64,000 nucleotides of DNA from Vicingaceae bacterium (GTDB taxonomy: Bacteria; Bacteroidota; Bacteroidia; Flavobacteriales_E; Vicingaceae). Under the pieces are notes generated by a model. The model did not search any database. It was not told the DNA's origin and saw only the letters and a program-made list of their open reading frames with translations. Below, piece by piece: positions 1 through 64,000 of this stretch. The stretch is taken from NCBI GenBank assembly GCA_018402765.1, contig JAGYIE010000002.1, positions 620,001-684,000 of the forward strand, written 5' to 3'. The translations under genes and the position numbers were made by a program. Position 1 is the stretch's first letter, and the number at the start of each line of letters is the position of its first letter.

Positions 1-1441
1 AAGTGAGCGTAAACGAAGATTGGGAGAGTTGTTTCATTTAGATAGAATGGAAAGAGAGCTACACCGTTCAATGAAGCAGTTGGAGCAAATGCAATTGTCG
101 TCTGGAGCATGGCCTTGGTTTGACGGAGGAAGAGAGAATCGATACATCACACAACACATCGTAAGTGGTTTTGGCCATTTGAAGCAGTTAGGAATGATTG
201 ACCTCGATAAGAATTTGGAGTTGGGACAAATGCTGAACAAAGCAATTGCTTATCTCGATGCTCAATTAAAAGAGGAATATGATTTTCTTATAGATCGCAA
301 TGCAGATTTGAGTAAAAAGCAGATCTCTTCATTTCAAATACAGTATTTCTATGCTCGAAGCTTCTTTATTGAGAAAGAAATTGCATCGACCAATAAAGTG
401 GCATTTGACTACTTCTACACACAATCGAAGAAATACTGGTTGGATTACGGACTTCAGTTGAGAGGGATGATTGCACTTTCAGCTTATCGCAATAAGGATA
501 TTGATTTGGCTAAAAAGGTAATGACTGCAGCAAAAGACATCGCTATTTATAATGATGAATTTGGCATGTATTGGAAAGATAACCGAAGAGGATATTACTG
601 GAATCAAGCACCAATAGAAACTCAAACGTTAATGATAGAGGCTTTTGATGAGGTGCTAGATGATAAGATCTCAGTTGAATTATTAAAAGTATGGTTGCTT
701 AAACAAAAGCAAACTCAAGATTGGAAAACCACTAAAGCTACGGCTGATGCTTGTTATGCATTGTTGTTGAAAGGGTCGGATTTACTGACAATGGAGAATA
801 CAGTCAGTTTAATTGTTGGTGAACTACAATTGGACCCGGCTAATGATCCATCGTTAAAAACAGAAGCTGGTACAGGTTACTTTAAGAAATCGTGGAGAGG
901 AGGAGATGTATCCTCAAAAATGGGAAACATTACCGTTAAAAAAACGAACGAAGGTGTGGCTTGGGGCGCTGCTTATTGGCAGTATTTTGAAGATTTGGAT
1001 AAAATAACTTTCGCAGAAACGCCTTTGCAATTAAAGAAAGAATTATTTATTGAAGTGGCTACCAATTCAGGCAAACAACTTAAAAAGATAAAAGCAACCG
1101 AGCCAATTAAAATTGGGGACAAAATAATTGTAAGGGTTGAGTTGCATTCCGATAGAGATTTAGAGTTTGTACATTTAAAAGATATGCGAGCATCTGGTTT
1201 TGAGCCGATAAACGTACTATCAAGATATAAATATCAGGATGGGTTAAGCTACTACGAATGCACAAAAGATGCGGCCACTAATTTCTTTATCTCTTTTTTA
1301 AGAAAAGGAACCTATGTTTTTGAATATGAGTTGAGGGCTAATATTGCCGGTCAGTTTTCCAATGGAATTACCCAATTGCAGTGTATGTATGCTCCCGAGT
1401 TTACTGCTCATAGTATTGGGAGTAGGGTTATAATAAAGTAG
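1..1441 (+). CDS. alpha-2-macroglobulin family protein, C-terminal part (5' end outside window)
   Basis: The frame is open from base 2, so this is the 3' end of a much longer gene; the first possible start inside the window (TTG at 20) is not the real one. About 480 residues are visible. The first ~290 form the helical thioester-type domain of bacterial alpha-2-macroglobulins, recognisable by GAWPWF followed by GG and by the ITQHIVSGFGHL stretch. The last ~130 residues resemble the receptor-binding/MG10 domain (LKDMRASGFEP, then a tail with GQFSNG and YAPEF). The family comprises very large periplasmic or outer-membrane proteins thought to trap proteases. No thioester CxEQ motif occurs in the visible part; it would lie upstream if present. 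The gene ends 52 bases before a lipoprotein gene that has its own promoter. Confidence 0.85.
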   Translation, partial: SERKRRLGELFHLDRMERELHRSMKQLEQMQLSSGAWPWFDGGRENRYITQHIVSGFGHLKQLGMIDLDKNLELGQMLNKAIAYLDAQLKEEYDFLIDRNADLSKKQISSFQIQYFYARSFFIEKEIASTNKVAFDYFYTQSKKYWLDYGLQLRGMIALSAYRNKDIDLAKKVMTAAKDIAIYNDEFGMYWKDNRRGYYWNQAPIETQTLMIEAFDEVLDDKISVELLKVWLLKQKQTQDWKTTKATADACYALLLKGSDLLTMENTVSLIVGELQLDPANDPSLKTEAGTGYFKKSWRGGDVSSKMGNITVKKTNEGVAWGAAYWQYFEDLDKITFAETPLQLKKELFIEVATNSGKQLKKIKATEPIKIGDKIIVRVELHSDRDLEFVHLKDMRASGFEPINVLSRYKYQDGLSYYECTKDAATNFFISFLRKGTYVFEYELRANIAGQFSNGITQLQCMYAPEFTAHSIGSRVIIK

Positions 1442-1446
1442 CAATA

Positions 1447-1477
1447 TTGATTGATGTGACATCAAATGATATATTTG
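1447..1477 (+). promoter_or_regulatory. Bacteroidota-type promoter of the lipoprotein gene at 1494
   Basis: A TTG at 1447-1449 is followed after 20 bases by TATATTTG at 1470-1477, matching the Bacteroidota housekeeping consensus (-33 TTG, -7 TAnnTTTG). The start codon is 16 bases downstream of the -7 box. Confidence 0.6.
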
Positions 1478-1493
1478 CTTAAAAATACAAATT

Positions 1494-2027
1494 ATGAAGA
1501 AATATAGAATTGCAGCTGCGATAGCTGTTGCTACGCTTTTAGGATCTTGTGGAGGTAGCTCTGCTGAAGGTGATAAATCTCAACTAGCTGAAGAAACAGT
1601 TAGTTATGAAGGGATGAACAAGTTAAATCTTCGTGAGCATGGATTTGAAGGTATTATATATATCCTAAATGAAGAGTTTGGACAACCAATTATTGATCGA
1701 ACGAATTGGGGAAGCGTTAAAATTTCAGTTGGAGAACGATTTGGTATTGAGTTACAACAGGAACCACTTAGCTATGATATGTTTATGTCTGAATTATTGG
1801 AAGCTCAAGTATATGAAACAGTGTTTTTGGAACAAAATCCTCCGTTGATGATGTGGAAAAATTCAATTCCTAATAGTGGGACTGAACCGGAGTACCATTT
1901 TTTCTATGCCTACTCAAAAGAAGGCTTCAATATTTCAATTACTAGTTTTAAAAGTGAACAATTTTCGGAAAGTGCAGTAAAAAAGATGATTATTTCAGCG
2001 AAATCTTACGATCATATAGGAGAGTAA
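1494..2027 (+). CDS. putative lipoprotein, function unknown
   Basis: This 177-residue protein starts with MKKYR, a hydrophobic stretch and the lipobox LGSC with the acylated cysteine at residue 19, followed by a Gly/Ser-rich linker. This indicates export and lipid anchoring. I recognise no domain in the remainder, which is acidic and has no further membrane segment. It has its own promoter (1447-1477), and a strong hairpin follows the stop codon, so it is probably monocistronic. No function can be given. Confidence 0.75.
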   Translation: MKKYRIAAAIAVATLLGSCGGSSAEGDKSQLAEETVSYEGMNKLNLREHGFEGIIYILNEEFGQPIIDRTNWGSVKISVGERFGIELQQEPLSYDMFMSELLEAQVYETVFLEQNPPLMMWKNSIPNSGTEPEYHFFYAYSKEGFNISITSFKSEQFSESAVKKMIISAKSYDHIGE

Positions 2028-2035
2028 AAGAATAA

Positions 2036-2088
2036 ACAATATAATAAAGGCTTTAACTGACAAAAAGTTAAAGCCTTTATTATATTGT
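2036..2088. terminator. bidirectional terminator, 23-bp perfect stem
   Basis: Bases 2036-2058 are exactly complementary to 2066-2088, with a 7-base loop. The stem is A/T-rich at its base and holds AAGGCTTTAACT at its top, so either strand gives a stem followed by U-rich RNA. It lies between the convergent lipoprotein gene (plus) and stress protein gene (minus) and can serve both. Confidence 0.85.
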
Positions 2089-2104
2089 AAAATTCGCCTA
2101 GATA

Positions 2105-2938
2105 TTATCCAAATGACTCAGGAACAAACTCTTGGGTAGGATTCATGATAATAACTGGTATTTCCTCCTTATTTCCTATGATTTCTTGTTCACCACCGCC
2201 TTTAAATAAGTCAGGTAGAATTCCACCTTCTTTACTATTTACTATTGCTATTAAGTCAGCATCAACCTCCTTAGAATATGTGATTACTTGTTGTAAAAAA
2301 TTACTTGTTGATGGGGCAACTTCTACTTGATAGCTAATTTTTCGCTCTTCAAAATAATGCTTTGCAAAAATTAATTCTCTACTCACTTTAGTTCTCAAAA
2401 ACTCATCTGACTCATTAGAAGCAAATATGTGAACTTTACTTCCAAAGTGTTTAGCAATACTAGACGTAATTCCAAGCTTTTGTTTAGTTTCTTGGGCAAA
2501 TCGAATTGGCAACACGATGTCTTTATAGTCTTTTGTAGCTTTTTTTCGTTGAACGATAATGAAAGGAACTTTGGAGTTGTTTATCACCTTTAAAGCATGA
2601 CTTCCTGTAATGTGCTGAATTCCTTTTAGTCCATGTGTGCCCATAACAATTAGTCGCGCTTCAATTTCTTGAGCTACTTGCCCAATATCGTCGAATATAC
2701 TTCCTTTTTTTACAATGTACTTTGCTGTAACACCGTAGTCTGCATAAGCTTCTTCGCACCATGCCTCTAAGCTTTCTTTTGCACTTTCAATAGCTTTATC
2801 ACTGCTCACTACATGAAGTAAATGTATTTCGCCTTCTCCATTAAAACTCTTTGCAACCATGGCTGCATGGTTAATAGCTGTTTTCGCTACATCTGTAAAA
2901 TCAGTTGGCACAAGAACATTGTATTTAGAATTGCTCAT
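2105..2938 (-). CDS. universal stress protein, two tandem Usp domains
   Basis: This 277-residue cytoplasmic protein contains two UspA folds in tandem. The first (about residues 1-135) starts YNVLVPTDFTD and carries the nucleotide-binding signature GTHGLKG, then GS and ALKVI..SKVPFIIV, typical of ATP-binding Usp proteins. The second (about 140-277) keeps the fold (ending IPVIIMNP) but its GxxGxxxxxxxxxG(S/T) loop is degenerate, as is common in tandem Usp proteins. A role in stress or energy-limitation responses is known for the family; the ligand here is inferred. A TATCTTTG box upstream (2967-2974) suggests its own promoter. Confidence 0.9.
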   Translation of the reverse strand: MSNSKYNVLVPTDFTDVAKTAINHAAMVAKSFNGEGEIHLLHVVSSDKAIESAKESLEAWCEEAYADYGVTAKYIVKKGSIFDDIGQVAQEIEARLIVMGTHGLKGIQHITGSHALKVINNSKVPFIIVQRKKATKDYKDIVLPIRFAQETKQKLGITSSIAKHFGSKVHIFASNESDEFLRTKVSRELIFAKHYFEERKISYQVEVAPSTSNFLQQVITYSKEVDADLIAIVNSKEGGILPDLFKGGGEQEIIGNKEEIPVIIMNPTQEFVPESFG

Positions 2939-2966
2939 TATAAATGGTTTAAAAGGTGGACTGATT

Positions 2967-2974
2967 CAAAGATA
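2967..2974 (-). promoter_or_regulatory. -7 promoter box for the universal stress protein gene
   Basis: On the minus strand this reads TATCTTTG (TAnnTTTG), 28 bases ahead of the start codon at 2938. No TTG at the ideal distance was found. Confidence 0.45.
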
Positions 2975-3030
2975 AATATAAATCAATAAAATGAAAATAA
3001 TTATCGACGAAAGTTAGAATATTATAAATA

Positions 3031-3070
3031 AAATGCCTCTTAATTACTTTAAAAGTAAACAAAAGGCTTT
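3031..3070 (-). terminator. probable terminator of the PfkB kinase gene
   Basis: On the minus strand an outer GCCT/AGGC pairing (3064-3067 with 3035-3038) encloses a near-continuous inner stem built on TTACTT/AAGTAA, followed by ATTTTATTT. It lies just downstream of the kinase stop codon. Confidence 0.55.
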
Positions 3071-3090
3071 TTAGGACTGAGAAAAAGATA

Positions 3091-4023
3091 CTAAAGACTA
3101 TTTTCTAGCTCTATATCAAACTGAACTAGATTCACAAATTGCTTTACTCTTTCGGCCAATTCTTTTTCGGTAAGCGATTGAATTCTTTCTGTGCCAAATT
3201 TTTCAACAGTAAATGAAGCTAAAGCGCTTCCAAAAATGATAGCTCTTTTCATATTTTCAAAAGAGATATCCTGAGATTGTGCCAAATAACCAATAAATCC
3301 TCCTGCAAATGTATCACCGGCCCCTGTTGGGTCAAAGACTTCTTCAAGGGGCAATGCGGGAGCAAAAAATACTTCGTTTTTATGAAAAAGCAATGCTCCA
3401 TGTTCACCTTTTTTGATAATTAAATATTTAGGTCCCATTTCCATAATTTTCTTCGCCGCCACAATTAATGAATATTCACCTGAAAGTTGTCTTGCTTCTT
3501 CATCGTTAATGGAAAGAACATCTACGAGCTTAATAGTTTCTTTTAGGGCATCCAATTTAATGTCCATCCAAAAGTTCATCGTGTCAGCCACAATTAATTT
3601 TGGTCGATTAGGCAAGCTTTCGATAACTGCACGTTGTAGGTCCGGGTCTAAATTTCCTAGCATTAAAAACTCACAATCTTTGTAGCTTTCTGGGATAACT
3701 GGAGTAAATGTTTCTAAAACATTTAACTGTGTATCAAGTGTGTCTCTGGTGTTCATATCATTATGATATCTTCCTGACCAAAAGAAGGTTTTCTCATCCT
3801 TCTTCACTTCTATACCTGCAGTGTCTACTCCTCTGCTCTCCAGCATATCCAAGTACTCTTGCGGAAAATCTCCACCTACCACTGAAACAACATTTACACG
3901 TTTTCCAAATCGAGAAGCTGCAAGTCCTATGTAGGTTGCAGCTCCACCTAATATTTTGTCTGTTTTTCCAAAGGGTGTTTCAATTGCGTCAAACGCAACA
4001 GTTCCAATAGCTAGTAAACTCAT
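3091..4023 (-). CDS. PfkB family sugar/nucleoside kinase
   Basis: This 310-residue ribokinase-family enzyme phosphorylates a sugar or nucleoside with ATP in the cytoplasm. The N-terminal family signature GGAATYIGLAASRFG is near residue 26. The C-terminal signature DPTGAGDTFAGGF is near residue 237, and its GAGD aspartate is the catalytic base. The length is normal for the family. The substrate cannot be read from sequence: adenosine kinase-like and ribokinase-like members look similar at this level. The gene diverges from the tRNA-Asn repeat region; the -7 box at 4049-4056 lies in the shared intergenic stretch. Confidence 0.85.
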   Translation of the reverse strand: MSLLAIGTVAFDAIETPFGKTDKILGGAATYIGLAASRFGKRVNVVSVVGGDFPQEYLDMLESRGVDTAGIEVKKDEKTFFWSGRYHNDMNTRDTLDTQLNVLETFTPVIPESYKDCEFLMLGNLDPDLQRAVIESLPNRPKLIVADTMNFWMDIKLDALKETIKLVDVLSINDEEARQLSGEYSLIVAAKKIMEMGPKYLIIKKGEHGALLFHKNEVFFAPALPLEEVFDPTGAGDTFAGGFIGYLAQSQDISFENMKRAIIFGSALASFTVEKFGTERIQSLTEKELAERVKQFVNLVQFDIELENSL

Positions 4024-4048
4024 CGATTAATTTTTTTCTAATTTTTTA

Positions 4049-4056
4049 CAAATATA
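4049..4056 (-). promoter_or_regulatory. -7 promoter box for the PfkB kinase gene
   Basis: On the minus strand this reads TATATTTG, 25 bases upstream of the start codon at 4023. The surrounding 4024-4120 is very AT-rich and has no other recognisable content. Confidence 0.45.
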
Positions 4057-4171
4057 TTGTTTAATTAAAAACTTTATATAAATTTGCAACCCATTTCGAG
4101 ATAAATGTATGAAATAATTAAAGTAACAGCGGTTACTTTTAGAAAGAAATTGAAATAATTAAAAAATAAAT

Positions 4172-4244
4172 TCCTCCTTAGCTCAGCTGGTTAGAGCATC
4201 TGATCCCGTTCAAACGGGAAGGGTTCTTGGTTCTGATGGGAGGT
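4172..4244 (+). pseudogene. defective tRNA-Asn-like copy 1
   Basis: The 5' half (TCCTCCT acceptor strand, D-arm GCTC..GAGC, ATCTGA) is identical to the intact tRNA-Asn at 4553. From the anticodon loop on it differs. The loop and 3' anticodon strand are replaced by TCCCGTTCAAACGGGA (4204-4219). The T-arm has lost its 3' strand, and the acceptor 3' strand is GGGAGGT instead of AGGAGGA. A normal anticodon loop and T-arm cannot form, so it should not act as a tRNA. Confidence 0.8.
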
Positions 4245-4298
4245 AAAAAGTAACAGCGGTTACTTTTAGAAAGAAATTGAAATAATTAAAAAATAAAT

Positions 4299-4371
4299 TC
4301 CTCCTTAGCTCAGCTGGTTAGAGCATCTGATCCCGTTCAAACGGGAAGGGTTCTTGGTTCTGATGGGAGGT
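4299..4371 (+). pseudogene. defective tRNA-Asn-like copy 2
   Basis: Same structure as copy 1, displaced by exactly 127 bp. The substituted anticodon module lies at 4331-4346. No base difference from copy 1 was seen by eye. Confidence 0.8.
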
Positions 4372-4425
4372 AAAAAGTAACAGCGGTTACTTTTAGAAAG
4401 AAATTGAAATAATTAAAAAATAAAT

Positions 4426-4498
4426 TCCTCCTTAGCTCAGCTGGTTAGAGCATCTGATCCCGTTCAAACGGGAAGGGTTCTTGGTTCTGATGGGAGGT
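4426..4498 (+). pseudogene. defective tRNA-Asn-like copy 3
   Basis: Same structure as copies 1 and 2, again 127 bp further on. The substituted anticodon module lies at 4458-4473. It is followed directly by the hairpin that opens the unit with the functional tRNA-Asn. Confidence 0.8.
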
Positions 4499-4552
4499 AA
4501 AAAGTAACAGCGGTTACTTTTAGAAAGAAATTGAAATAATTAAAAAATAAAT

Positions 4553-4626
4553 TCCTCCTTAGCTCAGCTGGTTAGAGCATCTGACTGTTAATCAGAGGGT
4601 CCTTGGTTCGAGCCCAAGAGGAGGAG
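4553..4626 (+). tRNA. tRNA-Asn (anticodon GTT)
   Basis: This is a complete cloverleaf of 74 nt. The acceptor stem TCCTCCT (4553-4559) pairs perfectly with AGGAGGA (4619-4625), with discriminator G4626. The D-arm is GCTC/GAGC with a GG-containing loop. The anticodon stem TCTGA/TCAGA has loop CTGTTAA, giving anticodon GTT. The T-arm is CTTGG-TTCGAGC-CCAAG. CCA is not encoded. A hairpin terminator follows at once. It is the only intact tRNA in the window and sits between two families of defective copies. Confidence 0.97.
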
Positions 4627-4630
4627 CAAT

Positions 4631-4656
4631 AGAGCTGTACTTAAAAGTACGGCTCT
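4631..4656 (+). terminator. intrinsic terminator of tRNA-Asn
   Basis: AGAGCTGTACTT pairs with AAGTACGGCTCT (one G-T pair) around an AA loop, followed by TCTTGTTTCT. The same hairpin recurs in every 379-bp unit at 5010-5035, 5389-5414 and 5768-5793. The copy at 6147-6172 has AGAGTAGTAC and pairs less well. Confidence 0.8.
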
Positions 4657-4688
4657 TCTTGTTTCTGATAGTTTGTATTTGTGGAGTT

Positions 4689-4949
4689 ATGTCGTACTTT
4701 GTTTACATCTTATATTCTGAAAAAATCGACAAATATTACGTTGGCAAAACTGAGAATCCTGAAGGTCGTTTATCTTTTCACAATTCTGAAATAAATGGTA
4801 TTTGGACGAAGCGTGGTCAACCGTGGGAGTTGGTAAAATTAATAGCGTTTGAAAATTCAACATTACAATCAAAAGCTGAGCGATTTATAAAACGCCAGAA
4901 AAGCAGAAAACTCATCGAAGGAATTATAAAGAAAGGCTGGGTTGGTTAG
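4689..4949 (+). CDS. small GIY-YIG domain nuclease, copy 1
   Basis: This 86-residue protein is a single GIY-YIG domain. FVYILYS (residues 4-10) and YYVGKT (16-21) are the GIY and YIG strands. R27 and H31 lie on the following helix, and E64 in the SKAERFIKR helix is the usual metal-binding glutamate. I chose the ATG at 4689 (MSYFVYI) because family members begin right before the first strand; upstream codons are tRNA-terminator sequence. The last residues (KKGWVG) and the stop codon are encoded by the D-arm-like part of the next tRNA-like copy. Stand-alone GIY-YIG proteins of this size are common in Bacteroidota and their role is uncertain. It differs from copies 2-4 by a silent C/T and one leader base. 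Confidence 0.85.
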   Translation: MSYFVYILYSEKIDKYYVGKTENPEGRLSFHNSEINGIWTKRGQPWELVKLIAFENSTLQSKAERFIKRQKSRKLIEGIIKKGWVG

Positions 4950-5005
4950 CGCATCTGATCCCGTTCGAACGGGAAGGGTCCTTGGTTCGAGCCCAAGAGG
5001 AGGAG
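4936..5005 (+). pseudogene. 5'-truncated tRNA-like copy A
   Basis: It begins in the D-arm (GCTGGGTTGGTTAGCGC against GCTCAGCTGGTTAGAGC in tRNA-Asn) and lacks the 5' acceptor strand. It carries the substituted anticodon module TCCCGTTCGAACGGGA (4959-4974), then an intact T-arm and 3' acceptor strand with G5005. It overlaps the 3' end of the upstream nuclease gene. No functional tRNA can form without the 5' acceptor strand. Confidence 0.75.
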
Positions 5006-5067
5006 CAATAGAGCTGTACTTAAAAGTACGGCTCTTCTTGTTTCTGATAGTTTGTATTTGTAGAGTT

Positions 5068-5328
5068 ATGTCGTACTTTGTTTACATTTTATATTCTGAA
5101 AAAATCGACAAATATTACGTTGGCAAAACTGAGAATCCTGAAGGTCGTTTATCTTTTCACAATTCTGAAATAAATGGTATTTGGACGAAGCGTGGTCAAC
5201 CGTGGGAGTTGGTAAAATTAATAGCGTTTGAAAATTCAACATTACAATCAAAAGCTGAGCGATTTATAAAACGCCAGAAAAGCAGAAAACTCATCGAAGG
5301 AATTATAAAGAAAGGCTGGGTTGGTTAG
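5068..5328 (+). CDS. small GIY-YIG domain nuclease, copy 2
   Basis: This 86-residue protein is identical to copy 1. It has the GIY and YIG strands and the presumed catalytic Arg27, His31 and Glu64. An open frame extends upstream through the tRNA-like sequence and its terminator to a TTG at 4942, but that extension is simply translated tRNA-like sequence. The ATG at 5068 is preferred. As in copy 1 the stop lies in the next tRNA-like D-arm. Confidence 0.85.
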   Translation: MSYFVYILYSEKIDKYYVGKTENPEGRLSFHNSEINGIWTKRGQPWELVKLIAFENSTLQSKAERFIKRQKSRKLIEGIIKKGWVG

Positions 5329-5384
5329 CGCATCTGATCCCGTTCGAACGGGAAGGGTCCTTGGTTCGAGCCCAAGAGGAGGAG
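5315..5384 (+). pseudogene. 5'-truncated tRNA-like copy B
   Basis: Same as copy A, 379 bp further on, with the palindromic anticodon module at 5338-5353 and an intact T-arm and 3' acceptor strand. Confidence 0.75.
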
Positions 5385-5446
5385 CAATAGAGCTGTACTT
5401 AAAAGTACGGCTCTTCTTGTTTCTGATAGTTTGTATTTGTAGAGTT

Positions 5447-5707
5447 ATGTCGTACTTTGTTTACATTTTATATTCTGAAAAAATCGACAAATATTACGTT
5501 GGCAAAACTGAGAATCCTGAAGGTCGTTTATCTTTTCACAATTCTGAAATAAATGGTATTTGGACGAAGCGTGGTCAACCGTGGGAGTTGGTAAAATTAA
5601 TAGCGTTTGAAAATTCAACATTACAATCAAAAGCTGAGCGATTTATAAAACGCCAGAAAAGCAGAAAACTCATCGAAGGAATTATAAAGAAAGGCTGGGT
5701 TGGTTAG
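5447..5707 (+). CDS. small GIY-YIG domain nuclease, copy 3
   Basis: Identical 86-residue product to copy 2, with all presumed catalytic residues kept. The successive genes lie in rotating frames because the 379-bp period is not a multiple of three, so they cannot be read as one fusion protein. Confidence 0.85.
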   Translation: MSYFVYILYSEKIDKYYVGKTENPEGRLSFHNSEINGIWTKRGQPWELVKLIAFENSTLQSKAERFIKRQKSRKLIEGIIKKGWVG

Positions 5708-5763
5708 CGCATCTGATCCCGTTCGAACGGGAAGGGTCCTTGGTTCGAGCCCAAGAGGAGGAG
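5694..5763 (+). pseudogene. 5'-truncated tRNA-like copy C
   Basis: Same as copy A. The palindromic anticodon module lies at 5717-5732; T-arm and 3' acceptor strand are intact, 5' acceptor strand missing. Confidence 0.75.
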
Positions 5764-5825
5764 CAATAGAGCTGTACTTAAAAGTACGGCTCTTCTTGTT
5801 TCTGATAGTTTGTATTTGTAGAGTT

Positions 5826-6086
5826 ATGTCGTACTTTGTTTACATTTTATATTCTGAAAAAATCGACAAATATTACGTTGGCAAAACTGAGAATCCTGAA
5901 GGTCGTTTATCTTTTCACAATTCTGAAATAAATGGTATTTGGACGAAGCGTGGTCAACCGTGGGAGTTGGTAAAATTAATAGCGTTTGAAAATTCAACAT
6001 TACAATCAAAAGCTGAGCGATTTATAAAACGCCAGAAAAGCAGAAAACTCATCGAAGGAATTATAAAGAAAGGCTGGGTTGGTTAG
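5826..6086 (+). CDS. small GIY-YIG domain nuclease, copy 4
   Basis: Identical 86-residue product to copies 2 and 3. It is the last complete gene of the array. The tRNA-like copy behind it is followed by an altered, weaker terminator hairpin. Confidence 0.85.
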   Translation: MSYFVYILYSEKIDKYYVGKTENPEGRLSFHNSEINGIWTKRGQPWELVKLIAFENSTLQSKAERFIKRQKSRKLIEGIIKKGWVG

Positions 6087-6142
6087 CGCATCTGATCCCG
6101 TTCGAACGGGAAGGGTCCTTGGTTCGAGCCCAAGAGGAGGAG
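6073..6142 (+). pseudogene. 5'-truncated tRNA-like copy D
   Basis: Last of the 3'-part tRNA copies, with the palindromic module at 6096-6111. The hairpin behind it (6147-6172) reads AGAGTAGTAC where the others read AGAGCTGTAC, so two stem pairs are lost. Confidence 0.75.
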
Positions 6143-6204
6143 CAATAGAGTAGTACTTAAAAGTACGGCTCTTCTTGTTTCTGATAGTTTGTATTTGTAG
6201 AGTT

Positions 6205-6369
6205 ATGTCGTACTTTGTTTACATTTTATATTCTGAAAAAATCGACAAATATTACGTTGGCAAAACTGAGAATCCTGAAGGTCGTTTATCTTTTCACAAT
6301 TCTGAAATAAATGGTATTTGGACGAAGCGTGGTCAACCGTGGGAGCTTGTTAATTTCATCTTTAAATAA
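6205..6369 (+). pseudogene. truncated GIY-YIG nuclease, copy 5
   Basis: The first ~49 residues match the other copies (through QPWELV), then the sequence switches to unrelated bases after 6345 and stops after 54 residues (NFIFK). The helix with Glu64 and the C-terminal part are missing, so the product should be inactive. This marks the right-hand end of the array, 160 bp upstream of lepA. Confidence 0.8.
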
Positions 6370-6501
6370 TGGCTCATACAACCAAATTTATAATTTCGTG
6401 TTATTGAAATTATTAATACGTGTATTTAGAAACATTTAGCGCTGAATTATTGTATAGAGAATAATTCATTTACTCTCATTAAATTCTTGAGTCAAAAACA
6501 G

Positions 6502-6509
6502 TAAATTTG
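6502..6509 (+). promoter_or_regulatory. -7 promoter box of lepA
   Basis: TAAATTTG lies 19 bases upstream of the lepA start. No well-spaced TTG was found. The rest of 6370-6528 is AT-rich without other signals. Confidence 0.45.
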
Positions 6510-6528
6510 TGCTCAATTTTATTGAACT

Positions 6529-8325
6529 ATGGAGCACATTCGCAACTTTTGTATCATCGCACACATTGATCATGGTAAAAGCACATTAGCAGACAGAATG
6601 CTACAGCAGACCAATACGATTACAGAACGTGAACTTCAAGCGCAAACGCTTGATGATATGGATTTGGAGCGAGAAAGAGGCATAACTATTAAGAGTCATG
6701 CTATTCAAATGGATTATGAACAAGATGGTAAGAAGTACACCCTTAACCTTATTGATACTCCTGGACACGTTGATTTTTCTTATGAAGTTTCTCGTTCCAT
6801 TGCAGCATGTGAAGGAGCCCTGTTAATAGTTGATGCAGCTCAAGGAATACAAGCACAAACTATTTCGAATCTTTACTTGGCATTAGAGCATGATTTGGAA
6901 ATTATACCAGTTTTAAATAAGATTGATTTGCCTTCGGCTAATCCTGAAGAAGTAAAAGATCAAATAGTCGATTTGATTGGGTGTAATAGAGATGATATTC
7001 TTTCTGCTTCTGGTAAAACAGGAATGGGTGTAGATAAAATATTAGAGGCCATAGTTGCTAGAGTTCCCCATCCTGTTGGCGACCCAAATGCACCGCTTCA
7101 GGCATTAATATTTGACTCTGTATTCGACTCGTACAGAGGGATAAATGCTTTTTTTAAGGTGGTTAATGGAGAAATTAAAAAGGGAGATAAGGTAAAATTC
7201 GTTAACACTGGAAAAACGTATTTTGCTGATGAGATAGGTACACTCAGATTAAAGCAACAACCCAAAAGTGTAGTTAAGACTGGCGATGTTGGTTATATTA
7301 TATCAGGAATTAAAGTAGCGAAAGAAGTTAAAGTGGGTGACACGATTACCACACTAGAGAATCCTTGTGATTCTGCAATTCAGGGTTTTGAAGATGTAAA
7401 ACCAATGGTTTTTGCAGGGATATATCCGGTTGATACAGACGAGTATGAGGAGTTGCGTGATGCAATGGAAAAATTACAGCTAAATGATGCGTCATTAACC
7501 TTTGAGCCAGAATCATCTGCAGCATTAGGATTCGGTTTTCGATGTGGATTTTTGGGTATGCTTCACATGGAAATTATCCAAGAACGATTGGAGCGAGAAT
7601 TTAATATGACAGTTATAACAACTGTTCCTAACGTATCTTACCATGCTTATTTAGTTCGGAATCCTGAAGAGCGAATTTTGATAAACAATCCTTCTGACTT
7701 ACCTGAAGCGACAATTTTAGAGCGAGTAGAAGAGCCATATATTAAAGCCCAGATTATTACGAAGTCTGATTTTGTGGGAACTGTAATGAGTTTATGTATC
7801 GACAAAAGAGGTGAACTCAAAAATCAGGTTTACTTAACACCTGAGCGCGTGGAGTTGACTTTTGAGATTCCATTAGCTGAGATTGTATTCGACTTCTATG
7901 ATAAACTTAAAACTATTTCTAAAGGGTATGCTTCTTTTGATTACCACCCAATGGGTTATAGAGAGTCTAAACTTGTAAAAATGGATCTTCTATTAAATGG
8001 AGATCAGGTAGATGCTTTATCAGCTTTAATTCATAAAGACAAAGCATTTGACTTAGGCAAGAGAATATGTTTAAAGTTGAGAGAGCTACTGCCTCGTCAG
8101 CAATTCGATATTGCTATACAAGCAGCTATTGGTGCAAAAATTATTGCTAGAGAAACAGTAAAAGCCCTGCGAAAAGATGTAACCGCAAAATGTTATGGAG
8201 GGGATATTTCAAGAAAGCGAAAGTTGTTAGAGAAGCAAAAGGCCGGTAAAAAGAGAATGCGCCAGATTGGTAGTGTTGAAGTGCCGCAAAATGCATTTAT
8301 GGCAGTCTTAAAGCTTGATGACTAA
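6529..8325 (+). CDS. lepA: elongation factor 4 (LepA), translational GTPase
   Basis: This 598-residue GTPase binds ribosomes and promotes back-translocation or rescue of stalled ribosomes. The G1 loop AHIDHGKS is at residues 11-18. The G3 motif DTPGH is near 77 and the G4 motif NKID near 131. EF-G-like domains II, III and V follow. The LepA-specific C-terminal domain ends with [20 protein letters not shown] and VEVPQNAF. The length is standard. The ATG at 6529 starts directly at the conserved N-terminus. The gene is monocistronic and lies between the GIY-YIG array and a sigma factor operon. Confidence 0.98.
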
Positions 8326-8381
8326 ATTGTTATAAATTAATTCATTTCAATAGTAACTTTTTTGCTACCTTGTTCGTTCCA

Positions 8382-8395
8382 AGAGCAAATGCTCT
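8382..8395 (+). other. inverted repeat in the leader of the ECF sigma gene
   Basis: AGAGCA-AA-TGCTCT, a 6-bp hairpin or operator-like repeat, lies 9 bases upstream of the sigma factor start and is followed by five A. It could be a regulator site or a small RNA hairpin near the ribosome binding region; the role is unknown. Confidence 0.4.
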
Positions 8396-8403
8396 AAAAA
8401 GGG

Positions 8404-8889
8404 ATGACCAAATCAGACTATAACCAAAGCGTAAAAGACAATTCTGATAGTATTTATCGGTTTGTATTAAAGAATATCGGTGACGCCGACAAGGCAAAAG
8501 ATATTGTACAGGATACGTATGTCAAGCTTTGGGCAAAAAATGAAGATGTAGATCCTTTGAAGGTAAAATCCTACTTATTTACAGTGGCATATCGAACCAT
8601 GATTGACGTGATTCGAAGAGATAAAAAGCAAACGAGATTTGATGCCGTTAGTGAGCAAGCTTATGGCTACGAAGATGGATACTCAGATTTGAAGGAGATA
8701 TTGCAGCAAGCTATTCGTCAGCTTCCGGAAGTTCAGCGGAGTGCTATTATGCTTCGAGATTATGAAGGATATTCATACAAAGAAATTGGAGACATATTAT
8801 CACTTAATGAGTCACAAGTTAAAGTGTACATATTTAGAAGTAGAGCATTTCTAAAAAAGTATCTAATTAGTATCGAAAACGTTCTGTAA
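8404..8889 (+). CDS. ECF-type RNA polymerase sigma factor
   Basis: This 161-residue protein has sigma-70 region 2 (YRFVLKNIGDADKAKDIVQDTYVKLW, about residues 17-45, with the -10 binding helix) and region 4 (LPEVQRSAIMLRDYEGYSYKEIGDIL, about 110-140, helix-turn-helix for the -35 element). It lacks regions 1 and 3, as expected for group 4 sigma factors. Its stop codon overlaps the next start by one base (TAATG), so the two genes are co-translated. The following gene is a membrane protein with cytosolic N-terminus, the usual position for the partner anti-sigma factor. Confidence 0.92.
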   Translation: MTKSDYNQSVKDNSDSIYRFVLKNIGDADKAKDIVQDTYVKLWAKNEDVDPLKVKSYLFTVAYRTMIDVIRRDKKQTRFDAVSEQAYGYEDGYSDLKEILQQAIRQLPEVQRSAIMLRDYEGYSYKEIGDILSLNESQVKVYIFRSRAFLKKYLISIENVL

Positions 8890-9959
8890 TGCAAGAGATT
8901 ACTCTATATAATTATGAGGCATTTATGTTGGATTTCTATGATGGAAATTTGGACGTTGTTCAAACAGAACAGTTGATGGATTTTCTAGAATTACATCCTG
9001 AATTAAAAGCTGATTTTGAAAGTTTCGACTCAATAACTTTAACTAGTGATGTGTTTGCTTTTCCAGATCAAGAGTTATTGCTTATCGATAACGAAGCTTT
9101 TAAGTCTAAAATTACAACGGACAATTGCGACGCTTATAGTATTGCTTTTTATGAGGGTCTTTTGACCGATGATAAAAAAGAAGAATTGTTGTTGTTTTTA
9201 GCAACTAATCCTTCCTTTAATCTAATACACAATACCTACGCAAAGACTTATTTACCTCAAGAAACTATTGTCTTTGAAAGTAAGAAGTCATTAATTCACC
9301 AAGAGCCAAAAATTATTTATGCCTTTTTTAAGTATTCTGCTATTGCAGCAGGATTAATTTGGGGAGCATTTCTGATTAACAAGCCTGAGAAAGTATATTA
9401 TTATGAAGCCATTGAGGCCATTGCAGAGATAGAACTTCAAGATAATTTTGATACTAGTTTCGATAGACTTATTGCTGTGGTTAATGCATCAACTAATTCT
9501 AGTACAAACGCTATTGAAAAGCCCGCGGGAATCAGTACTGATTTAATTCAGCCGAAAATACAAACCATTGACCAGAATAAAATAAATATGGGTAAAACGG
9601 TCTTGGAAAACCTTTCGGAGGACACAAAGAAAGAAAAACCAATAGAAGTTCTGGGTCAAATTGAAATAAAAGAAGTTAGTGTAGATGTTAATCAAACTGA
9701 CTTGGCAATTCAAAATGTCAGTAATTCAGAAGTGCCTAAACAGACAAAATTTAAAGAATATACTTCGGTTGGAGGCCTTGCTATGAATGTTATTAAAAAG
9801 GATTTACTTAAGAATAGACCTGTAATCCAAGCGATAGCAGATGAAATTACTGCAGCCACAAATAAAAAAGTTAAAGTAATTGCAAAAATGGGATTAACTA
9901 AAAAAGTAGAAGAATTTGCATTAGAAATTGGAAATTTCAGTATATCAAGAAAATATTAA
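8889..9959 (+). CDS. probable anti-sigma factor or sigma-linked membrane protein
   Basis: This 356-residue protein contains two related N-terminal segments of ~45 residues (around 6-50 and 76-118), each of the form 'Y...FYDG.L......L..FL..HPEL', a pattern common in Bacteroidota proteins encoded behind ECF sigma genes. One membrane segment lies at about 147-165 (KYSAIAAGLIWGAFLI). The remaining ~190 residues would be periplasmic, low in complexity and rich in Lys/Glu/Asn. No zinc anti-sigma HxxxCxxC motif is present. Coupling to the sigma gene and the topology suggest an anti-sigma role; this is inference. Confidence 0.7.
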   Translation: MQEITLYNYEAFMLDFYDGNLDVVQTEQLMDFLELHPELKADFESFDSITLTSDVFAFPDQELLLIDNEAFKSKITTDNCDAYSIAFYEGLLTDDKKEELLLFLATNPSFNLIHNTYAKTYLPQETIVFESKKSLIHQEPKIIYAFFKYSAIAAGLIWGAFLINKPEKVYYYEAIEAIAEIELQDNFDTSFDRLIAVVNASTNSSTNAIEKPAGISTDLIQPKIQTIDQNKINMGKTVLENLSEDTKKEKPIEVLGQIEIKEVSVDVNQTDLAIQNVSNSEVPKQTKFKEYTSVGGLAMNVIKKDLLKNRPVIQAIADEITAATNKKVKVIAKMGLTKKVEEFALEIGNFSISRKY

Positions 9960-10021
9960 TTATACGCTGTAACATTATTAAATGATGGGTCGTTTCATTA
10001 AAGAACCAAAAAAGTATAATC

Positions 10022-10846
10022 ATGAAAAAAGGAACATTATTACTAGGGGGATTGCTAATCGGATTATTTTCAATTGCTACAGAAGTAGATACAACAAAAA
10101 TAACCTTTAAAGGAAAACATATCTTAATTATCGCTGGCAATGATAGCACAGAAATTGTTTTAGGTGATTCTCTGGATTTACCTAAAAAGAAAAAGATTAG
10201 AGATAGTCATTGGGCAGGATTTGATTTAGGAGTAAATGGATTTTTAACTACAAGCGGATCGACATCTCTTAATGCAAAAGATGCCTTTTTAGATTTGAAT
10301 TATGCAAAATCAGTGGTGGTTAACTTGAATCCTTTTGAGAAGTATATTCCAATTGCAGGAGATCGCTTTGGCATTTTAACCGGATTAGGGTTTCAATTTA
10401 ATAATTACGACTTAAAAACGGATAATCGTTTGATTACAATACCTGGAACAGACTCTACAAAAAGCCAGTTTGGATTTGATACGATCAATATGGGATCAGT
10501 TTCTAAAAATAAATTTAAAGCTACATACCTAACTGTTCCAATTTTATTTGAATATAACGATGCTAAATTGGCGAGGAAAGGATTTCATTTTTCAGCAGGG
10601 ATGGTTTTTGGCTATAGAATTGGATCTAAGAATAAAATGAAGTACGCAACACCTGGTGGAAATGATAAAAAAGATAAATACAGAGAAGACTTTAATCTAA
10701 ATCCTTTTAGCATGGCATTAACTACTAGAGTTGGGGTTGGATGGCTGAATTTATTTGCAACGTATAATTTATCTCCAATGTTTCAAAAAGATAGAGGACC
10801 AGAATTGTATCCATTTACAGTAGGATTAACACTATTAGATTTTTAA
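10022..10846 (+). CDS. outer membrane beta-barrel protein
   Basis: This 274-residue protein has a signal peptide (MKKGTLLLGGLLIGLFSIA) and then alternating hydrophobic/polar strands ending in an aromatic residue (TVGLTLLDF), typical of small Bacteroidota outer-membrane barrels of the PorT/OmpW-like type. It follows the sigma/anti-sigma pair by 62 bases and is followed by a strong terminator, so the three genes probably form one operon in which the sigma factor controls an envelope function. The substrate or partner is unknown. Confidence 0.75.
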   Translation: MKKGTLLLGGLLIGLFSIATEVDTTKITFKGKHILIIAGNDSTEIVLGDSLDLPKKKKIRDSHWAGFDLGVNGFLTTSGSTSLNAKDAFLDLNYAKSVVVNLNPFEKYIPIAGDRFGILTGLGFQFNNYDLKTDNRLITIPGTDSTKSQFGFDTINMGSVSKNKFKATYLTVPILFEYNDAKLARKGFHFSAGMVFGYRIGSKNKMKYATPGGNDKKDKYREDFNLNPFSMALTTRVGVGWLNLFATYNLSPMFQKDRGPELYPFTVGLTLLDF

Positions 10847-10867
10847 TACGAACAGACTTAAAATTTG

Positions 10868-10895
10868 GCCCGAAGTTGTTATAACAGCTTCGGGC
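10868..10895 (+). terminator. terminator of the ECF sigma operon
   Basis: GCCCGAAG pairs with CTTCGGGC, with an additional inner TGTT/AACA pairing, followed by TTTGTTTTAT. Confidence 0.88.
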
Positions 10896-10936
10896 TTTGT
10901 TTTATAAATAAATTCGCTTAAAAATATGGATTTCTA

Positions 10937-10944
10937 TACCTTTG
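10937..10944 (+). promoter_or_regulatory. -7 promoter box of the carboxylase gene
   Basis: TACCTTTG lies 22 bases upstream of the start codon at 10967; a TTCG 20 bases further upstream may serve as the -33 element. Confidence 0.5.
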
Positions 10945-10966
10945 GTAATCAAAAAATGAACAATCA

Positions 10967-12511
10967 ATGAAAGACAAAATAGAAGAATTAGATAAAAAAA
11001 TTGCCGAAGCTCATTTAGGTGGAGGAGAAAAGAGAATTCAAGCGCAGCATGCCAAAAATAAATTGACTGCTAGAGAGCGTGTTCACTTTTTGTTGGATGA
11101 AGGTTCTTTTGAAGAAATTGGCATGTTAGTGACACATAGAAGCACTAACTTTGGGCTAGATAGTCAAGTTGTTTTAGGAGATGGAGTAGTAACAGGATAT
11201 GGAACAATTCACGGACGATTGGTTTACGTTTTTGCGCAAGATTTTACTGTTTTGGGAGGTTCTCTAGCAGAGGCTCATGCTGAAAAAATTTGTAAGGTTA
11301 TGGATTTGGCAATGAAAAATGGAGCTCCCGTAATCGGATTGAATGATTCTGGAGGTGCTCGTATTCAAGAGGGTGTTGTTTCATTAGGTGGTTATGCCGA
11401 TATCTTTTATAGAAATACTAAGGCAAGCGGGGTAATTCCTCAGCTGTCTGCTATTATGGGACCTTGCGCCGGCGGCGCTGTATACTCTCCGGCATTAACA
11501 GATTTTATAATGATGGTTGAGAAAACCTCTTACATGTTTGTTACAGGACCAAATGTAGTAAAAACAGTTACCCATGAAGATGTCTCATCAGAAGATTTAG
11601 GTGGAGCATCAGCACATTCAGTAAAGTCAGGAGTTACTCATTTTACTTATGCAAACGAAATTGCTTGTATAAATGGATTGAAGAGATTGTTGTCTTATGT
11701 TCCACAAAACTGTGAGGAAGATGCTCCTTCAGTTCCTTATAAATCAAATGGGTCTGAAAAGAGAGAAGTCTTAAACACTATTATACCCGAGAATGCAAAT
11801 CAGCCATATGATATCAGAGACGTGATAAATGGTGTAATAGATGGTGATACTTTCCATGAAGTTCACAAAGATTTTGCAGAGAATATTGTTGTTGGTTTTG
11901 CTCGTTTGGCGGGGAAATCAATTGGCATTGTTGCTAATCAGCCTGCATTCTTAGCAGGGGTTTTAGATATTAATAGTTCTACAAAGGCGGCTCGATTTGT
12001 TCGTTTTTGCGATTGCTTTAATATTCCATTATTGGTATTTGAAGATGTTCCAGGATTTTTGCCCGGTACCGATCAAGAATGGAATGCTATTATAACCAAT
12101 GGAGCAAAATTATTATATGCTTTTAGTGAGGCTACCGTTCCTCGCATTACAGTAATTACCCGAAAGGCTTATGGTGGAGCTTACGATGTAATGAACTCGA
12201 AGCACATTGGAGCTGATATGAATTATGCTTGGCCATCTGCTGAAATTGCTGTTATGGGAGCAAAAGGTGCCGCTGAAATTATTTTTAGAAAAGAAATAGC
12301 GGAAGCAGAGGATAGTGAAGCGAAACTTATCGAAAAAGAAGCGGCCTACGCCGAAATGTTCGCCAATCCTTATAATGCAGCTGCTAGAGGTTATATCGAT
12401 GAGGTAATAAAGCCTGAAGATACTAGAGAGAAATTAATTAAGGCATTTAAAATGCTTGAAAATAAGGTTGATGTATTGCCAAAAAAGAAGCACGGTAATA
12501 TACCATTATAA
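10967..12511 (+). CDS. acyl-CoA carboxylase beta subunit (carboxyltransferase)
   Basis: This 514-residue carboxyltransferase of the propionyl-CoA/methylmalonyl-CoA family transfers CO2 between biotin and an acyl-CoA. Both crotonase-like halves are complete. The N-terminal half has NDSGGARIQEGV and GPCAGGAVYSPA, which form the acyl-CoA oxyanion sites. The C-terminal half has DVPGFLPGTDQE, KAYGGAYDVM and AEIAVMGAKGA. Such proteins work with a biotin carrier and either a biotin carboxylase (PccB) or a membrane decarboxylase (MmdA); neither partner is in this window, so the exact complex stays open. It has its own promoter and terminator. Confidence 0.92.
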   Translation: MKDKIEELDKKIAEAHLGGGEKRIQAQHAKNKLTARERVHFLLDEGSFEEIGMLVTHRSTNFGLDSQVVLGDGVVTGYGTIHGRLVYVFAQDFTVLGGSLAEAHAEKICKVMDLAMKNGAPVIGLNDSGGARIQEGVVSLGGYADIFYRNTKASGVIPQLSAIMGPCAGGAVYSPALTDFIMMVEKTSYMFVTGPNVVKTVTHEDVSSEDLGGASAHSVKSGVTHFTYANEIACINGLKRLLSYVPQNCEEDAPSVPYKSNGSEKREVLNTIIPENANQPYDIRDVINGVIDGDTFHEVHKDFAENIVVGFARLAGKSIGIVANQPAFLAGVLDINSSTKAARFVRFCDCFNIPLLVFEDVPGFLPGTDQEWNAIITNGAKLLYAFSEATVPRITVITRKAYGGAYDVMNSKHIGADMNYAWPSAEIAVMGAKGAAEIIFRKEIAEAEDSEAKLIEKEAAYAEMFANPYNAAARGYIDEVIKPEDTREKLIKAFKMLENKVDVLPKKKHGNIPL

Positions 12512-12534
12512 CAATACGAGGCAAAAGGGTTAGA

Positions 12535-12563
12535 AATCCTGCTCATTTATGGGCAGGATTTTT
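12535..12563 (+). terminator. terminator of the carboxylase gene
   Basis: AATCCTGCTCA pairs with TGGGCAGGATT (one G-T pair) around TTTA, followed directly by T's. Confidence 0.9.
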
Positions 12564-12641
12564 GCATTTTTATAAAAACAGCTCATCGAATGAATTCTCT
12601 TGTTAATCCCCTTTTTCATATCTTTAACTTCGTAAAAACCT

Positions 12642-13304
12642 ATGACCATTTTGAAAACTCGACTCTTAATTATTGATGACCATCAATTGGTGCTTGATGG
12701 ACTTGCCGCCATTGTAAAAGATTTGGACAATGTTGAACTTATAGGCACTGCATCAAACGGCAAAGAAGGACTTTTTTTAATTGATGCACTTAAACCTGAT
12801 GTTGTAATGTCTGACATTGATATGCCAATAATGAATGGCATCCAATTAGCTACTACATTAAAAAAGGAATATCCTACAGTTAAACTCATGATACTTACCA
12901 TGCATAATGAACCTTCACTCATCAATAAGTTGATGGAGCTTGGTGTTGACGGATACTTATTAAAGAATGCTAATAGGAGTGACCTTATCGCCGGTGTCTT
13001 AAAAATGGTCAAGGGCGAGACTTTTTTTCCTTTTTTTAATCCAAATTTAACCAGTTCCCATCAATCTTCACACTTGCCATTTTCTCAAGAGGCAGAAACG
13101 GTTGTAATATCACGTCTTACAACAAGAGAAATAGAAATTTTAAGGGTTATTGCTGAGGGCTATACGAACAATGAAATCGGAGATCAATTGTTTATTTCAC
13201 ACAGAACTTTAGATACTCATCGTACTAATTTGATGAAAAAATTAGAGGTACACAATATTAATGGCTTAGTAAAGTTTGCAACAAAGAACGGATTAGTGTC
13301 TTAA
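12642..13304 (+). CDS. NarL/LuxR-type response regulator, orphan
   Basis: This 220-residue regulator has a receiver domain (residues 1-~125; acidic pair D12-D13, phosphoacceptor D58 in MSDIDMP, conserved K after LLKN) and a C-terminal LuxR-type helix-turn-helix (about 155-220; LTTREIEILRVIAEGYTNNE and HRTLDTHRTNLMKKL). It should bind DNA as a phosphorylated dimer. No histidine kinase is encoded nearby, so its partner is elsewhere. A TAACTTCG box at 12625-12632 lies close to the start codon and may be the -7 element, giving a very short leader. Confidence 0.92.
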   Translation: MTILKTRLLIIDDHQLVLDGLAAIVKDLDNVELIGTASNGKEGLFLIDALKPDVVMSDIDMPIMNGIQLATTLKKEYPTVKLMILTMHNEPSLINKLMELGVDGYLLKNANRSDLIAGVLKMVKGETFFPFFNPNLTSSHQSSHLPFSQEAETVVISRLTTREIEILRVIAEGYTNNEIGDQLFISHRTLDTHRTNLMKKLEVHNINGLVKFATKNGLVS

Positions 13305-13373
13305 AATTTAACATAATGTGATTAAAAACCCTGCTATAATTAATTAACTTTAATCATATTAAAATTAATTCAC

Positions 13374-13979
13374 ATGAGATCAATTAAATTATTACTTTTC
13401 TTAGGATTTGGGTTTATTATTTTTTCAGCTTTTATAGCAAGTGGGTCTCTAGATATTGGTGACTTAGCACCAATGCAATCTACTAAAATGCAATCTACAA
13501 ATGGTGAAATGATTAGTTTATTAGATGTTAAAGCAGCTAATGGATTACTTGTTATTTTTACGTGCAATACCTGTCCATTCGTTATGGCTTGGGAAGATCG
13601 CTATGCGAGCATTCAGCAAATGGCTAAAAAGAATAACATCGGTATTGTATTGATCAATTCAAATGAAGGTAAACGAGATAAAGATGACTCTTTTGACGAA
13701 ATGAAAAAGCATGCGAGACTGCAAGGTTTCACCGCGCCATATTTGGTGGATAAAGATTCTAAACTGGCCAATGCTTTCGGAGCTGCAACTACTCCGCATA
13801 TTTACTTATTTGATAAATCGATGAAGCTAGCCTATGTCGGTGCAATTGACGATAATTATAAGAGCGCCAGTGAGGCCGATAAGCATTACTTAAAAGATGC
13901 TGTGAATAATCTAATTGCAGGAAGGGCTATTAATCCGAATAAAACTAAAGCATTAGGTTGTAGTATTAAGCGTCCTTAG
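13374..13979 (+). CDS. exported thioredoxin-like/redoxin family protein
   Basis: This 201-residue protein has an N-terminal hydrophobic signal/anchor (MRSIKLLLFLGFGFIIFSAF) and then a redoxin/TlpA-like thioredoxin fold. The active site is C64-N-T-C67 in IFTCNTCPFV, and the cis-proline loop is ATTPHIYLF. Members of this group reduce disulfides in the periplasm or act in peroxide defence; the substrate is unknown. Its stop codon overlaps that of the convergent small gene at 13976 by three bases. Confidence 0.82.
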   Translation: MRSIKLLLFLGFGFIIFSAFIASGSLDIGDLAPMQSTKMQSTNGEMISLLDVKAANGLLVIFTCNTCPFVMAWEDRYASIQQMAKKNNIGIVLINSNEGKRDKDDSFDEMKKHARLQGFTAPYLVDKDSKLANAFGAATTPHIYLFDKSMKLAYVGAIDDNYKSASEADKHYLKDAVNNLIAGRAINPNKTKALGCSIKRP

Positions 13980-14215
13980 GCTTCTTCTATCCACTCACCT
14001 CTGTGTGGTTTGAGGTTATCGCGGACAAAAATCAAGTGTTCTTCATTGACATCTATATGAGCGATCGTATACAGTTGGCTAATTGTAATGGTACCTGAAT
14101 TAAAGGGGAGAATTGAATGTTTGTGAGCGAACTCTTCCAGATGAATAGCATGGTGCTCAGCTATCTTCTTAGATTCCATTCCTCTGAAATCCCATATCAT
14201 GCGGATAACTTTCAT
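13976..14215 (-). CDS. small conserved-looking protein of unknown function
   Basis: This 79-residue soluble protein has no signal peptide. It starts MKVIRMIWDFRG and continues with a His/Glu-rich helix (ESKKIAEHHAIHLEEFAHKH). Its ATG overlaps the TGA of the upstream minus-strand gene by four bases (ATGA), which indicates translational coupling and supports it as a real gene. I do not recognise the family. The histidine-rich helix could bind metal, but that is only a guess. Confidence 0.65.
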   Translation of the reverse strand: MKVIRMIWDFRGMESKKIAEHHAIHLEEFAHKHSILPFNSGTITISQLYTIAHIDVNEEHLIFVRDNLKPHRGEWIEEA

Positions 14216-14880
14216 TGATGGGTTAACATGTTTTGATGAAACTCTTTGATTGCGAGCCCATGAACGTAGGGATAAAGCAGAACATCTCTAAATTCTGATG
14301 CACTTTTGTATAAAGTAAAATGCGAAATACGCGTAAAGCCCTCGGGTGTTGCAGTCATTTCCATCCATTGTTTGCCTTGGGTTTTCCCACCTTTTACATA
14401 ACTATATTCAATTGTATGGTCTTTTTCTGAAAGTTTTGTTACTTCAAAAGCAACAGCCAAATTATAAAAACCTTTCAAGAGTTTTAGATTTACATAAAAA
14501 ACCTGACCCTCTTCAGCTCCTTGATAATCATCATTTTGATAGGATACTTTATTTGTTCTTTTAGAAATTAGACATCCAAAATTTAACATCTTTCCATTCC
14601 ATGACTTAGCAGGGCTAGTAGAGTTGTAATTTGCCCAAACCTCTTCCAAGGGCTTTAAAATTAAATAACTCTGATGGTGCTTTTTGTAAGTTTTATTTTC
14701 AGACGCATTATAGCTCCCTTTTACATCAATAAACTGGATAATTTTATTCGCTTTTTGCTGATTGATAAACGCTTTAACTTTTTTGAACTTAATTTCATTA
14801 AAGTTGATTGATAGGATGTTATCTTGGGCGGTTGCCAACAAACAAAATAAAAAAGTACAGAAGAATAGTCGTGCTTTCAT
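14212..14880 (-). CDS. exported protein of unknown function
   Basis: Starting at the second ATG (14880, MKARLFFCTFLFCLLATAQ), this gives a 222-residue protein with a clear signal peptide; the upstream ATG at 14895 would place five residues before it. The mature part has no motif I can name. The C-terminal region ('RISHFTLYKSASEFRDVLLY', then a helix) is reminiscent of SRPBCC/START-like proteins, but weakly. It is translationally coupled to the small gene at 13976. Confidence 0.65.
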   Translation of the reverse strand: MKARLFFCTFLFCLLATAQDNILSINFNEIKFKKVKAFINQQKANKIIQFIDVKGSYNASENKTYKKHHQSYLILKPLEEVWANYNSTSPAKSWNGKMLNFGCLISKRTNKVSYQNDDYQGAEEGQVFYVNLKLLKGFYNLAVAFEVTKLSEKDHTIEYSYVKGGKTQGKQWMEMTATPEGFTRISHFTLYKSASEFRDVLLYPYVHGLAIKEFHQNMLTHQ

Positions 14881-15032
14881 AAAATAGAGCGACAAAAGTA
14901 TATAAAAAAATCTTGCAGACTTTGCTCCATTAAAGTCACGTTAATTTAATAGTACGTTTAATAAAACTGAAGTTCTTATAAATTTCAATGGTAAAAAGGT
15001 GGTGTTTTTGTTTCTTTGCAAAAAAATAATTG

Positions 15033-16307
15033 ATGCGCGTATTAGTATTAGGATCTGGAGGTCGAGAACATGCTTTTGCATGGAAAATTGCACAAAGTAA
15101 AATGCTTGAACACTTATTCATCGCACCGGGAAACCCGGGAACTGCAAAATGTGGAACCAATGTTAACTTATCAATTAATGACTTTGATTCTATTAGAAAC
15201 TTTGTGATTAATGAGAAAATTGACTTAGTTGTAGTTGGTCCTGAAGATCCTTTAGTGAAGGGAATCGCTGATTATTTTGAATCAAATGAGCAATTAAAAT
15301 CAGTGGGGGTAGTCGGTCCGCATAAAAATGGAGCACAACTTGAAGGTAGTAAAGAGTTTGCGAAAGAGTTTCTCATCAATCATTCAATTCCAACTGCTAG
15401 ATATAAGAGTTTTGGCTCAACTGACCTAGCAGCATCTTATGCGTTTTTAGAGACGTTAAGTCCTCCATTTGTGCTTAAAGCGGATGGATTGGCTGGTGGA
15501 AAAGGTGTAGTAATTCCAGATAATATTAATGCTGCCAAACAAGAATTAAAGGAAATGTTACAAGACCAAAAGTTTGGTATCGCTAGTAGCAAAGTTGTTA
15601 TAGAAGAGTTTCTTAAGGGTATAGAAATGTCTGTTTTTGTGATGACAGATGGCAATAGTTACAAAATACTACCTGAAGCAAAAGACTATAAGCGGATAGG
15701 CGAGGGCGATGTGGGTCTAAATACTGGAGGTATGGGTGCAGTGTCTCCTGTTTCTTTTGTCGATGAAACCTTAATGAGGAAAATAGAGGATCGAATTATA
15801 AAACCATCAATAGAAGGTATAAGAAAAGATGGGTTAAATTATAAAGGGTTCCTATTTATAGGGTTAATGATCGTAGATGGTGAGCCATTTGTAATAGAAT
15901 ATAATGTTAGAATGGGTGACCCTGAAACGGAGGTAGTTTTTCCACGAATTAAATCGGATTTGCTAAGTCATTTAAGCGCAATTGCAAAAGGAACCCTAGA
16001 TCAAGAAACTATTGAAATTGACGACCGATCGGCAACAACAATTATGCTGGTTTCGCAAGGTTATCCTGAAGCTTACCAGAAAGGTAAAGAAATCATGGGA
16101 TTAGAGCATACGACTAATTGCCTTCTTTTTCATGCTGGAACAGCCATAGAAAACAACAAATTGGTGACAAATGGAGGGAGAGTTATGGCAGTTACAACCT
16201 ATGGAAATAATATGATAGATGCATTGGCATTAGGTTTTGACAATGTTCAACGTGTTCTTTTTGATGGAAAGAACTATCGAAAGGATATTGGTTTCGACTT
16301 AATTTAA
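15033..16307 (+). CDS. purD: phosphoribosylamine-glycine ligase (GAR synthetase)
   Basis: This 424-residue ATP-grasp enzyme joins glycine to phosphoribosylamine in step two of purine synthesis. It starts MRVLVLGSGGREHA, the classic PurD N-terminus; the TTG three bases upstream is not used. Other signatures are APGNPGTA, the ATP-grasp loop LKADGLAGGKGVVI, the TGGMGAVSP motif, and EYNVRMGDPETE with the metal-binding Glu and Asn. The length is normal. A second purine gene, purQ, lies 1.4 kb downstream. A terminator follows immediately. Confidence 0.98.
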   Translation: MRVLVLGSGGREHAFAWKIAQSKMLEHLFIAPGNPGTAKCGTNVNLSINDFDSIRNFVINEKIDLVVVGPEDPLVKGIADYFESNEQLKSVGVVGPHKNGAQLEGSKEFAKEFLINHSIPTARYKSFGSTDLAASYAFLETLSPPFVLKADGLAGGKGVVIPDNINAAKQELKEMLQDQKFGIASSKVVIEEFLKGIEMSVFVMTDGNSYKILPEAKDYKRIGEGDVGLNTGGMGAVSPVSFVDETLMRKIEDRIIKPSIEGIRKDGLNYKGFLFIGLMIVDGEPFVIEYNVRMGDPETEVVFPRIKSDLLSHLSAIAKGTLDQETIEIDDRSATTIMLVSQGYPEAYQKGKEIMGLEHTTNCLLFHAGTAIENNKLVTNGGRVMAVTTYGNNMIDALALGFDNVQRVLFDGKNYRKDIGFDLI

Positions 16308-16315
16308 AAATAAAC

Positions 16316-16337
16316 GCCCTTAGGAATTCCTGAGGGC
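16316..16337. terminator. bidirectional terminator between purD and a small membrane gene
   Basis: GCCCTTAGG pairs with CCTGAGGGC (one T-G pair) around AATT, with A/T-rich flanks on both sides; the genes on either side converge here. Confidence 0.8.
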
Positions 16338-16363
16338 ATTTAAATATTATAGAAAAGAAGCTT

Positions 16364-16549
16364 TTACTCAATTGAACCTTCTTGCTTTGCTTTCTTGTTG
16401 TAATTTGATAATTCTTTCATCCAGTAAACCAAACAACCAAATATAATTAGTGAGAATAAAATGTTCGGAAGGTTACCTAATAGAGGTAAAATCTCGAAAG
16501 TCATTTCTATTAAATCTCCTAAACCGTATACAATTTCATTCCAAGTCAT
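16364..16549 (-). CDS. small single-span membrane protein (DUF6341-like)
   Basis: This 61-residue protein has one long hydrophobic segment (about 20-44, ILPLLGNLPNILFSLIIFGC) ending in a basic tail with NKKAKQEG. I believe it belongs to the small DUF6341 family, which in flavobacteria sits beside purD and a DUF6427 protein, as it does here; the assignment is from memory and not checked. A TACTTTTG box at 16574-16581 gives it a promoter. The function is unknown. Confidence 0.75.
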   Translation of the reverse strand: MTWNEIVYGLGDLIEMTFEILPLLGNLPNILFSLIIFGCLVYWMKELSNYNKKAKQEGSIE

Positions 16550-16573
16550 AATCAGTTAAATTTTTATTCTCTG

Positions 16574-16581
16574 CAAAAGTA
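16574..16581 (-). promoter_or_regulatory. -7 promoter box for the small membrane gene
   Basis: On the minus strand this reads TACTTTTG, 24 bases upstream of the ATG at 16549. Confidence 0.45.
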
Positions 16582-16632
16582 AAAATAAATACTTTTAGAA
16601 AAAATCCTTTTCACCAAAGAAAGTCGCTTTAA

Positions 16633-17616
16633 ATGATATTTAATCTCATTAAATCTAGACAACCAATAAACTTTGTACTATTTCCTTTACTGGTAGTAGC
16701 ACTCTGGATTCCCGCTTTTTTGAGTGAGGCTGAACATAGTTTTACTAATTTGATGCCACTTTATAAGCTATTTATCAGTATATTAGGCTCTAATGGTAAG
16801 ATTTCTCTTAGTATTGGAGTAGGGTTGGTAATGTTTGAAGGGTTCTTACTGAATAGAATAATTAACAACAATAAGATACTTCCTGAAAGAAATAATTTAG
16901 TTGCGTTTTTTTATATTTTATTTTCAAGTATTCATACTGCTTTCCTTTATGCTAATCCTGTGCTGCTAGCGAATTTATTTATTATACTCGCTTTTGGGCA
17001 ATTGTTAAGTATTTATAATCAAAGAAATGTATTAAAAGAAGTATTCAATGCGAGCTTGTTGATTAGTATTGCCTCACTAGTTTACTTCCCTGCTATATTA
17101 TTAATACTTCTAATTTGGGCTACCTTTTTTATAATAAGACCTTTAGAGTGGAGGAATTACTTAGTTTCTATATTAGGGCCTATGTTGGTTGGGATTTGGT
17201 TAGCTAGTTACTATTTCTTTACAAATCAAATGTTTGTGTTAATCTCAAAGTATACTGTGTTGAATAATTACTTTGAAAACTTATCGATCTCAGGCTTTTC
17301 ATTTGTAGTGATTGCAGTTTTAATTCTAATTGCATTAGTAGCATTTGGTTCCTTATTAAAAGGATTAAGCAAGAATACTGTTCGTGTTAAAAATCTTCTC
17401 CGAATCGTTAGTGTATTTCTTATTTTAAGCTTATTTACTTTTTTTCTAACTAGCCAAGACTATTTCTCTACCTACGCCTTTGTTTTGGTGTCATTTACTA
17501 TATATACGGCAAATTACTTTGATTATCTAAAACGAAACTGGATAGGAAACATGCTTATCATTCTTCTAATTTCTATTGTAATGTATAATAATTATCGATT
17601 AATTGGTTTGTTTTAA
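16633..17616 (+). CDS. polytopic membrane protein (DUF6427-like)
   Basis: This 327-residue inner-membrane protein has about eight to ten hydrophobic segments and short basic loops, starting MIFNLIKSRQPINFVLFPLL. It resembles the DUF6427 family of Bacteroidota from memory. The gene order purD - DUF6341 - DUF6427 - purQ suggests a conserved neighbourhood, but the molecular role is not known. The intergenic gap to purQ contains purQ's own promoter. Confidence 0.75.
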   Translation: MIFNLIKSRQPINFVLFPLLVVALWIPAFLSEAEHSFTNLMPLYKLFISILGSNGKISLSIGVGLVMFEGFLLNRIINNNKILPERNNLVAFFYILFSSIHTAFLYANPVLLANLFIILAFGQLLSIYNQRNVLKEVFNASLLISIASLVYFPAILLILLIWATFFIIRPLEWRNYLVSILGPMLVGIWLASYYFFTNQMFVLISKYTVLNNYFENLSISGFSFVVIAVLILIALVAFGSLLKGLSKNTVRVKNLLRIVSVFLILSLFTFFLTSQDYFSTYAFVLVSFTIYTANYFDYLKRNWIGNMLIILLISIVMYNNYRLIGLF

Positions 17617-17624
17617 GATTTCCT

Positions 17625-17655
17625 TTTGCTGCTCCAATCTTTTCGATTAATTTTG
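17625..17655 (+). promoter_or_regulatory. promoter of purQ
   Basis: TTTG at 17625-17628 and TAATTTTG at 17648-17655 are separated by 19 bases, an excellent match to the Bacteroidota consensus. It overlaps an upstream TTG that would otherwise look like a possible start for purQ and supports the ATG at 17677 as the real start. Confidence 0.75.
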
Positions 17656-17676
17656 CAACTTATAAAAAATAACGAT

Positions 17677-18369
17677 ATGAAATTCGGTGTAATTACTTTC
17701 CCAGGCTCTAATTGTGACGAAGACATGGTTTATGTTTTAGAATCACTATTCAACCAAAAGGTAGAACGTCTTTGGCATAAAGATGCAAACCTCAAAGGAG
17801 TTGATTTTGTAATATTGCCAGGCGGGTTTTCATATGGAGATTATTTAAGAAGTGGTGCCATTGCTAATTATTCTCCGATTATGGCGGAAGTAGTTAAGCA
17901 TGCCAAAAAGGGTGGATATGTGATGGGGATTTGTAATGGTTTCCAAATTCTATGCGAATCTAAGCTGCTTCCAGGAACCTTGTTGCATAATAATAACCAG
18001 AAGTTTATTTGTAAGAATATCTATTTAAGAGCTGATAACAATAGCACCATCATTAATGCGCATATTGATACCAATCAAGCTTTAAAAATTCCAATTGCTC
18101 ATGGTGAAGGAAGATACTTTGCTTCTGAAGAAACAATAGCTAAACTAAATGCAAATGACCAAATCATTTTTAGATATTGTGATGCTAATGGAAACATTAC
18201 TGATGAGGCAAACCCTAATGGTTCTGCGGAAAATATAGCCGGTGTTTGTAATGAAGGAAAGAATGTTTTCGGGATGATGCCACACCCTGAAAGAGCTGCA
18301 GACGCGGAATTAGGAAATGTCGACGGGGCGTTGTTATTTGAGTCTATTTTAGGTCTAATAAAATCTTAA
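17677..18369 (+). CDS. purQ: phosphoribosylformylglycinamidine synthase, glutaminase subunit
   Basis: This 230-residue class I glutamine amidotransferase supplies ammonia to PurL in purine synthesis. It starts MKFGVITFPGSNCD. The oxyanion motif is LPGGFSYGDYLRSG, the nucleophile is C86 in GICNGFQIL, and the catalytic His-Glu pair is in MMPHPERA near the C-terminus. This is the small-subunit form that works with separate PurL and PurS. The start at 17677 is chosen because the upstream in-frame TTG lies inside the promoter. Confidence 0.97.
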   Translation: MKFGVITFPGSNCDEDMVYVLESLFNQKVERLWHKDANLKGVDFVILPGGFSYGDYLRSGAIANYSPIMAEVVKHAKKGGYVMGICNGFQILCESKLLPGTLLHNNNQKFICKNIYLRADNNSTIINAHIDTNQALKIPIAHGEGRYFASEETIAKLNANDQIIFRYCDANGNITDEANPNGSAENIAGVCNEGKNVFGMMPHPERAADAELGNVDGALLFESILGLIKS

Positions 18370-18418
18370 TCAACAGTATATCGTTAAAATAATATGGTTA
18401 GAATCTTTTGTTGATAAC

Positions 18419-18994
18419 CTATCGATAAAGTCCCATATCGACAATATAGGAGGCTACATCTTTGGGCATATAATGGCTTACATTTTTTCCTTCCTTTATT
18501 GCTTTTCTAATAAATGAGGAGCTCACTTTCATTATTGGTGCATCAACATAAGTCACTTTAAAATGATTTCTTAGTTCGCCACCATCATTGGCTTCCATTC
18601 TTGGGTAAACATAGATTTCATTATTGGCTAATATCAGTTCGTGATTTTTCCATTTATGAAAAGAGTTTAGGTTATCGGCTCCCATAATTAGCGCAAATTC
18701 GTGCTCAGGAAACTTCTCTTTTAAGTAAGCTAATGAGTCAGATGTGTAATTAGGCTGTGGCAGTCGAAACTCGATGTCTGACCCTCTTAGGCGCAAATCA
18801 TCACCAATCGCTAGGTTCACTAAGTGTAATCGGTCATAATCTTTAAGCATTGATTCTTTTTGTTTAAAGGGATTCTGAGGTGTCACTACCATCCAAAGCT
18901 GGTCCATATCGGTAAATTCTACCATGTAGTTAGCAATAACCATATGGCCAATATGAACAGGGTTGTAGGTGCCAAAAAAAAGTCCAATTTTCAT
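18419..18994 (-). CDS. nadD: nicotinate-nucleotide adenylyltransferase
   Basis: This 191-residue nucleotidyltransferase makes deamido-NAD from nicotinate mononucleotide and ATP. It starts MKIGLFFGTYNPVHIGH, with the (H/T)xGH catalytic motif at residues 14-17. The C-terminal VSSSFIRK is the ISSTxIR signature. The ATG at 18994 directly follows the gmk stop codon; an upstream extension inside gmk is not needed. It is the last gene of the operon yicC-gmk-nadD. Confidence 0.96.
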   Translation of the reverse strand: MKIGLFFGTYNPVHIGHMVIANYMVEFTDMDQLWMVVTPQNPFKQKESMLKDYDRLHLVNLAIGDDLRLRGSDIEFRLPQPNYTSDSLAYLKEKFPEHEFALIMGADNLNSFHKWKNHELILANNEIYVYPRMEANDGGELRNHFKVTYVDAPIMKVSSSFIRKAIKEGKNVSHYMPKDVASYIVDMGLYR

Positions 18995-18996
18995 AG

Positions 18997-19563
18997 TTAG
19001 TCGATAAATTTTCCAACGAGATCTTTTGCTTTGCTGCAAGCCTCCTCTAAATGATCATTTAATAGAATAACATCAAATTGGTCGGCAGTGTTTAGTTCTT
19101 CTTGTGCTTTTCCAATACGCTTGGCTAAGCGGTCCTTTGTTTCAGTTGCTCTTCCTCTTAGTCTTGCTTCTAATTCTTCTATAGACGGGGGCATTACAAA
19201 AATGGCGAGAGCTTTTTCACCAAAGTATTTCTTAAGGTTTAAACCGCCTATTACATCTACATCAAAGATTACATGATGACCATCGGTCCAGATGCGTTCA
19301 ATCTCTTTTTTTAATGTACCATAGTAGTGGTCGGTATATACCTCTTCCCATTCAATGAATTCTTCTCGAGTTATTTTATTTTTAAAGTCATTGATTGAGA
19401 GGAAGTAGTAATCTTTGCCGTCTTTTTCTCCTAAACGCTTTTCTCGTGTACAAGCTGATACGGAGAAGCGCAATGCATGAACTTCTTCCAATAATCGTTT
19501 TACGATGGTAGTTTTACCTGCTCCTGATGGGGCTGAAAATATAATACATTTACCTTCTTGCAT
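18997..19563 (-). CDS. gmk: guanylate kinase
   Basis: This 188-residue enzyme phosphorylates GMP to GDP. The P-loop is SAPSGAGKTT (residues 10-19). The GMP-binding region has R-x-x-R-x-G-E-x-DG-x-D-Y-F (SACTREKRLGEKDGKDYYF). The lid region has RLRGRATE. The length is normal. The start is three bases after the yicC stop codon, and nadD follows at once, so the three are co-transcribed. Confidence 0.97.
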   Translation of the reverse strand: MQEGKCIIFSAPSGAGKTTIVKRLLEEVHALRFSVSACTREKRLGEKDGKDYYFLSINDFKNKITREEFIEWEEVYTDHYYGTLKKEIERIWTDGHHVIFDVDVIGGLNLKKYFGEKALAIFVMPPSIEELEARLRGRATETKDRLAKRIGKAQEELNTADQFDVILLNDHLEEACSKAKDLVGKFID

Positions 19564-19566
19564 GCG

Positions 19567-20442
19567 CTACAGTGTATTTAATACTTGCTCCTTGATTTTC
19601 TCCAATTCGTCTTTCATGGCAACAACAAGTTTCTGAATATTTGAATCATTAGCCTTTGATCCGAGGGTATTGATTTCTCTTCCCATTTCTTGACTGATAA
19701 ATCCTAATTTTTTTCCTTGTGCTCCCTCTTCATTCATAGTTGAAATAAAGTACTCACAATGGCCCTTTAAACGCACCTTCTCTTCTGTTACATCAAACTT
19801 CTCCATATAAAAAACCAACTCTTGTTCAAGTCGATCTTTATCATAATTATCGTCACTAATAAGTTCTTCTAAGTGTTTAGTAATCCGCTCCCGTACTGTT
19901 TTAATCCGGTTTTCTTCGAATTGTTTTACATCTTCTAAAAGCTGTGCTATGGTATTTACTCTTAGTGTAAATTCTTCTTTTAAAATGTCCCCCTCTTGTT
20001 TGCGAAAAGATTCAAGTGCTTTTACTGCTTCCTTAATAACATGCAGAACCTGAGGCCACTCATTTTCATCTAATTCTTTAGTTTCTGTTACCATCACATC
20101 AGGTAACCCACATACCAAACGAATTAGGTCTGAAGGATCAGTGTCTCCTAATTCTTCCTTCAAATTTTTTAATGAAGTGTAGTGGGACTTAAAAAGTTCT
20201 TTATTTATACTTAGTCTACTAACTTCATCCTGGCTCTCGTTAGTAAGTATCATATCAACTTTGCCTCTTTGCAATAAATTACTTAACATAGACCGAACCT
20301 CCAATTCTTTTTCTCGGTATAGTGATGGAAGTTTAACATTTAAATCCATTCCTTTGCTATTTAAGGATTTAATTTGTACCGTAATTTTAGTATTACCTAA
20401 ATCTTTAGTGGCTTTTCCATAGCCTGTCATTGATGTAATCAT
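19567..20442 (-). CDS. yicC: YicC family endoribonuclease
   Basis: This 291-residue protein starts with the family signature MITSMTGYGKA and IKSLNSKGMDLNVKLP. It ends with EKLGFISQEMGREINTLGSKA-type sequence (here KKLGFISQEMGREINT), followed by the conserved C-terminal DELEKIKEQVLN helix. YicC proteins are metal-dependent endoribonucleases involved in sRNA/mRNA turnover. The YicC-Gmk neighbourhood is conserved widely in bacteria and supports the call. Confidence 0.93.
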   Translation of the reverse strand: MITSMTGYGKATKDLGNTKITVQIKSLNSKGMDLNVKLPSLYREKELEVRSMLSNLLQRGKVDMILTNESQDEVSRLSINKELFKSHYTSLKNLKEELGDTDPSDLIRLVCGLPDVMVTETKELDENEWPQVLHVIKEAVKALESFRKQEGDILKEEFTLRVNTIAQLLEDVKQFEENRIKTVRERITKHLEELISDDNYDKDRLEQELVFYMEKFDVTEEKVRLKGHCEYFISTMNEEGAQGKKLGFISQEMGREINTLGSKANDSNIQKLVVAMKDELEKIKEQVLNTL

Positions 20443-20464
20443 ATACCTTATTGTAATTGAGCGG

Positions 20465-20472
20465 CAAAGTTA
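20465..20472 (-). promoter_or_regulatory. -7 promoter box of the yicC-gmk-nadD operon
   Basis: On the minus strand this reads TAACTTTG, 22 bases upstream of the yicC start at 20442. Confidence 0.5.
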
Positions 20473-20546
20473 CTATTTATCACTGGGAATTGATTGATGG
20501 TGTATATCCGACAATAATAGACAATGATAGCATTTCAAGATGTTGA

Positions 20547-21449
20547 TCAATTGGAAGTTGTTGTTAATTTTGGTTTTTTACTGACCATAAATACACCAAT
20601 GAAAATCATAAGTGCACTAATTATTTTTAAAATATTTAGTTCGTCTTGTCCAATCAGTAAAGCAACCAAACTAGCTACAATCGGCTGAGAATAGATATAT
20701 ATGCTGACAACTGAAGGGTTCACACTTTGCAACGCATAAATGTTGAATAGGTAGGCGAAGAAGGTCGTGCCTATTACGACAAATAAAAAGGCTATCCAAG
20801 CATTTATTGTGAATGCATTCCATTCTATATTAGTAAATTCATTGAATCCAAATGGAAAAACAAATAGAAAGCCAAATAAAAATACCCACTTAATAACGGT
20901 TAATGGCTGATATTTTTGCATCAACGGTTTTACCATAACTAAGTATATCGCATAGGACGTAGCGTTCACAAAAATAAACAAGTCGCCAACAATAGTATCA
21001 GTACTGATAGACAGACTGTTATTGAATAAGATAAGTCCAACTGCACCTGATAGCCCTAAAAAAATACCTCCTAATTTTAATCCACTAATGCGTTCTTTGA
21101 GAATTAAAGACGACATAATTAAAACCAATACTGGGTTGCATGTCATAATTATGGCTGCATTTATTGGCGTGGTAATGTTTAGTCCAAAGAAAAAGCTCAG
21201 TTGATTTCCTGCAACACCAAACACCCCGCAGATAAAAAGTCGCCAGTAGTCTTTACGTTCAACTTTTTCAGATTTCATAAATGTATGAAGACCCCAAAAT
21301 AGAAGTAGTGCTCCTAACACTCTGCAAAAGATAAAGCCAAATGGTTCTATAAATTTGGGCATTACCAATTTGGCTATAGAATAGTTAAGTCCATAAATTA
21401 AATTGGCTCCAAGAAGAGCTAGATGGGCTTTAATTGTTTTGGTTAACAT
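20547..21449 (-). CDS. EamA/DMT family transporter
   Basis: This 300-residue inner-membrane protein has ten hydrophobic segments arranged as two EamA repeats (about residues 8-140 and 150-290). The conserved 'NPVLVLIMSSLILKERIS' and 'SIYIYSQPIVASLVALL' segments end each repeat. These carriers export metabolites or amino acids; the substrate cannot be predicted. Its start codon overlaps the stop codon of the ArsC-like gene by one base, so the two are coupled. Confidence 0.88.
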   Translation of the reverse strand: MLTKTIKAHLALLGANLIYGLNYSIAKLVMPKFIEPFGFIFCRVLGALLLFWGLHTFMKSEKVERKDYWRLFICGVFGVAGNQLSFFFGLNITTPINAAIIMTCNPVLVLIMSSLILKERISGLKLGGIFLGLSGAVGLILFNNSLSISTDTIVGDLFIFVNATSYAIYLVMVKPLMQKYQPLTVIKWVFLFGFLFVFPFGFNEFTNIEWNAFTINAWIAFLFVVIGTTFFAYLFNIYALQSVNPSVVSIYIYSQPIVASLVALLIGQDELNILKIISALMIFIGVFMVSKKPKLTTTSN

Positions 21450-21802
21450 TAATTATTGATAACGAAATCAGCTTCTTCAATATTTTTAGCTGAGTTGCCA
21501 ATAAATATGTGTTGATCGAACAAGATAACAGGCCGTTTTAGGAAAGTATATTCTTCAAGAATAAATTTTTTGTAATCTTCTTCTCCTAATTTTTTTTCTT
21601 TTAATCCGAGTGATTTGTACTTTATTGCTCTTCTGCTAAATAAGCTTTCATAACTTCCACTCAAATTTTTCATCAATTCCAGCTCTTCGAAGGTAATTTT
21701 ATTAGTTTTGATGTCAATCAATTCAAAACTGTTGGCAAGGTTCAGCTGTTTAATAATTTTTGTGCATGTGTTGCATGATGGAAGATAATAGACTTTTTTC
21801 AT
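21449..21802 (-). CDS. ArsC/Spx family protein
   Basis: This 117-residue thioredoxin-fold protein starts MKKVYYLPSCNTCTKI. It has C10 and C13 in a CxxC arrangement and the ArsC-family motif KRPVILF near residue 90. Family members include arsenate reductases and Spx-type regulators. An arsenate role is not supported by neighbours (no arsB/acr3 or arsR), so a general thiol-redox protein of the YffB/Spx type is as likely. Confidence 0.85.
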   Translation of the reverse strand: MKKVYYLPSCNTCTKIIKQLNLANSFELIDIKTNKITFEELELMKNLSGSYESLFSRRAIKYKSLGLKEKKLGEEDYKKFILEEYTFLKRPVILFDQHIFIGNSAKNIEEADFVINN

Positions 21803-21833
21803 TTAAAGAAGGAGTTTTTTGTTACCTTGAGTG

Positions 21834-21841
21834 CAAAAGTA
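21834..21841 (-). promoter_or_regulatory. -7 promoter box of the ArsC-like/DMT operon
   Basis: On the minus strand this reads TACTTTTG, 31 bases ahead of the ATG at 21802, with TTTG 16 bases upstream. The region is shared with the divergent gene at 21871. Confidence 0.5.
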
Positions 21842-21870
21842 AAGTTCTAATTTGAAACAAATCATTTCTA

Positions 21871-22911
21871 ATGGCGGAAAGTCCTAAAGCGCTTAAACTA
21901 TTTTCTCCAGGCCGCATAGCCGTTGCTATTTTGTTAGGCTTAAGCGTCGCCACTTATCAAGTAGTTGATAGTTTCGACATAAAGGCTTTCGAAGCAGTAG
22001 AGTGGACATGGTACTCTACTTTTTGGATTGTAATTGCTGTAATCATGATGGCATTGAGAGATCTTGCCTACATGTATCGGATACGTGTTTTAACGGATTT
22101 TCAAATAAGCTGGAGAAATAGTTTTGATACCATTATGCTTTGGGAGTTTGCATCTGCTGTCACTCCATCAGTGGTTGGGGGCTCAGGTGTGGCTATTTAT
22201 ATTGTCAATAAGGAAGGAGTCAGCATAGGAAGATCTACTGCAGTGGTTATGACTTCTGCAATGCTTGATGAGTTATTTTATATTTTGATGGTGCCTATAA
22301 TTATATTAGCAGTAGGCTATTATGATTTATTTCCAATTCAAGAAGATAAATTGTTTTTAGGCTATCATTTAGATACATCCATTATTTTTTTAATTGGTTA
22401 TTTGTTTATTGTCTTGTTAACTAGCATAATATCATATGCTATCTTTTTTAGGCCTAGGGGATTTAAATGGATTTTACTACAAGTTTTTAAATTACCTTTT
22501 TTGCGCAAATGGAGAATATCAGCTGCTGCTACAGGTGATGAAATAATCGTTACTTCTAAAGAATTAAAAGGAAAGCCAAAAAGATTCTGGATAAAATCCT
22601 TCGGAGCTACATTTGTTTCATGGACTGCTCGATATTGGGTGGTTAATTTTATTATTTTAGCATTTTTACCTCTAAGTGATCACCTGCTTGTGTATGGCCG
22701 CCAGTTAGTTATGTGGGTAGTTATGCTTATTAGTCCTACTCCTGGTGGCGCAGGTGTTGCTGAAATTGCATTTTCGAGTTACTTAAGCGATTTTATACCT
22801 ATAGGTTTAATCGCAGCGTTGGCATTATTATGGCGTTTGATTAGCTATTATCCTTATTTATTTATTGGTGCCATCATATTACCAAAGTGGATTAAAAAAA
22901 CACATTCATAG
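21871..22911 (+). CDS. flippase-like membrane protein (LPG synthase TM domain family)
   Basis: This 346-residue protein has about eight membrane segments and the hallmarks of the MprF flippase-like/YbhN domain: the 'EFASAVTPSVVGGSG' motif near residue 92 and 'SPTPGGAGVAEIAF' near residue 290. It lacks the cytoplasmic aminoacyl-transferase domain of MprF, so it is a stand-alone flippase-like protein. Members are linked to lipid or polyprenyl-lipid movement across the inner membrane; the substrate is unknown. Confidence 0.88.
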   Translation: MAESPKALKLFSPGRIAVAILLGLSVATYQVVDSFDIKAFEAVEWTWYSTFWIVIAVIMMALRDLAYMYRIRVLTDFQISWRNSFDTIMLWEFASAVTPSVVGGSGVAIYIVNKEGVSIGRSTAVVMTSAMLDELFYILMVPIIILAVGYYDLFPIQEDKLFLGYHLDTSIIFLIGYLFIVLLTSIISYAIFFRPRGFKWILLQVFKLPFLRKWRISAAATGDEIIVTSKELKGKPKRFWIKSFGATFVSWTARYWVVNFIILAFLPLSDHLLVYGRQLVMWVVMLISPTPGGAGVAEIAFSSYLSDFIPIGLIAALALLWRLISYYPYLFIGAIILPKWIKKTHS

Positions 22912-22959
22912 TTGATGCTAATATTGCTAAAAAATCGATTTAAGGCTTTTAAAATTGAT

Positions 22960-22967
22960 TAACTTCG
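22960..22967 (+). promoter_or_regulatory. possible -7 box of the 23.0-29.9 kb operon
   Basis: TAACTTCG, a variant of TAnnTTTG also seen ahead of rplM, lies 62 bases upstream of the likely start at 23030. Confidence 0.35.
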
Positions 22968-23029
22968 AAGGGTTATATAAGTTGTTCGATAATTTAAAAT
23001 CATGAGAATATTTTTTGGAAAATAAGTTT

Positions 23030-24196
23030 ATGGCAAGTAACGTAATGAAATTCGGAACAAAAGCAATACATGGGGGATTGGAGCCTGATTTGGCAACTGG
23101 TGCTGTCATGACACCTATTTACCAGACGACTACTTACCGACAATTATCTCCCGGTGAGCATAAAGGTTACGCGTATTCAAGAAGTAGTAATCCAACTCGG
23201 AAAGCACTTGAGAATAATTTAGCTTCATTAGAAAATGGCAAGTATGGATTGTGTTTTGGAAGTGGAGTTGCCGCTATTGATGCCATATTGAAGATGCTAC
23301 GTCCGGGAGATGAAGTGCTTTCTACCAATGATTTATATGGAGGTTCTTATCGAATTTTTACTCAAATTTTTGCTCACTTTGGTATTAAATTTACTTTTGT
23401 TAGCATGAGTGATATGGCTGAAGTAGAGAAGCATATAACAGAAAAAACAAGATTGCTTTGGGTAGAAACACCAACTAACCCAATGATGAATATTATTGAT
23501 ATTTGGGCTTGCTCTCAGATAGCTAAGCTACATAAAGTGCTCCTAGTTGTAGATAATACCTTTGCTTCGCCTTTTTTACAGAATCCATTGGATCTTGGCG
23601 CTGATATTGTAATGCATTCTGTTACTAAGTACATTGGTGGTCATTCTGATGTAGTCATGGGTGCTTTGATTACCAAAGACGATCATTTAGCGGAAAAGTT
23701 ATATTTTATTCAGAATAGTTCGGGCGCAATAAGTGGTCCACAAGACTGTTTTTTAGTCCTTCGAGGTATTAAAACGTTACACTTACGTATGCAACGCCAT
23801 TGTGAAAATGGAGTTACAATTGCCAACTTTCTAAGAAGTCATCCATTGGTAGATAAAGTATATTGGCCTGGGTTTGAAGATAACCCAGGATATGTTATCG
23901 CAAAGCAACAAATGAGCGGCTTTGGAGGAATGTTATCATTTACCCTTAAGGGAAATAAAAAAGCTGACGCATTTACTTTTTTGTCAAATTGTAAAGTTTT
24001 TACTTTAGCCGAGTCATTAGGAGGGGTAGAGTCTTTGCTCTGTCACCCTGCTACTATGACGCATGCTGCTATACCTAATGGCGAACGTGAGAAAATTGGC
24101 GTGGTAGATACACTTATTCGATTAAGCGTAGGTGTAGAAGATATAGATGATTTAATAGAAGATTTAAAATATTCGTTGAGTTTAATAAAATCGTAA
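23030..24196 (+). CDS. cystathionine gamma-synthase/beta- or gamma-lyase family PLP enzyme
   Basis: This 388-residue Cys/Met metabolism PLP enzyme has the N-terminal TKAIHGG, the YSRSSNPTR motif that contacts PLP phosphate, DNTFASP holding the ring-binding Asp, and the PLP-bound lysine K200 in [12 protein letters not shown]. The C-terminal motif [10 protein letters not shown], then a lyase-type [12 protein letters not shown] end, is present. Synthase and lyase cannot be separated with certainty by eye. The start at 23030 (ATG) is preferred over the TTG 15 bases upstream. It heads a tight operon with the next four genes (gaps of 1-6 bases). Confidence 0.92.
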
Positions 24197-24199
24197 TCG

Positions 24200-24898
24200 A
24201 TGAAAAACAGTCGTTTTGCTGTAATTGGCTTAGGTCAATTTGGGAATGTAATTGCAAAAAAGCTTTCAGAAAGAGGAGCAGAGGTTATCGCAATAGATAA
24301 TAAGGAAAGTAATATTGACGATATCTCTGATGATGTCGCTCTAGCTATATGTATGGATGCTACGGATAAAAAGGCTTTGATGGCACAGAATATCCAAGAT
24401 GTTGATGCAGTAATCATATGTATTGGTGAAGACTTTGAGGCGCTTTTATTATCTACGGTATACTGCCAAGAATTAAAAGTAAAGCGAATTATTTCACGTG
24501 CAAATGATGCACAACAACGCAGAATTCTTGAAAAAATGGGTGTTGATGAAATTTTATCTCCTGAAGATGAAGTAGGTAAGGTTGTGGCTGAACGATTAAT
24601 GAATCCATCAGTGGTTTCAGTATTGCAATTGCCTGATGATTATGAAATTGCTGAAGTTAAAGCTCCTAAGGGCGTTTTAAATCGGTCACTTCAAGATATC
24701 GATTTAAGAGGTAAGTATAAGTTAAACCTGGTTACGATTAAGCGAGAATACGAAGTGAAGTCAGAAGAAGGTGACAATATTTTTGACCAGCACATAATTG
24801 GTGTTCCTACTCCTGAAACCATAATTTATGAAACGGACACTATCGTAGTTTTTGGAACAACAAAAGACATAGAGCGATTTATAGATATTAATCAATAG
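24200..24898 (+). CDS. TrkA/KtrA-type RCK protein (potassium uptake regulation)
   Basis: This 232-residue cytosolic protein has an RCK_N Rossmann domain (IGLGQFGNVIAKKLSERGAEV at the N-terminus, with acidic residue for NAD or ATP binding) and an RCK_C/TrkA_C domain from about residue 145 (EIAEVKAPKGVLNRSLQDID). It gates a KtrB/TrkH-type potassium channel in other bacteria; no membrane subunit is encoded in this window. The start lies three bases after the upstream stop codon. Confidence 0.9.
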   Translation: MKNSRFAVIGLGQFGNVIAKKLSERGAEVIAIDNKESNIDDISDDVALAICMDATDKKALMAQNIQDVDAVIICIGEDFEALLLSTVYCQELKVKRIISRANDAQQRRILEKMGVDEILSPEDEVGKVVAERLMNPSVVSVLQLPDDYEIAEVKAPKGVLNRSLQDIDLRGKYKLNLVTIKREYEVKSEEGDNIFDQHIIGVPTPETIIYETDTIVVFGTTKDIERFIDINQ

Positions 24899-24899
24899 A

Positions 24900-25625
24900 A
24901 TGAGATATATTTTTATTACTGGAAGCAGCAAGGGTTTAGGTAAAGCATTTGCTGAACTTTTTTTAGATCAAGAACAAACCAAGGTCTTTGGTATTTCTAG
25001 AACGTGTTCAATTGATCATGAAAATTATGTTCATCACCATGTTGATTTAAACAATTCTGATGACTTGTATAATTTTACTTTCCCTCAACTGCAAAATGCA
25101 GAGGAAGTCATATTAATTAACAATGCTGGACTACTTAATCCAATAAAAAAAGTGGGAGCGTTTTCAGCTGAGGCCTTGTCTATTAACATTCAAGTTAATT
25201 TAATTGCACCAATGGTTCTATGCAACACATTTATTAACACTTATCAAGAATTATCCGCTAAGAAATTAATTGTGAACATTAGTAGTGGTGCGGGTAAGTA
25301 TCCAATAGATGGTTGGTCAGCTTATTGCACATCAAAAAGTGGACTAGATATGTTTTCAACTGTTATGCAGGCCGAACAAAACTTAATTTCGTACGTCTTT
25401 AAAAGAGTTAAGGTTATTTCTATTTCACCGGGAATAATTGATACAGATATGCAAGCTGAAATTAGACGCTCTAATGTTGATGACTTTTCGCAAGTTAACC
25501 GATTTGTCGACTACAAAAAAAGTGGAGACTTGCAGTCTAGCGTACAAACAGCTGGAAAAATTATTAGTAAATTGCACACCTTTTATACCCGAGATGAGGT
25601 GATTTGTTCATTAAGAGACGAATAG
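24900..25625 (+). CDS. short-chain dehydrogenase/reductase
   Basis: This 241-residue NAD(P)-dependent oxidoreductase has the cofactor loop TGSSKGLG (residues 7-14), the NNAG motif, catalytic Ser in NISSGAG, and Tyr/Lys in YCTSK. The PGIIDTDM loop following the active site is typical of sepiapterin/benzil reductase-like SDRs. The substrate is not predictable. Its start is one base after the KtrA-type stop codon. Confidence 0.9.
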   Translation: MRYIFITGSSKGLGKAFAELFLDQEQTKVFGISRTCSIDHENYVHHHVDLNNSDDLYNFTFPQLQNAEEVILINNAGLLNPIKKVGAFSAEALSINIQVNLIAPMVLCNTFINTYQELSAKKLIVNISSGAGKYPIDGWSAYCTSKSGLDMFSTVMQAEQNLISYVFKRVKVISISPGIIDTDMQAEIRRSNVDDFSQVNRFVDYKKSGDLQSSVQTAGKIISKLHTFYTRDEVICSLRDE

Positions 25626-25626
25626 T

Positions 25627-27693
25627 ATGATAAAAAAGATAGCACTTTCTTTTATAGCATTGTTGGCAATAGGTCAATTAGATGCACAAGATATCAAGCC
25701 TTGTTCTACCGACGAGTTGAATGCACAATACTTAATTGATCATCCCAATGAAAAAGCATCTATTTTAAAAGCTCACGAAGATCTCTTAAAGCATGCAGCT
25801 TCATTTGAGTCTTCCGATAAATCTGCGGGTACGGTGTACACAATACCGATAGTATTTCATGTTTTACATCAAGGAGGATCAGAAAATATCTCTGATGCAC
25901 AAGTATACGATGCAGTTCGTGTCATAAATGAGGATTTTAGAAAGCTTAATAAGGATACAAATGTCATTGTGCCTGCATTTAAAGGTATTGCAGCTGATAT
26001 GGAGATTCAAGTAGCACTAGCTCAGTTAGACCCTAATGGAAACTGCACAAATGGGATAGATAGAATATTTACAGATGAGACCAATCAAGGTTCTGATCAG
26101 TCTAAACTAAACCAATGGCCTAGAAATAAGTATTTAAATATTTGGGTAGTAAAAAGAATTGCAAGCGGAGCAGCTGGTTATGCCTATTATCCTGCTAGCA
26201 CTGTTAATAGACCACAGATAGACGGTATTGTAGTGCTTAATGATTATGTTGGGAGTATAGGTACTTCTGTTTTTGGCCGTTCCAGAACATTAACACATGA
26301 GATCGGTCACTATTTGAACCTTCCTCATTTGTGGGGGAGTACAAATGATCCCGGTTTGCAGAGTAATTGTAATACGGATGACGGGATTAGTGATACGCCA
26401 AATTCAATTGGATGGCAAAGTTGTGTATTAAATGGTTCTTCATGTGGCTCATTAGATAATGTTCAAAACTATATGGAATACAGTTATTGTTCTCGAATGT
26501 TTACACAAGGACAGGGATTAAGGATGCGAGCTACGATGACAAGCTCCATAGCAGGTAGAAATAATTTGTGGTCAACAAATAACTTGTCAGAAACTGGCGT
26601 TAGCCTACCTCCAGTGCTTTGTAAAGCAAATTTTGAAGTAAATAGAGATTTTGCTTGTACGGGAGATACCATTATTTTTTCAGATCTATCGTACTCTAAT
26701 CCAACTACTTGGTTATGGCAATTAAATGGGGCTTTACCATCTAGCTCATTTATTTCAAATCCTAAGGTGGTCTATACTCAACCGGGATTGTATGATGCTA
26801 GTTTAACTGTGTTTAATGGTGGTGTAAGTAAATCCATTACTAAAAATAACATTTTAAGAGTTTATTCCACAACGGCTGATACAGTTACAGAGTCATTTAT
26901 AGAGTCGTTTGAAAATCAATTATATTTAGATAATAAGTGGCTTTTTGTAGATGATTTTGGTGGTGGAATGTTTGAAGTAACTTCAGATGCTTCTGTCTCA
27001 GGAACCAAGAGTTTATTTTTTGATAACATAAGTAATTCGAGAGACAATCAAGTGGTTTCCATTATTAGTCCATCATTTGATTTGGCTGCTTTGAGCAATC
27101 CAAAATTGAAGTTTAGTTATGCGTATACTTCTATAACAGGCTCAAGTAATGACGCCTTTAACATCTACTCTTCTACAGATTGTGGAAAAACATGGAATCC
27201 TCGATTTGGATTAATAGGAAATACTATGTCCACAGCGCCTTTTAAAAGTTCTGCCTTTATTCCACAAAATGCTAATGAATGGGCTAGTTTTACCTTACCA
27301 TTAAGTGCAGTTACTAATTTTGATAATGTTAGATTTAAATTTGAATTTACTGGAAATCAAGGCAATAACTTTTTCTTAGATGACCTAAACTTCACTGGTA
27401 CATTAGTTGGGCTAACTACCAATAGTCTAATTAAAGAAACAGTAAATATATTCCCTAATCCGGTTAACTCTTCAGCATTAACTGTTCAGTTTGAATTAGC
27501 AAATGCTGTAAATAGTCTTGTTATAAAGATTCTTGACATTACAGGTAAAACTATTCTTGTAACTAACTTAGGTCAACTTCACTCAGGATTGAACCAATTA
27601 ACTTTGGCAACTGAGACATTGAATCCCGGACTTTATATTGTCAATATAAATGCCGATAAAAACCAATCAAATAAAAAATTACTAGTAAAATAA
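25627..27693 (+). CDS. secreted M43 (cytophagalysin-like) metalloprotease with PKD domain and T9SS tail, paralogue 1
   Basis: This 688-residue protein has a signal peptide (about 1-20, ending DAQ). A propeptide region precedes a pappalysin-family M43 catalytic domain, with the zinc motif HEIGHYLNLPH at residues 224-234 and a downstream Met-turn region NYMEYSYC. A PKD/Ig-like domain follows (about 334-410), then a jelly-roll domain (about 420-600). The last ~80 residues form a type A T9SS sorting domain (NIFPNPVN; GLYIVNI; ending KKLLVK). It is therefore secreted across the outer membrane by T9SS. It begins one base after the SDR gene and is followed by a close paralogue. Confidence 0.9.
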   Translation: MIKKIALSFIALLAIGQLDAQDIKPCSTDELNAQYLIDHPNEKASILKAHEDLLKHAASFESSDKSAGTVYTIPIVFHVLHQGGSENISDAQVYDAVRVINEDFRKLNKDTNVIVPAFKGIAADMEIQVALAQLDPNGNCTNGIDRIFTDETNQGSDQSKLNQWPRNKYLNIWVVKRIASGAAGYAYYPASTVNRPQIDGIVVLNDYVGSIGTSVFGRSRTLTHEIGHYLNLPHLWGSTNDPGLQSNCNTDDGISDTPNSIGWQSCVLNGSSCGSLDNVQNYMEYSYCSRMFTQGQGLRMRATMTSSIAGRNNLWSTNNLSETGVSLPPVLCKANFEVNRDFACTGDTIIFSDLSYSNPTTWLWQLNGALPSSSFISNPKVVYTQPGLYDASLTVFNGGVSKSITKNNILRVYSTTADTVTESFIESFENQLYLDNKWLFVDDFGGGMFEVTSDASVSGTKSLFFDNISNSRDNQVVSIISPSFDLAALSNPKLKFSYAYTSITGSSNDAFNIYSSTDCGKTWNPRFGLIGNTMSTAPFKSSAFIPQNANEWASFTLPLSAVTNFDNVRFKFEFTGNQGNNFFLDDLNFTGTLVGLTTNSLIKETVNIFPNPVNSSALTVQFELANAVNSLVIKILDITGKTILVTNLGQLHSGLNQLTLATETLNPGLYIVNINADKNQSNKKLLVK

Positions 27694-27699
27694 TACACA

Positions 27700-29859
27700 A
27701 TGATGTTTAAGTCAATTATAAAGGTATCAATAGTTACCTCTCTAATATTTTTATTTTCTGATGTAAGTGCGCAGAAGTGTGGGACAGATCACACGATTTA
27801 TGAGCAAATGCTTCAAGACCCTATCAGTAGAAAAAATATTGAACAGTTTTATGAGCAGGCGCAATTCAGTAATGCAGGAGACAAGGCCCCAACAATCGTT
27901 GTTCCGGTTGTAGTTCATGTAATACACAATAACGGAGTTGGGAATATATCTTTAGCTCAAATACAGGATGGAATTGATAAAGTCAACAGAGATTTTAATA
28001 AAACAAATGCAGATACCTCTTTGATTAGATCTGTTTTTGCAAACTTATCTGGAAGGGCAGATATCCAATTCCGCTTAGCTAAAATCGACCCAAATGGACA
28101 ATGTACAGAAGGTGTTACCCGCGTTAATTCATACCTAACCTACAATAAAAGAAATGAGGTAAAAGCGCTAGCTCAGTGGGATGAGAATAAATATTTTAAT
28201 GTATGGTTGGTAAATTCTATTCGGTCGAGTGGGGGCGCAGGTACCACATTAGGATATGCACAATTTCCTTTTTCTACGAATGGATCTTCTTTAAACACAT
28301 TCGGTATAGTTGTAAGAAATGACGAATGGGGTGGTATTGGAACTGCACAAGGAGGAAACGGTAGAACAGTTACTCACGAGATGGGGCACTGCTTTAATTT
28401 ACTGCATACTTTCCAAAGCGGCTGCGGTTCTAGCTGCTCAAATAGTGGAGATAGAATCTGTGATACTCCTCCTGCTGCTAATGAAACCTTTGGTTGTAAT
28501 TTATCCAATAATACATGTAGTAATGATGCTTCCGGACCATCAGCTTTCTCCACAAACGTGCCGGATCAGATGGAAAACTATATGAGTTATGACAATTGTC
28601 AATATATGTTTACACAAAACCAAGTTAATGTAATGCGTTCAACTTTAGCTTCTTCTGCTTATCCTTGGTTACAAAACCTAGTGTCAGCATCTAATTTGGT
28701 TGCTACTGGAACAAATGATAACTATGTTTCTCAGAATTGTAAACCAATAGCACATATAGAGAGCCCTAATAGCGTAATTTTAGCTTGTGTTGGAGATACC
28801 ATTACTTTTTCTGACAACTATACCTACAATGGGCCAGTTCAATCTTATAACTGGACATTGCCCGGAGCTATACCGTCTTCTTCCTTTGCAGCTAATCCGT
28901 CAGTAGTGTACACAACTCCTGGTAAGTATAATTATACCTTTGCTGTTTCCGGTCAAGGCGGTACATCTTCACAATTTATTTCTCAAAAAATAATTATCAC
29001 TGACGGAGGTAATACGCCTTACGATGGAGTCCTCTATGAGGAAGACTTTCAAAATGCACTTAGCGTTTTTAATGAATTTATTGTAGAGAATCCAACAGGA
29101 ACTACTAAATGGGAAAGAACTACAACTGCAGGATTTAATAGTTCTGCTAGTTTTAAGTTAAACAATAATGCGAGAAATGGAACTGTATTTACTCAAGGCT
29201 TTGATGAAGTAGAGTCATTTATTACCCCAAGTATAGATATGTCTAATTCTTCAAGTCCCAAGCTTGAATTTAAAATAGCATATAGAAAAAGATCTACTAC
29301 TTCTAGCGACAATATTGAAATTCAAACATCAATCGACTGCGGTAAAACATGGACCAATAGATGGAGTTTTACAACAAATGATATCGTTGGGTCTAATGGA
29401 ATTTCACAAGCTGATTTTACACCAACCTCAGCTAGTCAGTGGGTAACAGCATCAGTATTTACATTTCAAGGTAATTTGAACGGTCAGCCAAACGTAATGT
29501 TTAAAATTAGATTCAACTCTAGAGATGGAAATAACGCTTACATTGATGATTTAAAGATATTTGGAACGCCAATAGTGGGGGTAAATGAGAATTCACTAGA
29601 CGAATTGAATATAGAAATTTTCCCGAATCCAACAAAGGATGATTTTATGTTGAGATTTGATAATTTAAAGGCTAGTCCTATTAATGTTTACCTTACGGAT
29701 ATAACAGGTAGAAAAATGATAGATGTAGTGATCGCGAAGCAACTGCCTCTAGGGAAGCATGAGCAACAAGTTGATACGGATAATTTAAAGGCTGGAATTT
29801 ATTTTATGATTCTAGAACAACAAGGTGAACGAGTTGTTAGGAAACTGATTATTCAATAA
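27700..29859 (+). CDS. secreted M43 metalloprotease with PKD domain and T9SS tail, paralogue 2
   Basis: This 719-residue paralogue has the same layout as its neighbour. It has a signal peptide (about 1-24), a propeptide and an M43 domain with HEMGHCFNLLH at residues 226-236 and Met-turn ENYMSYDNC. A PKD-like domain (about 350-430), a jelly-roll domain and a type A T9SS sorting tail (EIFPNPTKD; AGIYFMIL; ending RKLIIQ) follow. The catalytic domain of this copy is richer in cysteines (for example SGCGSSCSNSGD), suggesting extra disulfides. The two genes are six bases apart and probably arose by tandem duplication followed by divergence. Confidence 0.9.
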   Translation: MMFKSIIKVSIVTSLIFLFSDVSAQKCGTDHTIYEQMLQDPISRKNIEQFYEQAQFSNAGDKAPTIVVPVVVHVIHNNGVGNISLAQIQDGIDKVNRDFNKTNADTSLIRSVFANLSGRADIQFRLAKIDPNGQCTEGVTRVNSYLTYNKRNEVKALAQWDENKYFNVWLVNSIRSSGGAGTTLGYAQFPFSTNGSSLNTFGIVVRNDEWGGIGTAQGGNGRTVTHEMGHCFNLLHTFQSGCGSSCSNSGDRICDTPPAANETFGCNLSNNTCSNDASGPSAFSTNVPDQMENYMSYDNCQYMFTQNQVNVMRSTLASSAYPWLQNLVSASNLVATGTNDNYVSQNCKPIAHIESPNSVILACVGDTITFSDNYTYNGPVQSYNWTLPGAIPSSSFAANPSVVYTTPGKYNYTFAVSGQGGTSSQFISQKIIITDGGNTPYDGVLYEEDFQNALSVFNEFIVENPTGTTKWERTTTAGFNSSASFKLNNNARNGTVFTQGFDEVESFITPSIDMSNSSSPKLEFKIAYRKRSTTSSDNIEIQTSIDCGKTWTNRWSFTTNDIVGSNGISQADFTPTSASQWVTASVFTFQGNLNGQPNVMFKIRFNSRDGNNAYIDDLKIFGTPIVGVNENSLDELNIEIFPNPTKDDFMLRFDNLKASPINVYLTDITGRKMIDVVIAKQLPLGKHEQQVDTDNLKAGIYFMILEQQGERVVRKLIIQ

Positions 29860-29888
29860 ATCATAGATTGAATCGAAACTGTAGTTTT

Positions 29889-29915
29889 AAAAGGAGAGCC
29901 TTTGGCTCTCCTTTT
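29889..29915 (+). terminator. terminator of the protease operon
   Basis: AAAAGGAGAGCC-TTT-GGCTCTCCTTTT, a 12-bp stem ending in T6. Confidence 0.93.
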
Positions 29916-29984
29916 TTATTCCTTGAACTCTGTAAGTATTGTAACACAACTAAGACCAATAAGCTCATTTGGAGATTCTCTTTC

Positions 29985-30150
29985 TAAAGTTGAAAGCTGT
30001 ATTTATAGGTGAGTATCAGTCTGCGAATTATAGTCCAAGAATGCAGTTGTATTTTAAACCTTTATTAAAGTTTAATTACAGTTTAATGTTTCTCTTGGTG
30101 CAACTTTGGCAGCATTGATTTATCCATTTGAAATATAAGGTTCAAGTGGG
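29985..30150 (+). pseudogene. possible remnant of a beta-barrel protein gene
   Basis: The 395 bases between the protease terminator and the pseudogene at 30255 hold no intact gene. In one plus-strand frame there is the peptide-like stretch FIGEYQSANYSPRMQLYFKP, and after a shift VSLGATLAALIYPFEI and a stop codon. The alternating pattern resembles the C-terminal strands of an outer-membrane barrel. Stop codons and a frame change break it. This is a weak reading; the parent family is unknown. Confidence 0.25.
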
Positions 30151-30254
30151 GATAACTAATGTTTTTTTGTAAACGTTTTGCATTGGTCAAATAAGAAAAT
30201 TGAGGAAGAAAGTAAGCTGATAGAGATGATTAACTTCTTCATAGTAGGGTCCTA

Positions 30255-31131
30255 TTAAGGGTTTATTTTCTTGCTAATTAATTCACTAACTTGAATATTT
30301 AGTGTTTTCAAATTTTCATTTGGGAGTTCGCTATTCTCAACTGTAATGGAAACTTTAAGAATTCCATCAATTGGAGTAATGGTTGTTACTTTATCAATAT
30401 TATCCTTTATTTCGAACAGTTGTAAAACTCTTGTAATTTTGGAATAATCCACGTTTGAGACTTAAGATATGATTTCTAGACAGTGAAATAAAATCCGTTA
30501 AAGAGACAGGTTCACTACTAATATTTTCTTTTAATTTTAAATTGTTTTCTGCGTTTTTAATCACACTTGTTCTTAAATACAAGATTGTATTTAGCCAGCT
30601 ATGAAGACAAGTATAGCGTTTTCATTTTGCTTGTTTTCTTTTAGAGATGAGTCGACATCTAAAAAGTTTTCACCACTATTCATATTATTGAATCTTTAAT
30701 TTGATTAATGCCTCAATTCGCTGCATCACATCTTCATCAAATCTTTTACCGATAGATAGCTTTTCAGCTTATACTTTGCATGCAGCCATGAATTTAAATG
30801 TTTGTAGAGATCTTTTGAAAATACAAGAATAATTTAAGTCTGCACCGCAAATACCTAAATGGAATGCTTGGTATTCAGAGCTTATATATTTATACGTTTC
30901 TTCAACACTTAACACCTGCCCTTTATTATATTCGACGCCTGCATTTAGAAACAATACACTTAGTTCTAATGGGGAATGTATTGCATAGAATTTGTTTCTA
31001 ACATCAATACTTTACAATTCTGCAGTTTTTGTCAGTATCGTATCTTCTTTAGATTTCGGTTCTTGTTTGGTTAAACATGAAACCATACATATAACAATAA
31101 ACGCTGCAATTAAAAGTTTTTTGGTCTTCAG
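30255..31131 (-). pseudogene. multiply disrupted lipoprotein gene (~290 codons)
   Basis: Reading the minus strand from 31131, a lipoprotein signal peptide is still evident (KTKKLLIAAFIVICMVSC), but its start codon is CTG. The same frame continues through in-frame stops at 31012-31014, 30769-30771 and 30685-30687 with sensible protein between them (SPLELSVLFLNAGVEYNKG; YKYISSEYQAFHLGI; KRFDEDVMQRIEALIK). It then shifts frame, running through 'NENAILVFIAG' and, after another shift, 'WLNTILYLRTSVIKNAENN' to a last segment ending SELISKKINP at 30255. The total length matches a Bacteroidota lipoprotein family of about 300 residues that I recall without a name. It lies just downstream of polA. Confidence 0.75.
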
Positions 31132-31180
31132 GTTTAAATTTGTAGAGTCTAATTGAATAAAACTATTCTATAATTCTACT

Positions 31181-33964
31181 TTAGTGAGCTTCTAGCCAGT
31201 TGATCGCGTTGTTCATCTCTACGGTAAGCGGAACCTCAATTTTAACTGCATTTTCCATTTTTTCTTTAATTATTGGTTTAATGATTTCAAGTTCATCTTT
31301 TAAAACATCAAACACCAATTCGTCATGTACTTGTAAAAGCAGTTTAGATTTTAATCTGCGCTTTGCGAACTCTTTGTGGATGTCAATCATAGCGATTTTA
31401 ATTATGTCTGCTGCCGATCCTTGAATTGGAGCATTGATTGCATTCCGCTCAGCAAAACCTCTTACTACGGCGTTTTTTGCGTTGATATCAGTTAAATACC
31501 TGCGTCTTTCCATAATCGTTTCTACATAACCCTTTTCCCTCGCTATTGCAATTGCATTATCCATATATGCTTTAATACTAGGATACTTATTAAAATAACT
31601 TTCAATAATTTCAGCAGCCTCTCCTCTTGGAATATTTAAGCGCTGAGAAAGCCCAAATGCAGATATTCCATAGATAATTCCAAAATTGACCATTTTGGCT
31701 TTGCTTCTCATTTCTCTAGATACTTCATTAATTTCTACTTCAAATACTTTTGCAGCAGTTGCCGCATGAATGTCATCGCCACTTTTGAATGCTGAAATCA
31801 TGCTCTCGTCTTTACTCAATGCTGCGATAATTCTCAGCTCTATTTGAGAATAATCCGCCGCTAATAAAGTATAGTTCTCATTTTTTGGAATAAATGCTTT
31901 TCTAATTTCTCTCCCTTTTTCTGTTCGAATTGGGATATTTTGTAGGTTTGGATTTGTTGAGCTTAGTCTTCCAGTCGCTGCTACTGTTTGCATATAATTG
32001 GTATGCAAACGATTGGTGTTATTATTTATTAATTCTGGCAAGGCATCTACGTATGTTGATTTTAATTTTTTCAATGATCTATATTCTAGAATTACTCCAA
32101 TTATTTCGTGTTTATCAGCTAATTTGGAAAGTGTTTCTTCTGAGGTGGAATATTGACCAGTTTTGGTTTTCTTGGCCTTTTCAGTGATTGCCATTTTCTC
32201 AAACAGTACTTCACCTAGTTGTTTAGGAGAGTCTATGTTAAATTCTTCCCCACTCAGATCGTGAATTTCCTTTTCTAATCGCATAAGATCTATTCCTAAC
32301 TCTTCTGAGAATAGTTTTAAAGCTTCAATGTCAAGGTTTATTCCTTCATTTTCCATATCCGCTAGTACTTCTACCAGCGGAATTTCGATATTGTAGAATA
32401 ATTTACTGAGGTTTAATTTCTCAATTTGCGGTTCAAACAAGTCTTTCAACTGTAGGGTGATGTCAGCATCTTCGCAGGCATAATCTGAAATTGTTTCAGG
32501 TTCTAAATCGCGCATACTCTTTTGGTTCTTGCCTTTTTTTCCAATCAAGGATTCTATAGAAACTGGATGATAGTGCAAGTAGGTTTCGGCCAAGAAATCC
32601 ATGCCATGTTTCATATCTGGTTGAATTAGATAATGGGCAATCATCGTATCGAAGAACTTACCCTTAAATTCGATTCCATAGCGCTTTAGAATTGCTAAAT
32701 CGTACTTTAAATTTTGTGCAACAAGTTGTTTGTTCGGGTCATTAAAAATTGCTTTAAACTCATCCAGCTCTTCTATGGCTGTCTCCAAATCTGCGGAGAT
32801 AGGATAATAAAACCCCTCTCCAATTTTTGTAGAGAATGCAATTCCAACTAATTCTGCAGTTTGTGCGTTTAAACCAGTAGTTTCAGTATCGAAGCACACA
32901 CTTTTTGCTTGTACTAATTTGTCAATCAGCTCTTTTTTAAGTGCGGGTGTATTTATTAATTTATAGTTATGTGTTGTAGTGTCAATTGTTTTATACTCTT
33001 TTGGAGCATTCAATTCAATTTCTGCAGGAGTTACACTTCCAAATAAGTCCATTTGGCCATCTGAGTTATGCGTGTTTACTGCTACCTCTTCTCCAAGCAC
33101 TCGTTTGCTTAAGGTTCTAAACTCTAGCTCAGAAAAAAGCCCAACCAATTCTTCTCGATGCATTTCACCTCTAATCAGTTTGTCTTCTTCAAATTCGACA
33201 GGTGCATCGATGATAATAGTAGCAAGTTTTTTCGAAAGTAGTGCTTGCTCTATGCTACCTTCAACTTTTTCCTTCATCTTGCCTTTCAGTTCATGGGTAT
33301 TTTTATGCAAGTTTTCAAGACTTCCATATTCCTTTAAAAACTTCTTCGCTGTTTTATCCCCCACTCCTGGAATCCCAGGTATATTGTCTACTGCGTCACC
33401 ACACATTCCTAGGTAATCTATAACTTGAAGTGGATCAGTAATCTCAAACTTCTCACAGACTTCTTTTATTCCCCAGACTTCTGCTTTATTACCCATTCGA
33501 GCAGGCTTATACATAAAGATATTTTCACTAACTAGTTGTCCAAAATCCTTATCAGGAGTCATCATGTATGTTGTATAGCCTTCTTTTTCAGCTTTTTTAG
33601 CTAGCGTTCCAATCACATCATCAGCCTCAAACCCATCAGAGAAAAGGATAGGAATATCAAATGCTGCAATAATTTTCTGAATATAGGGTATAGCCGTTCG
33701 AATATCGTCAGGCATGGCTTCTCGCTGAGCTTTATATTCTTTGTATTCAATATGGCGAGAAGTAGGTTTGTCTGTATCAAATACTACAGCGATATGTGTA
33801 GGATTGTTATTTTGTAAAACATCCCACAATGTATTTGTAAAACCAAGTATCGCGGATGTATTTTGTCCTTTGGAGTTGATTATTTGATTTTGGCTTAATC
33901 CAAAGTAAGCTCGGTATATTAATGCATAAGCATCTAATAAATAAAGTGTTTTATCCACTGACAT
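31181..33964 (-). CDS. polA: DNA polymerase I
   Basis: This 927-residue polymerase is used in repair and Okazaki-fragment processing. Residues 1 to ~300 form the 5'-3' exonuclease (LLDAYALIYRAYFG; DKDFGQLV; IPGIPGVGDKTA). A 3'-5' exonuclease domain follows and appears active, with CFDTETTGLNAQ near residue 357. The polymerase domain has the A motif DYSQIELRI, the O-helix RSKAKMVNFGIIYG and the C motif LQVHDELVFDV. All three activities are therefore predicted. The length is normal. Confidence 0.98.
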   Translation of the reverse strand: MSVDKTLYLLDAYALIYRAYFGLSQNQIINSKGQNTSAILGFTNTLWDVLQNNNPTHIAVVFDTDKPTSRHIEYKEYKAQREAMPDDIRTAIPYIQKIIAAFDIPILFSDGFEADDVIGTLAKKAEKEGYTTYMMTPDKDFGQLVSENIFMYKPARMGNKAEVWGIKEVCEKFEITDPLQVIDYLGMCGDAVDNIPGIPGVGDKTAKKFLKEYGSLENLHKNTHELKGKMKEKVEGSIEQALLSKKLATIIIDAPVEFEEDKLIRGEMHREELVGLFSELEFRTLSKRVLGEEVAVNTHNSDGQMDLFGSVTPAEIELNAPKEYKTIDTTTHNYKLINTPALKKELIDKLVQAKSVCFDTETTGLNAQTAELVGIAFSTKIGEGFYYPISADLETAIEELDEFKAIFNDPNKQLVAQNLKYDLAILKRYGIEFKGKFFDTMIAHYLIQPDMKHGMDFLAETYLHYHPVSIESLIGKKGKNQKSMRDLEPETISDYACEDADITLQLKDLFEPQIEKLNLSKLFYNIEIPLVEVLADMENEGINLDIEALKLFSEELGIDLMRLEKEIHDLSGEEFNIDSPKQLGEVLFEKMAITEKAKKTKTGQYSTSEETLSKLADKHEIIGVILEYRSLKKLKSTYVDALPELINNNTNRLHTNYMQTVAATGRLSSTNPNLQNIPIRTEKGREIRKAFIPKNENYTLLAADYSQIELRIIAALSKDESMISAFKSGDDIHAATAAKVFEVEINEVSREMRSKAKMVNFGIIYGISAFGLSQRLNIPRGEAAEIIESYFNKYPSIKAYMDNAIAIAREKGYVETIMERRRYLTDINAKNAVVRGFAERNAINAPIQGSAADIIKIAMIDIHKEFAKRRLKSKLLLQVHDELVFDVLKDELEIIKPIIKEKMENAVKIEVPLTVEMNNAINWLEAH

Positions 33965-34086
33965 CTCTATTGGGTTTTATTAAAAATGAGATGATGAAGG
34001 TACGGAATCAAACAGCTTTTTCTAAATTAAATTGATGAAAAAATCAGCTGAAATATTATTTTATGGATCGGGAGTAATTCTTGAAA

Positions 34087-35079
34087 TTACTCGTTGTAAA
34101 TAGTCGCTAAAACTACCTGTCCAACTGCCTTTAATGTGTTTTTATCAATAATATTCATGTTGTCGTCGTGGGTATGCCAGTGAGGAGCAAATGCACCTGT
34201 TGTAGCATCGTATTGAATAATATCGATGCTTGGAATCTTTGCAATTCTATTTACATACAAATGATCATCTTCGCCCACGTGAGCAGTTTGCATAAAGGGA
34301 AAGTAATTGGTATATCCCAATTTGGCAGCTACATTCCATACTTTATCTACAATTTGAGGCGCATAATACATTGAAATTGCTTCTTGTGTGAATACGGCAT
34401 TTGCAGCTCCAACCATGTCTAATAAAATACCGTATTTAGCGGTATAGTTTGGTCTATGAGGAGTTTTTGCCCAATATTGACTTCCTAAGCACCAAGTTTT
34501 CGGCTTTGGATTAGAGGTTCCCGACGGTTGTCCATAGTCCTCTGCATCAAAAAGTGCAATGTCAACACCAACCGATGGATTTTTTAGTTGAAATTGTCGA
34601 GCAATTTCTAGCAAAACACCTACACCGCTACCTCCATCATTTGCTCCCGATATGGCTTTATCCCTATCGCTTGCTGCTTGATCGGCAAATGGACGAGAAT
34701 CCCAATGTGCCATTAACAGCACTCGGTTAGTATTTTCTAAATTATAGCTACCGATTATATTTTTTATATTGAGCTTAGTACCATTATAAGCTTCTACTAT
34801 AGCTTCCTGTACAATTACCCGTGCACCATAAGAAGTTAGCTTTTCTTCCAGGTAAATGGCCGCTTGTTTGTGGGCTTCTGTATTGGGCACTCGTGGTCCA
34901 AATGCCACTTGCTCAGCTATAAATTGATAGGCAGAGTCACCACTAAAGTTTGGAGGAGTGATGTTATAAACTTCTTTTGGTGGGACAGTATTATTTGATG
35001 TTGATTTTATAGGCTCTTCCACACAAGCAATCATCAAAAGAGAAGATGCTATCAATACAGTGATTAGATTAGTTTTCAT
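34087..35079 (-). CDS. lipoprotein M28-family peptidase/glutaminyl-peptide cyclotransferase-like
   Basis: From the ATG at 35079 this gives 330 residues, starting MKTNLITVLIASSLLMIAC with a lipobox cysteine. An upstream ATG inside cysS would precede the signal peptide by nine residues and is not credible. The M28 fold is clear: AHWDSRPFAD (zinc His/Asp), SGANDGGSGVGVLLE (bridging Asp), DAEDYG (Glu) and a late HTHDD. Single-zinc glutaminyl cyclases and aminopeptidases share this fold. The pattern fits the bacterial QC-like group, which would cyclise N-terminal Gln of exported proteins; this is inference. It overlaps the cysS 3' end by 11 bases. Confidence 0.85.
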   Translation of the reverse strand: MKTNLITVLIASSLLMIACVEEPIKSTSNNTVPPKEVYNITPPNFSGDSAYQFIAEQVAFGPRVPNTEAHKQAAIYLEEKLTSYGARVIVQEAIVEAYNGTKLNIKNIIGSYNLENTNRVLLMAHWDSRPFADQAASDRDKAISGANDGGSGVGVLLEIARQFQLKNPSVGVDIALFDAEDYGQPSGTSNPKPKTWCLGSQYWAKTPHRPNYTAKYGILLDMVGAANAVFTQEAISMYYAPQIVDKVWNVAAKLGYTNYFPFMQTAHVGEDDHLYVNRIAKIPSIDIIQYDATTGAFAPHWHTHDDNMNIIDKNTLKAVGQVVLATIYNE

Positions 35080-36556
35080 ATTCCCACTTAGCACCTTCTT
35101 TGCCATCTTTAATTTGAATATTTAATGCTTTTAATCGATCTCTGATTTGATCGGCCATTGCATAGTTTTTATTTTCTTTTGCGCTAGCTCTAAACTCCAA
35201 TACTAAGTCCATAAGTGCATTTACAGCAGAGTTGTCAGCTGAATTTGCCGTTGTGTCAAACTCTATGGTTAAGCCTAAAATGTCAAAAAAGAAAGTGTTT
35301 ACAATCGATTTAAAAGTAGTAAGATCAGAATCGGAGAGGGTTTCCTGTTCGTCCAATAAATTATTAATCCATTTTGCAGCTTCAAAAAGATGCGCTATAG
35401 CAATTGGTGAATTAAAATCATCATTCATAGCAGCGTACAGCTTATCTTTCAAGTCTGCTACATTAACAGTTGATTTATCTCCTGATTTTATGGAGTCTAG
35501 CTGTTGAATCGCTTTAGAAAGTCTTTTCAACCCTTTTTCGGCAGCTCCAAGTGCTTCATTAGAAAAGTCTAGTGTACTTCTGTAATGCGATTGAAGAATA
35601 AAAAACCGAACGGTCATCGGGCTGTAAGCTTGAGTTAATTGGTAGTTGTCACCGGTGAATAATTCATTGCAGAAAATACCGTTCCCTAAAGATTTTCCCA
35701 TTTTTTGGCCATTGATGGTCACCATATTGTTGTGCAACCAATAATTAGCAAATTGCTTATCAGTATTTGCTTCTGCCTGTGCGATTTCACATTCATGATG
35801 AGGGAAAGCATTTTCTAATCCACCTCCGTGAATATCAAAGTTTTCTCCCAAGTACTTCTGGCTCATTACCGTACATTCAATATGCCATCCAGGATAACCG
35901 GATCCCCAAGGAGAATTCCATTTCATTAGGTGCGATTCATCAGCTTTTTTCCACAATGCAAAGTCGAGTGGTGTTCGTTTTTCACTTTGTGCATTTAGGG
36001 TGCGGTTAGCTGCGCCATCCATCATTTCTTCTACCTTTCGGCCCGATAGTTTTCCATAATCATGCTCCTTATTGTATTTGGTTACATCAAAATAAACAGA
36101 GCCATTGGCTTCGTAAGCATATCCTTTTTCAATTAACGTTTGAATAGCTTCTATTTGCTCCGGTATATGACCTGATGGGCGAGGAGAAATATTTGGACGA
36201 AGCACATTTAGTGCATCCATATCTCTGAAATAATTGTACATGTATTTCTCCACAACAGCCATTGGATCTACCTTTTCTAATCGAGACTGCTTTGAGATTT
36301 TATCGTCCCCTTCATCTGCATCATCCGTTAGGTGACCTACGTCTGTAATGTTCTGAACGTACTTTACTTTTGGGTATACGTGTGCGAGGTATCGGTAAAT
36401 TAAATCAAATGAAACGTATGATTTTGCATGTCCTAAATGTGCATCCCCATATACAGTAGGCCCACATACATACATGCCAATGCTCTTAGGGTTAATTGGC
36501 TTGAACGTTTCTTTTTGTCTAGTAAGGGTGTTGTATAAGGTGATTTTGTCGGACAT
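35069..36556 (-). CDS. cysS: cysteinyl-tRNA synthetase
   Basis: This 495-residue class I synthetase charges tRNA-Cys. It starts MSDKITLYNTLTRQKETF. The HIGH-type motif is GDAHLGHAKS, preceded by the zinc Cys in MYVCGPTVYG, and the second zinc ligands are in GWHIECTVMS and HHECE. The KMSKS-type motif is QKMGKSLGN. The C-terminal DALR/anticodon domains are complete. The start is supported by a TACTTTTG box 35 bases upstream. Confidence 0.98.
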   Translation of the reverse strand: MSDKITLYNTLTRQKETFKPINPKSIGMYVCGPTVYGDAHLGHAKSYVSFDLIYRYLAHVYPKVKYVQNITDVGHLTDDADEGDDKISKQSRLEKVDPMAVVEKYMYNYFRDMDALNVLRPNISPRPSGHIPEQIEAIQTLIEKGYAYEANGSVYFDVTKYNKEHDYGKLSGRKVEEMMDGAANRTLNAQSEKRTPLDFALWKKADESHLMKWNSPWGSGYPGWHIECTVMSQKYLGENFDIHGGGLENAFPHHECEIAQAEANTDKQFANYWLHNNMVTINGQKMGKSLGNGIFCNELFTGDNYQLTQAYSPMTVRFFILQSHYRSTLDFSNEALGAAEKGLKRLSKAIQQLDSIKSGDKSTVNVADLKDKLYAAMNDDFNSPIAIAHLFEAAKWINNLLDEQETLSDSDLTTFKSIVNTFFFDILGLTIEFDTTANSADNSAVNALMDLVLEFRASAKENKNYAMADQIRDRLKALNIQIKDGKEGAKWEYEN

Positions 36557-36590
36557 GATTCTCTTAATTGTATCTAAACTGTTGTCCTTA

Positions 36591-36598
36591 CAAAAGTA
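36591..36598 (-). promoter_or_regulatory. -7 promoter box of cysS
   Basis: On the minus strand this reads TACTTTTG, 34 bases upstream of the cysS start. Confidence 0.45.
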
Positions 36599-36955
36599 GT
36601 AATCAAATCACAATTATTTGTCTTCGAATTTAGCAACTCCGAAATAGTGGATCAACTTTGTTAAGGTACCAAAGGTTGGGAATTTATGCTATTTGTTTGA
36701 TTAATTTTTTGTCGGGCATGGTTTTCAGCGAAGGTTAGTATAAAAATCAATCCTAAAGGGGGCTATTTTATTCTTTATTTTAACTAAGAACTAAACTTGT
36801 CTACTCATAAAGGAAATATCTGCCAACCAATAACATCCTGCATAGCTAAAACAGCCTATTCGCTGCTTTATTTTATTGTCGCTTTGAGAGGAAACATTGG
36901 TTTGCCTTTTATGTCATTGAAAATTAAGCAAATGACTTTTTGGCACTTAGGTTAA
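36599..36955. other. gene-free stretch upstream of cysS
   Basis: About 350 bases of AT-rich sequence between the cysS promoter and the end of the decayed membrane-protein gene. I see no open frame with protein-like composition, no repeat and no clear hairpin. Confidence 0.5.
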
Positions 36956-38805
36956 TTATTGCGTTTGTTCGTCCTCTATAATGATAACAGCATCCAAAAT
37001 AACCTCAAGTTTCTCATCAAACTGTCCTGTTCTGATTACTTTTATCGCATATTTAGGAAGTCCTTTTCTAATAATTTGATACTCTATTTTTTAGCTCCAC
37101 CAAGGCAATTCAATGCCAGGATGTTCATCATTGAAGTCTAAATTATCAAATGCAACTATCCGCCTTTCTTCATTCAGATCATTAATATTTATTGGTGTTA
37201 TATGTAATAAAAATCGTAAATCTTTCGAAGTTTTGTTAGGCTGATTATTAATGAATCAAAGTCCATCTTGTTCTAAATAAAGGTCGAAATTTTCGCTGTT
37301 TTGAGAAGGTTTACTTTCTAATAGTTCGTCAATTTTTTGTTCGTTCTCAATTCCTTTTATCGAATAGCCGGCAAGCAGTCCGATAATTACGAGTACGGGT
37401 ATACTCAAATACGCAACTTTGTACTTAGCGGTTGATTCTCGAAATTTGGTAAGTAGGTCTTTTAGAAAAATACTTAAGCTTACTGAAATAACAGAGAACC
37501 CTAATATCCCAAATGGCATATACCAAGCAATAAAATTCATATGCGTATGGATGTAAGAGTGTCCTTTAAAAAGTAGAAACCAAGAAAGCGGAGCTAGTAG
37601 TGAGAGCCAAGTGGTAATTATAAGTGCTTTAGTGTTTAATCTAAGTTTATTCTCTATAGAAGATTTGTTTTTTTGTTATAATAGTAAAGCTGAAAAAAGT
37701 GCAATGACAGAATTAGTTCTCCAAAATCAATGGTCATAAAACTATCCCAGAAGGGGCTAAAAAACGAAGTAAAATCGAACGCTGCTCTGTTCCAATATGT
37801 TTGTAGTACTTCTGGTGCAGCCGCTTCTAATGATTCTTTGTATAACCTCAACCTCTTCGCCATCTCCACTTGTGCGTTTTTTGAATGAAATAATAATGTG
37901 ATTTATCCCGTCTGATGGGTTACCAATTATACTAGAAATTTGTAAAATAAGTATGCCAAATGAAACCATTATAGCGCTAAACGTTGCTTCAGTTAAAACA
38001 AGTCCTTTTATTATAAATTCGCTTAAAGCCGACTTATTACAAACACTATAAAATATTATAGGGCAAGCAGCCATAATAACTGTTGTGGTAATGTATTCAT
38101 ATCCTGAATAGAAGCATTTAATGAATAAAACAATAAAGGATAGTAAGAATAGCTTTTTGTGCTTACTCGAAGAGTTAAGGTTTTTTCAAAGAAGTAAAGA
38201 AGTAACACGAATGGAAGGTAGAAGTTCCCTAGAGACCACCATAGATTTTTACCGAACAATATCAGCCAATAAGAACTCAATATCATTAACAAAACAAGAG
38301 AAGCCGCAAGCAACTCAAATCTTTCTTTTATCCAAAATAGAAAAGCAGTAAAAACTGCTGATAAAGCTAAGACCGTAATGATCCTTAAAATATTCAATTT
38401 GTTTGAATTGCTTATTGGAAGAATTTTGTTGAGAATGCTTAACGTAATGGCATGACCAACAATTAGAGAGTTGTAAGTAGCAAATTGCTCTTTGTCAACC
38501 ATTAAGTTTTCTTAATAAGCTTGATAAGGATAATCAAAAGCTACTGAGTTTTTTGGATGACTTTCTATGATTCCGGATAAACCGCCTTTGTAAAAAATTC
38601 CTTCACTTTCAGAAATTGCTAGTTTCGAAATAACCATAAAATCAGTTACTTTACGGATGTGATCCCAATCGCTTTCATTTTTTACAGTGTTAAAAGAGTT
38701 AGAATAAAAACCACCAAAAAGAGATAGCATTGAGATACTGCCCATTATGATTTTACTAAGTAATTTTTTATTGAGCTTTTCTTTGAAACCCTTGAAAGAT
38801 GTCAT
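36956..38805 (-). pseudogene. multiply disrupted polytopic membrane protein gene (~615 codons)
   Basis: The minus strand from 38805 reads as a membrane protein broken by an in-frame TAA at 38512-38514 and frameshifts near 38060 and 37860. It is broken again by a shift near 37650, an in-frame TGA at 37256-37258 and a TAA at 37091-37093, and ends at 36956. Protein-like stretches continue across every break, for example GKNLWWSLGNFYLPFVLLLY, YWNRAAFDFTSFFSPFWDSF, SLLAPLSWFLLFKGHSYIHT, GILGFSVISVSLSIF and the soluble tail EYQIIRKGLPKYAIKVI. Eight or more hydrophobic segments and the aromatic loops resemble glycosyltransferase-like (GT-C type) polytopic proteins, but I cannot name the family. The damage rules out a functional full-length product. 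Confidence 0.75.
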
Positions 38806-39007
38806 ACGCTTGCGATAAGATAGACTGTAAACATACTATAAAACAATTTGTTATATTGAAATTGGTGGATAGTGAAATAAATTGAAATAAGCAGAATTGG
38901 TAAGTGTTTACTATTGAAGTTGATCCTAAAACTGAAGGTATTTATACCTAATTAAAATTTAATGTAGGCTTTGAAAAGTGCTCATGAAAAGTGAGTTGTA
39001 AAATAAG

Positions 39008-39035
39008 AGGAGCCGGTTTTTTTACTGAGCTTCCT
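39008..39035 (-). terminator. possible terminator of the MORN-repeat gene
   Basis: On the minus strand AGGAAGC pairs with GCTCCT with one bulged base around an A-rich loop, followed by CTTATTTT. It lies 13 bases behind the stop codon. Confidence 0.4.
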
Positions 39036-39047
39036 ATTTGTTGTAGT

Positions 39048-39911
39048 TTATTTTTCTGCAATTAAACCATCTCCAATATACTTTCCATTTTTGAAGATTC
39101 TAATTTGTACAACTAGTCCATTTTCGTTATAATCGTACATCTTACCATCCATAAATCGGTAGTCTTTAAACGTGCCATCCTTAGCAATTTGCATGGCCTT
39201 GTTGTAGAGCTTGTAATAGCCGTTTCCTGTAAATCCACCTTGGTTGGGATGTTCTTCTTTGTTAGCTTTTACGTTTACAGATGGAGCAGCATTTAACTCT
39301 TTGTTGAGGTAGTTGGTAATAGCTTGTTTTGGAGCATATTCTGCGTAGCTATCTTTGTCTATTATACCACTGTCAAAATTTTTAATTGATTTTAAATCAC
39401 CATTTTCGTAGAATTCTTTTAGTTCGCCACTTTCTTGACCTTGCGCCCAATTTCCAACTATCCTTAACTGTCCGTTTTCGTGGTAATATTTTTGTTCTCC
39501 TTCTCGTCGTCCTGATGTATTAAAGTTAAATTCTTGGGCTACTTTACCATTGGTATGATAGCGCTTAAAGTTACCTGTGTTTTTAGTGCTGCTCCAGTTT
39601 CCTTCTTCTTGAATAATACCATTTTCATGGTATAATTTATAAGGTCCTTTCGGTCGACTACCAACAAAAGTAATTTCAGACTTGATCTTGCCATTTGGGA
39701 AGTAAGCTTTCCACAAACCATATTTGCGACTGTCTTTGTATTCTCCTTCTTCTAAAAGTGTTCCTGCATTGCTTTTTACCACCCAATACCCTTGCTTTTT
39801 GTTTTCAACATCTACTTGATTGATTACACCTCCATTTGACTGAGAGATTGCGATGCCAGTTATAATAAATATCAGTATTCCTATTAGTAGTGTATGAATG
39901 AGCTGCTTCAT
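39048..39911 (-). CDS. exported MORN_2/YwqK-type repeat protein
   Basis: This 287-residue protein has a signal peptide (about 1-24, ending AISQ). At least six short repeats of the MORN_2 type follow between residues 45 and 190, of the form 'Y.ENG.......G' (for example YHENGIIQEEGNW, YHENGQLRIVGNW, FYENGDLKSIKNF). The C-terminal ~90 residues contain GNGYYKLYNKAMQIAKDGTF and one more repeat-like YNENGLVVQIRIF. Annotation pipelines often call such proteins YwqK-family antitoxins; here the signal peptide and absence of a toxin partner argue for a surface or periplasmic role of unknown kind. Confidence 0.85.
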   Translation of the reverse strand: MKQLIHTLLIGILIFIITGIAISQSNGGVINQVDVENKKQGYWVVKSNAGTLLEEGEYKDSRKYGLWKAYFPNGKIKSEITFVGSRPKGPYKLYHENGIIQEEGNWSSTKNTGNFKRYHTNGKVAQEFNFNTSGRREGEQKYYHENGQLRIVGNWAQGQESGELKEFYENGDLKSIKNFDSGIIDKDSYAEYAPKQAITNYLNKELNAAPSVNVKANKEEHPNQGGFTGNGYYKLYNKAMQIAKDGTFKDYRFMDGKMYDYNENGLVVQIRIFKNGKYIGDGLIAEK

Positions 39912-39989
39912 CTAGAGGAGTCTTTTTGGTGTTTTGGTCGATTACGTTTTAAATATATACAAAAAGGGCTAAACTCAAATAAATAAGGT

Positions 39990-40922
39990 TTAAGATAGTT
40001 GCTTAATCATGTCTTCTGACATCTTTTTCAGATCATATTTCATTTTCCAGTCCCAATCTTTTTGAGCAAAAGAGTCATCAATACTTGAAGGCCAACTTTC
40101 GGCTATTTTTTGCCTAAAATCAGGCTTGTATGTAATTTCAAAATCAGGAATTATGTTTTTTATTTCTGCAGCAATTTCTGCAGGATTAAAACTGATTCCG
40201 CCTAAATTATAGCTACTTCTAATTGTTAATCGATCTCCGTTAGCTTCCATTAATTCAATAGTAGCTCTAATAGCATCTTCCATATACATCATGGGTAAAG
40301 ATGCGTCCGCATTGAGGAAACATTCATATTTTCCAGTTTTTATAGCTTGGTGATAGATGTCTACTGCGTAGTCTGTGGTGCCGCCACCAGGCAAAGTTTT
40401 GTATCCAATTAAACCGGGATAACGTATGCTTCTTACATCTACCCCGAATTTAGCATGATAATATTCACACCACCTTTCACCTGCTAATTTGCTTATGCCG
40501 TAAACAGTAGTTGGGTCGGTTGTGGTATGCTGAGGCGTCATATCTCTTGGCGTATTGGGTCCAAATACAGCAATAGAGCTTGGCCAAAAAATGCGTTCGA
40601 TATGTCCATTTTTAGCTAGATTTAACACATGAAACAAACTGTTCATATTTAAATCCCATGCAAATTCTATTTGCTTCTCAGCTGTAGCAGAAAGTAGCGC
40701 AGCTAAATGATAAACTTCAGTAATGTTGTATTTATTTACTATTTCAACTAATCGGTTTTTGTCAAGTGCATTCAAAATTTCAAAAGGACCATCTTGATCA
40801 CCAAAATCTCGAATATCAGTGGAAACAATGTTATCCGCGCCATATTTTTGACGCAAGCTAAATACCAACTCTTGTCCTACTTGCCCACCTGCACCAATTA
40901 CTAAAATTCTCTTAGCTTCCAT
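39990..40922 (-). CDS. SDR-type L-threonine 3-dehydrogenase-like NAD-dependent epimerase/dehydratase
   Basis: This 310-residue extended SDR enzyme has the NAD-binding GAGGQVGQEL at residues 10-19. HLAALLSATAEKQ follows the fourth strand, catalytic Ser is in WPSSIAVFG, and Tyr/Lys are in YGISKLAGE. The combination SSIAVFG and RYPGLIGYKTLPGGGTTDY matches the SDR-type threonine dehydrogenase group found in Flavobacteriia and eukaryotes, which converts L-threonine to 2-amino-3-ketobutyrate. The partner ketobutyrate CoA-ligase (kbl) is not in this window. It has its own promoter box at 40942-40949. Confidence 0.88.
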   Translation of the reverse strand: MEAKRILVIGAGGQVGQELVFSLRQKYGADNIVSTDIRDFGDQDGPFEILNALDKNRLVEIVNKYNITEVYHLAALLSATAEKQIEFAWDLNMNSLFHVLNLAKNGHIERIFWPSSIAVFGPNTPRDMTPQHTTTDPTTVYGISKLAGERWCEYYHAKFGVDVRSIRYPGLIGYKTLPGGGTTDYAVDIYHQAIKTGKYECFLNADASLPMMYMEDAIRATIELMEANGDRLTIRSSYNLGGISFNPAEIAAEIKNIIPDFEITYKPDFRQKIAESWPSSIDDSFAQKDWDWKMKYDLKKMSEDMIKQLS

Positions 40923-40941
40923 ATACTCTCCAATTTTTGGT

Positions 40942-40949
40942 CAAAAGTA
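40942..40949 (-). promoter_or_regulatory. -7 promoter box of the threonine dehydrogenase-like gene
   Basis: On the minus strand this reads TACTTTTG, 19 bases upstream of the ATG at 40922. Confidence 0.5.
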
Positions 40950-41249
40950 TAAAATAATATGCTCGATATACCGTCTAGTTTTGACAGATATTTCAATTCA
41001 ATTTATTGTTATCGTTTTAAGCATTCTTATTGCAATGCGCTTGTTTACATTAAACAAACTATCTTTAAGTTATTAAAATTATTAATGTGGGGTTTTTAGT
41101 AATCAATTAGTAAATAGATTTTTGTAAATTACTTCAATATAAATTCAATTCGTAATCGCATATTGTTATCTTCGTTAACTTGTTAAACAACGAGTAATTT
41201 AGTGCACAAACTCCTCAAATCAATTGTAGTACTTCTGTCTTGAATTTAT
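40950..41249. other. divergent intergenic region
   Basis: AT-rich spacer between the divergent threonine dehydrogenase-like gene and trhO. Apart from the two -7 boxes at its ends I see no gene, repeat or stable hairpin. Confidence 0.5.
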
Positions 41250-41257
41250 TACCTTTG
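41250..41257 (+). promoter_or_regulatory. -7 promoter box of trhO
   Basis: TACCTTTG lies 18 bases upstream of the start codon; a TTG at 41224-41226 is 23 bases further upstream. Confidence 0.5.
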
Positions 41258-41275
41258 TGAGGTAAATATTAGGCA

Positions 41276-42322
41276 ATGGAATTGTATAACAAATACGACA
41301 AAAGGCTTTTAAAGGAAAAGCTAATGCAGGAGCCCTTTAAAAGGATCACTATTTCATTTTACAGGTATGTTATTATTAATCAACCACACCAATTAAGAGA
41401 TGAATTATATGCTGAATGGTATACACTTGGCATTTTTGGTAGAACTTATTTAGCAAATGAGGGGATTAACGGACAAATGAGCGTTCCTGAGCATAATTGG
41501 GAAGAATTTATGTTGCGACTTCAAGTACGAAAATACTTTGAGGACATGCCTATAAAAAGAGCTGTGGAAGATGACGGCAAATCGTTTTATAAATTGAAAG
41601 TGAAAGTTCGAACAAAGATTGTAGCTGACGGACTTGATGATGGAACGTTTGACGTAACAAATGTGGGTCGCCATTTGTCAGCTAAGGAATTTAACGAAGC
41701 ATTAGCAGATCCTAATACAATTGTAGTGGATATGCGGAACCACTACGAAAGTGAGATAGGTCATTTTGAGAATGCTATTTGCCCCGATGTAGATACTTTT
41801 AAAGAAGAATTGCCAGCTGTAGAAGAAATGCTAAAAGGCAAGGAAGATAAAAAGTTGATATTGTATTGTACAGGAGGAATTCGGTGCGAAAAGGCCTCTG
41901 CTTATTTTAAACATAAAGGATTTACTGATGTAAATCAATTGCATGGAGGGATCATAGATTATGCTCGACAGATTAAAGCAGAAGGATTAGAAAATAGATT
42001 CAAAGGCAAAAATTTTGTTTTTGACGAACGTCTAGGTGAAAGTATTTCTGGAGAGATTATTTCAGAATGTCATCAGTGTGGTTCAGCCTGTGATACGCAT
42101 ACGAATTGCGCTAATGATGATTGTCACTTATTATTTATTCAGTGTAAGGTTTGCGCTGAAAAAATGGATGGATGCTGTACAGACAAATGCAAAACCATTG
42201 CTAATTTGCCAGTTGAAGAACAACGTTCTTTAAGAAAGGGAAAGTTAAAGACCGATGCACACGCTGTTTACAAAAGTAGGTTGAGACCCCACCTAAAGAA
42301 AATGAATAACCAAGAAGTGTAA
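41276..42322 (+). CDS. trhO: tRNA uridine(34) hydroxylase, rhodanese-family
   Basis: This 348-residue protein of the TrhO/YceA family makes 5-hydroxyuridine at the wobble position of certain tRNAs. It has an N-terminal acylphosphatase-like domain with FGRTYLANEGINGQMS. The rhodanese domain (about 140-240) has VVDMRNHYESEIGHF and the active loop LYCTGGIRCEKASAYF. A Cys-rich C-terminal zinc-like region follows (FVFDERLGE, then CHQCG, CDTHTNC, CKVC and CCTDKC). The 40 residues before the first domain are normal for Bacteroidota homologues. Confidence 0.93.
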   Translation: MELYNKYDKRLLKEKLMQEPFKRITISFYRYVIINQPHQLRDELYAEWYTLGIFGRTYLANEGINGQMSVPEHNWEEFMLRLQVRKYFEDMPIKRAVEDDGKSFYKLKVKVRTKIVADGLDDGTFDVTNVGRHLSAKEFNEALADPNTIVVDMRNHYESEIGHFENAICPDVDTFKEELPAVEEMLKGKEDKKLILYCTGGIRCEKASAYFKHKGFTDVNQLHGGIIDYARQIKAEGLENRFKGKNFVFDERLGESISGEIISECHQCGSACDTHTNCANDDCHLLFIQCKVCAEKMDGCCTDKCKTIANLPVEEQRSLRKGKLKTDAHAVYKSRLRPHLKKMNNQEV

Positions 42323-42365
42323 CTACTTGTTGCTTTTTTGAATTTGATAATATTAAAATTACACT

Positions 42366-43523
42366 ATGCCATTTTATAGAAAGCTTGGAAATATTCCACA
42401 TAAAAGACACACCACTTTTAAGAAAGAAGATGGAAGTTTGCACTATGAACAACTATTTGGAACGGTAGGATTTGATGGTATGTCAACCTTGATGTACCAC
42501 AAGCATCGGCCTACGATGGTGAAAGAGTATTTGGGATCTAAGGATGTATCGCCCAAGGTAGCTGTAGAGAAAAATTTCTTATCTCGAAGACTAATAGGAT
42601 TTAATGTTAAGCCTGCAGATGATTATTTAGAAAGCCGAGAGCCAATGATGTGTAATACTGACTTAATTATAGCTTTGGCTGCTCCAAAAAAATCCATGAA
42701 GGAGTATTTTTATAAAAATACCGACGCGGATGAGGTTATTTTTATTCATAAAGGAAGCGGAACACTTCGCACATTTTTAGGTAATCTAGATTTTAAATAC
42801 GGCGATTATTTGGTAATTCCTAGGGGGATGATTTATCAGATGGAATTTGATGATGAAAATAATAGACATTTTATAGTAGAATCATATAGTCCCATTTATA
42901 CACCTAAGCGATACAGAAATTGGTTTGGTCAATTATTAGAACATTCTCCTTTTTGTGAGCGTGATTTTAGAACTCCACAAGACCTAGAAACCCACGATGA
43001 AACGGGGGATTTTATAATTAAGATTAAAAAGGAAGGAGTTATTCATGATTATTTATACGCTTCGCATCCCTTTGATGTAGAGGGTTGGGATGGTTATAAT
43101 TATCCATATGCCTTCTCTATTCACGATTTTGAGCCTATTACGGGTCGTATACATCAACCACCACCTGTTCATCAAACATTTGAGGCAACAGGTTTTGTAA
43201 TTTGTTCATTCGTCCCACGATTATACGATTATCACCCCGAAAGCATACCTGCTCCTTATAATCACAGTAATATTGATTCTGATGAGGTACTTTATTATGT
43301 TGATGGCGATTTTATGAGTAGAAACGACATTGATCAAGGCCAAATAACTTTACATCAAGCAGGTATTCCTCACGGACCACATCCGGGTGCTTATGAGAGA
43401 AGTGTAGGACAGACAAAAACTGAAGAGCTGGCAGTAATGGTAGATACATTTAAGCCACTGAAGCTAACTGAAAATGCTTTAAAGTTAGATGACGGTAAAT
43501 ATTATAAGAGTTGGATTCAATAA
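42366..43523 (+). CDS. hmgA: homogentisate 1,2-dioxygenase
   Basis: This 385-residue ring-cleaving dioxygenase opens homogentisate to maleylacetoacetate in tyrosine degradation. The N-terminal GNIPHKRHTTF and QLFGTVGFDGMSTLMYH are typical. The C-terminal cupin holds the iron-site region VPRLYDYHPESIPAPYNHSN with its His and Glu residues, then DEVLYYVDGDF and a late HQAGIPHGPHPG. This is the shorter form of the enzyme usual in Bacteroidota. It lies ahead of hppD, which makes its substrate. Confidence 0.94.
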   Translation: MPFYRKLGNIPHKRHTTFKKEDGSLHYEQLFGTVGFDGMSTLMYHKHRPTMVKEYLGSKDVSPKVAVEKNFLSRRLIGFNVKPADDYLESREPMMCNTDLIIALAAPKKSMKEYFYKNTDADEVIFIHKGSGTLRTFLGNLDFKYGDYLVIPRGMIYQMEFDDENNRHFIVESYSPIYTPKRYRNWFGQLLEHSPFCERDFRTPQDLETHDETGDFIIKIKKEGVIHDYLYASHPFDVEGWDGYNYPYAFSIHDFEPITGRIHQPPPVHQTFEATGFVICSFVPRLYDYHPESIPAPYNHSNIDSDEVLYYVDGDFMSRNDIDQGQITLHQAGIPHGPHPGAYERSVGQTKTEELAVMVDTFKPLKLTENALKLDDGKYYKSWIQ

Positions 43524-44032
43524 TTTTTGAAATATTGAATTTAGTGCGCTTTAATCTTACGGAATGGCTGTAATAATAGTTAGACCGCTTTGCTGTTAGA
43601 AAAAGCACGAAGGATTGTAAAAATTTAAATGGCAGAAAATAGAATAGGCACAACTATAAAAGATAAAAATTGTGGATTTGATGGAGGGTTATTATAAAGG
43701 ATGTTTTAAAGCAATTTACTGAGTTCCCTCGAGAAAAAAAATTGGATTAACTTCACATATTAGTTGGTGATTTGTATCTATCCCTAAGTAACTTTTAAGA
43801 AGGATCTTCTAGAACAGAAAAGTCCTACTAACATTACATTGATAGCTCATTCGGTTCGTCCTTTGAATAGGAAACACAAAGATAAATTGCACAATAAAAA
43901 GGGAATTGTAAAAAAATAAGTTGAAGTAAATAGAGGATAAACTAGTTGAGTTCCAAAAAATGTCGATGGGATTCCAGAAGAATTTATGAAAATAGATTAG
44001 CCTCTTACTTCTTAGTGTATAAAAAGAAAAAA
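43524..44032. other. 509-bp spacer between hmgA and hppD
   Basis: No intact gene. A 22-codon frame at 43629-43697 (starting MAENRIGTT) and scattered protein-like pieces such as KDVLKQFTEFPREKK just after it are interrupted by stop codons in all frames. These could be leftovers of a deleted gene, but nothing can be identified. A short inverted repeat AGAAG-GAT-CTTCT occurs near 43800. Confidence 0.35.
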
Positions 44033-45196
44033 ATGGAAAAAAAAGAAATCAAATCCGTAGAGTACGGTCTAGAGAAAATATTTGAAGGTGCGCAAGACTT
44101 CTTGCCATTATTAGGGACCGACTATGTTGAGTTTTATGTTGGTAATGCAAAACAAGCTGCTCACTTTTATAAAACTGCTTTCGGTTTTCAGTCACATGCC
44201 TACAAAGGCCTAGAGACCGGCAGTAAAGATTCAGTTTCTTATGTCTTAAAGCAAGATAAGATTCGGTTGGTTTTGACTACTCCTTTAACATCTAAAAGTC
44301 CAATAAACGAACATATCGTTAAGCATGGGGATGGAGTAAAGGTCGTAGCGCTTTGGGTAGAAGATGCGACAAAATCATGGGAAGAAACTACGTCAAGAGG
44401 AGCTACATCATTTATGGAGCCTACTGTAGAAAAAGACGAGCATGGCCAAGTTGTAAGGTCAGGTATTTATACCTATGGAGAAACTGTTCACATGTTTGTA
44501 GAGCGTAAGAACTATAATGGTGATTTTTTGCCAGGGTTTGTAAAATGGGAATCGGATTATAACCCGGCCCCGGTAGGCTTGAAGTTTATCGATCATATGG
44601 TGGGTAACGTAGGCTGGAATGAAATGAATACATGGGTGAAGTGGTATGAAGATGTAATGGGGTTTGTAAACTTTTTATCTTTTGATGACAAACAGATTCA
44701 CACAGAATATTCTGCATTAATGAGTAAGGTTATGAGTAATGGAAATGGGCGCATTAAGTTTCCTATCAACGAGCCTGCAGAAGGAAATAAGCGCTCTCAA
44801 ATTGAAGAATATTTAGATTTTTATGAAGGCCCTGGAATACAGCATATCGCAGTAGCTACTGACGACATAATTAGCACGGTAAGTGATTTAAGAAATAGAG
44901 GTGTAGAATTTTTATCTACCCCTCCCGAGGAATACTACAAAGCAGTGCCAGGCAGGTTAGAAGAATTTAGTCATGAATTGAAAGAAGACATTAAAACGTT
45001 AATGGGCCTTGGGATTATGATTGATGCTGATGAGGAAGGTTACTTATTACAAATCTTCACAAAGCCTGTAGAAGATCGACCAACTTTATTTTTTGAGATC
45101 ATTCAAAGAATGGGGGCAAGAGGATTTGGGGCAGGAAATTTTAAAGCACTTTTTGAGTCTATTGAAAGAGAACAAATGAAGCGAGGGACCTTATAG
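44033..45196 (+). CDS. hppD: 4-hydroxyphenylpyruvate dioxygenase
   Basis: This 387-residue iron enzyme converts 4-hydroxyphenylpyruvate to homogentisate. Two vicinal-oxygen-chelate halves are present. The iron ligands are in the C-terminal half: His in FIDHMVGNV, His in GPGIQHIAVAT, Glu in LFFEIIQR, followed by GFGAGNFKALFE. The ATG at 44033 (MEKKEIKSVEYGLEKIF) is the credible start; the upstream extension is basic and unlike the family. Together with hmgA it forms the first two steps of homogentisate-pathway tyrosine catabolism. Confidence 0.96.
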   Translation: MEKKEIKSVEYGLEKIFEGAQDFLPLLGTDYVEFYVGNAKQAAHFYKTAFGFQSHAYKGLETGSKDSVSYVLKQDKIRLVLTTPLTSKSPINEHIVKHGDGVKVVALWVEDATKSWEETTSRGATSFMEPTVEKDEHGQVVRSGIYTYGETVHMFVERKNYNGDFLPGFVKWESDYNPAPVGLKFIDHMVGNVGWNEMNTWVKWYEDVMGFVNFLSFDDKQIHTEYSALMSKVMSNGNGRIKFPINEPAEGNKRSQIEEYLDFYEGPGIQHIAVATDDIISTVSDLRNRGVEFLSTPPEEYYKAVPGRLEEFSHELKEDIKTLMGLGIMIDADEEGYLLQIFTKPVEDRPTLFFEIIQRMGARGFGAGNFKALFESIEREQMKRGTL

Positions 45197-45224
45197 AGGT
45201 ACCTTTTACAGATTACCGTTGAGT

Positions 45225-45260
45225 AAAAGAGCCCGCTTAATTAGCTAAGCTGGCTCTTTT
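45225..45260. terminator. bidirectional terminator between hppD and the DUF2853 gene
   Basis: AAAAGAGCC pairs with GGCTCTTTT, with an inner GCTTA/TAAGC stem across one mismatch; it serves two convergent genes. Confidence 0.88.
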
Positions 45261-45278
45261 GTCTTTATAAAATACTTC

Positions 45279-45623
45279 TTATTTGTTGTAAACTGATTCT
45301 TTTTTGAAATGTACAGCAAGTAAATAATAAACTACAACGCGGTATTTGTTTTTATTAGATCTACCATACTTTTCAATAACAGTGTCAATAGCTTTATCTA
45401 AATCAGCTGAGTCTGGCAATCCTAATTTCTTTATTAGAAAATTATTTTTAACAGTTGCTAATTCTGTGTTGTCAGAACCTGAAACCGTTGCTGAATCAGC
45501 ATTGTAAATTGCAGGACCACATCCGATAGTAACTTTAGTTAGTAGGTCAATGTTTGGAGTAACCCCACATTTGTCTTTTAGGTCAGCGGCGTACTTTACG
45601 ATTAGTTCGTCTCTTTTGCTCAT
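45279..45623 (-). CDS. DUF2853 family protein
   Basis: This 114-residue soluble protein starts MSKRDELIVKYAADLKDKCG and carries CGPAIYNADSATVSG in the middle and KYRVVVYYLLA near the end, a pattern I recognise as DUF2853. The domain is small, helical and widespread in Bacteroidota and Proteobacteria. No function is known. It is a single-gene unit convergent with hppD. Confidence 0.85.
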   Translation of the reverse strand: MSKRDELIVKYAADLKDKCGVTPNIDLLTKVTIGCGPAIYNADSATVSGSDNTELATVKNNFLIKKLGLPDSADLDKAIDTVIEKYGRSNKNKYRVVVYYLLAVHFKKESVYNK

Positions 45624-45947
45624 ATTTTTTGTTTTGGTTAATAAATATACTGCAAAGAATCAAAAAGTTAATGCTTAAACCTCTAATTATTCGTTAGGCT
45701 GTTTGAGATTTTCGACGAATACATTATTAACATACATTACCGTAAGTATTAATAAAATTATAATGTTAGCAATTACATTTAAGCTACAAATTATTTGCAA
45801 TTTTTCTTATCTAAATTGTCAACAAGAACTTTTGGATATTGCATGGAAATAACGTTTTTTTGCAAGTAATTTGTTTTAAAAAAGAAACTTGCACTACCTG
45901 CCTTAATTTTACCAACATAATTATAGCGAATACCAAAAAATCAAAAC
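45624..45947. other. divergent intergenic region ahead of the surface-protein operon
   Basis: 324 bases of AT-rich sequence between the divergent DUF2853 gene and the giant surface protein gene. It must hold the promoter of the 14.5-kb surface operon, but I find no convincing -33/-7 pair, no repeat and no small gene. Confidence 0.5.
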
Positions 45948-48900
45948 ATGAAATTAGTTTACAGATTATTTATTCCATTTTTCATTAAACCTCAGCTAGC
46001 ATCATTACTTTTAGTAGGAGTTATGTTGTCTGTATTTTCTGTGAAAGGACAATTAAATCAGTCAGAAGTCCAAGCGACTATAGATTACACTGCTGGTACG
46101 TTGCGTGTTTCTTGGACAGATGATCCAGGAGGAAGTAGTGTTTGTCGAGAGTATACTCAAGAGGAAAAAATTTTCTATAGAATAGGTTCAGGTAACCGCC
46201 AAAAAATATTTGATAACACAACTGGTGGTTCATCTGCACTTTCTTATGCAAATTTCAATAACCTCCCAGGAGATTTTTTTTCAAACCCTGTTATGATTAC
46301 TTTCGAAGGGAAGCATGGTAATAATAATGGATCCTGCGGAAACCCCTTAATCCCATCGATTATAAATATTAATATACAAACTAGAATAGACGATCCTCAA
46401 TCTCCCAGCGCTGGCAATGATGTATCTTGCGATAATGTTCCCATAAGTTGGTTGTCACCATCTATTGTAGCAGGTGCACCAAATTTAAAGTTTGAAATTT
46501 CACGAAGAGAAGCCAATACTACAGGTTCATTTACCAAAATTAGAGATGAGTCTTCTACCTCATACCTTGATTTTACTTCTACCGCGGGTGTTGAGCAGGA
46601 ATACAAGATCCAAACAGTAATGACTTATTCCGGGAATAGGGTAGCTAAAAGCCCCGGGATAGTTGTAAATGGGAGAAAGATTGGGTTATCAGGAAATCCA
46701 TCAGGTTTATATATTGATCAAGCTAATTGTAATGGAGCCCTAGATGTAAATTGGAACTGGGCTAGTTCTAATAATCCAAGTAATTTTGAAGTAACTCGTG
46801 CTACAAATTCAGCTTTAACTTCGAATGTTCAGAATTTTGTTGTATCAGGTTCAGATCGAACTATTCGTGATAATGCGGCTGTTTCAGGAACCGAGTACTT
46901 TTATAGGGTTAAAGCAATAGGGGCATGTCCAAATCGGTCTACTCCATTAGTTTCTTCTCCCACTTCAGTAGAATCTCAAGTAGGTTTAGGTGTTCCAACA
47001 GCTACTACAGTGACTAGTCTATCTATTGATACGTTAATTAGGGAGGTTACAGTTAATTGGGTTGACAACTCATTAATGGAGGAAGGGTTTAAAATTGTTA
47101 GGCAAAGTGCAACAGGACAAGTTGAATTTGACGTAAATGAAAATGTAACAAGTTTTGTTGATAACTCCGCAGATATCTGCCAAAACTTGACTTATAAGGT
47201 TAAAGTATTCAATTCATGCAGAACTAATGGTATTATTTCAAGTAATCAACAACAAGCATATATACCTGCAGATATTCGAAATGTGTTTAACACTACAGGA
47301 AATATTGTTGAAGCAAGTGACGGAGAGTTTGGTGATCGAATAGAACTAAAATGGAAAACCCCTACCAGACAAGTTGATGATTGGCATATATATCGCATTA
47401 ATCCTTTGATTAATGATACTACTTTCGTGTCAAGTGTTACAGGGAGCTCAAGGTTTTTTTCTGATAATACAGCAAATGCTAACACATTATATGATTACCT
47501 TATTGAAGGTGTTAGTGATTGCGCAGGGAATATATTGTATTCAAATACCACCAAAGATATAGGTTTTAGATTGGCTTTTGGGACGGTTAACGGACAAGTT
47601 ACTTATGATGGAGGGACAGCTGTGGAAGGTGTGAAAGTTGTTGCTGAAGCTGCATCAGGAGTTAGTGGAACATCAGGTGGATTTAATGGTATTTCATCTT
47701 ATGCAAACGCATTTAACCCTGTGCGTCTTCAGGCAGATTCTATGTCAATTGTTTCTTTTATTAGGCCTGCAAACCTTACAGGTAAAAAAGTAATTGCTTC
47801 AAAAAGAACAGGATCGATAGGATGGGAGTTTTTCCTTGATGGAAGTACGCTAAAATTAACTGCGGGAAATAAAACGATTTCTGCGAGTTCATCTTTTATT
47901 GTAGCTGCTAATTGGTTTTCAGTTGGAGGTTCAGTATCAGGGGATACCATGAAATTGTATGTAAATGGACAACTAATTACATCAACGACTTCTAATCAAT
48001 ATGCCACTAATACCACAAGTGATTTTTTAATTGGAAAAACTCCAACAGGTGACTTTTTCAATGGACAAATAGACGATTTAAGATTTTACAATAGAGCACT
48101 AAGTGAATTAGAGGTAGCCAGAACTTATGATGTTTATATTAATCCTTCTATGACTGGGTTAGTGGGTTATTGGAGATTTGATGAAGGGTTTGGATCTAAA
48201 GCGTATGATTACTCTAAAACACTTTTGACACCAAATAAGAACCATGCACAGTTAAATGGAGTTACTTTCAGTAGTAGTAAGCCAAGTTCTTCACAACTTT
48301 CAGCAGGGGCATACACTGACAAGCGCGGAAGTTATTTTATCCCGTTTATTCCTTATTTGGGAAATGGAGACAATTTCATTATAACTCCATCTTTTGGGAC
48401 ACACACTTTTACTCCTGCTACAACAACTTTATACATTGGTGGTACTACGCCAAATTTTTCGGCTATAGATTTTCTTGATAATTCATCATTTGCGGTTACG
48501 GGGTCAGTTAAGTTTGCAAATTCTACATGCTTTGTAAAGGATATATTTATTCTTGTAGATGGCGAAGTTGTTATTCAAAATGGCAGTCCCGTTCAGACAG
48601 ATGCAAATGGACAATTTAGTCTTCAAGTGCCTATTGGGCCTCACGTAATAACTGCAGAAAAACAAAATCATACTTTTTCAGTGGGTCGCTTTCCTTTAAC
48701 AGGCAATTATAATTTTCAGCAAAATGAAGTGTTAAACTCATTTATTGATAACTCTCTTTTTAAAGTAGTTGGTAGAGTAGCCGGGGGGGGGATTCAACAA
48801 GCCTTACCACCTGGATTAGGAAGAGGTAAAAATAATATTGGACAAGCAACAATTCGATTTGTTTCTCAACAGGGTGGAGGGTGCATGGATACTACAATAA

Positions 48901-51900
48901 CTACTGATTTAGCAACAGGAGAATATGAAATATCTCTTCCTCCAATGAAATTCACCATCCCTGATTTTAGGATAACAAGTAATCAATCAATCGAATTTCA
49001 AAATAATGCGCTACTTGATTTGTCACAAACTCCACCAACACAAACAGAATTGGATACTCTTTTTAAAGATTCAGTTGGGGTGAAGAAAATCGTTCGCATC
49101 GATACCAGTTCATTTAATAAGCAGTTAGACTTTATTTACATGGAGTCTCCCATTCTAGATATAGTAGGTCCAGATTTTGGGCGCAACTATGGTTCTGATA
49201 GTGTGTCTGTAAGTGTGAACAATACCAAAATAAATGTTCCTGTAAATTCTATTGGCTTACCTTATCCTGTTTTTGAGGAGAATAAACTGTATGAATGGAA
49301 TATTTTGGCAAATGAAATCTATGTCAATAAGGATATAAATCCTTCATATCCAAATACTTGGATTAACGATAGCGTTCCTTTGTCTGAAGGTAAATTCTTA
49401 ATAAAAAACAATCTAGCAGTGGATCAAACAGAAGAAATTGAAATATTTCCTACGGATAATTTTAACGGGGCTCAGAGGTACAGATTTACAGCCGGTCAAG
49501 CAAACATTTCTAGTGATGTTTTGACTCCACAATATAGTTTTACCAAAACCTTTGAAATTGCGCTAGTTACTCCTACGTTTACTGTGCAATGGAGACCTAA
49601 TGCAGGTGATGGCACACCATCTCCTTTATTTAGAGGTGTAATTTTTGGTGGTAGGGCTTTAGGTAATTCGTTTGCAACACAGGGACCTCAAGTGGTAACA
49701 ATGATTTTAAGAGATCCTCCCGGGTCCAATAGTTTTTCAACTTGGGAAAAAGATGAAACGCATACGACAACAAGTACATTTGAAACAGACTTTGGTGGCG
49801 CATTTCAACTGCAAAAGGATATTAGTTTAGGTACTTCTTTTTCAATTGGATTGGGGTATTCGACAAAAACTGAGATTAGTAATAATTTGAAACTTCAACT
49901 GCAGTTTGAAACTTCTGTAAATACAAATAAAGAGCATGTAGAAAGTGTTACTCGAGGCGTAGCTTTAAGTACCAGTCCTGATCCTGATTTTGTGGGGCCA
50001 ACTGCAGATTTATTCTTTGGAAGGTCAATGAATATGGACTTTGGGTTGTCTGAAGTAATAACTTTAATAGACACTACTGATTGCGGTGGTGCGAATACGA
50101 TTTGCTTTGGAAGTCCTGTGTATTACAATGGAAATGCATTTAAATTGGGTTCAACTAAAACAATGTTTGTAATCCCAGGAGGTTACGGTACTGAATTTGT
50201 GTTTACTCAAAAAGGAATAGAAGATTTAGTTATACCAAGATTAGTAAGTTTAAGAGATCAATTATTAACATCAAATATTAAATATTCTTCTTTACTACCT
50301 GGGGGTCACCCTAATTATGGAAGCAGCAATGACGATCCTATATTTGCTACAAATGCAACTCCTGATCCTGAAAAAAGTAGTAGAGAGGATAGTATTGGGG
50401 TAAGTTATCACTTTTCAGGTTATGGAACTAAGGATACTACGGTGATTGACACCTTGTCTTTATTTGTAACAAGATCTAGAGTTGTTACTGTGGTTACAGG
50501 AGTAGATAGTGTTTGGTGGTATAATCGTCAGATAAAGTTGTGGGAAGACGCAATAGCTCAGAATGAGCAAGAGAAGGTTAACTCAAATAGCATAAATCAA
50601 GAAAGAAACATTTCTTACCAAGCAGGTTCTTCGATTACTTATACCAATTCTTCAACAATTGAAGACACTCGAACACGAACGTATAATTTTAATATTTCTG
50701 AAAGTGCAGCCTTAACATTCGGTGCAAAGATTGGAGGCATGGGGGTTGAGGTTGAACAAGCTTTAAGTCTTTCTCAAAATATTAGCAAAGGATCGTCATC
50801 GACCACAGGAACCACGACCACTTTTAGTTATACTATGGATGATCAAAATCCAGGCGATGATTTTTCTGTCGATGTGTTTAATTCACGCCAAGGATTTGGA
50901 CCTATCTTTAAGACTAGGGGGGGAAGCACAGCTTGCCCTCATCAAGAGGAAACTAGAACAAAATATTACAAGCCGGGTACTATTATTGATAAGGCTACTA
51001 TACAATATGAGCAACCTAGAATTACAGCATCTCCTAGTACTGTTTTTAATGTTCCTGCTAATGCTCAGGCTGTAGTTAATTTATCATTAATAAACGATGG
51101 ACTAAAGCAGGAAATATATGCGTTGACTGTTATTGAAGCATCCAATCCCAATGGGGCTATTTTAAAAATAGACGGAATAAATCCTAACAGAAATTTTGCT
51201 GTACCTCCTCAAAGTGCTTTATCAAAGCAGTTGGTTATTGAGAAAGGCCCAAATCATATTCATTATGACAGCATAGCATTGGTATTTCATTCTACATGTC
51301 AATATTCTTTTGGAACGGCAAATGCTAGAGATATTGCTGATACTGTATACATCTCAGTTCAGTTCTTGCCATCGTGTACAGATATTGATATTTCTAATCC
51401 GAGTGATCAGTTTGTATTAAATAATGATTTTAACAGCAATCTTCCTGTATTACTTTCAGGTTATGATATTAATTACGGAGGCCTTGAGAAAATAGGGCTT
51501 CAATATAAGCCATCAGCTCAATCATCATGGGTAACTTTAGGTGAAGAATGGTTCAAGGATACAACAAATATAAATACACGATACCCAAATCATCCTAACC
51601 CACTTAGAATACCAACTAATCAGGCTTATATTTCTTATAATTTTGATATGGCGCAATTGATTGATCAGCCATATCAGTTAAGGGCTGTTGCCACTTGTAA
51701 GATTCCTGGAAATCCTGATAAAGACGAATATTCATCAATAATTGGAGGAGTTGTAGATCGAGTAAATCCACATCCATTTGGGACACCATCTCCTGCAGAT
51801 GGTGTATTAGATCCTAATGACGATATCTCTATTCAATTTAACGAGCCGATAGAATCAGGCTCCCTTACAATTGATAATTTTCAGCTAACAGGTGTAGTGA

Positions 51901-54900
51901 ATGGACAAGAGGTGCGACATGATAAAGTGGTCTCTTTTGATGGAGTTACAGATTACTTAGAAATTTCGAATGGATTTGACTTTGCTAGTGAAAGTTTTAC
52001 TGTTGAGTTCTGGGCTAAAAGAAATGTATTGGGAACAAAGCAAACAGTAATATCACAAGGGACTACAGGAAATAATTTTTTCTCTATTGGATTTAATACG
52101 TCCAATAAAGTAGAAGTTACCATTGGCAATCAAACATATGCTTCTACATTTTCAATATTAGACGATACTACTTGGCATCATTATGCTGTAGTATATGATA
52201 AGGCGGGGTTGAATCTAGACATATCCGATAGATCAAGTTCATCTACTCAAAATAGTACCACTAATAATTTCTTTGCAAATTATGTGAGCGGAGGAAAGAC
52301 ATATTTTGGTAAGTCATCCTTATCAAATAATGACTTTTATTCAGGTAGTGCACACCAGTTCAGAATCTGGAATCGTGCCTTAACACCATCCATTATTTCA
52401 AGTAGGTTAAACAATAATCTAACAGGCAGTGAGCCGGGTTTGATAGGGTGTTGGCCAATGGAAGAAGGAAGGGGAGTTCTTGCACAAGATGTTGCTAGAG
52501 CAAGAAATGCACAAGTTTTCGCTCAGTGGGAAATTAGTCCAAAGAGCAGCAGTGCTTTCTTTGATGGGATTGATGATTATGCATTACTTGATAGTGCAGG
52601 TACTTTAGCCGCAACTTTTGAAATGGATTTAACCATTGAATTTTGGTTTAAAACATCAGGAGGTTCTCCTATGACCTTTTTATCAAATGGTAGTGGACGA
52701 TTTACACCAAATGATATAAACAGGAATGGATGGAGTATTGAGTTAGCTGCAAATAATACGATTAGAATAAAGAATGATAGTGTTGATTTCGAGGGTGTAA
52801 CAACCAATTTTGCAGATAATAGATGGCATCATTTCGCATTGGTAGTAAATCGATTAGCTAATGCAACTGTATATGTAGATGGCCTTCAACAAAATTCGAT
52901 TAGCTCTGACAATTTTTATGGTTTCGGAGCGCCCAGATTGGCTGTTGGTGCGCGTTATTCTTCAAATGGAATTAATGAAAATTATGATAGACATTTCTCT
53001 GGTTTTATTGATGAGGTTAGAATATGGAATTCAGCGCGATTGAGAGATAACTTAGAGCTAGATATGTTCAATAGATTAAAAGGAAACGAGTTTGGCTTAA
53101 TTGCTTATTATCCTTTTGAGCGCTATGAAGTTGAATTGGGTGTAGCTAAGCTGACACCTTCATTTAAAGATGCATCTGCAAGTTTATTAAATTTACTTGC
53201 GCAGAATGGGGCAAGTATTACATCTAATGAATCTCCTGCGATAGCGCTTCAAAAGCCAGTAAAGAATATCAATTTTTCTTGGAGTGTTAACAATGATAAA
53301 ATTGTAATAAATACTAATGAGGCCGCTGCAAATATTGAAAATGTAACCTTAAACGTTTCTGTACAGGGAGTAAGAGATTTACATGGAAATGTAATGCAAT
53401 CACCAAAAACTTGGATTGCTTACATTAATAAGAACCAAGTTCTATGGCAAGATGTTGAAAAGAATTTAACGAAAGAGTTGAATGATACATTAACCTTTAC
53501 AACCCGCATTGTTAATAATGGTGGAGAAGTTAAAAACTTTACCATTTCAAATATACCTGCATGGTTAACAGTTACCCCAAGTAATGGCACGATAACTCCT
53601 CTGAGTACTCAATTAATTAGGTTTTCTGTAAATCCAAGTATAAACATTGGGGATTATAAAGAGGACCTCATTTTAACTACAGATTTTGGATATAATGAGA
53701 AGTTCTTGGTTAATCTAAAGGTTAGTAAACAGTCACCTAACTTCTTTGTAGATCCTACATTGTATCAAAAGAGCATGAATGTGATAGGTCAAATAAGAAT
53801 TAATAATACTGTTTCGACAAATCCTGATGATAAACTAGTTGCATTTATAAATGGAGAGGTTAGAGGAGTTGCAAACCTTCAGTATATGGATGCCTTTGAT
53901 AAATATGTTGCATTTTTAGATGTGTATAGCAATACCTCAGATAGTGTTCATTTTCAAATATGGAATGCAACAAAGGGGGAGCTTCACACGGAAATAAGCC
54001 CCGTGCTTTACTTTGTTGACAATCAGTTAGTAGGGTCTCCATTTGCCCCTCAAATGTTTGACGCATTTGATAATGTGTCTAAGCCAATCATCTTAAAAAA
54101 TGGATGGAACTGGGTTTCATTTCCTTTATATGACGAGAATATGAGCTCATTAGCCAATTTTTTAAATGAAGTGGATTTTAGTGAAGGGGATATGGTAAAG
54201 ACTATTGGGAACAATTCCGTAGCGCAATACAGTGAAACAGCTGGATGGATTGGTAGCTTATTAAATGATGGCATTACAAATGATAAATCATATTTAATAA
54301 AGATATCTAGTGATGATACTTTAAACTATAAAGGGTTTGCATTAGATCCTGACACAATTGTTATCTCAGTAGATTCCGGTTGGAATAGAATTGGATTCGT
54401 TTCATTAAGAAATATGCAAATCAATACTGCATTAGCTAATTATAATGCACAATCAGGCGATATTATAAAGGCACAAGGTAGATTCTCTTATTACACACCA
54501 AACCTTGGTTGGGTTGGTAGTCTTCAAGTATTGGAGCCAACTAAAGGGTACTTATTAAGTGCTAGTGATTCTTCTTCATTTGTTTATCCACGATTAGGAT
54601 TATTAAGAACAAAAGCTAACGTAGCTTCCCAAGCTGCTTTAGAGTCTATCGTACCAACTGGATTTATACTTGACCCATACAAGTACGAAGCAAGTACAGG
54701 CGCCATTGTATCGGTTGAAGTTTGTGAAGAAGTATTATCAAATGAAAATATAGTTTTAGCTGCATTTTCAAATGGTGAGTTAAGAGGGATAACTGAGTCT
54801 GCAGTAATACCAGATGCAGGGTTAGCTCCTCAATTCTATCTTACTGCTTATGGTGTAAGTGGAGATCACTTTACTTTCGCATTGATCGATACTATTAAGC

Positions 54901-55292
54901 ATATTCAAATGCCTTTATCCGGTAATATTCCTTTTGCTAAAAATAATGTAGAAGGAACGCCGGCTAGCCCAATCGTTTTTACGCCAAATGGCGCTGTAAA
55001 TTGTGATTTGTATAAGAAAGCTGAAAAAAATACTATGGCAGTTGGTTACGTCTATCCAAATCCATTCAATAATGATTTGAACATAACAGTACCTTCTGAT
55101 ATGGGAGAATCTGTAGAAGTAAGTTTAGTAGATGGTTTTGGTAGATTGATACATTCAGGAAATTCAGCTAAAGGTGAACTTCTTAATTGGAGCAATATTG
55201 CTAAGAATAACATGCTATTGCCGGCAGGTATTTATTATGTAAGATTTGCGACTGATAGTGAAATCAAAGTAGAAAAAATAGTTAAATATTAA
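45948..55292 (+). CDS. giant T9SS-secreted surface protein with fibronectin-like and three LamG domains (3114 aa)
   Basis: It has a signal peptide (about 1-35) and several fibronectin III-like beta-sandwich repeats (about 40-550). A LamG/concanavalin-like domain lies at about 580-740 (FNGQIDDLRFYNRAL) and a carboxypeptidase-regulatory-like domain at about 850-915. A long region (about 1150-1900) has no domain I can name but shows conserved-looking motifs such as FGRSMNMDFGLSE and DQNPGDDFSVDVF. LamG 2 (about 1995-2160) and LamG 3 (about 2200-2385) follow, then a BACON-like domain (about 2500-2595). Two copies of a ~100-residue module occur (about 2598-2700 and 2911-3005; motif FINGEVRGVA / FSNGELRGI). 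The protein ends in a type A T9SS sorting domain (about 3032-3114, VYPNPFNNDLNI). It is probably an adhesin or cell-surface scaffold. Confidence 0.9.
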   Translation: MKLVYRLFIPFFIKPQLASLLLVGVMLSVFSVKGQLNQSEVQATIDYTAGTLRVSWTDDPGGSSVCREYTQEEKIFYRIGSGNRQKIFDNTTGGSSALSYANFNNLPGDFFSNPVMITFEGKHGNNNGSCGNPLIPSIININIQTRIDDPQSPSAGNDVSCDNVPISWLSPSIVAGAPNLKFEISRREANTTGSFTKIRDESSTSYLDFTSTAGVEQEYKIQTVMTYSGNRVAKSPGIVVNGRKIGLSGNPSGLYIDQANCNGALDVNWNWASSNNPSNFEVTRATNSALTSNVQNFVVSGSDRTIRDNAAVSGTEYFYRVKAIGACPNRSTPLVSSPTSVESQVGLGVPTATTVTSLSIDTLIREVTVNWVDNSLMEEGFKIVRQSATGQVEFDVNENVTSFVDNSADICQNLTYKVKVFNSCRTNGIISSNQQQAYIPADIRNVFNTTGNIVEASDGEFGDRIELKWKTPTRQVDDWHIYRINPLINDTTFVSSVTGSSRFFSDNTANANTLYDYLIEGVSDCAGNILYSNTTKDIGFRLAFGTVNGQVTYDGGTAVEGVKVVAEAASGVSGTSGGFNGISSYANAFNPVRLQADSMSIVSFIRPANLTGKKVIASKRTGSIGWEFFLDGSTLKLTAGNKTISASSSFIVAANWFSVGGSVSGDTMKLYVNGQLITSTTSNQYATNTTSDFLIGKTPTGDFFNGQIDDLRFYNRALSELEVARTYDVYINPSMTGLVGYWRFDEGFGSKAYDYSKTLLTPNKNHAQLNGVTFSSSKPSSSQLSAGAYTDKRGSYFIPFIPYLGNGDNFIITPSFGTHTFTPATTTLYIGGTTPNFSAIDFLDNSSFAVTGSVKFANSTCFVKDIFILVDGEVVIQNGSPVQTDANGQFSLQVPIGPHVITAEKQNHTFSVGRFPLTGNYNFQQNEVLNSFIDNSLFKVVGRVAGGGIQQALPPGLGRGKNNIGQATIRFVSQQGGGCMDTTITTDLATGEYEISLPPMKFTIPDFRITSNQSIEFQNNALLDLSQTPPTQTELDTLFKDSVGVKKIVRIDTSSFNKQLDFIYMESPILDIVGPDFGRNYGSDSVSVSVNNTKINVPVNSIGLPYPVFEENKLYEWNILANEIYVNKDINPSYPNTWINDSVPLSEGKFLIKNNLAVDQTEEIEIFPTDNFNGAQRYRFTAGQANISSDVLTPQYSFTKTFEIALVTPTFTVQWRPNAGDGTPSPLFRGVIFGGRALGNSFATQGPQVVTMILRDPPGSNSFSTWEKDETHTTTSTFETDFGGAFQLQKDISLGTSFSIGLGYSTKTEISNNLKLQLQFETSVNTNKEHVESVTRGVALSTSPDPDFVGPTADLFFGRSMNMDFGLSEVITLIDTTDCGGANTICFGSPVYYNGNAFKLGSTKTMFVIPGGYGTEFVFTQKGIEDLVIPRLVSLRDQLLTSNIKYSSLLPGGHPNYGSSNDDPIFATNATPDPEKSSREDSIGVSYHFSGYGTKDTTVIDTLSLFVTRSRVVTVVTGVDSVWWYNRQIKLWEDAIAQNEQEKVNSNSINQERNISYQAGSSITYTNSSTIEDTRTRTYNFNISESAALTFGAKIGGMGVEVEQALSLSQNISKGSSSTTGTTTTFSYTMDDQNPGDDFSVDVFNSRQGFGPIFKTRGGSTACPHQEETRTKYYKPGTIIDKATIQYEQPRITASPSTVFNVPANAQAVVNLSLINDGLKQEIYALTVIEASNPNGAILKIDGINPNRNFAVPPQSALSKQLVIEKGPNHIHYDSIALVFHSTCQYSFGTANARDIADTVYISVQFLPSCTDIDISNPSDQFVLNNDFNSNLPVLLSGYDINYGGLEKIGLQYKPSAQSSWVTLGEEWFKDTTNINTRYPNHPNPLRIPTNQAYISYNFDMAQLIDQPYQLRAVATCKIPGNPDKDEYSSIIGGVVDRVNPHPFGTPSPADGVLDPNDDISIQFNEPIESGSLTIDNFQLTGVVNGQEVRHDKVVSFDGVTDYLEISNGFDFASESFTVEFWAKRNVLGTKQTVISQGTTGNNFFSIGFNTSNKVEVTIGNQTYASTFSILDDTTWHHYAVVYDKAGLNLDISDRSSSSTQNSTTNNFFANYVSGGKTYFGKSSLSNNDFYSGSAHQFRIWNRALTPSIISSRLNNNLTGSEPGLIGCWPMEEGRGVLAQDVARARNAQVFAQWEISPKSSSAFFDGIDDYALLDSAGTLAATFEMDLTIEFWFKTSGGSPMTFLSNGSGRFTPNDINRNGWSIELAANNTIRIKNDSVDFEGVTTNFADNRWHHFALVVNRLANATVYVDGLQQNSISSDNFYGFGAPRLAVGARYSSNGINENYDRHFSGFIDEVRIWNSARLRDNLELDMFNRLKGNEFGLIAYYPFERYEVELGVAKLTPSFKDASASLLNLLAQNGASITSNESPAIALQKPVKNINFSWSVNNDKIVINTNEAAANIENVTLNVSVQGVRDLHGNVMQSPKTWIAYINKNQVLWQDVEKNLTKELNDTLTFTTRIVNNGGEVKNFTISNIPAWLTVTPSNGTITPLSTQLIRFSVNPSINIGDYKEDLILTTDFGYNEKFLVNLKVSKQSPNFFVDPTLYQKSMNVIGQIRINNTVSTNPDDKLVAFINGEVRGVANLQYMDAFDKYVAFLDVYSNTSDSVHFQIWNATKGELHTEISPVLYFVDNQLVGSPFAPQMFDAFDNVSKPIILKNGWNWVSFPLYDENMSSLANFLNEVDFSEGDMVKTIGNNSVAQYSETAGWIGSLLNDGITNDKSYLIKISSDDTLNYKGFALDPDTIVISVDSGWNRIGFVSLRNMQINTALANYNAQSGDIIKAQGRFSYYTPNLGWVGSLQVLEPTKGYLLSASDSSSFVYPRLGLLRTKANVASQAALESIVPTGFILDPYKYEASTGAIVSVEVCEEVLSNENIVLAAFSNGELRGITESAVIPDAGLAPQFYLTAYGVSGDHFTFALIDTIKHIQMPLSGNIPFAKNNVEGTPASPIVFTPNGAVNCDLYKKAEKNTMAVGYVYPNPFNNDLNITVPSDMGESVEVSLVDGFGRLIHSGNSAKGELLNWSNIAKNNMLLPAGIYYVRFATDSEIKVEKIVKY
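48783..48791 (+). repeat. G9 homopolymer inside the giant surface-protein gene
   Basis: Nine consecutive G encode GGG in the frame Ala-Gly-Gly-Gly-Ile. A second run, G7, lies at 50917-50923 in the same gene. Such tracts are rare in this AT-rich sequence and are prone to slippage during replication. Confidence 0.85.
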
Positions 55293-55450
55293 GTTTTGTC
55301 ATTAACAACAAAGAATAGTTGCGCACAACAATATTTTAGGGCATAGGCTTGTATTAGCTGCTTTTTGATTAACACGAAAAATAATAGGGGTAAGTGAGCA
55401 TTTTTTTACAAGGAGTTTAGTAATTAGAATCAATTGAATAAATAAGTAAT

Positions 55451-58400
55451 ATGAAGCAAATACGAAATTTAATAAGTGGATTACTTTTGATAGGAGCAAG
55501 CAGTGTTTTGGCGCAGTCTCCTAGCTGGAGTGTAAACCCCAATGCATTTCAATATAATATGACAGTTACAGCTAAGCTAGATGTTAATTGTGCAGTATTA
55601 ACTAATCCGTCAAATAAATTGGGGGCATTTGTTGGAGGAGTATTAAGAGGAACTGCAAACACGTCAAATGTGATTAGTGGTAATTATATAACTACAATGT
55701 CTGTTTATAGTAACATTGTAAATGGAGAAACCGTTACCTTCAGATTCTATGATGTAGCGACTGACTCAATATATACTAGCGTGGATAGCATATTATTTCA
55801 AGATAATGCAATCTATGGGACGTTAAGTTCCCCTTTTAATGTAAAAACGAATAATGCACCTACAGCGTTAATAATTTCTAATGATAGTATTCAAGAGAAT
55901 TTAGCATCAGGACAATTAGTAGGCAGTTTATCGTCAACTGATTTAGATGTTAGTCAAACACACAGCTACAGCTTAGTTAGTGGAACAGGGGCTACCAACA
56001 ATACAAGTTTTTCTATAACCGGAAATCAGTTAATCGCTAATTTTGTTGCAGATTTTGAAACTAAAAGCAGCTATACTGCCCGAATTAGAACTACAGATAG
56101 CGAGGGATGCTTCTTAGAGCAACCTATTTTGGTGCATGTGGTGAACACAAATGATGCACCTACTGCTATTTTACTTTCAAATTCTTCAGTTGACGAGGGA
56201 AGTCCGGCAAACTCTGTAATAGGTAATTTTGACGCAACTGATCAAGATCTAAATGAAACATTCACATTTAGCTTAACAAGCGGACCTGGCAGCGCTGACA
56301 ATAACATGTTTACTATTTTTGGAAATGTACTCAGAATTAGCCAAGTGCCTAATTTTGAAGTCCAATCTACCTACTCAATTAGAGTCAGAGTTACTGATTC
56401 AGGAGCAAATACTTTTGAGGATAGCTTATTGGTTATCGTAAATGATTTAAATGATCAGCCTACTGATATTCAAATAAGTAAGGATAGTGTTGACGAAAAT
56501 CGTCCACAAAATTTTTTAGTGGGAACGTTAACAACTACTGATGAAGATTTAGCTCAAACTCACATATACTCATTTGATAACATTCCTGGAAATGATAACG
56601 CTAGTTTTTTAATTGTTGGTAATCAACTTAGAACGCGTGTTGTTTTCGACTATGAGGGAAGAAAGGAATACTTTGTTTATGTTCAAACAAATGATTTAAA
56701 TGGTGGGCTTTTTACGAAATTAATTACCATAAAAATCAATGATGCGAATGACACGCCTACAGATCTATTATTAAGTAATGCTAGCGTGAATGAGAATATG
56801 CCTGCAGGCTTATTTGTAGGTAAATTAAATACAATTGATCAGGATACTTTTCAGCTGCATATTTATTCCTTAACTAATGGCGTAGGTGATGCAGATAATG
56901 CTGATTTTACCGTAAGAGCCGACTCGTTATTTACTGCTATTGTTTTAGACAAAAACTTAAAACCTCAGCATAGCATACGATTAGCTACAAACGACCAAAA
57001 TGGAGGGATTTATAGTAAGCCTTACACCATCTTTGTTAAAGACGTCAATAATTTCCCAAGCAGCATATCACTCTCAAATACCATTTTTCCTGAGAATACA
57101 CCTATTGGGGATCAAGTTGGCGTATTTAGTACAGTTGATGCTGATCTCGGGGATGTTCATACATACTCCTTAGTCGCAGGTGCAGGTAGTCAAGACAACA
57201 GCAGTTTTCAAATTGCAGGAGATCGTTTACAAACAAGGGTTGCATTTAATTACAATCAACAACAGGCCTTTACGATTAGAATTGAGACCAATGATGGATT
57301 TGGAGGAACTTTTCAAGATACGTTTAACATTAGTGTAACCAATTCAAATGATGCGCCAACAGATATTGCATTAACTCCTGCTTCATTTAATGAAATGGTG
57401 CCGCAAAATACACTTATAGGCTTATTAACTTCTGCAGATGCGGATAGTAATGATACGCATAGTTACAGCTTTGTTGCAGGTTCTAATGATAATAGTTCTT
57501 TTGTTATTTCAGGTAATGAATTAAGAACTCAAGGGCAATTTGACTTTGAAACTAAACAGTTGTATTTAATTGAAGTAAAAACAACCGATGCTTTAGGCCT
57601 CAATTACACTCGTCAATTAACAGTGAATGTGTTAGATAGCAATGATGCTCCTACCCAAATTAACTTGTCAAACGATAGTATTGATGAGCAACTTCCAAAA
57701 GGCTCATTTGTAGCTAACATGATAACGATAGATGAAGATGCCGTTGATAGTTTTACCTATTCATTGGTGCCAGGTCAAGGATCAACCGATAATGGTTTAT
57801 TTAGAATTAATGGTCAATTATTAGAGACTGATTCTGTTTTAAACTATAATAATAAGCGGAAGAGGAATATTCGAATTAGAAGTACTGATGCAGGGGGAAA
57901 GTTTACTGAGAAGAACTTTACTATAAATGTTGTGAATATAAATGATATTCCAACTGCTATATACCTTTCAGACACTACAGTTTTGGAAAATAGCCCAATA
58001 GGCACTAGAGTTGGTAGCCTTGTTTCGATAGATGCAGATGATAACGAAACGTTTATGTACACTTTTGTAAACGGTTTAGGAGATGCTGATAATGCACGAT
58101 TCAGTATTCAAAATGATGAGATACTCACAGCAGCTAATTATGATTTTGAAACAAAAGTTCTTTATCAAATTAGAGTAAGAACAACTGACTCAAGAGGTGG
58201 ATCATTTGAACAACCTTTCACAATTAATATTCTAAATCAAAATGAACGACCAACAAGTTTAGACCAGTCTTTTGTTGTGCAAGAGAATTTGCCAATAGGA
58301 AGTTTTGTTGGCCAGTTGATAGTTGAGGATGTAGATAATGGAGATATCCTCACATACCAGTTATTAGATGGTACTGCTCAGGTATCAATTAATTCAAATT

Positions 58401-58807
58401 CAGGTGAGTTATCAACCAACGCATCATATGATTATGAATCTGTCAGATCTTATGAAATAACTGTTCAAACTTCAGATGCTGGTGGCTTGAAAGATACAAC
58501 ACTAGTTACCATAATCGTGTCTGATCAGATTGAAGGAACGCTTCCTGCTGCGGGTTATTTTTCTCCTAATGGTGATGGATATAATGATACTTGGCAAATT
58601 CAAAATGTAAACCTATACAATAACTATAAATTGGTAATATTTTCTACTACTGGAGAAATAGTTTTTGATAAGAGTTCAAACTACACAAATGATTGGGATG
58701 GAACATTCAATGGAGAAGAATTGCCCGATGGAGTATATTACTATTTTTTACAAAGTAATAGTAATGCCAATGATATCTACAAAGGAACCATAACGTTAAA
58801 AAGATAA
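55451..58807 (+). CDS. cadherin-repeat surface protein with type B T9SS sorting domain (1118 aa)
   Basis: It has a signal peptide (about 1-22, ending VLAQ) and an N-terminal ~110-residue module related to the two modules of the upstream giant protein (LGAFVGGVLRGTA). Nine cadherin-like repeats of ~97 residues follow, each opening with NDAPT or a variant and carrying calcium-site motifs such as 'DxDxxxTHSYSL', 'FDFETK..Y.I.V.TTD' and 'I.V.NxND'. The C-terminus (about 1031-1118: GYFSPNGDGYNDTWQI; GEELPDGVYYY; YKGTITLKR) is the gliding-motility-associated, type B T9SS sorting domain. These substrates usually need a PorP/SprF partner, and such a gene follows five bases downstream. Calcium-dependent adhesion is the likely role. 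Confidence 0.93.
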   Translation: MKQIRNLISGLLLIGASSVLAQSPSWSVNPNAFQYNMTVTAKLDVNCAVLTNPSNKLGAFVGGVLRGTANTSNVISGNYITTMSVYSNIVNGETVTFRFYDVATDSIYTSVDSILFQDNAIYGTLSSPFNVKTNNAPTALIISNDSIQENLASGQLVGSLSSTDLDVSQTHSYSLVSGTGATNNTSFSITGNQLIANFVADFETKSSYTARIRTTDSEGCFLEQPILVHVVNTNDAPTAILLSNSSVDEGSPANSVIGNFDATDQDLNETFTFSLTSGPGSADNNMFTIFGNVLRISQVPNFEVQSTYSIRVRVTDSGANTFEDSLLVIVNDLNDQPTDIQISKDSVDENRPQNFLVGTLTTTDEDLAQTHIYSFDNIPGNDNASFLIVGNQLRTRVVFDYEGRKEYFVYVQTNDLNGGLFTKLITIKINDANDTPTDLLLSNASVNENMPAGLFVGKLNTIDQDTFQLHIYSLTNGVGDADNADFTVRADSLFTAIVLDKNLKPQHSIRLATNDQNGGIYSKPYTIFVKDVNNFPSSISLSNTIFPENTPIGDQVGVFSTVDADLGDVHTYSLVAGAGSQDNSSFQIAGDRLQTRVAFNYNQQQAFTIRIETNDGFGGTFQDTFNISVTNSNDAPTDIALTPASFNEMVPQNTLIGLLTSADADSNDTHSYSFVAGSNDNSSFVISGNELRTQGQFDFETKQLYLIEVKTTDALGLNYTRQLTVNVLDSNDAPTQINLSNDSIDEQLPKGSFVANMITIDEDAVDSFTYSLVPGQGSTDNGLFRINGQLLETDSVLNYNNKRKRNIRIRSTDAGGKFTEKNFTINVVNINDIPTAIYLSDTTVLENSPIGTRVGSLVSIDADDNETFMYTFVNGLGDADNARFSIQNDEILTAANYDFETKVLYQIRVRTTDSRGGSFEQPFTINILNQNERPTSLDQSFVVQENLPIGSFVGQLIVEDVDNGDILTYQLLDGTAQVSINSNSGELSTNASYDYESVRSYEITVQTSDAGGLKDTTLVTIIVSDQIEGTLPAAGYFSPNGDGYNDTWQIQNVNLYNNYKLVIFSTTGEIVFDKSSNYTNDWDGTFNGEELPDGVYYYFLQSNSNANDIYKGTITLKR

Positions 58808-58812
58808 GTAAA

Positions 58813-59919
58813 ATGAAGAAAGGATTATTAATTGCCGCATTAGCGTTAAGCAGCTTTAGTTATGGGCAAGAATTATCACATAACTATTACAATTATATTT
58901 TAAACAGATTTAATCTAAACCCTGCGTTTGCAGGAAATAATGGAAATATTTCTGCTATGTTAAATACTAAAACCTATTTATCGGGGTTTAGTGGTGCACC
59001 AAGAAATACCATGTTTGGACTTCATGCTCCAATTAGCTTAAATCAAGGCTTAGGAATGCGAGTAGTGTCTGATCGAAGAGGTGGTTTTGAGGTTGATAAA
59101 TACGATGCAGCCTATAGTTACCAAATTCAATTGGATGACCGACAAGATCTTCGCTTCGGAATATCCGCAGGAGCGATTACACGCAAGCTGAATACATCAG
59201 GAATAAATAATATAGATCTGCTAAACCAAAATGACCCTACTTTGGCAGGGAATTATTTTAATGAGACAAATTTTATCGCTGGGGTTGGCTTAGTATATGA
59301 TTTTGATAATTTACAAGTTGGTTTAAGTGCTCCTCATTTAGTTCAGGGAAGTGAACCAATTAGCGATTATATAGTTGGATCCGTATCTTATAGATATGAA
59401 TTTGACAATTCTCCGTTTTCAATTACACCTACAGTAATTTATCAGAATTTGCCGGTTTTAGAAAACCAATTTGATGTATTGTTGAAAGGGGAGTATGAGC
59501 AAAAAGTATGGGCACTTGCAGGCTACAGATCAAATAACAACCTAACATTCGGGCTAGGATTTGATTTAGGTCCTTTCGGCCTCGGATATGCTTATGAGAT
59601 GTCAAATTCTGACTTAGAAATGATCGGAGGCGGATCACATGAGATAGTTATTCAGGTGGCATTTAAGTCTGAAAAGCAAAAGAAAAAAACGGAATTGGTT
59701 CAAACTTTAGATGATTATGTTGCTCGATTTGATGCAATGATCAACGATAACAATAATCAATACAATAGAGAGCAAGTACAATCCGAAATAATGCAAATAC
59801 GTTCTGAATTAAATAAATTAGACGCTACTAATGACAAAGGTGCTGCGAAGCTAGTAGAGAAGCGTTTGGTTAAGATAGAACAGCAAATAATTGCACTAGA
59901 AAAAAAATACAATAAGTAA
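58813..59919 (+). CDS. PorP/SprF family T9SS outer membrane protein with charged C-terminal extension
   Basis: This 368-residue protein has a signal peptide (1-~18, SFSYGQ). The family signature follows: YNYILNRFNLNPAFAGNNGN, then FSGAPRNTMFGLHAPI and a barrel of about twelve strands ending near residue 285 (GGGSHEIVIQVAF). The last ~80 residues (EKQKKKTELVQTLDD... to EQQIIALEKKYNK) form a highly charged helix likely to be a coiled coil in the periplasm, which ordinary SprF proteins lack. SprF-like proteins hold type B substrates at the cell surface; the partner here is probably the cadherin-like protein encoded just upstream. Confidence 0.9.
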   Translation: MKKGLLIAALALSSFSYGQELSHNYYNYILNRFNLNPAFAGNNGNISAMLNTKTYLSGFSGAPRNTMFGLHAPISLNQGLGMRVVSDRRGGFEVDKYDAAYSYQIQLDDRQDLRFGISAGAITRKLNTSGINNIDLLNQNDPTLAGNYFNETNFIAGVGLVYDFDNLQVGLSAPHLVQGSEPISDYIVGSVSYRYEFDNSPFSITPTVIYQNLPVLENQFDVLLKGEYEQKVWALAGYRSNNNLTFGLGFDLGPFGLGYAYEMSNSDLEMIGGGSHEIVIQVAFKSEKQKKKTELVQTLDDYVARFDAMINDNNNQYNREQVQSEIMQIRSELNKLDATNDKGAAKLVEKRLVKIEQQIIALEKKYNK

Positions 59920-60476
59920 TGAAAAAACTATTATGTATACTGTTGTTTACATCCTCATTTAACTGCTTATTTGCTCAGTCAGATAGTGGTGAATTGATTC
60001 AAAATAAAGCTAAAATCAATGAACTTAACGAAAGGTTAGATAAATTGATTAAGTCCACTGGTGAAATACCCAAAGATAGTTTGGAGCTTAAAATTGACTG
60101 GTTAATTCAAGAAATGAAAGTAGTTAAGTCAGACATCTCTGCGTTTAAAACCACTTTTAATACTGTTTCAAATGAAAATAAGCAGATCTTAGATGAACTG
60201 AAGAATAACGTAATTGATGCAAAAGATTTAATTACGGATAAGTTTTATGTAGTTATTGGCTCACGTCGTGACGAATCAAGGGCTCGGGAATTGACAAAGA
60301 AATTAGCCGTTAATCATCCCGTACAGTTAGTAATGAATAGCAAAGGAACATGGCATCATGTAATTTTGAAAGAAGCATTTACACAAGAAGAGGCAATTCA
60401 GATGGCGAACGCTTTACGGATGGAATCAAGGTTTAAAGATGCTTGGTGGACGGCGTCCAAGAGATTACAGAATTAG
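59919..60476 (+). CDS. exported coiled-coil protein with SPOR-like C-terminal domain
   Basis: This 185-residue protein has a signal peptide (about 1-20, NCLFAQ), then a coiled-coil region (about 25-105, LNERLDKLIK and further heptads). A C-terminal ~75-residue SPOR-like domain follows (FYVVIGSRRDESRARELTKK; WHHVILKEAFTQEEAIQMA). SPOR domains bind denuded peptidoglycan. Its start overlaps the PorP/SprF stop by one base. The coiled coil here and the charged tail of the PorP/SprF protein suggest that the two interact and anchor the complex to the cell wall; this is inference. Confidence 0.82.
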   Translation: MKKLLCILLFTSSFNCLFAQSDSGELIQNKAKINELNERLDKLIKSTGEIPKDSLELKIDWLIQEMKVVKSDISAFKTTFNTVSNENKQILDELKNNVIDAKDLITDKFYVVIGSRRDESRARELTKKLAVNHPVQLVMNSKGTWHHVILKEAFTQEEAIQMANALRMESRFKDAWWTASKRLQN

Positions 60477-60500
60477 GCCACCATACCTGCTTTTTATACG

Positions 60501-60534
60501 AAACGCCCGAATCAATTTCTTGATTCGGGCGTTT
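60501..60534. terminator. bidirectional terminator after the surface-protein operon
   Basis: AAACGCCCGAATCAA pairs perfectly with TTGATTCGGGCGTTT around TTTC. It ends the plus-strand surface operon and the minus-strand aspS. Confidence 0.92.
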
Positions 60535-60599
60535 TATAGTTTTATCTATTCTTCTATTAGCTCATTTAATGATTTAGCGGTTTAATTGGGATGTTTATT

Positions 60600-62360
60600 T
60601 TACGATTTTGTTACAGGCTTTACTGTATTCAAAAACAATTCTTCCAATTGAGCGTCTGCGATGATTGCAGGAGCATCTATCATGACATCTCTGCCACTAT
60701 TATTCTTTGGAAAGGCAATGTAATCACGAATAGATTCTGAGCCACCAAATAACGCACAAAGTCGATCAAAACCTAATGCTATACCACCGTGTGGAGGTGC
60801 GCCATATTCAAAGGCATTCATCAAGAAGCCAAACTGTGCTTTTGCTTCCTCTTCGGTAAATCCTAAAAGGTCAAACATTTTCTTTTGCAAATCTTTGTCG
60901 TGAATTCTAATTGATCCACCACCAATCTCAACACCATTAATTACCATGTCATAGGCGTTCGCTCTAATGTCTCCTGGTGCAGTATTCATTTTGTCTAAAT
61001 CAGCTAGTTTGGGAGACGTAAAAGGGTGGTGCATTGCATGAAAACGCTCGCTATCCTCATCCCATTCTAATAATGGGAAGTCGATTACCCAAAGTGGAGC
61101 AAACGTATCGTTGTCTCTTAAACCCAATTGTTTTCCCATTTCCAAACGTAATTCGCTAAGTGCTTTTCTAGATTTATTTACATCACCAGAAATAACTAAG
61201 AGTAAGTCGCCAGGCTTTGCATTCATTTTGTCTGCCCAAGTTTTTAACTTTTCTGCATCAAAGAATTTATCTACTGATGATTTAAATGTTCCATCAGTGT
61301 TTACTTTTACATAGACCAATCCTGTAGCTCCAACTTGTGGTTTCTTTACAAAATCGGTTAATGCATCTAATTGTTTTCTAGTATATTCAGAACAACCCTC
61401 AGCACATATTCCTACGACTAATTCCGCATCATCAAATACCTTGAATCCTTGGTTTTTTGCTAGGTCATTTAGCTCAACAAATGACATCCCAAAACGAATG
61501 TCTGGTTTATCATTTCCGTATAAACGCATGGCATCATCAAAAGTCATCCTTGGAAAGTCAAATAATTCAACATCTTTTACCGTTTTGAACAAGTGCTTCA
61601 TCATGTCTTCAAATGTGTTCAAGATATCTTCTTGTTCGATGAAAGTCATTTCACAATCAATCTGCGTAAACTCTGGCTGACGATCGGCTCTTAAATCTTC
61701 ATCTCTAAAACACTTTACAATTTGGTAATATCGGTCATAACCGGCCACCATTAATAACTGCTTAAAGGTTTGTGGAGATTGCGGAAGTGCGTAAAACTCA
61801 TTTGGGTTCATTCTTGAAGGAACCACAAAATCACGAGCGCCTTCGGGTGTAGATTTAATTAAATAAGGAGTTTCTACTTCAATAAAATCTTCGTTGTTTA
61901 AGAAGTTTCTTACTTCCTTATTGATTTGATGTCTCAGCATCAATTTTGAAGCTACTGGTTTTCTTCTTAAGTCCAAGTAACGATACCTCATTCTCAAGTC
62001 TTCTCCACCATCAGTTTCATCTTCTATTGTAAATGGAGGAGTTTTGGAAGCATTTAAAATAGTCATTGAATTTACTTCAATTTCTATTTCTCCTGTGCTC
62101 ATATTTTTATTCTTGCTGCTTCTTTCAATTACTTTACCGGTGATAGAAATGACAAACTCACGACCTAGTTTTCTAGCCTTTTCGCAAAGTTCGGCATGTG
62201 TTTCCATGTTGAAAACCAACTGTGTAATTCCATAGCGATCACGAAGATCGATAAATGTCATACCTCCTAAATCTCTTGATTTTTGTACCCACCCACAAAG
62301 GGTTACATCTTTATCTAAGTCTGAAATGGTTAATTCTCCACAAGTATTTGATCGCAACAT
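60600..62360 (-). CDS. aspS: aspartyl-tRNA synthetase
   Basis: This 586-residue class II synthetase has an N-terminal OB-fold anticodon-binding domain ([31 protein letters not shown]). Motif 2 is in [42 protein letters not shown]. The bacterial GAD insertion follows in the middle. Motif 3 is [16 protein letters not shown]. The ATG at 62360 starts directly at the conserved [10 protein letters not shown]; the TTG nine bases upstream is not used. Bacterial-type length with the GAD domain. Confidence 0.98.
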
Positions 62361-62383
62361 ATTCTTCAATATAATTTATGCTG

Positions 62384-62391
62384 CGAAATTA
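62384..62391 (-). promoter_or_regulatory. possible -7 box of aspS
   Basis: On the minus strand this reads TAATTTCG, 23 bases upstream of the aspS start, the TTCG variant of the box. Confidence 0.4.
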
Positions 62392-62432
62392 GTAAATCGG
62401 CCTCTCTTTAACTACATAACACCTACTTTAAT

Positions 62433-62440
62433 TAGCTTTG
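62433..62440 (+). promoter_or_regulatory. -7 promoter box of tadA
   Basis: TAGCTTTG lies 17 bases upstream of the ATG at 62458 in the short divergent region shared with aspS. It supports that start over an upstream in-frame ATG inside aspS. Confidence 0.5.
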
Positions 62441-62457
62441 CTAAAAAGAATAAAAGC

Positions 62458-62907
62458 ATGGAGCTAACGGTATTTTCAGACGAACGGTTTATGAAAGAAG
62501 CCCTAAAAGAGGCAAATAAAGCATTTGAAGCCGATGAAGTACCTGTTGGAGCAGTGGTGGTCCATAAGAATACCATTATCGCAAGGGCGCATAATTATAC
62601 AGAAGCGTTAAATGATGTAACAGCTCATGCAGAAATGCAAGCTTTTACGGCTGCTGCTGATTATTTAGGCGGAAAGTACTTAGATGAATGTACCTTGTAT
62701 GTTACTCTAGAGCCTTGTGTTATGTGCGCCGGAGCTGCCTTTTGGACACAAATTGGCAAAGTAGTGTTCGGTGCAGCTGATGAACGACGGGGATATCAAG
62801 CAGCAGCAGAGAAATCGATATTGCACCCAAAAACGGAAGTGGTTTCTGGTGTTATGGGAGCTGACTGTAGTTCGCTGATTCGTAATTTTTTTAGAAGTAA
62901 GCGGTAA
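62458..62907 (+). CDS. tadA: tRNA adenosine(34) deaminase/nucleoside deaminase
   Basis: This 149-residue zinc deaminase converts adenosine 34 of tRNA-Arg to inosine; guanine deaminase-like relatives look similar. The active site is HAEMQA (zinc His and catalytic Glu) and LEPCVMCAGA (two zinc Cys). The substrate-side motif is DERRGYQAAA, then SLIRNFFRSKR at the C-terminus. The ATG at 62458 is the start because the 44 codons upstream overlap aspS and its promoter on the opposite strand. Confidence 0.92.
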   Translation: MELTVFSDERFMKEALKEANKAFEADEVPVGAVVVHKNTIIARAHNYTEALNDVTAHAEMQAFTAAADYLGGKYLDECTLYVTLEPCVMCAGAAFWTQIGKVVFGAADERRGYQAAAEKSILHPKTEVVSGVMGADCSSLIRNFFRSKR

Positions 62908-63284
62908 TGTTAATAGAGGAGAATTAATCTATTTTTCATTATTAAGTTTTAAAGATGGTCTATTTACTATATTAGTTAGAACTGTTAATTTCTAAATCTG
63001 GCCAAAAAAATTAGCCTACCCTTTTTGAAGACAACTCTCCCTTTAAACATTTATAGTTTAAGGTAGTTAATGTAAACATGAGTTTTTAGAGGAATAGAAT
63101 CCATTTAAAATGTATATTAAGTAAGTATTCGGAAATACAATCTAGCATTAAATCAGATGAGGGCCAGCTTTTAAATTCTAATATTATAGCTGTCTAAAAT
63201 CTCCAAAACTTCATTTTAACTTTTTATACCATATATAAGGTTCAGAACACTTCTCAAAAAAGGCTATTTTAAATCCTTTATTGG
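62908..63284. other. gene-free stretch between tadA and the bacilliredoxin gene
   Basis: About 380 bases of AT-rich DNA with stop codons in all frames. I see no protein-like segment, no repeat and no strong hairpin. Confidence 0.5.
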
Positions 63285-63292
63285 TAATTTTG
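63285..63292 (+). promoter_or_regulatory. -7 promoter box of the bacilliredoxin gene
   Basis: TAATTTTG lies 41 bases upstream of the ATG; no TTG at good distance. Confidence 0.45.
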
Positions 63293-63333
63293 TCCATCCA
63301 ATTAATACAATATAAATTCAAAAATATAGAACC

Positions 63334-63744
63334 ATGTATCCAGAAGAAATGGTAGCCCCAATGAAAGCTGAATTAACTTCAGTAGGGTTTAAAGAATTAT
63401 TAAATCCATCAGATGTAGATAATGCAATTAATGCAGAAGGTACTACATTAGTAATGATAAACTCTGTTTGTGGTTGTGCTGCAGCAAATGCTAGACCTGC
63501 TGTTAGAATGGCAGCAACAAATGCAAAAAGACCAAATCATTTAACAACAGTTTTTGCGGGTGTAGATGCCGATGCAGTAGCACAAGCCAGAAAACATATG
63601 TTGCCTTATCCTCCATCATCTCCATCAATTGCTTTATTTAAAGATGGCAAGTTGGTTCATTTCATCGAGCGTCATCACATTGAAGGACGACCTGCAGAGA
63701 TGATTGCAGAAAATTTAAACATGGCATTTAACGAATATTGTTAG
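63334..63744 (+). CDS. BrxA/BrxB-family bacilliredoxin
   Basis: This 136-residue thioredoxin-fold protein of the YphP/YqiW family starts MYPEEMVAPMKAEL and carries the CxC active site C46-G-C48 in INSVCGCAAAN, with DADAVAQARKHMLPYPPSSPSIALF typical of the family. In Firmicutes these proteins remove bacillithiol from protein cysteines, and Bacteroidota often encode both the thiol and these enzymes. It is monocistronic. Confidence 0.93.
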   Translation: MYPEEMVAPMKAELTSVGFKELLNPSDVDNAINAEGTTLVMINSVCGCAAANARPAVRMAATNAKRPNHLTTVFAGVDADAVAQARKHMLPYPPSSPSIALFKDGKLVHFIERHHIEGRPAEMIAENLNMAFNEYC

Positions 63745-63837
63745 CAATAAATTTTCTTTTTTCGCAACCCCAACAAGCTATGCAAGTTGGTGAGTACTGG
63801 CAAAATAAAATAATTCACAATTTATTTGTTAATAATG

Positions 63838-63869
63838 TTTGTTGAAGAAAAAAAATAGTTCTAACTTCG
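63838..63869 (+). promoter_or_regulatory. promoter of rplM
   Basis: TTTG at 63838-63841 is followed after 20 bases by TAACTTCG at 63862-63869. Behind it the leader has a small hairpin-like CCCC-TTTT-GGG (63873-63884), which could belong to a ribosomal-protein leader; this is not certain. Confidence 0.55.
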
Positions 63870-63921
63870 CAGCCCCTTTTGGGATAAGTGTGCTTAATAA
63901 ACAGTTAAAAGATAAATTAAG

Positions 63922-64000
63922 GTGAATACGCTAAGTTATAAAACAGTTTCAGCTAATAGTGCAACAGTAAACAAAGAATGGTTACTAGTTGATGCAGAGA
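63922..64000 (+). CDS. rplM: 50S ribosomal protein L13, N-terminal part (runs off the window)
   Basis: A GTG start at 63922 opens the frame VNTLSYKTVSANSATVNKEW and continues LLVDAE to the window end. This matches the N-terminus of Bacteroidota L13, which has a short TLSYKTVSAN extension ahead of the WxLVDA core. Only the first 26 residues are visible. rpsI would be expected next. Confidence 0.9.
   Translation, partial: MNTLSYKTVSANSATVNKEWLLVDAE

Follow-up and report, generated by a model that had tools for sequence, protein, structure and literature searches.

A tandem array of GIY-YIG nuclease genes and tRNA-Asn copies in a Vicingaceae genome, and its candidacy as a minimal selfish element of tRNA genes

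The window analysed here, a 64,000-nucleotide stretch of a Vicingaceae bacterium, is part of contig 9 in a genome of 3.1 Mb and 16 contigs, from the same genus as Acidiluteibacter ferrifornacis (order Flavobacteriales). A 379-bp tandem array of GIY-YIG nuclease genes and tRNA-Asn parts, starting inside the real tRNA-Asn, had been described in the first-pass annotation, and TRF and ARAGORN bear this out: the array begins within the sole tRNA of the window. Each unit runs from the tRNA 3' part through a terminator-like hairpin and an 86-residue GIY-YIG gene to a pseudo-tRNA-Asn, and a second array lies upstream, 5' of the real tRNA. The features are as follows.

4120..4584, +, array of 127 bp in 3.7 copies, pseudo-tRNA-Asn plus leader, without nuclease gene (TRF, sequence)
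4172-4233, 4299-4360 and 4426-4487, tRNA-Asn BLAST matches in the upstream array (same coordinates in L028)
4203..4219, also 4330-4346 and 4457-4473, +, palindrome ATCCCGTTCAAACGGGA in place of the anticodon loop, upstream pseudo-tRNA
4553..4627, +, intact tRNA-Asn(GTT), its 3' part within the repeat unit (ARAGORN; Rfam RF00005, E = 6.7e-14)
4596..6353, +, 379-bp array, 4.6 units (TRF, unit comparison)
4631..4656, +, hairpin AGAGCTGTACTTAAAAGTACGGCTCT after the tRNA, intrinsic-terminator-like stem, once per unit (read from sequence)
4689..4949, +, nuclease copy 1, 86 aa, single GIY-YIG domain, stop in the pseudo-tRNA D-arm
4937..5006, +, pseudo-tRNA-Asn 1: D-arm, palindrome (4958-4974), T-arm and acceptor 3' strand
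5068..5328, +, nuclease copy 2 (ORF, unit comparison)
5337..5353, also 5716-5732 and 6095-6111, +, palindrome ATCCCGTTCGAACGGGA, second downstream pseudo-tRNA and following
ends 5385, 5764 and 6143, +, further downstream pseudo-tRNA-Asn copies
5447..5707, +, nuclease copy 3 (ORF, unit comparison)
5826..6086, +, nuclease copy 4 (ORF, unit comparison)
6205..6369, +, nuclease copy 5, truncated, 3' end degenerate (ORF, unit comparison)

The last codons of the nuclease, WVG, and its TAG stop are supplied by the tRNA-like D-arm of the pseudo-tRNA, as had been noticed earlier. In the downstream pseudo-tRNA-Asn the acceptor 5' strand is missing and ATCCCGTTCGAACGGGA stands in place of the anticodon loop, while the upstream copies carry ATCCCGTTCAAACGGGA at the matching position; every pseudo-tRNA-Asn anticodon loop reads ATCCCGTTC(A/G)AACGGGA, a pattern with seven copies in the 3.1-Mb genome, all at the Asn locus, and none when reversed. 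What had been called a target-site remnant is indeed tRNA-derived, but it is better described as a displaced, palindrome-marked pseudo-tRNA, and the 127-bp array shows that such copies are not confined to the nuclease array; the target, as set out below, is isoacceptor-specific. Both the upstream array and the anticodon-loop palindromes had been overlooked, as had a tRNA-Met array elsewhere in the genome. Over 4000-6600, Rfam returned the tRNA and one chance antisense match only; a group I intron in the tRNA was considered and discarded, there being no Rfam intron and the real tRNA-Asn being uninterrupted.

The four complete nuclease genes are identical as proteins, as first claimed, but not as DNA: units 2-4 are identical, unit 1 differs from them at two sites, one synonymous and one 5' of the gene, and unit 5 degenerates from around its base 234 onwards. 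Given the identity of units 2-4, and the runs of N inside the arrays of some relatives on draft scaffolds (L031, L102, L109), it could be supposed that such arrays are artefacts of assembly. This is exceedingly unlikely for three reasons: first, units 1 and 5 carry private differences. Second, independent arrays occur in many genomes, including the single-contig G244. Third, the window genome itself holds a different array, at C9:906-910 kb, where a tRNA-Met(CAT) heads 10.2 copies of a 457-bp unit, whose GIY-YIG gene is not that of the Asn array and whose truncated tRNA-Met bears a palindrome. The simple assembly duplication that had been named as a way for the first account to fail is thus not what the data show.

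The nuclease is assigned to the GIY-YIG family by Pfam PF01541 (E = 2.9e-13, 50.4 bits against a cut-off of 22.6), with the domain spanning residues 3-73 of 86 and the AlphaFold2 model forming one compact domain (pLDDT 94.8). Two residues, Arg27 and Glu64, correspond to the catalytic Arg and Glu of this enzyme class (PMC2988022) and do not vary within A1 and A3, and there is no invariant Asn near the C-terminus, at the motif-E position. Between species pS is 0.58-0.98 and pN 0.05-0.27: the protein is strongly constrained and under strong purifying selection. Its nearest relatives of known structure, by sequence (1zg2, 1ywl, 7wme) and by fold (Slx1, 6seh_C, TM 0.70; UPF0213), are the likewise single-domain Slx1 and UPF0213 proteins, which are repair proteins or proteins of unknown function and are not known to form elements with a target gene of their own. 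In contrast to phage homing endonucleases, with their catalytic and DNA-binding domains, this single 86-residue domain has no DNA-binding region joined to it, and the element is therefore not classed as a homing endonuclease, although in its working it is likened to the free-standing ones. The missing DNA-binding region and the kinship with UPF0213 and Slx1 count against the explanation preferred below. PHROGs and PADLOC gave no matches for three family members, and NCBIfam gave none. The unit encodes the GIY-YIG gene only, with no tyrosine or serine integrase, and the lack of relatives in IMG/VR and in phage and plasmid collections counts against the explanation preferred below, as regards a vehicle.

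Relatives of the nuclease are widespread, with matches at E <= 1e-6 in 94 of 148 high-quality Bacteroidota genomes and 62 of 83 genera. In a phylum-wide sample of 70 loci, 63 have a tRNA or part of one on the same strand no more than 400 nt away, against a rough chance expectation of about 1% of random genes, which assumes some 45 tRNA genes in 3.5 Mb. Direct repeats flank the nuclease gene; tRNA pieces stand on both sides at 45 of the 70 loci, 20 of the 70 are tandem, and the linked relatives cover more than 20 isoacceptors. The other seven loci include one with degenerate tRNA-Met ends and a palindrome (L250), one 3' of tmRNA (L251) and two that overlap or abut RNase P RNA (L207, L236). An independent protein-only scan of named genomes placed 21 of 21 loci beside tRNA pieces, in Vicingaceae, Roseivirga, Marivirga, Algoriphagus, Chitinophagaceae, Psychroflexus, Winogradskyella, Chryseobacterium and Salinivirgaceae and, outside the phylum, Melioribacteraceae; the query for the contig scan was three Asn-type sequences, a 20-sequence alignment being too diverse. 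Among 46 genomes of the same family, each tRNA-linked GIY-YIG gene is bracketed by, or adjoins, pieces of one single tRNA. In a 67-gene tree the tRNA-linked label requires 2 changes against 19.4 when shuffled, and a sister clade from the same bacterial family, serving as negative control, has no tRNA-linked member among 41, so that stand-alone GIY-YIG genes in general are not all of the tRNA-element type. Close homologues are thus not far from tRNA genes, whereas the opposite finding would have told against the first account, and its view of a tRNA-linked, apparently selfish element amplified in place is well supported by the phylum-wide bracketing and the frequent tandems. Pseudo-tRNA arrays with no adjoining nuclease (L115, L121, L127) count against the explanation preferred below. 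ARAGORN calls some pseudo-tRNAs odd tRNAs (L102, L121).

Comparison of relatives shows presence and absence of the element at fixed sites. The coaX-tRNA-Phe synteny is kept in all 30 Winogradskyella loci examined, of which one holds a full element (G050) and one a remnant (L165); the other 28 have no nuclease match there, although L188, which is one of them, ends at the tRNA and is therefore uninformative. The gene polA was uninformative as an anchor for the empty site, and coaX was used instead. In one genus, two of six species (L207, L236) carry a GIY-YIG gene within the P3 hairpin of rnpB, the RNase P RNA gene, in a loop closed by a 23-bp inverted repeat, and the P3 of the remaining four is short and empty. 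At the Asn locus itself, the window genome shares pfkB-tRNA-Asn synteny with A. ferrifornacis and with a genome from a different genus, and in this third one the nuclease is decayed. The Asn element is thus shared within the genus at this site and decayed in the sister genus, a pattern no less compatible with long vertical residence than with active spread, and it counts to that extent against the explanation preferred below. Such long residence at orthologous loci, together with the strong purifying selection and the presence of tRNA genes in many phages (PMC13096335), would suit a domesticated nuclease that guards the tRNA locus against tRNA-bearing phages or tRNA-integrating mobile DNA, with the pseudo-tRNAs as decoys. 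This defensive role is nevertheless improbable, given that the gene is patchy within a genus and seen to decay, that no conserved partner gene was seen and that a PADLOC match is absent.

For a given isoacceptor, the same junctions return in distant hosts. Mapping of each pseudo-tRNA onto the intact tRNA (by eye for Asn, Val and a few others) gave left/right junctions of 26|44 for Lys, in Chitinophagaceae, Melioribacteraceae and Algoriphagus alike, and recurrent junctions of 32|44 for Asn, 37|48 for Met, 50|59 for Asp, 56|62 for Phe and 31|41 for Ala; those of Arg, Val and Pro fall near 27|45 and that of Leu in the T-arm. In a 41-gene tree, isoacceptor identity changes 17 times against 28.0 when shuffled and junction class 8 times against 20.3, counts that none of 200 shuffles reached, though the labels were coded by hand and so short a protein gives the tree limited support. 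On these sequence comparisons, nuclease clade follows tRNA identity and palindrome position. A perfect stem of at least 6 bp stands at the junction in 25 of 30 pseudo-tRNAs and 3 of 30 real tRNAs, taken without selection for palindromes; the complementarity of palindrome arms (161 of 162 pairs) was set aside as evidence because those palindromes had been chosen as palindromes. In most elements the order is real tRNA, gene, pseudo-tRNA; L080 and L113 reverse it and carry the palindrome in the D-arm. Both layouts can be read as an intact tRNA composed of one native half and one element-supplied half.

These regularities bear on one alternative, that slippage or unequal crossing-over duplicated tRNA regions, the surplus decayed and the GIY-YIG gene is a hitchhiker. 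Near-identical array units would be expected from such passive duplication, and tandem pseudo-tRNAs are known without a nuclease gene. However, it leaves unexplained the tRNA linkage of 63 of the 70 loci, the recurrent isoacceptor-specific junctions with their palindromes, the coupling of clade to isoacceptor and the purifying selection, and is considered very unlikely.

The palindromes themselves raise a different possibility. Of 11 genomes, 10 hold the motif TCCCGAT..ATCGGGA, in 1-47 copies that lie partly away from tRNAs, and the reversed control gave zero; the notion of a palindrome belonging to one element alone was accordingly rejected for other hosts, which hold dispersed copies, and is true of the window genome. 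Palindrome and nuclease may thus be separable, and it is conceivable that the palindrome is the replicator, REP-like and mobile or non-autonomous, with the GIY-YIG protein a hairpin- or palindrome-specific nuclease whose gene was carried along and the pseudo-tRNAs as landing sites. The nuclease-free pseudo-tRNA arrays, the likeness in fold to the structure-specific Slx1 and the RNase P RNA gene within the loop of an inverted repeat all agree with this. It is unlikely, nonetheless, for three reasons: the palindrome of the window genome is confined to the Asn locus, junction position tracks nuclease clade and isoacceptor, and the gene of the tRNA elements is not inside the palindrome. Comparison with REP/RAYT systems runs along similar lines: palindromes are tied to a dedicated nuclease-type enzyme and there are gene-free, non-autonomous copies, but the enzyme here is a GIY-YIG protein and not a Y1/HUH transposase (RAYT), and the palindromes have fixed places within the tRNA copies.

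The closest precedent for the array is SegB of phages T4 and T6, a GIY-YIG nuclease that drives tandem amplification of the tRNA-segB segment by recombination; in T6 escape mutants a tRNA-Tyr-segB unit of 718 bp is repeated in tandem, mutants of uvsX and uvsY show no amplification, and the proposed join is a microhomology shared by the tRNA and segB ends (PMC13096335). Common to both are a GIY-YIG gene beside tRNA genes, tandem tRNA-nuclease units and, near segB as in the present family, many isotypes (PMC13096335; PMC2988022). SegB has been reported to cut tRNA-containing DNA, which we infer for the nuclease here. Unlike the phage-borne SegB, this nuclease is chromosomal and without PHROG match, and its elements have a palindrome-marked pseudo-tRNA bracket and isoacceptor-specific junctions. 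Mobile ORFs of fungal mitochondria duplicate the C-terminus of their host gene, as in Allomyces atp6 and in Glomus atp6, atp9, cox2 and nad3 (PMC3630166). There too an endonuclease ORF imports a copy of the host-gene 3' part and the native part stays downstream, and such duplication around the endonuclease gene is found at 45 of the 70 loci here, although the fungal hosts are organelle protein genes and not a bacterial tRNA, and the palindrome in the displaced copy and the tandem units are particular to the present elements. Phages, ICEs and satellites that integrate into tRNA genes likewise restore the tRNA 3' part and leave a displaced fragment, but here there is no integrase, the unit is below 0.5 kb, and the displaced copy retains D-arm sequence and a palindrome.

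Taken with these precedents, the array is probably a minimal nuclease element, selfish in character and specialised on tRNA-Asn, that spreads and amplifies by nuclease-provoked recombination. The sequences display its anatomy, the bracketing by a single tRNA, the specificity for isoacceptor and position, the growth in tandem, the presence or absence from species to species and the constraint on the protein; the mechanism is a proposal. In such a scheme the nuclease would break or nick the tRNA gene near the anticodon loop and recombinational repair from an element-bearing copy would put the unit into the break, so that repair-driven copying would be the route of spread. The incoming unit would bring the missing tRNA half and rebuild one functional tRNA, and the displaced copy would remain as a pseudo-tRNA with the palindrome for its target loop, where it may mark or protect the site. 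Given that the rebuilt tRNA retains the supposed target, something must spare it; for free-standing GIY-YIG enzymes, inefficient cutting of the donor allele is reported in work cited in PMC13096335. Repeated breaks and misaligned repair between neighbouring units could then enlarge the array, a step of which a GIY-YIG nuclease beside tRNAs is capable, as the SegB-driven amplification indicates.

Across the phylum, it is a somewhat less than even prospect that these genes form one class of minimal mobile elements. Its GIY-YIG nuclease, a one-domain protein resembling Slx1, would settle in the hairpin loops of structured RNAs whose genes are essential (tRNAs of more than 20 isoacceptors, the P3 of RNase P RNA and possibly tmRNA), rebuilding or tolerating the host RNA and marking displaced copies with palindromes. 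No description of tRNA-bracketed GIY-YIG element arrays was found in the open-licence literature, and the class is apparently undescribed so far. That pseudo-tRNAs can be named as tRNAs is a warning for annotation. The elements offer a test system for how a one-domain nuclease chooses its tRNA gene, for how a host tolerates cuts in essential RNA genes and for nuclease-driven gene amplification. If the reading is right, one target-directed nuclease lineage would account for the pseudo-tRNA arrays and at least part of the dispersed palindromes in Bacteroidota, and the system would parallel, on the bacterial chromosome, the homing elements of phages and fungi: a parasite of the most conserved genes of the cell, kept from being lethal by the rebuilding of the tRNA that it enters.

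In two genomes of one genus, a GIY-YIG gene belonging to the same lineage as the tRNA-linked nucleases lies within the gene for RNase P RNA, in its P3 hairpin:

L236:1191-1525 (genome G177), minus strand, GIY-YIG gene in P3
L207 (genome G166), minus strand, GIY-YIG gene in P3

Perfect 23-bp inverted repeats bracket the gene in G177, and P3 is short and empty in four further species of that genus. Among other structured RNAs, two tmRNA genes have a same-strand GIY-YIG gene 3' of them (L251:750-1453 and L091:1501-2569), the latter locus carrying a CCCGAAAGATCGGG palindrome within the tmRNA itself, and an apparent cobalamin-riboswitch leader, read by eye, holds a TCCCGATAGCTATCGGGA palindrome (L123:1224, genome G049).

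Within the genome containing the window (G000), reading by eye identified a lone GIY-YIG gene that interrupts a transposase-like frame:

L027:1218-1436 (G000 C10:590229), lone GIY-YIG gene

The sister clade of the same bacterial family is not tRNA-linked:

L029, L037-L059, L063-L088, sister-clade GIY-YIG genes

These genes are often flanked by direct copies of dispersed repeats, of the CTTCGACTCCGCTCAGGGTGACA and CGTCATTGCGAGG types; the flanking direct repeat score exceeded 25 in 22 of 43 loci, against a shuffled maximum of 14.

Palindrome-bearing pseudo-tRNAs (partial tRNA copies) also occur in tandem with no nuclease gene beside them:

L115, L121, L127, tandem pseudo-tRNAs of the Lys, Pro/Leu and Asp types

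At L128:1299-1700, five pseudo-tRNA-Met copies lie in tandem, each with a palindrome in the D-arm and a second, different one in the anticodon arm. ARAGORN called the pseudo-tRNAs at L102 and L121 tRNA-Stop(tta) or tRNA-???, and such naming is a hazard for annotation.
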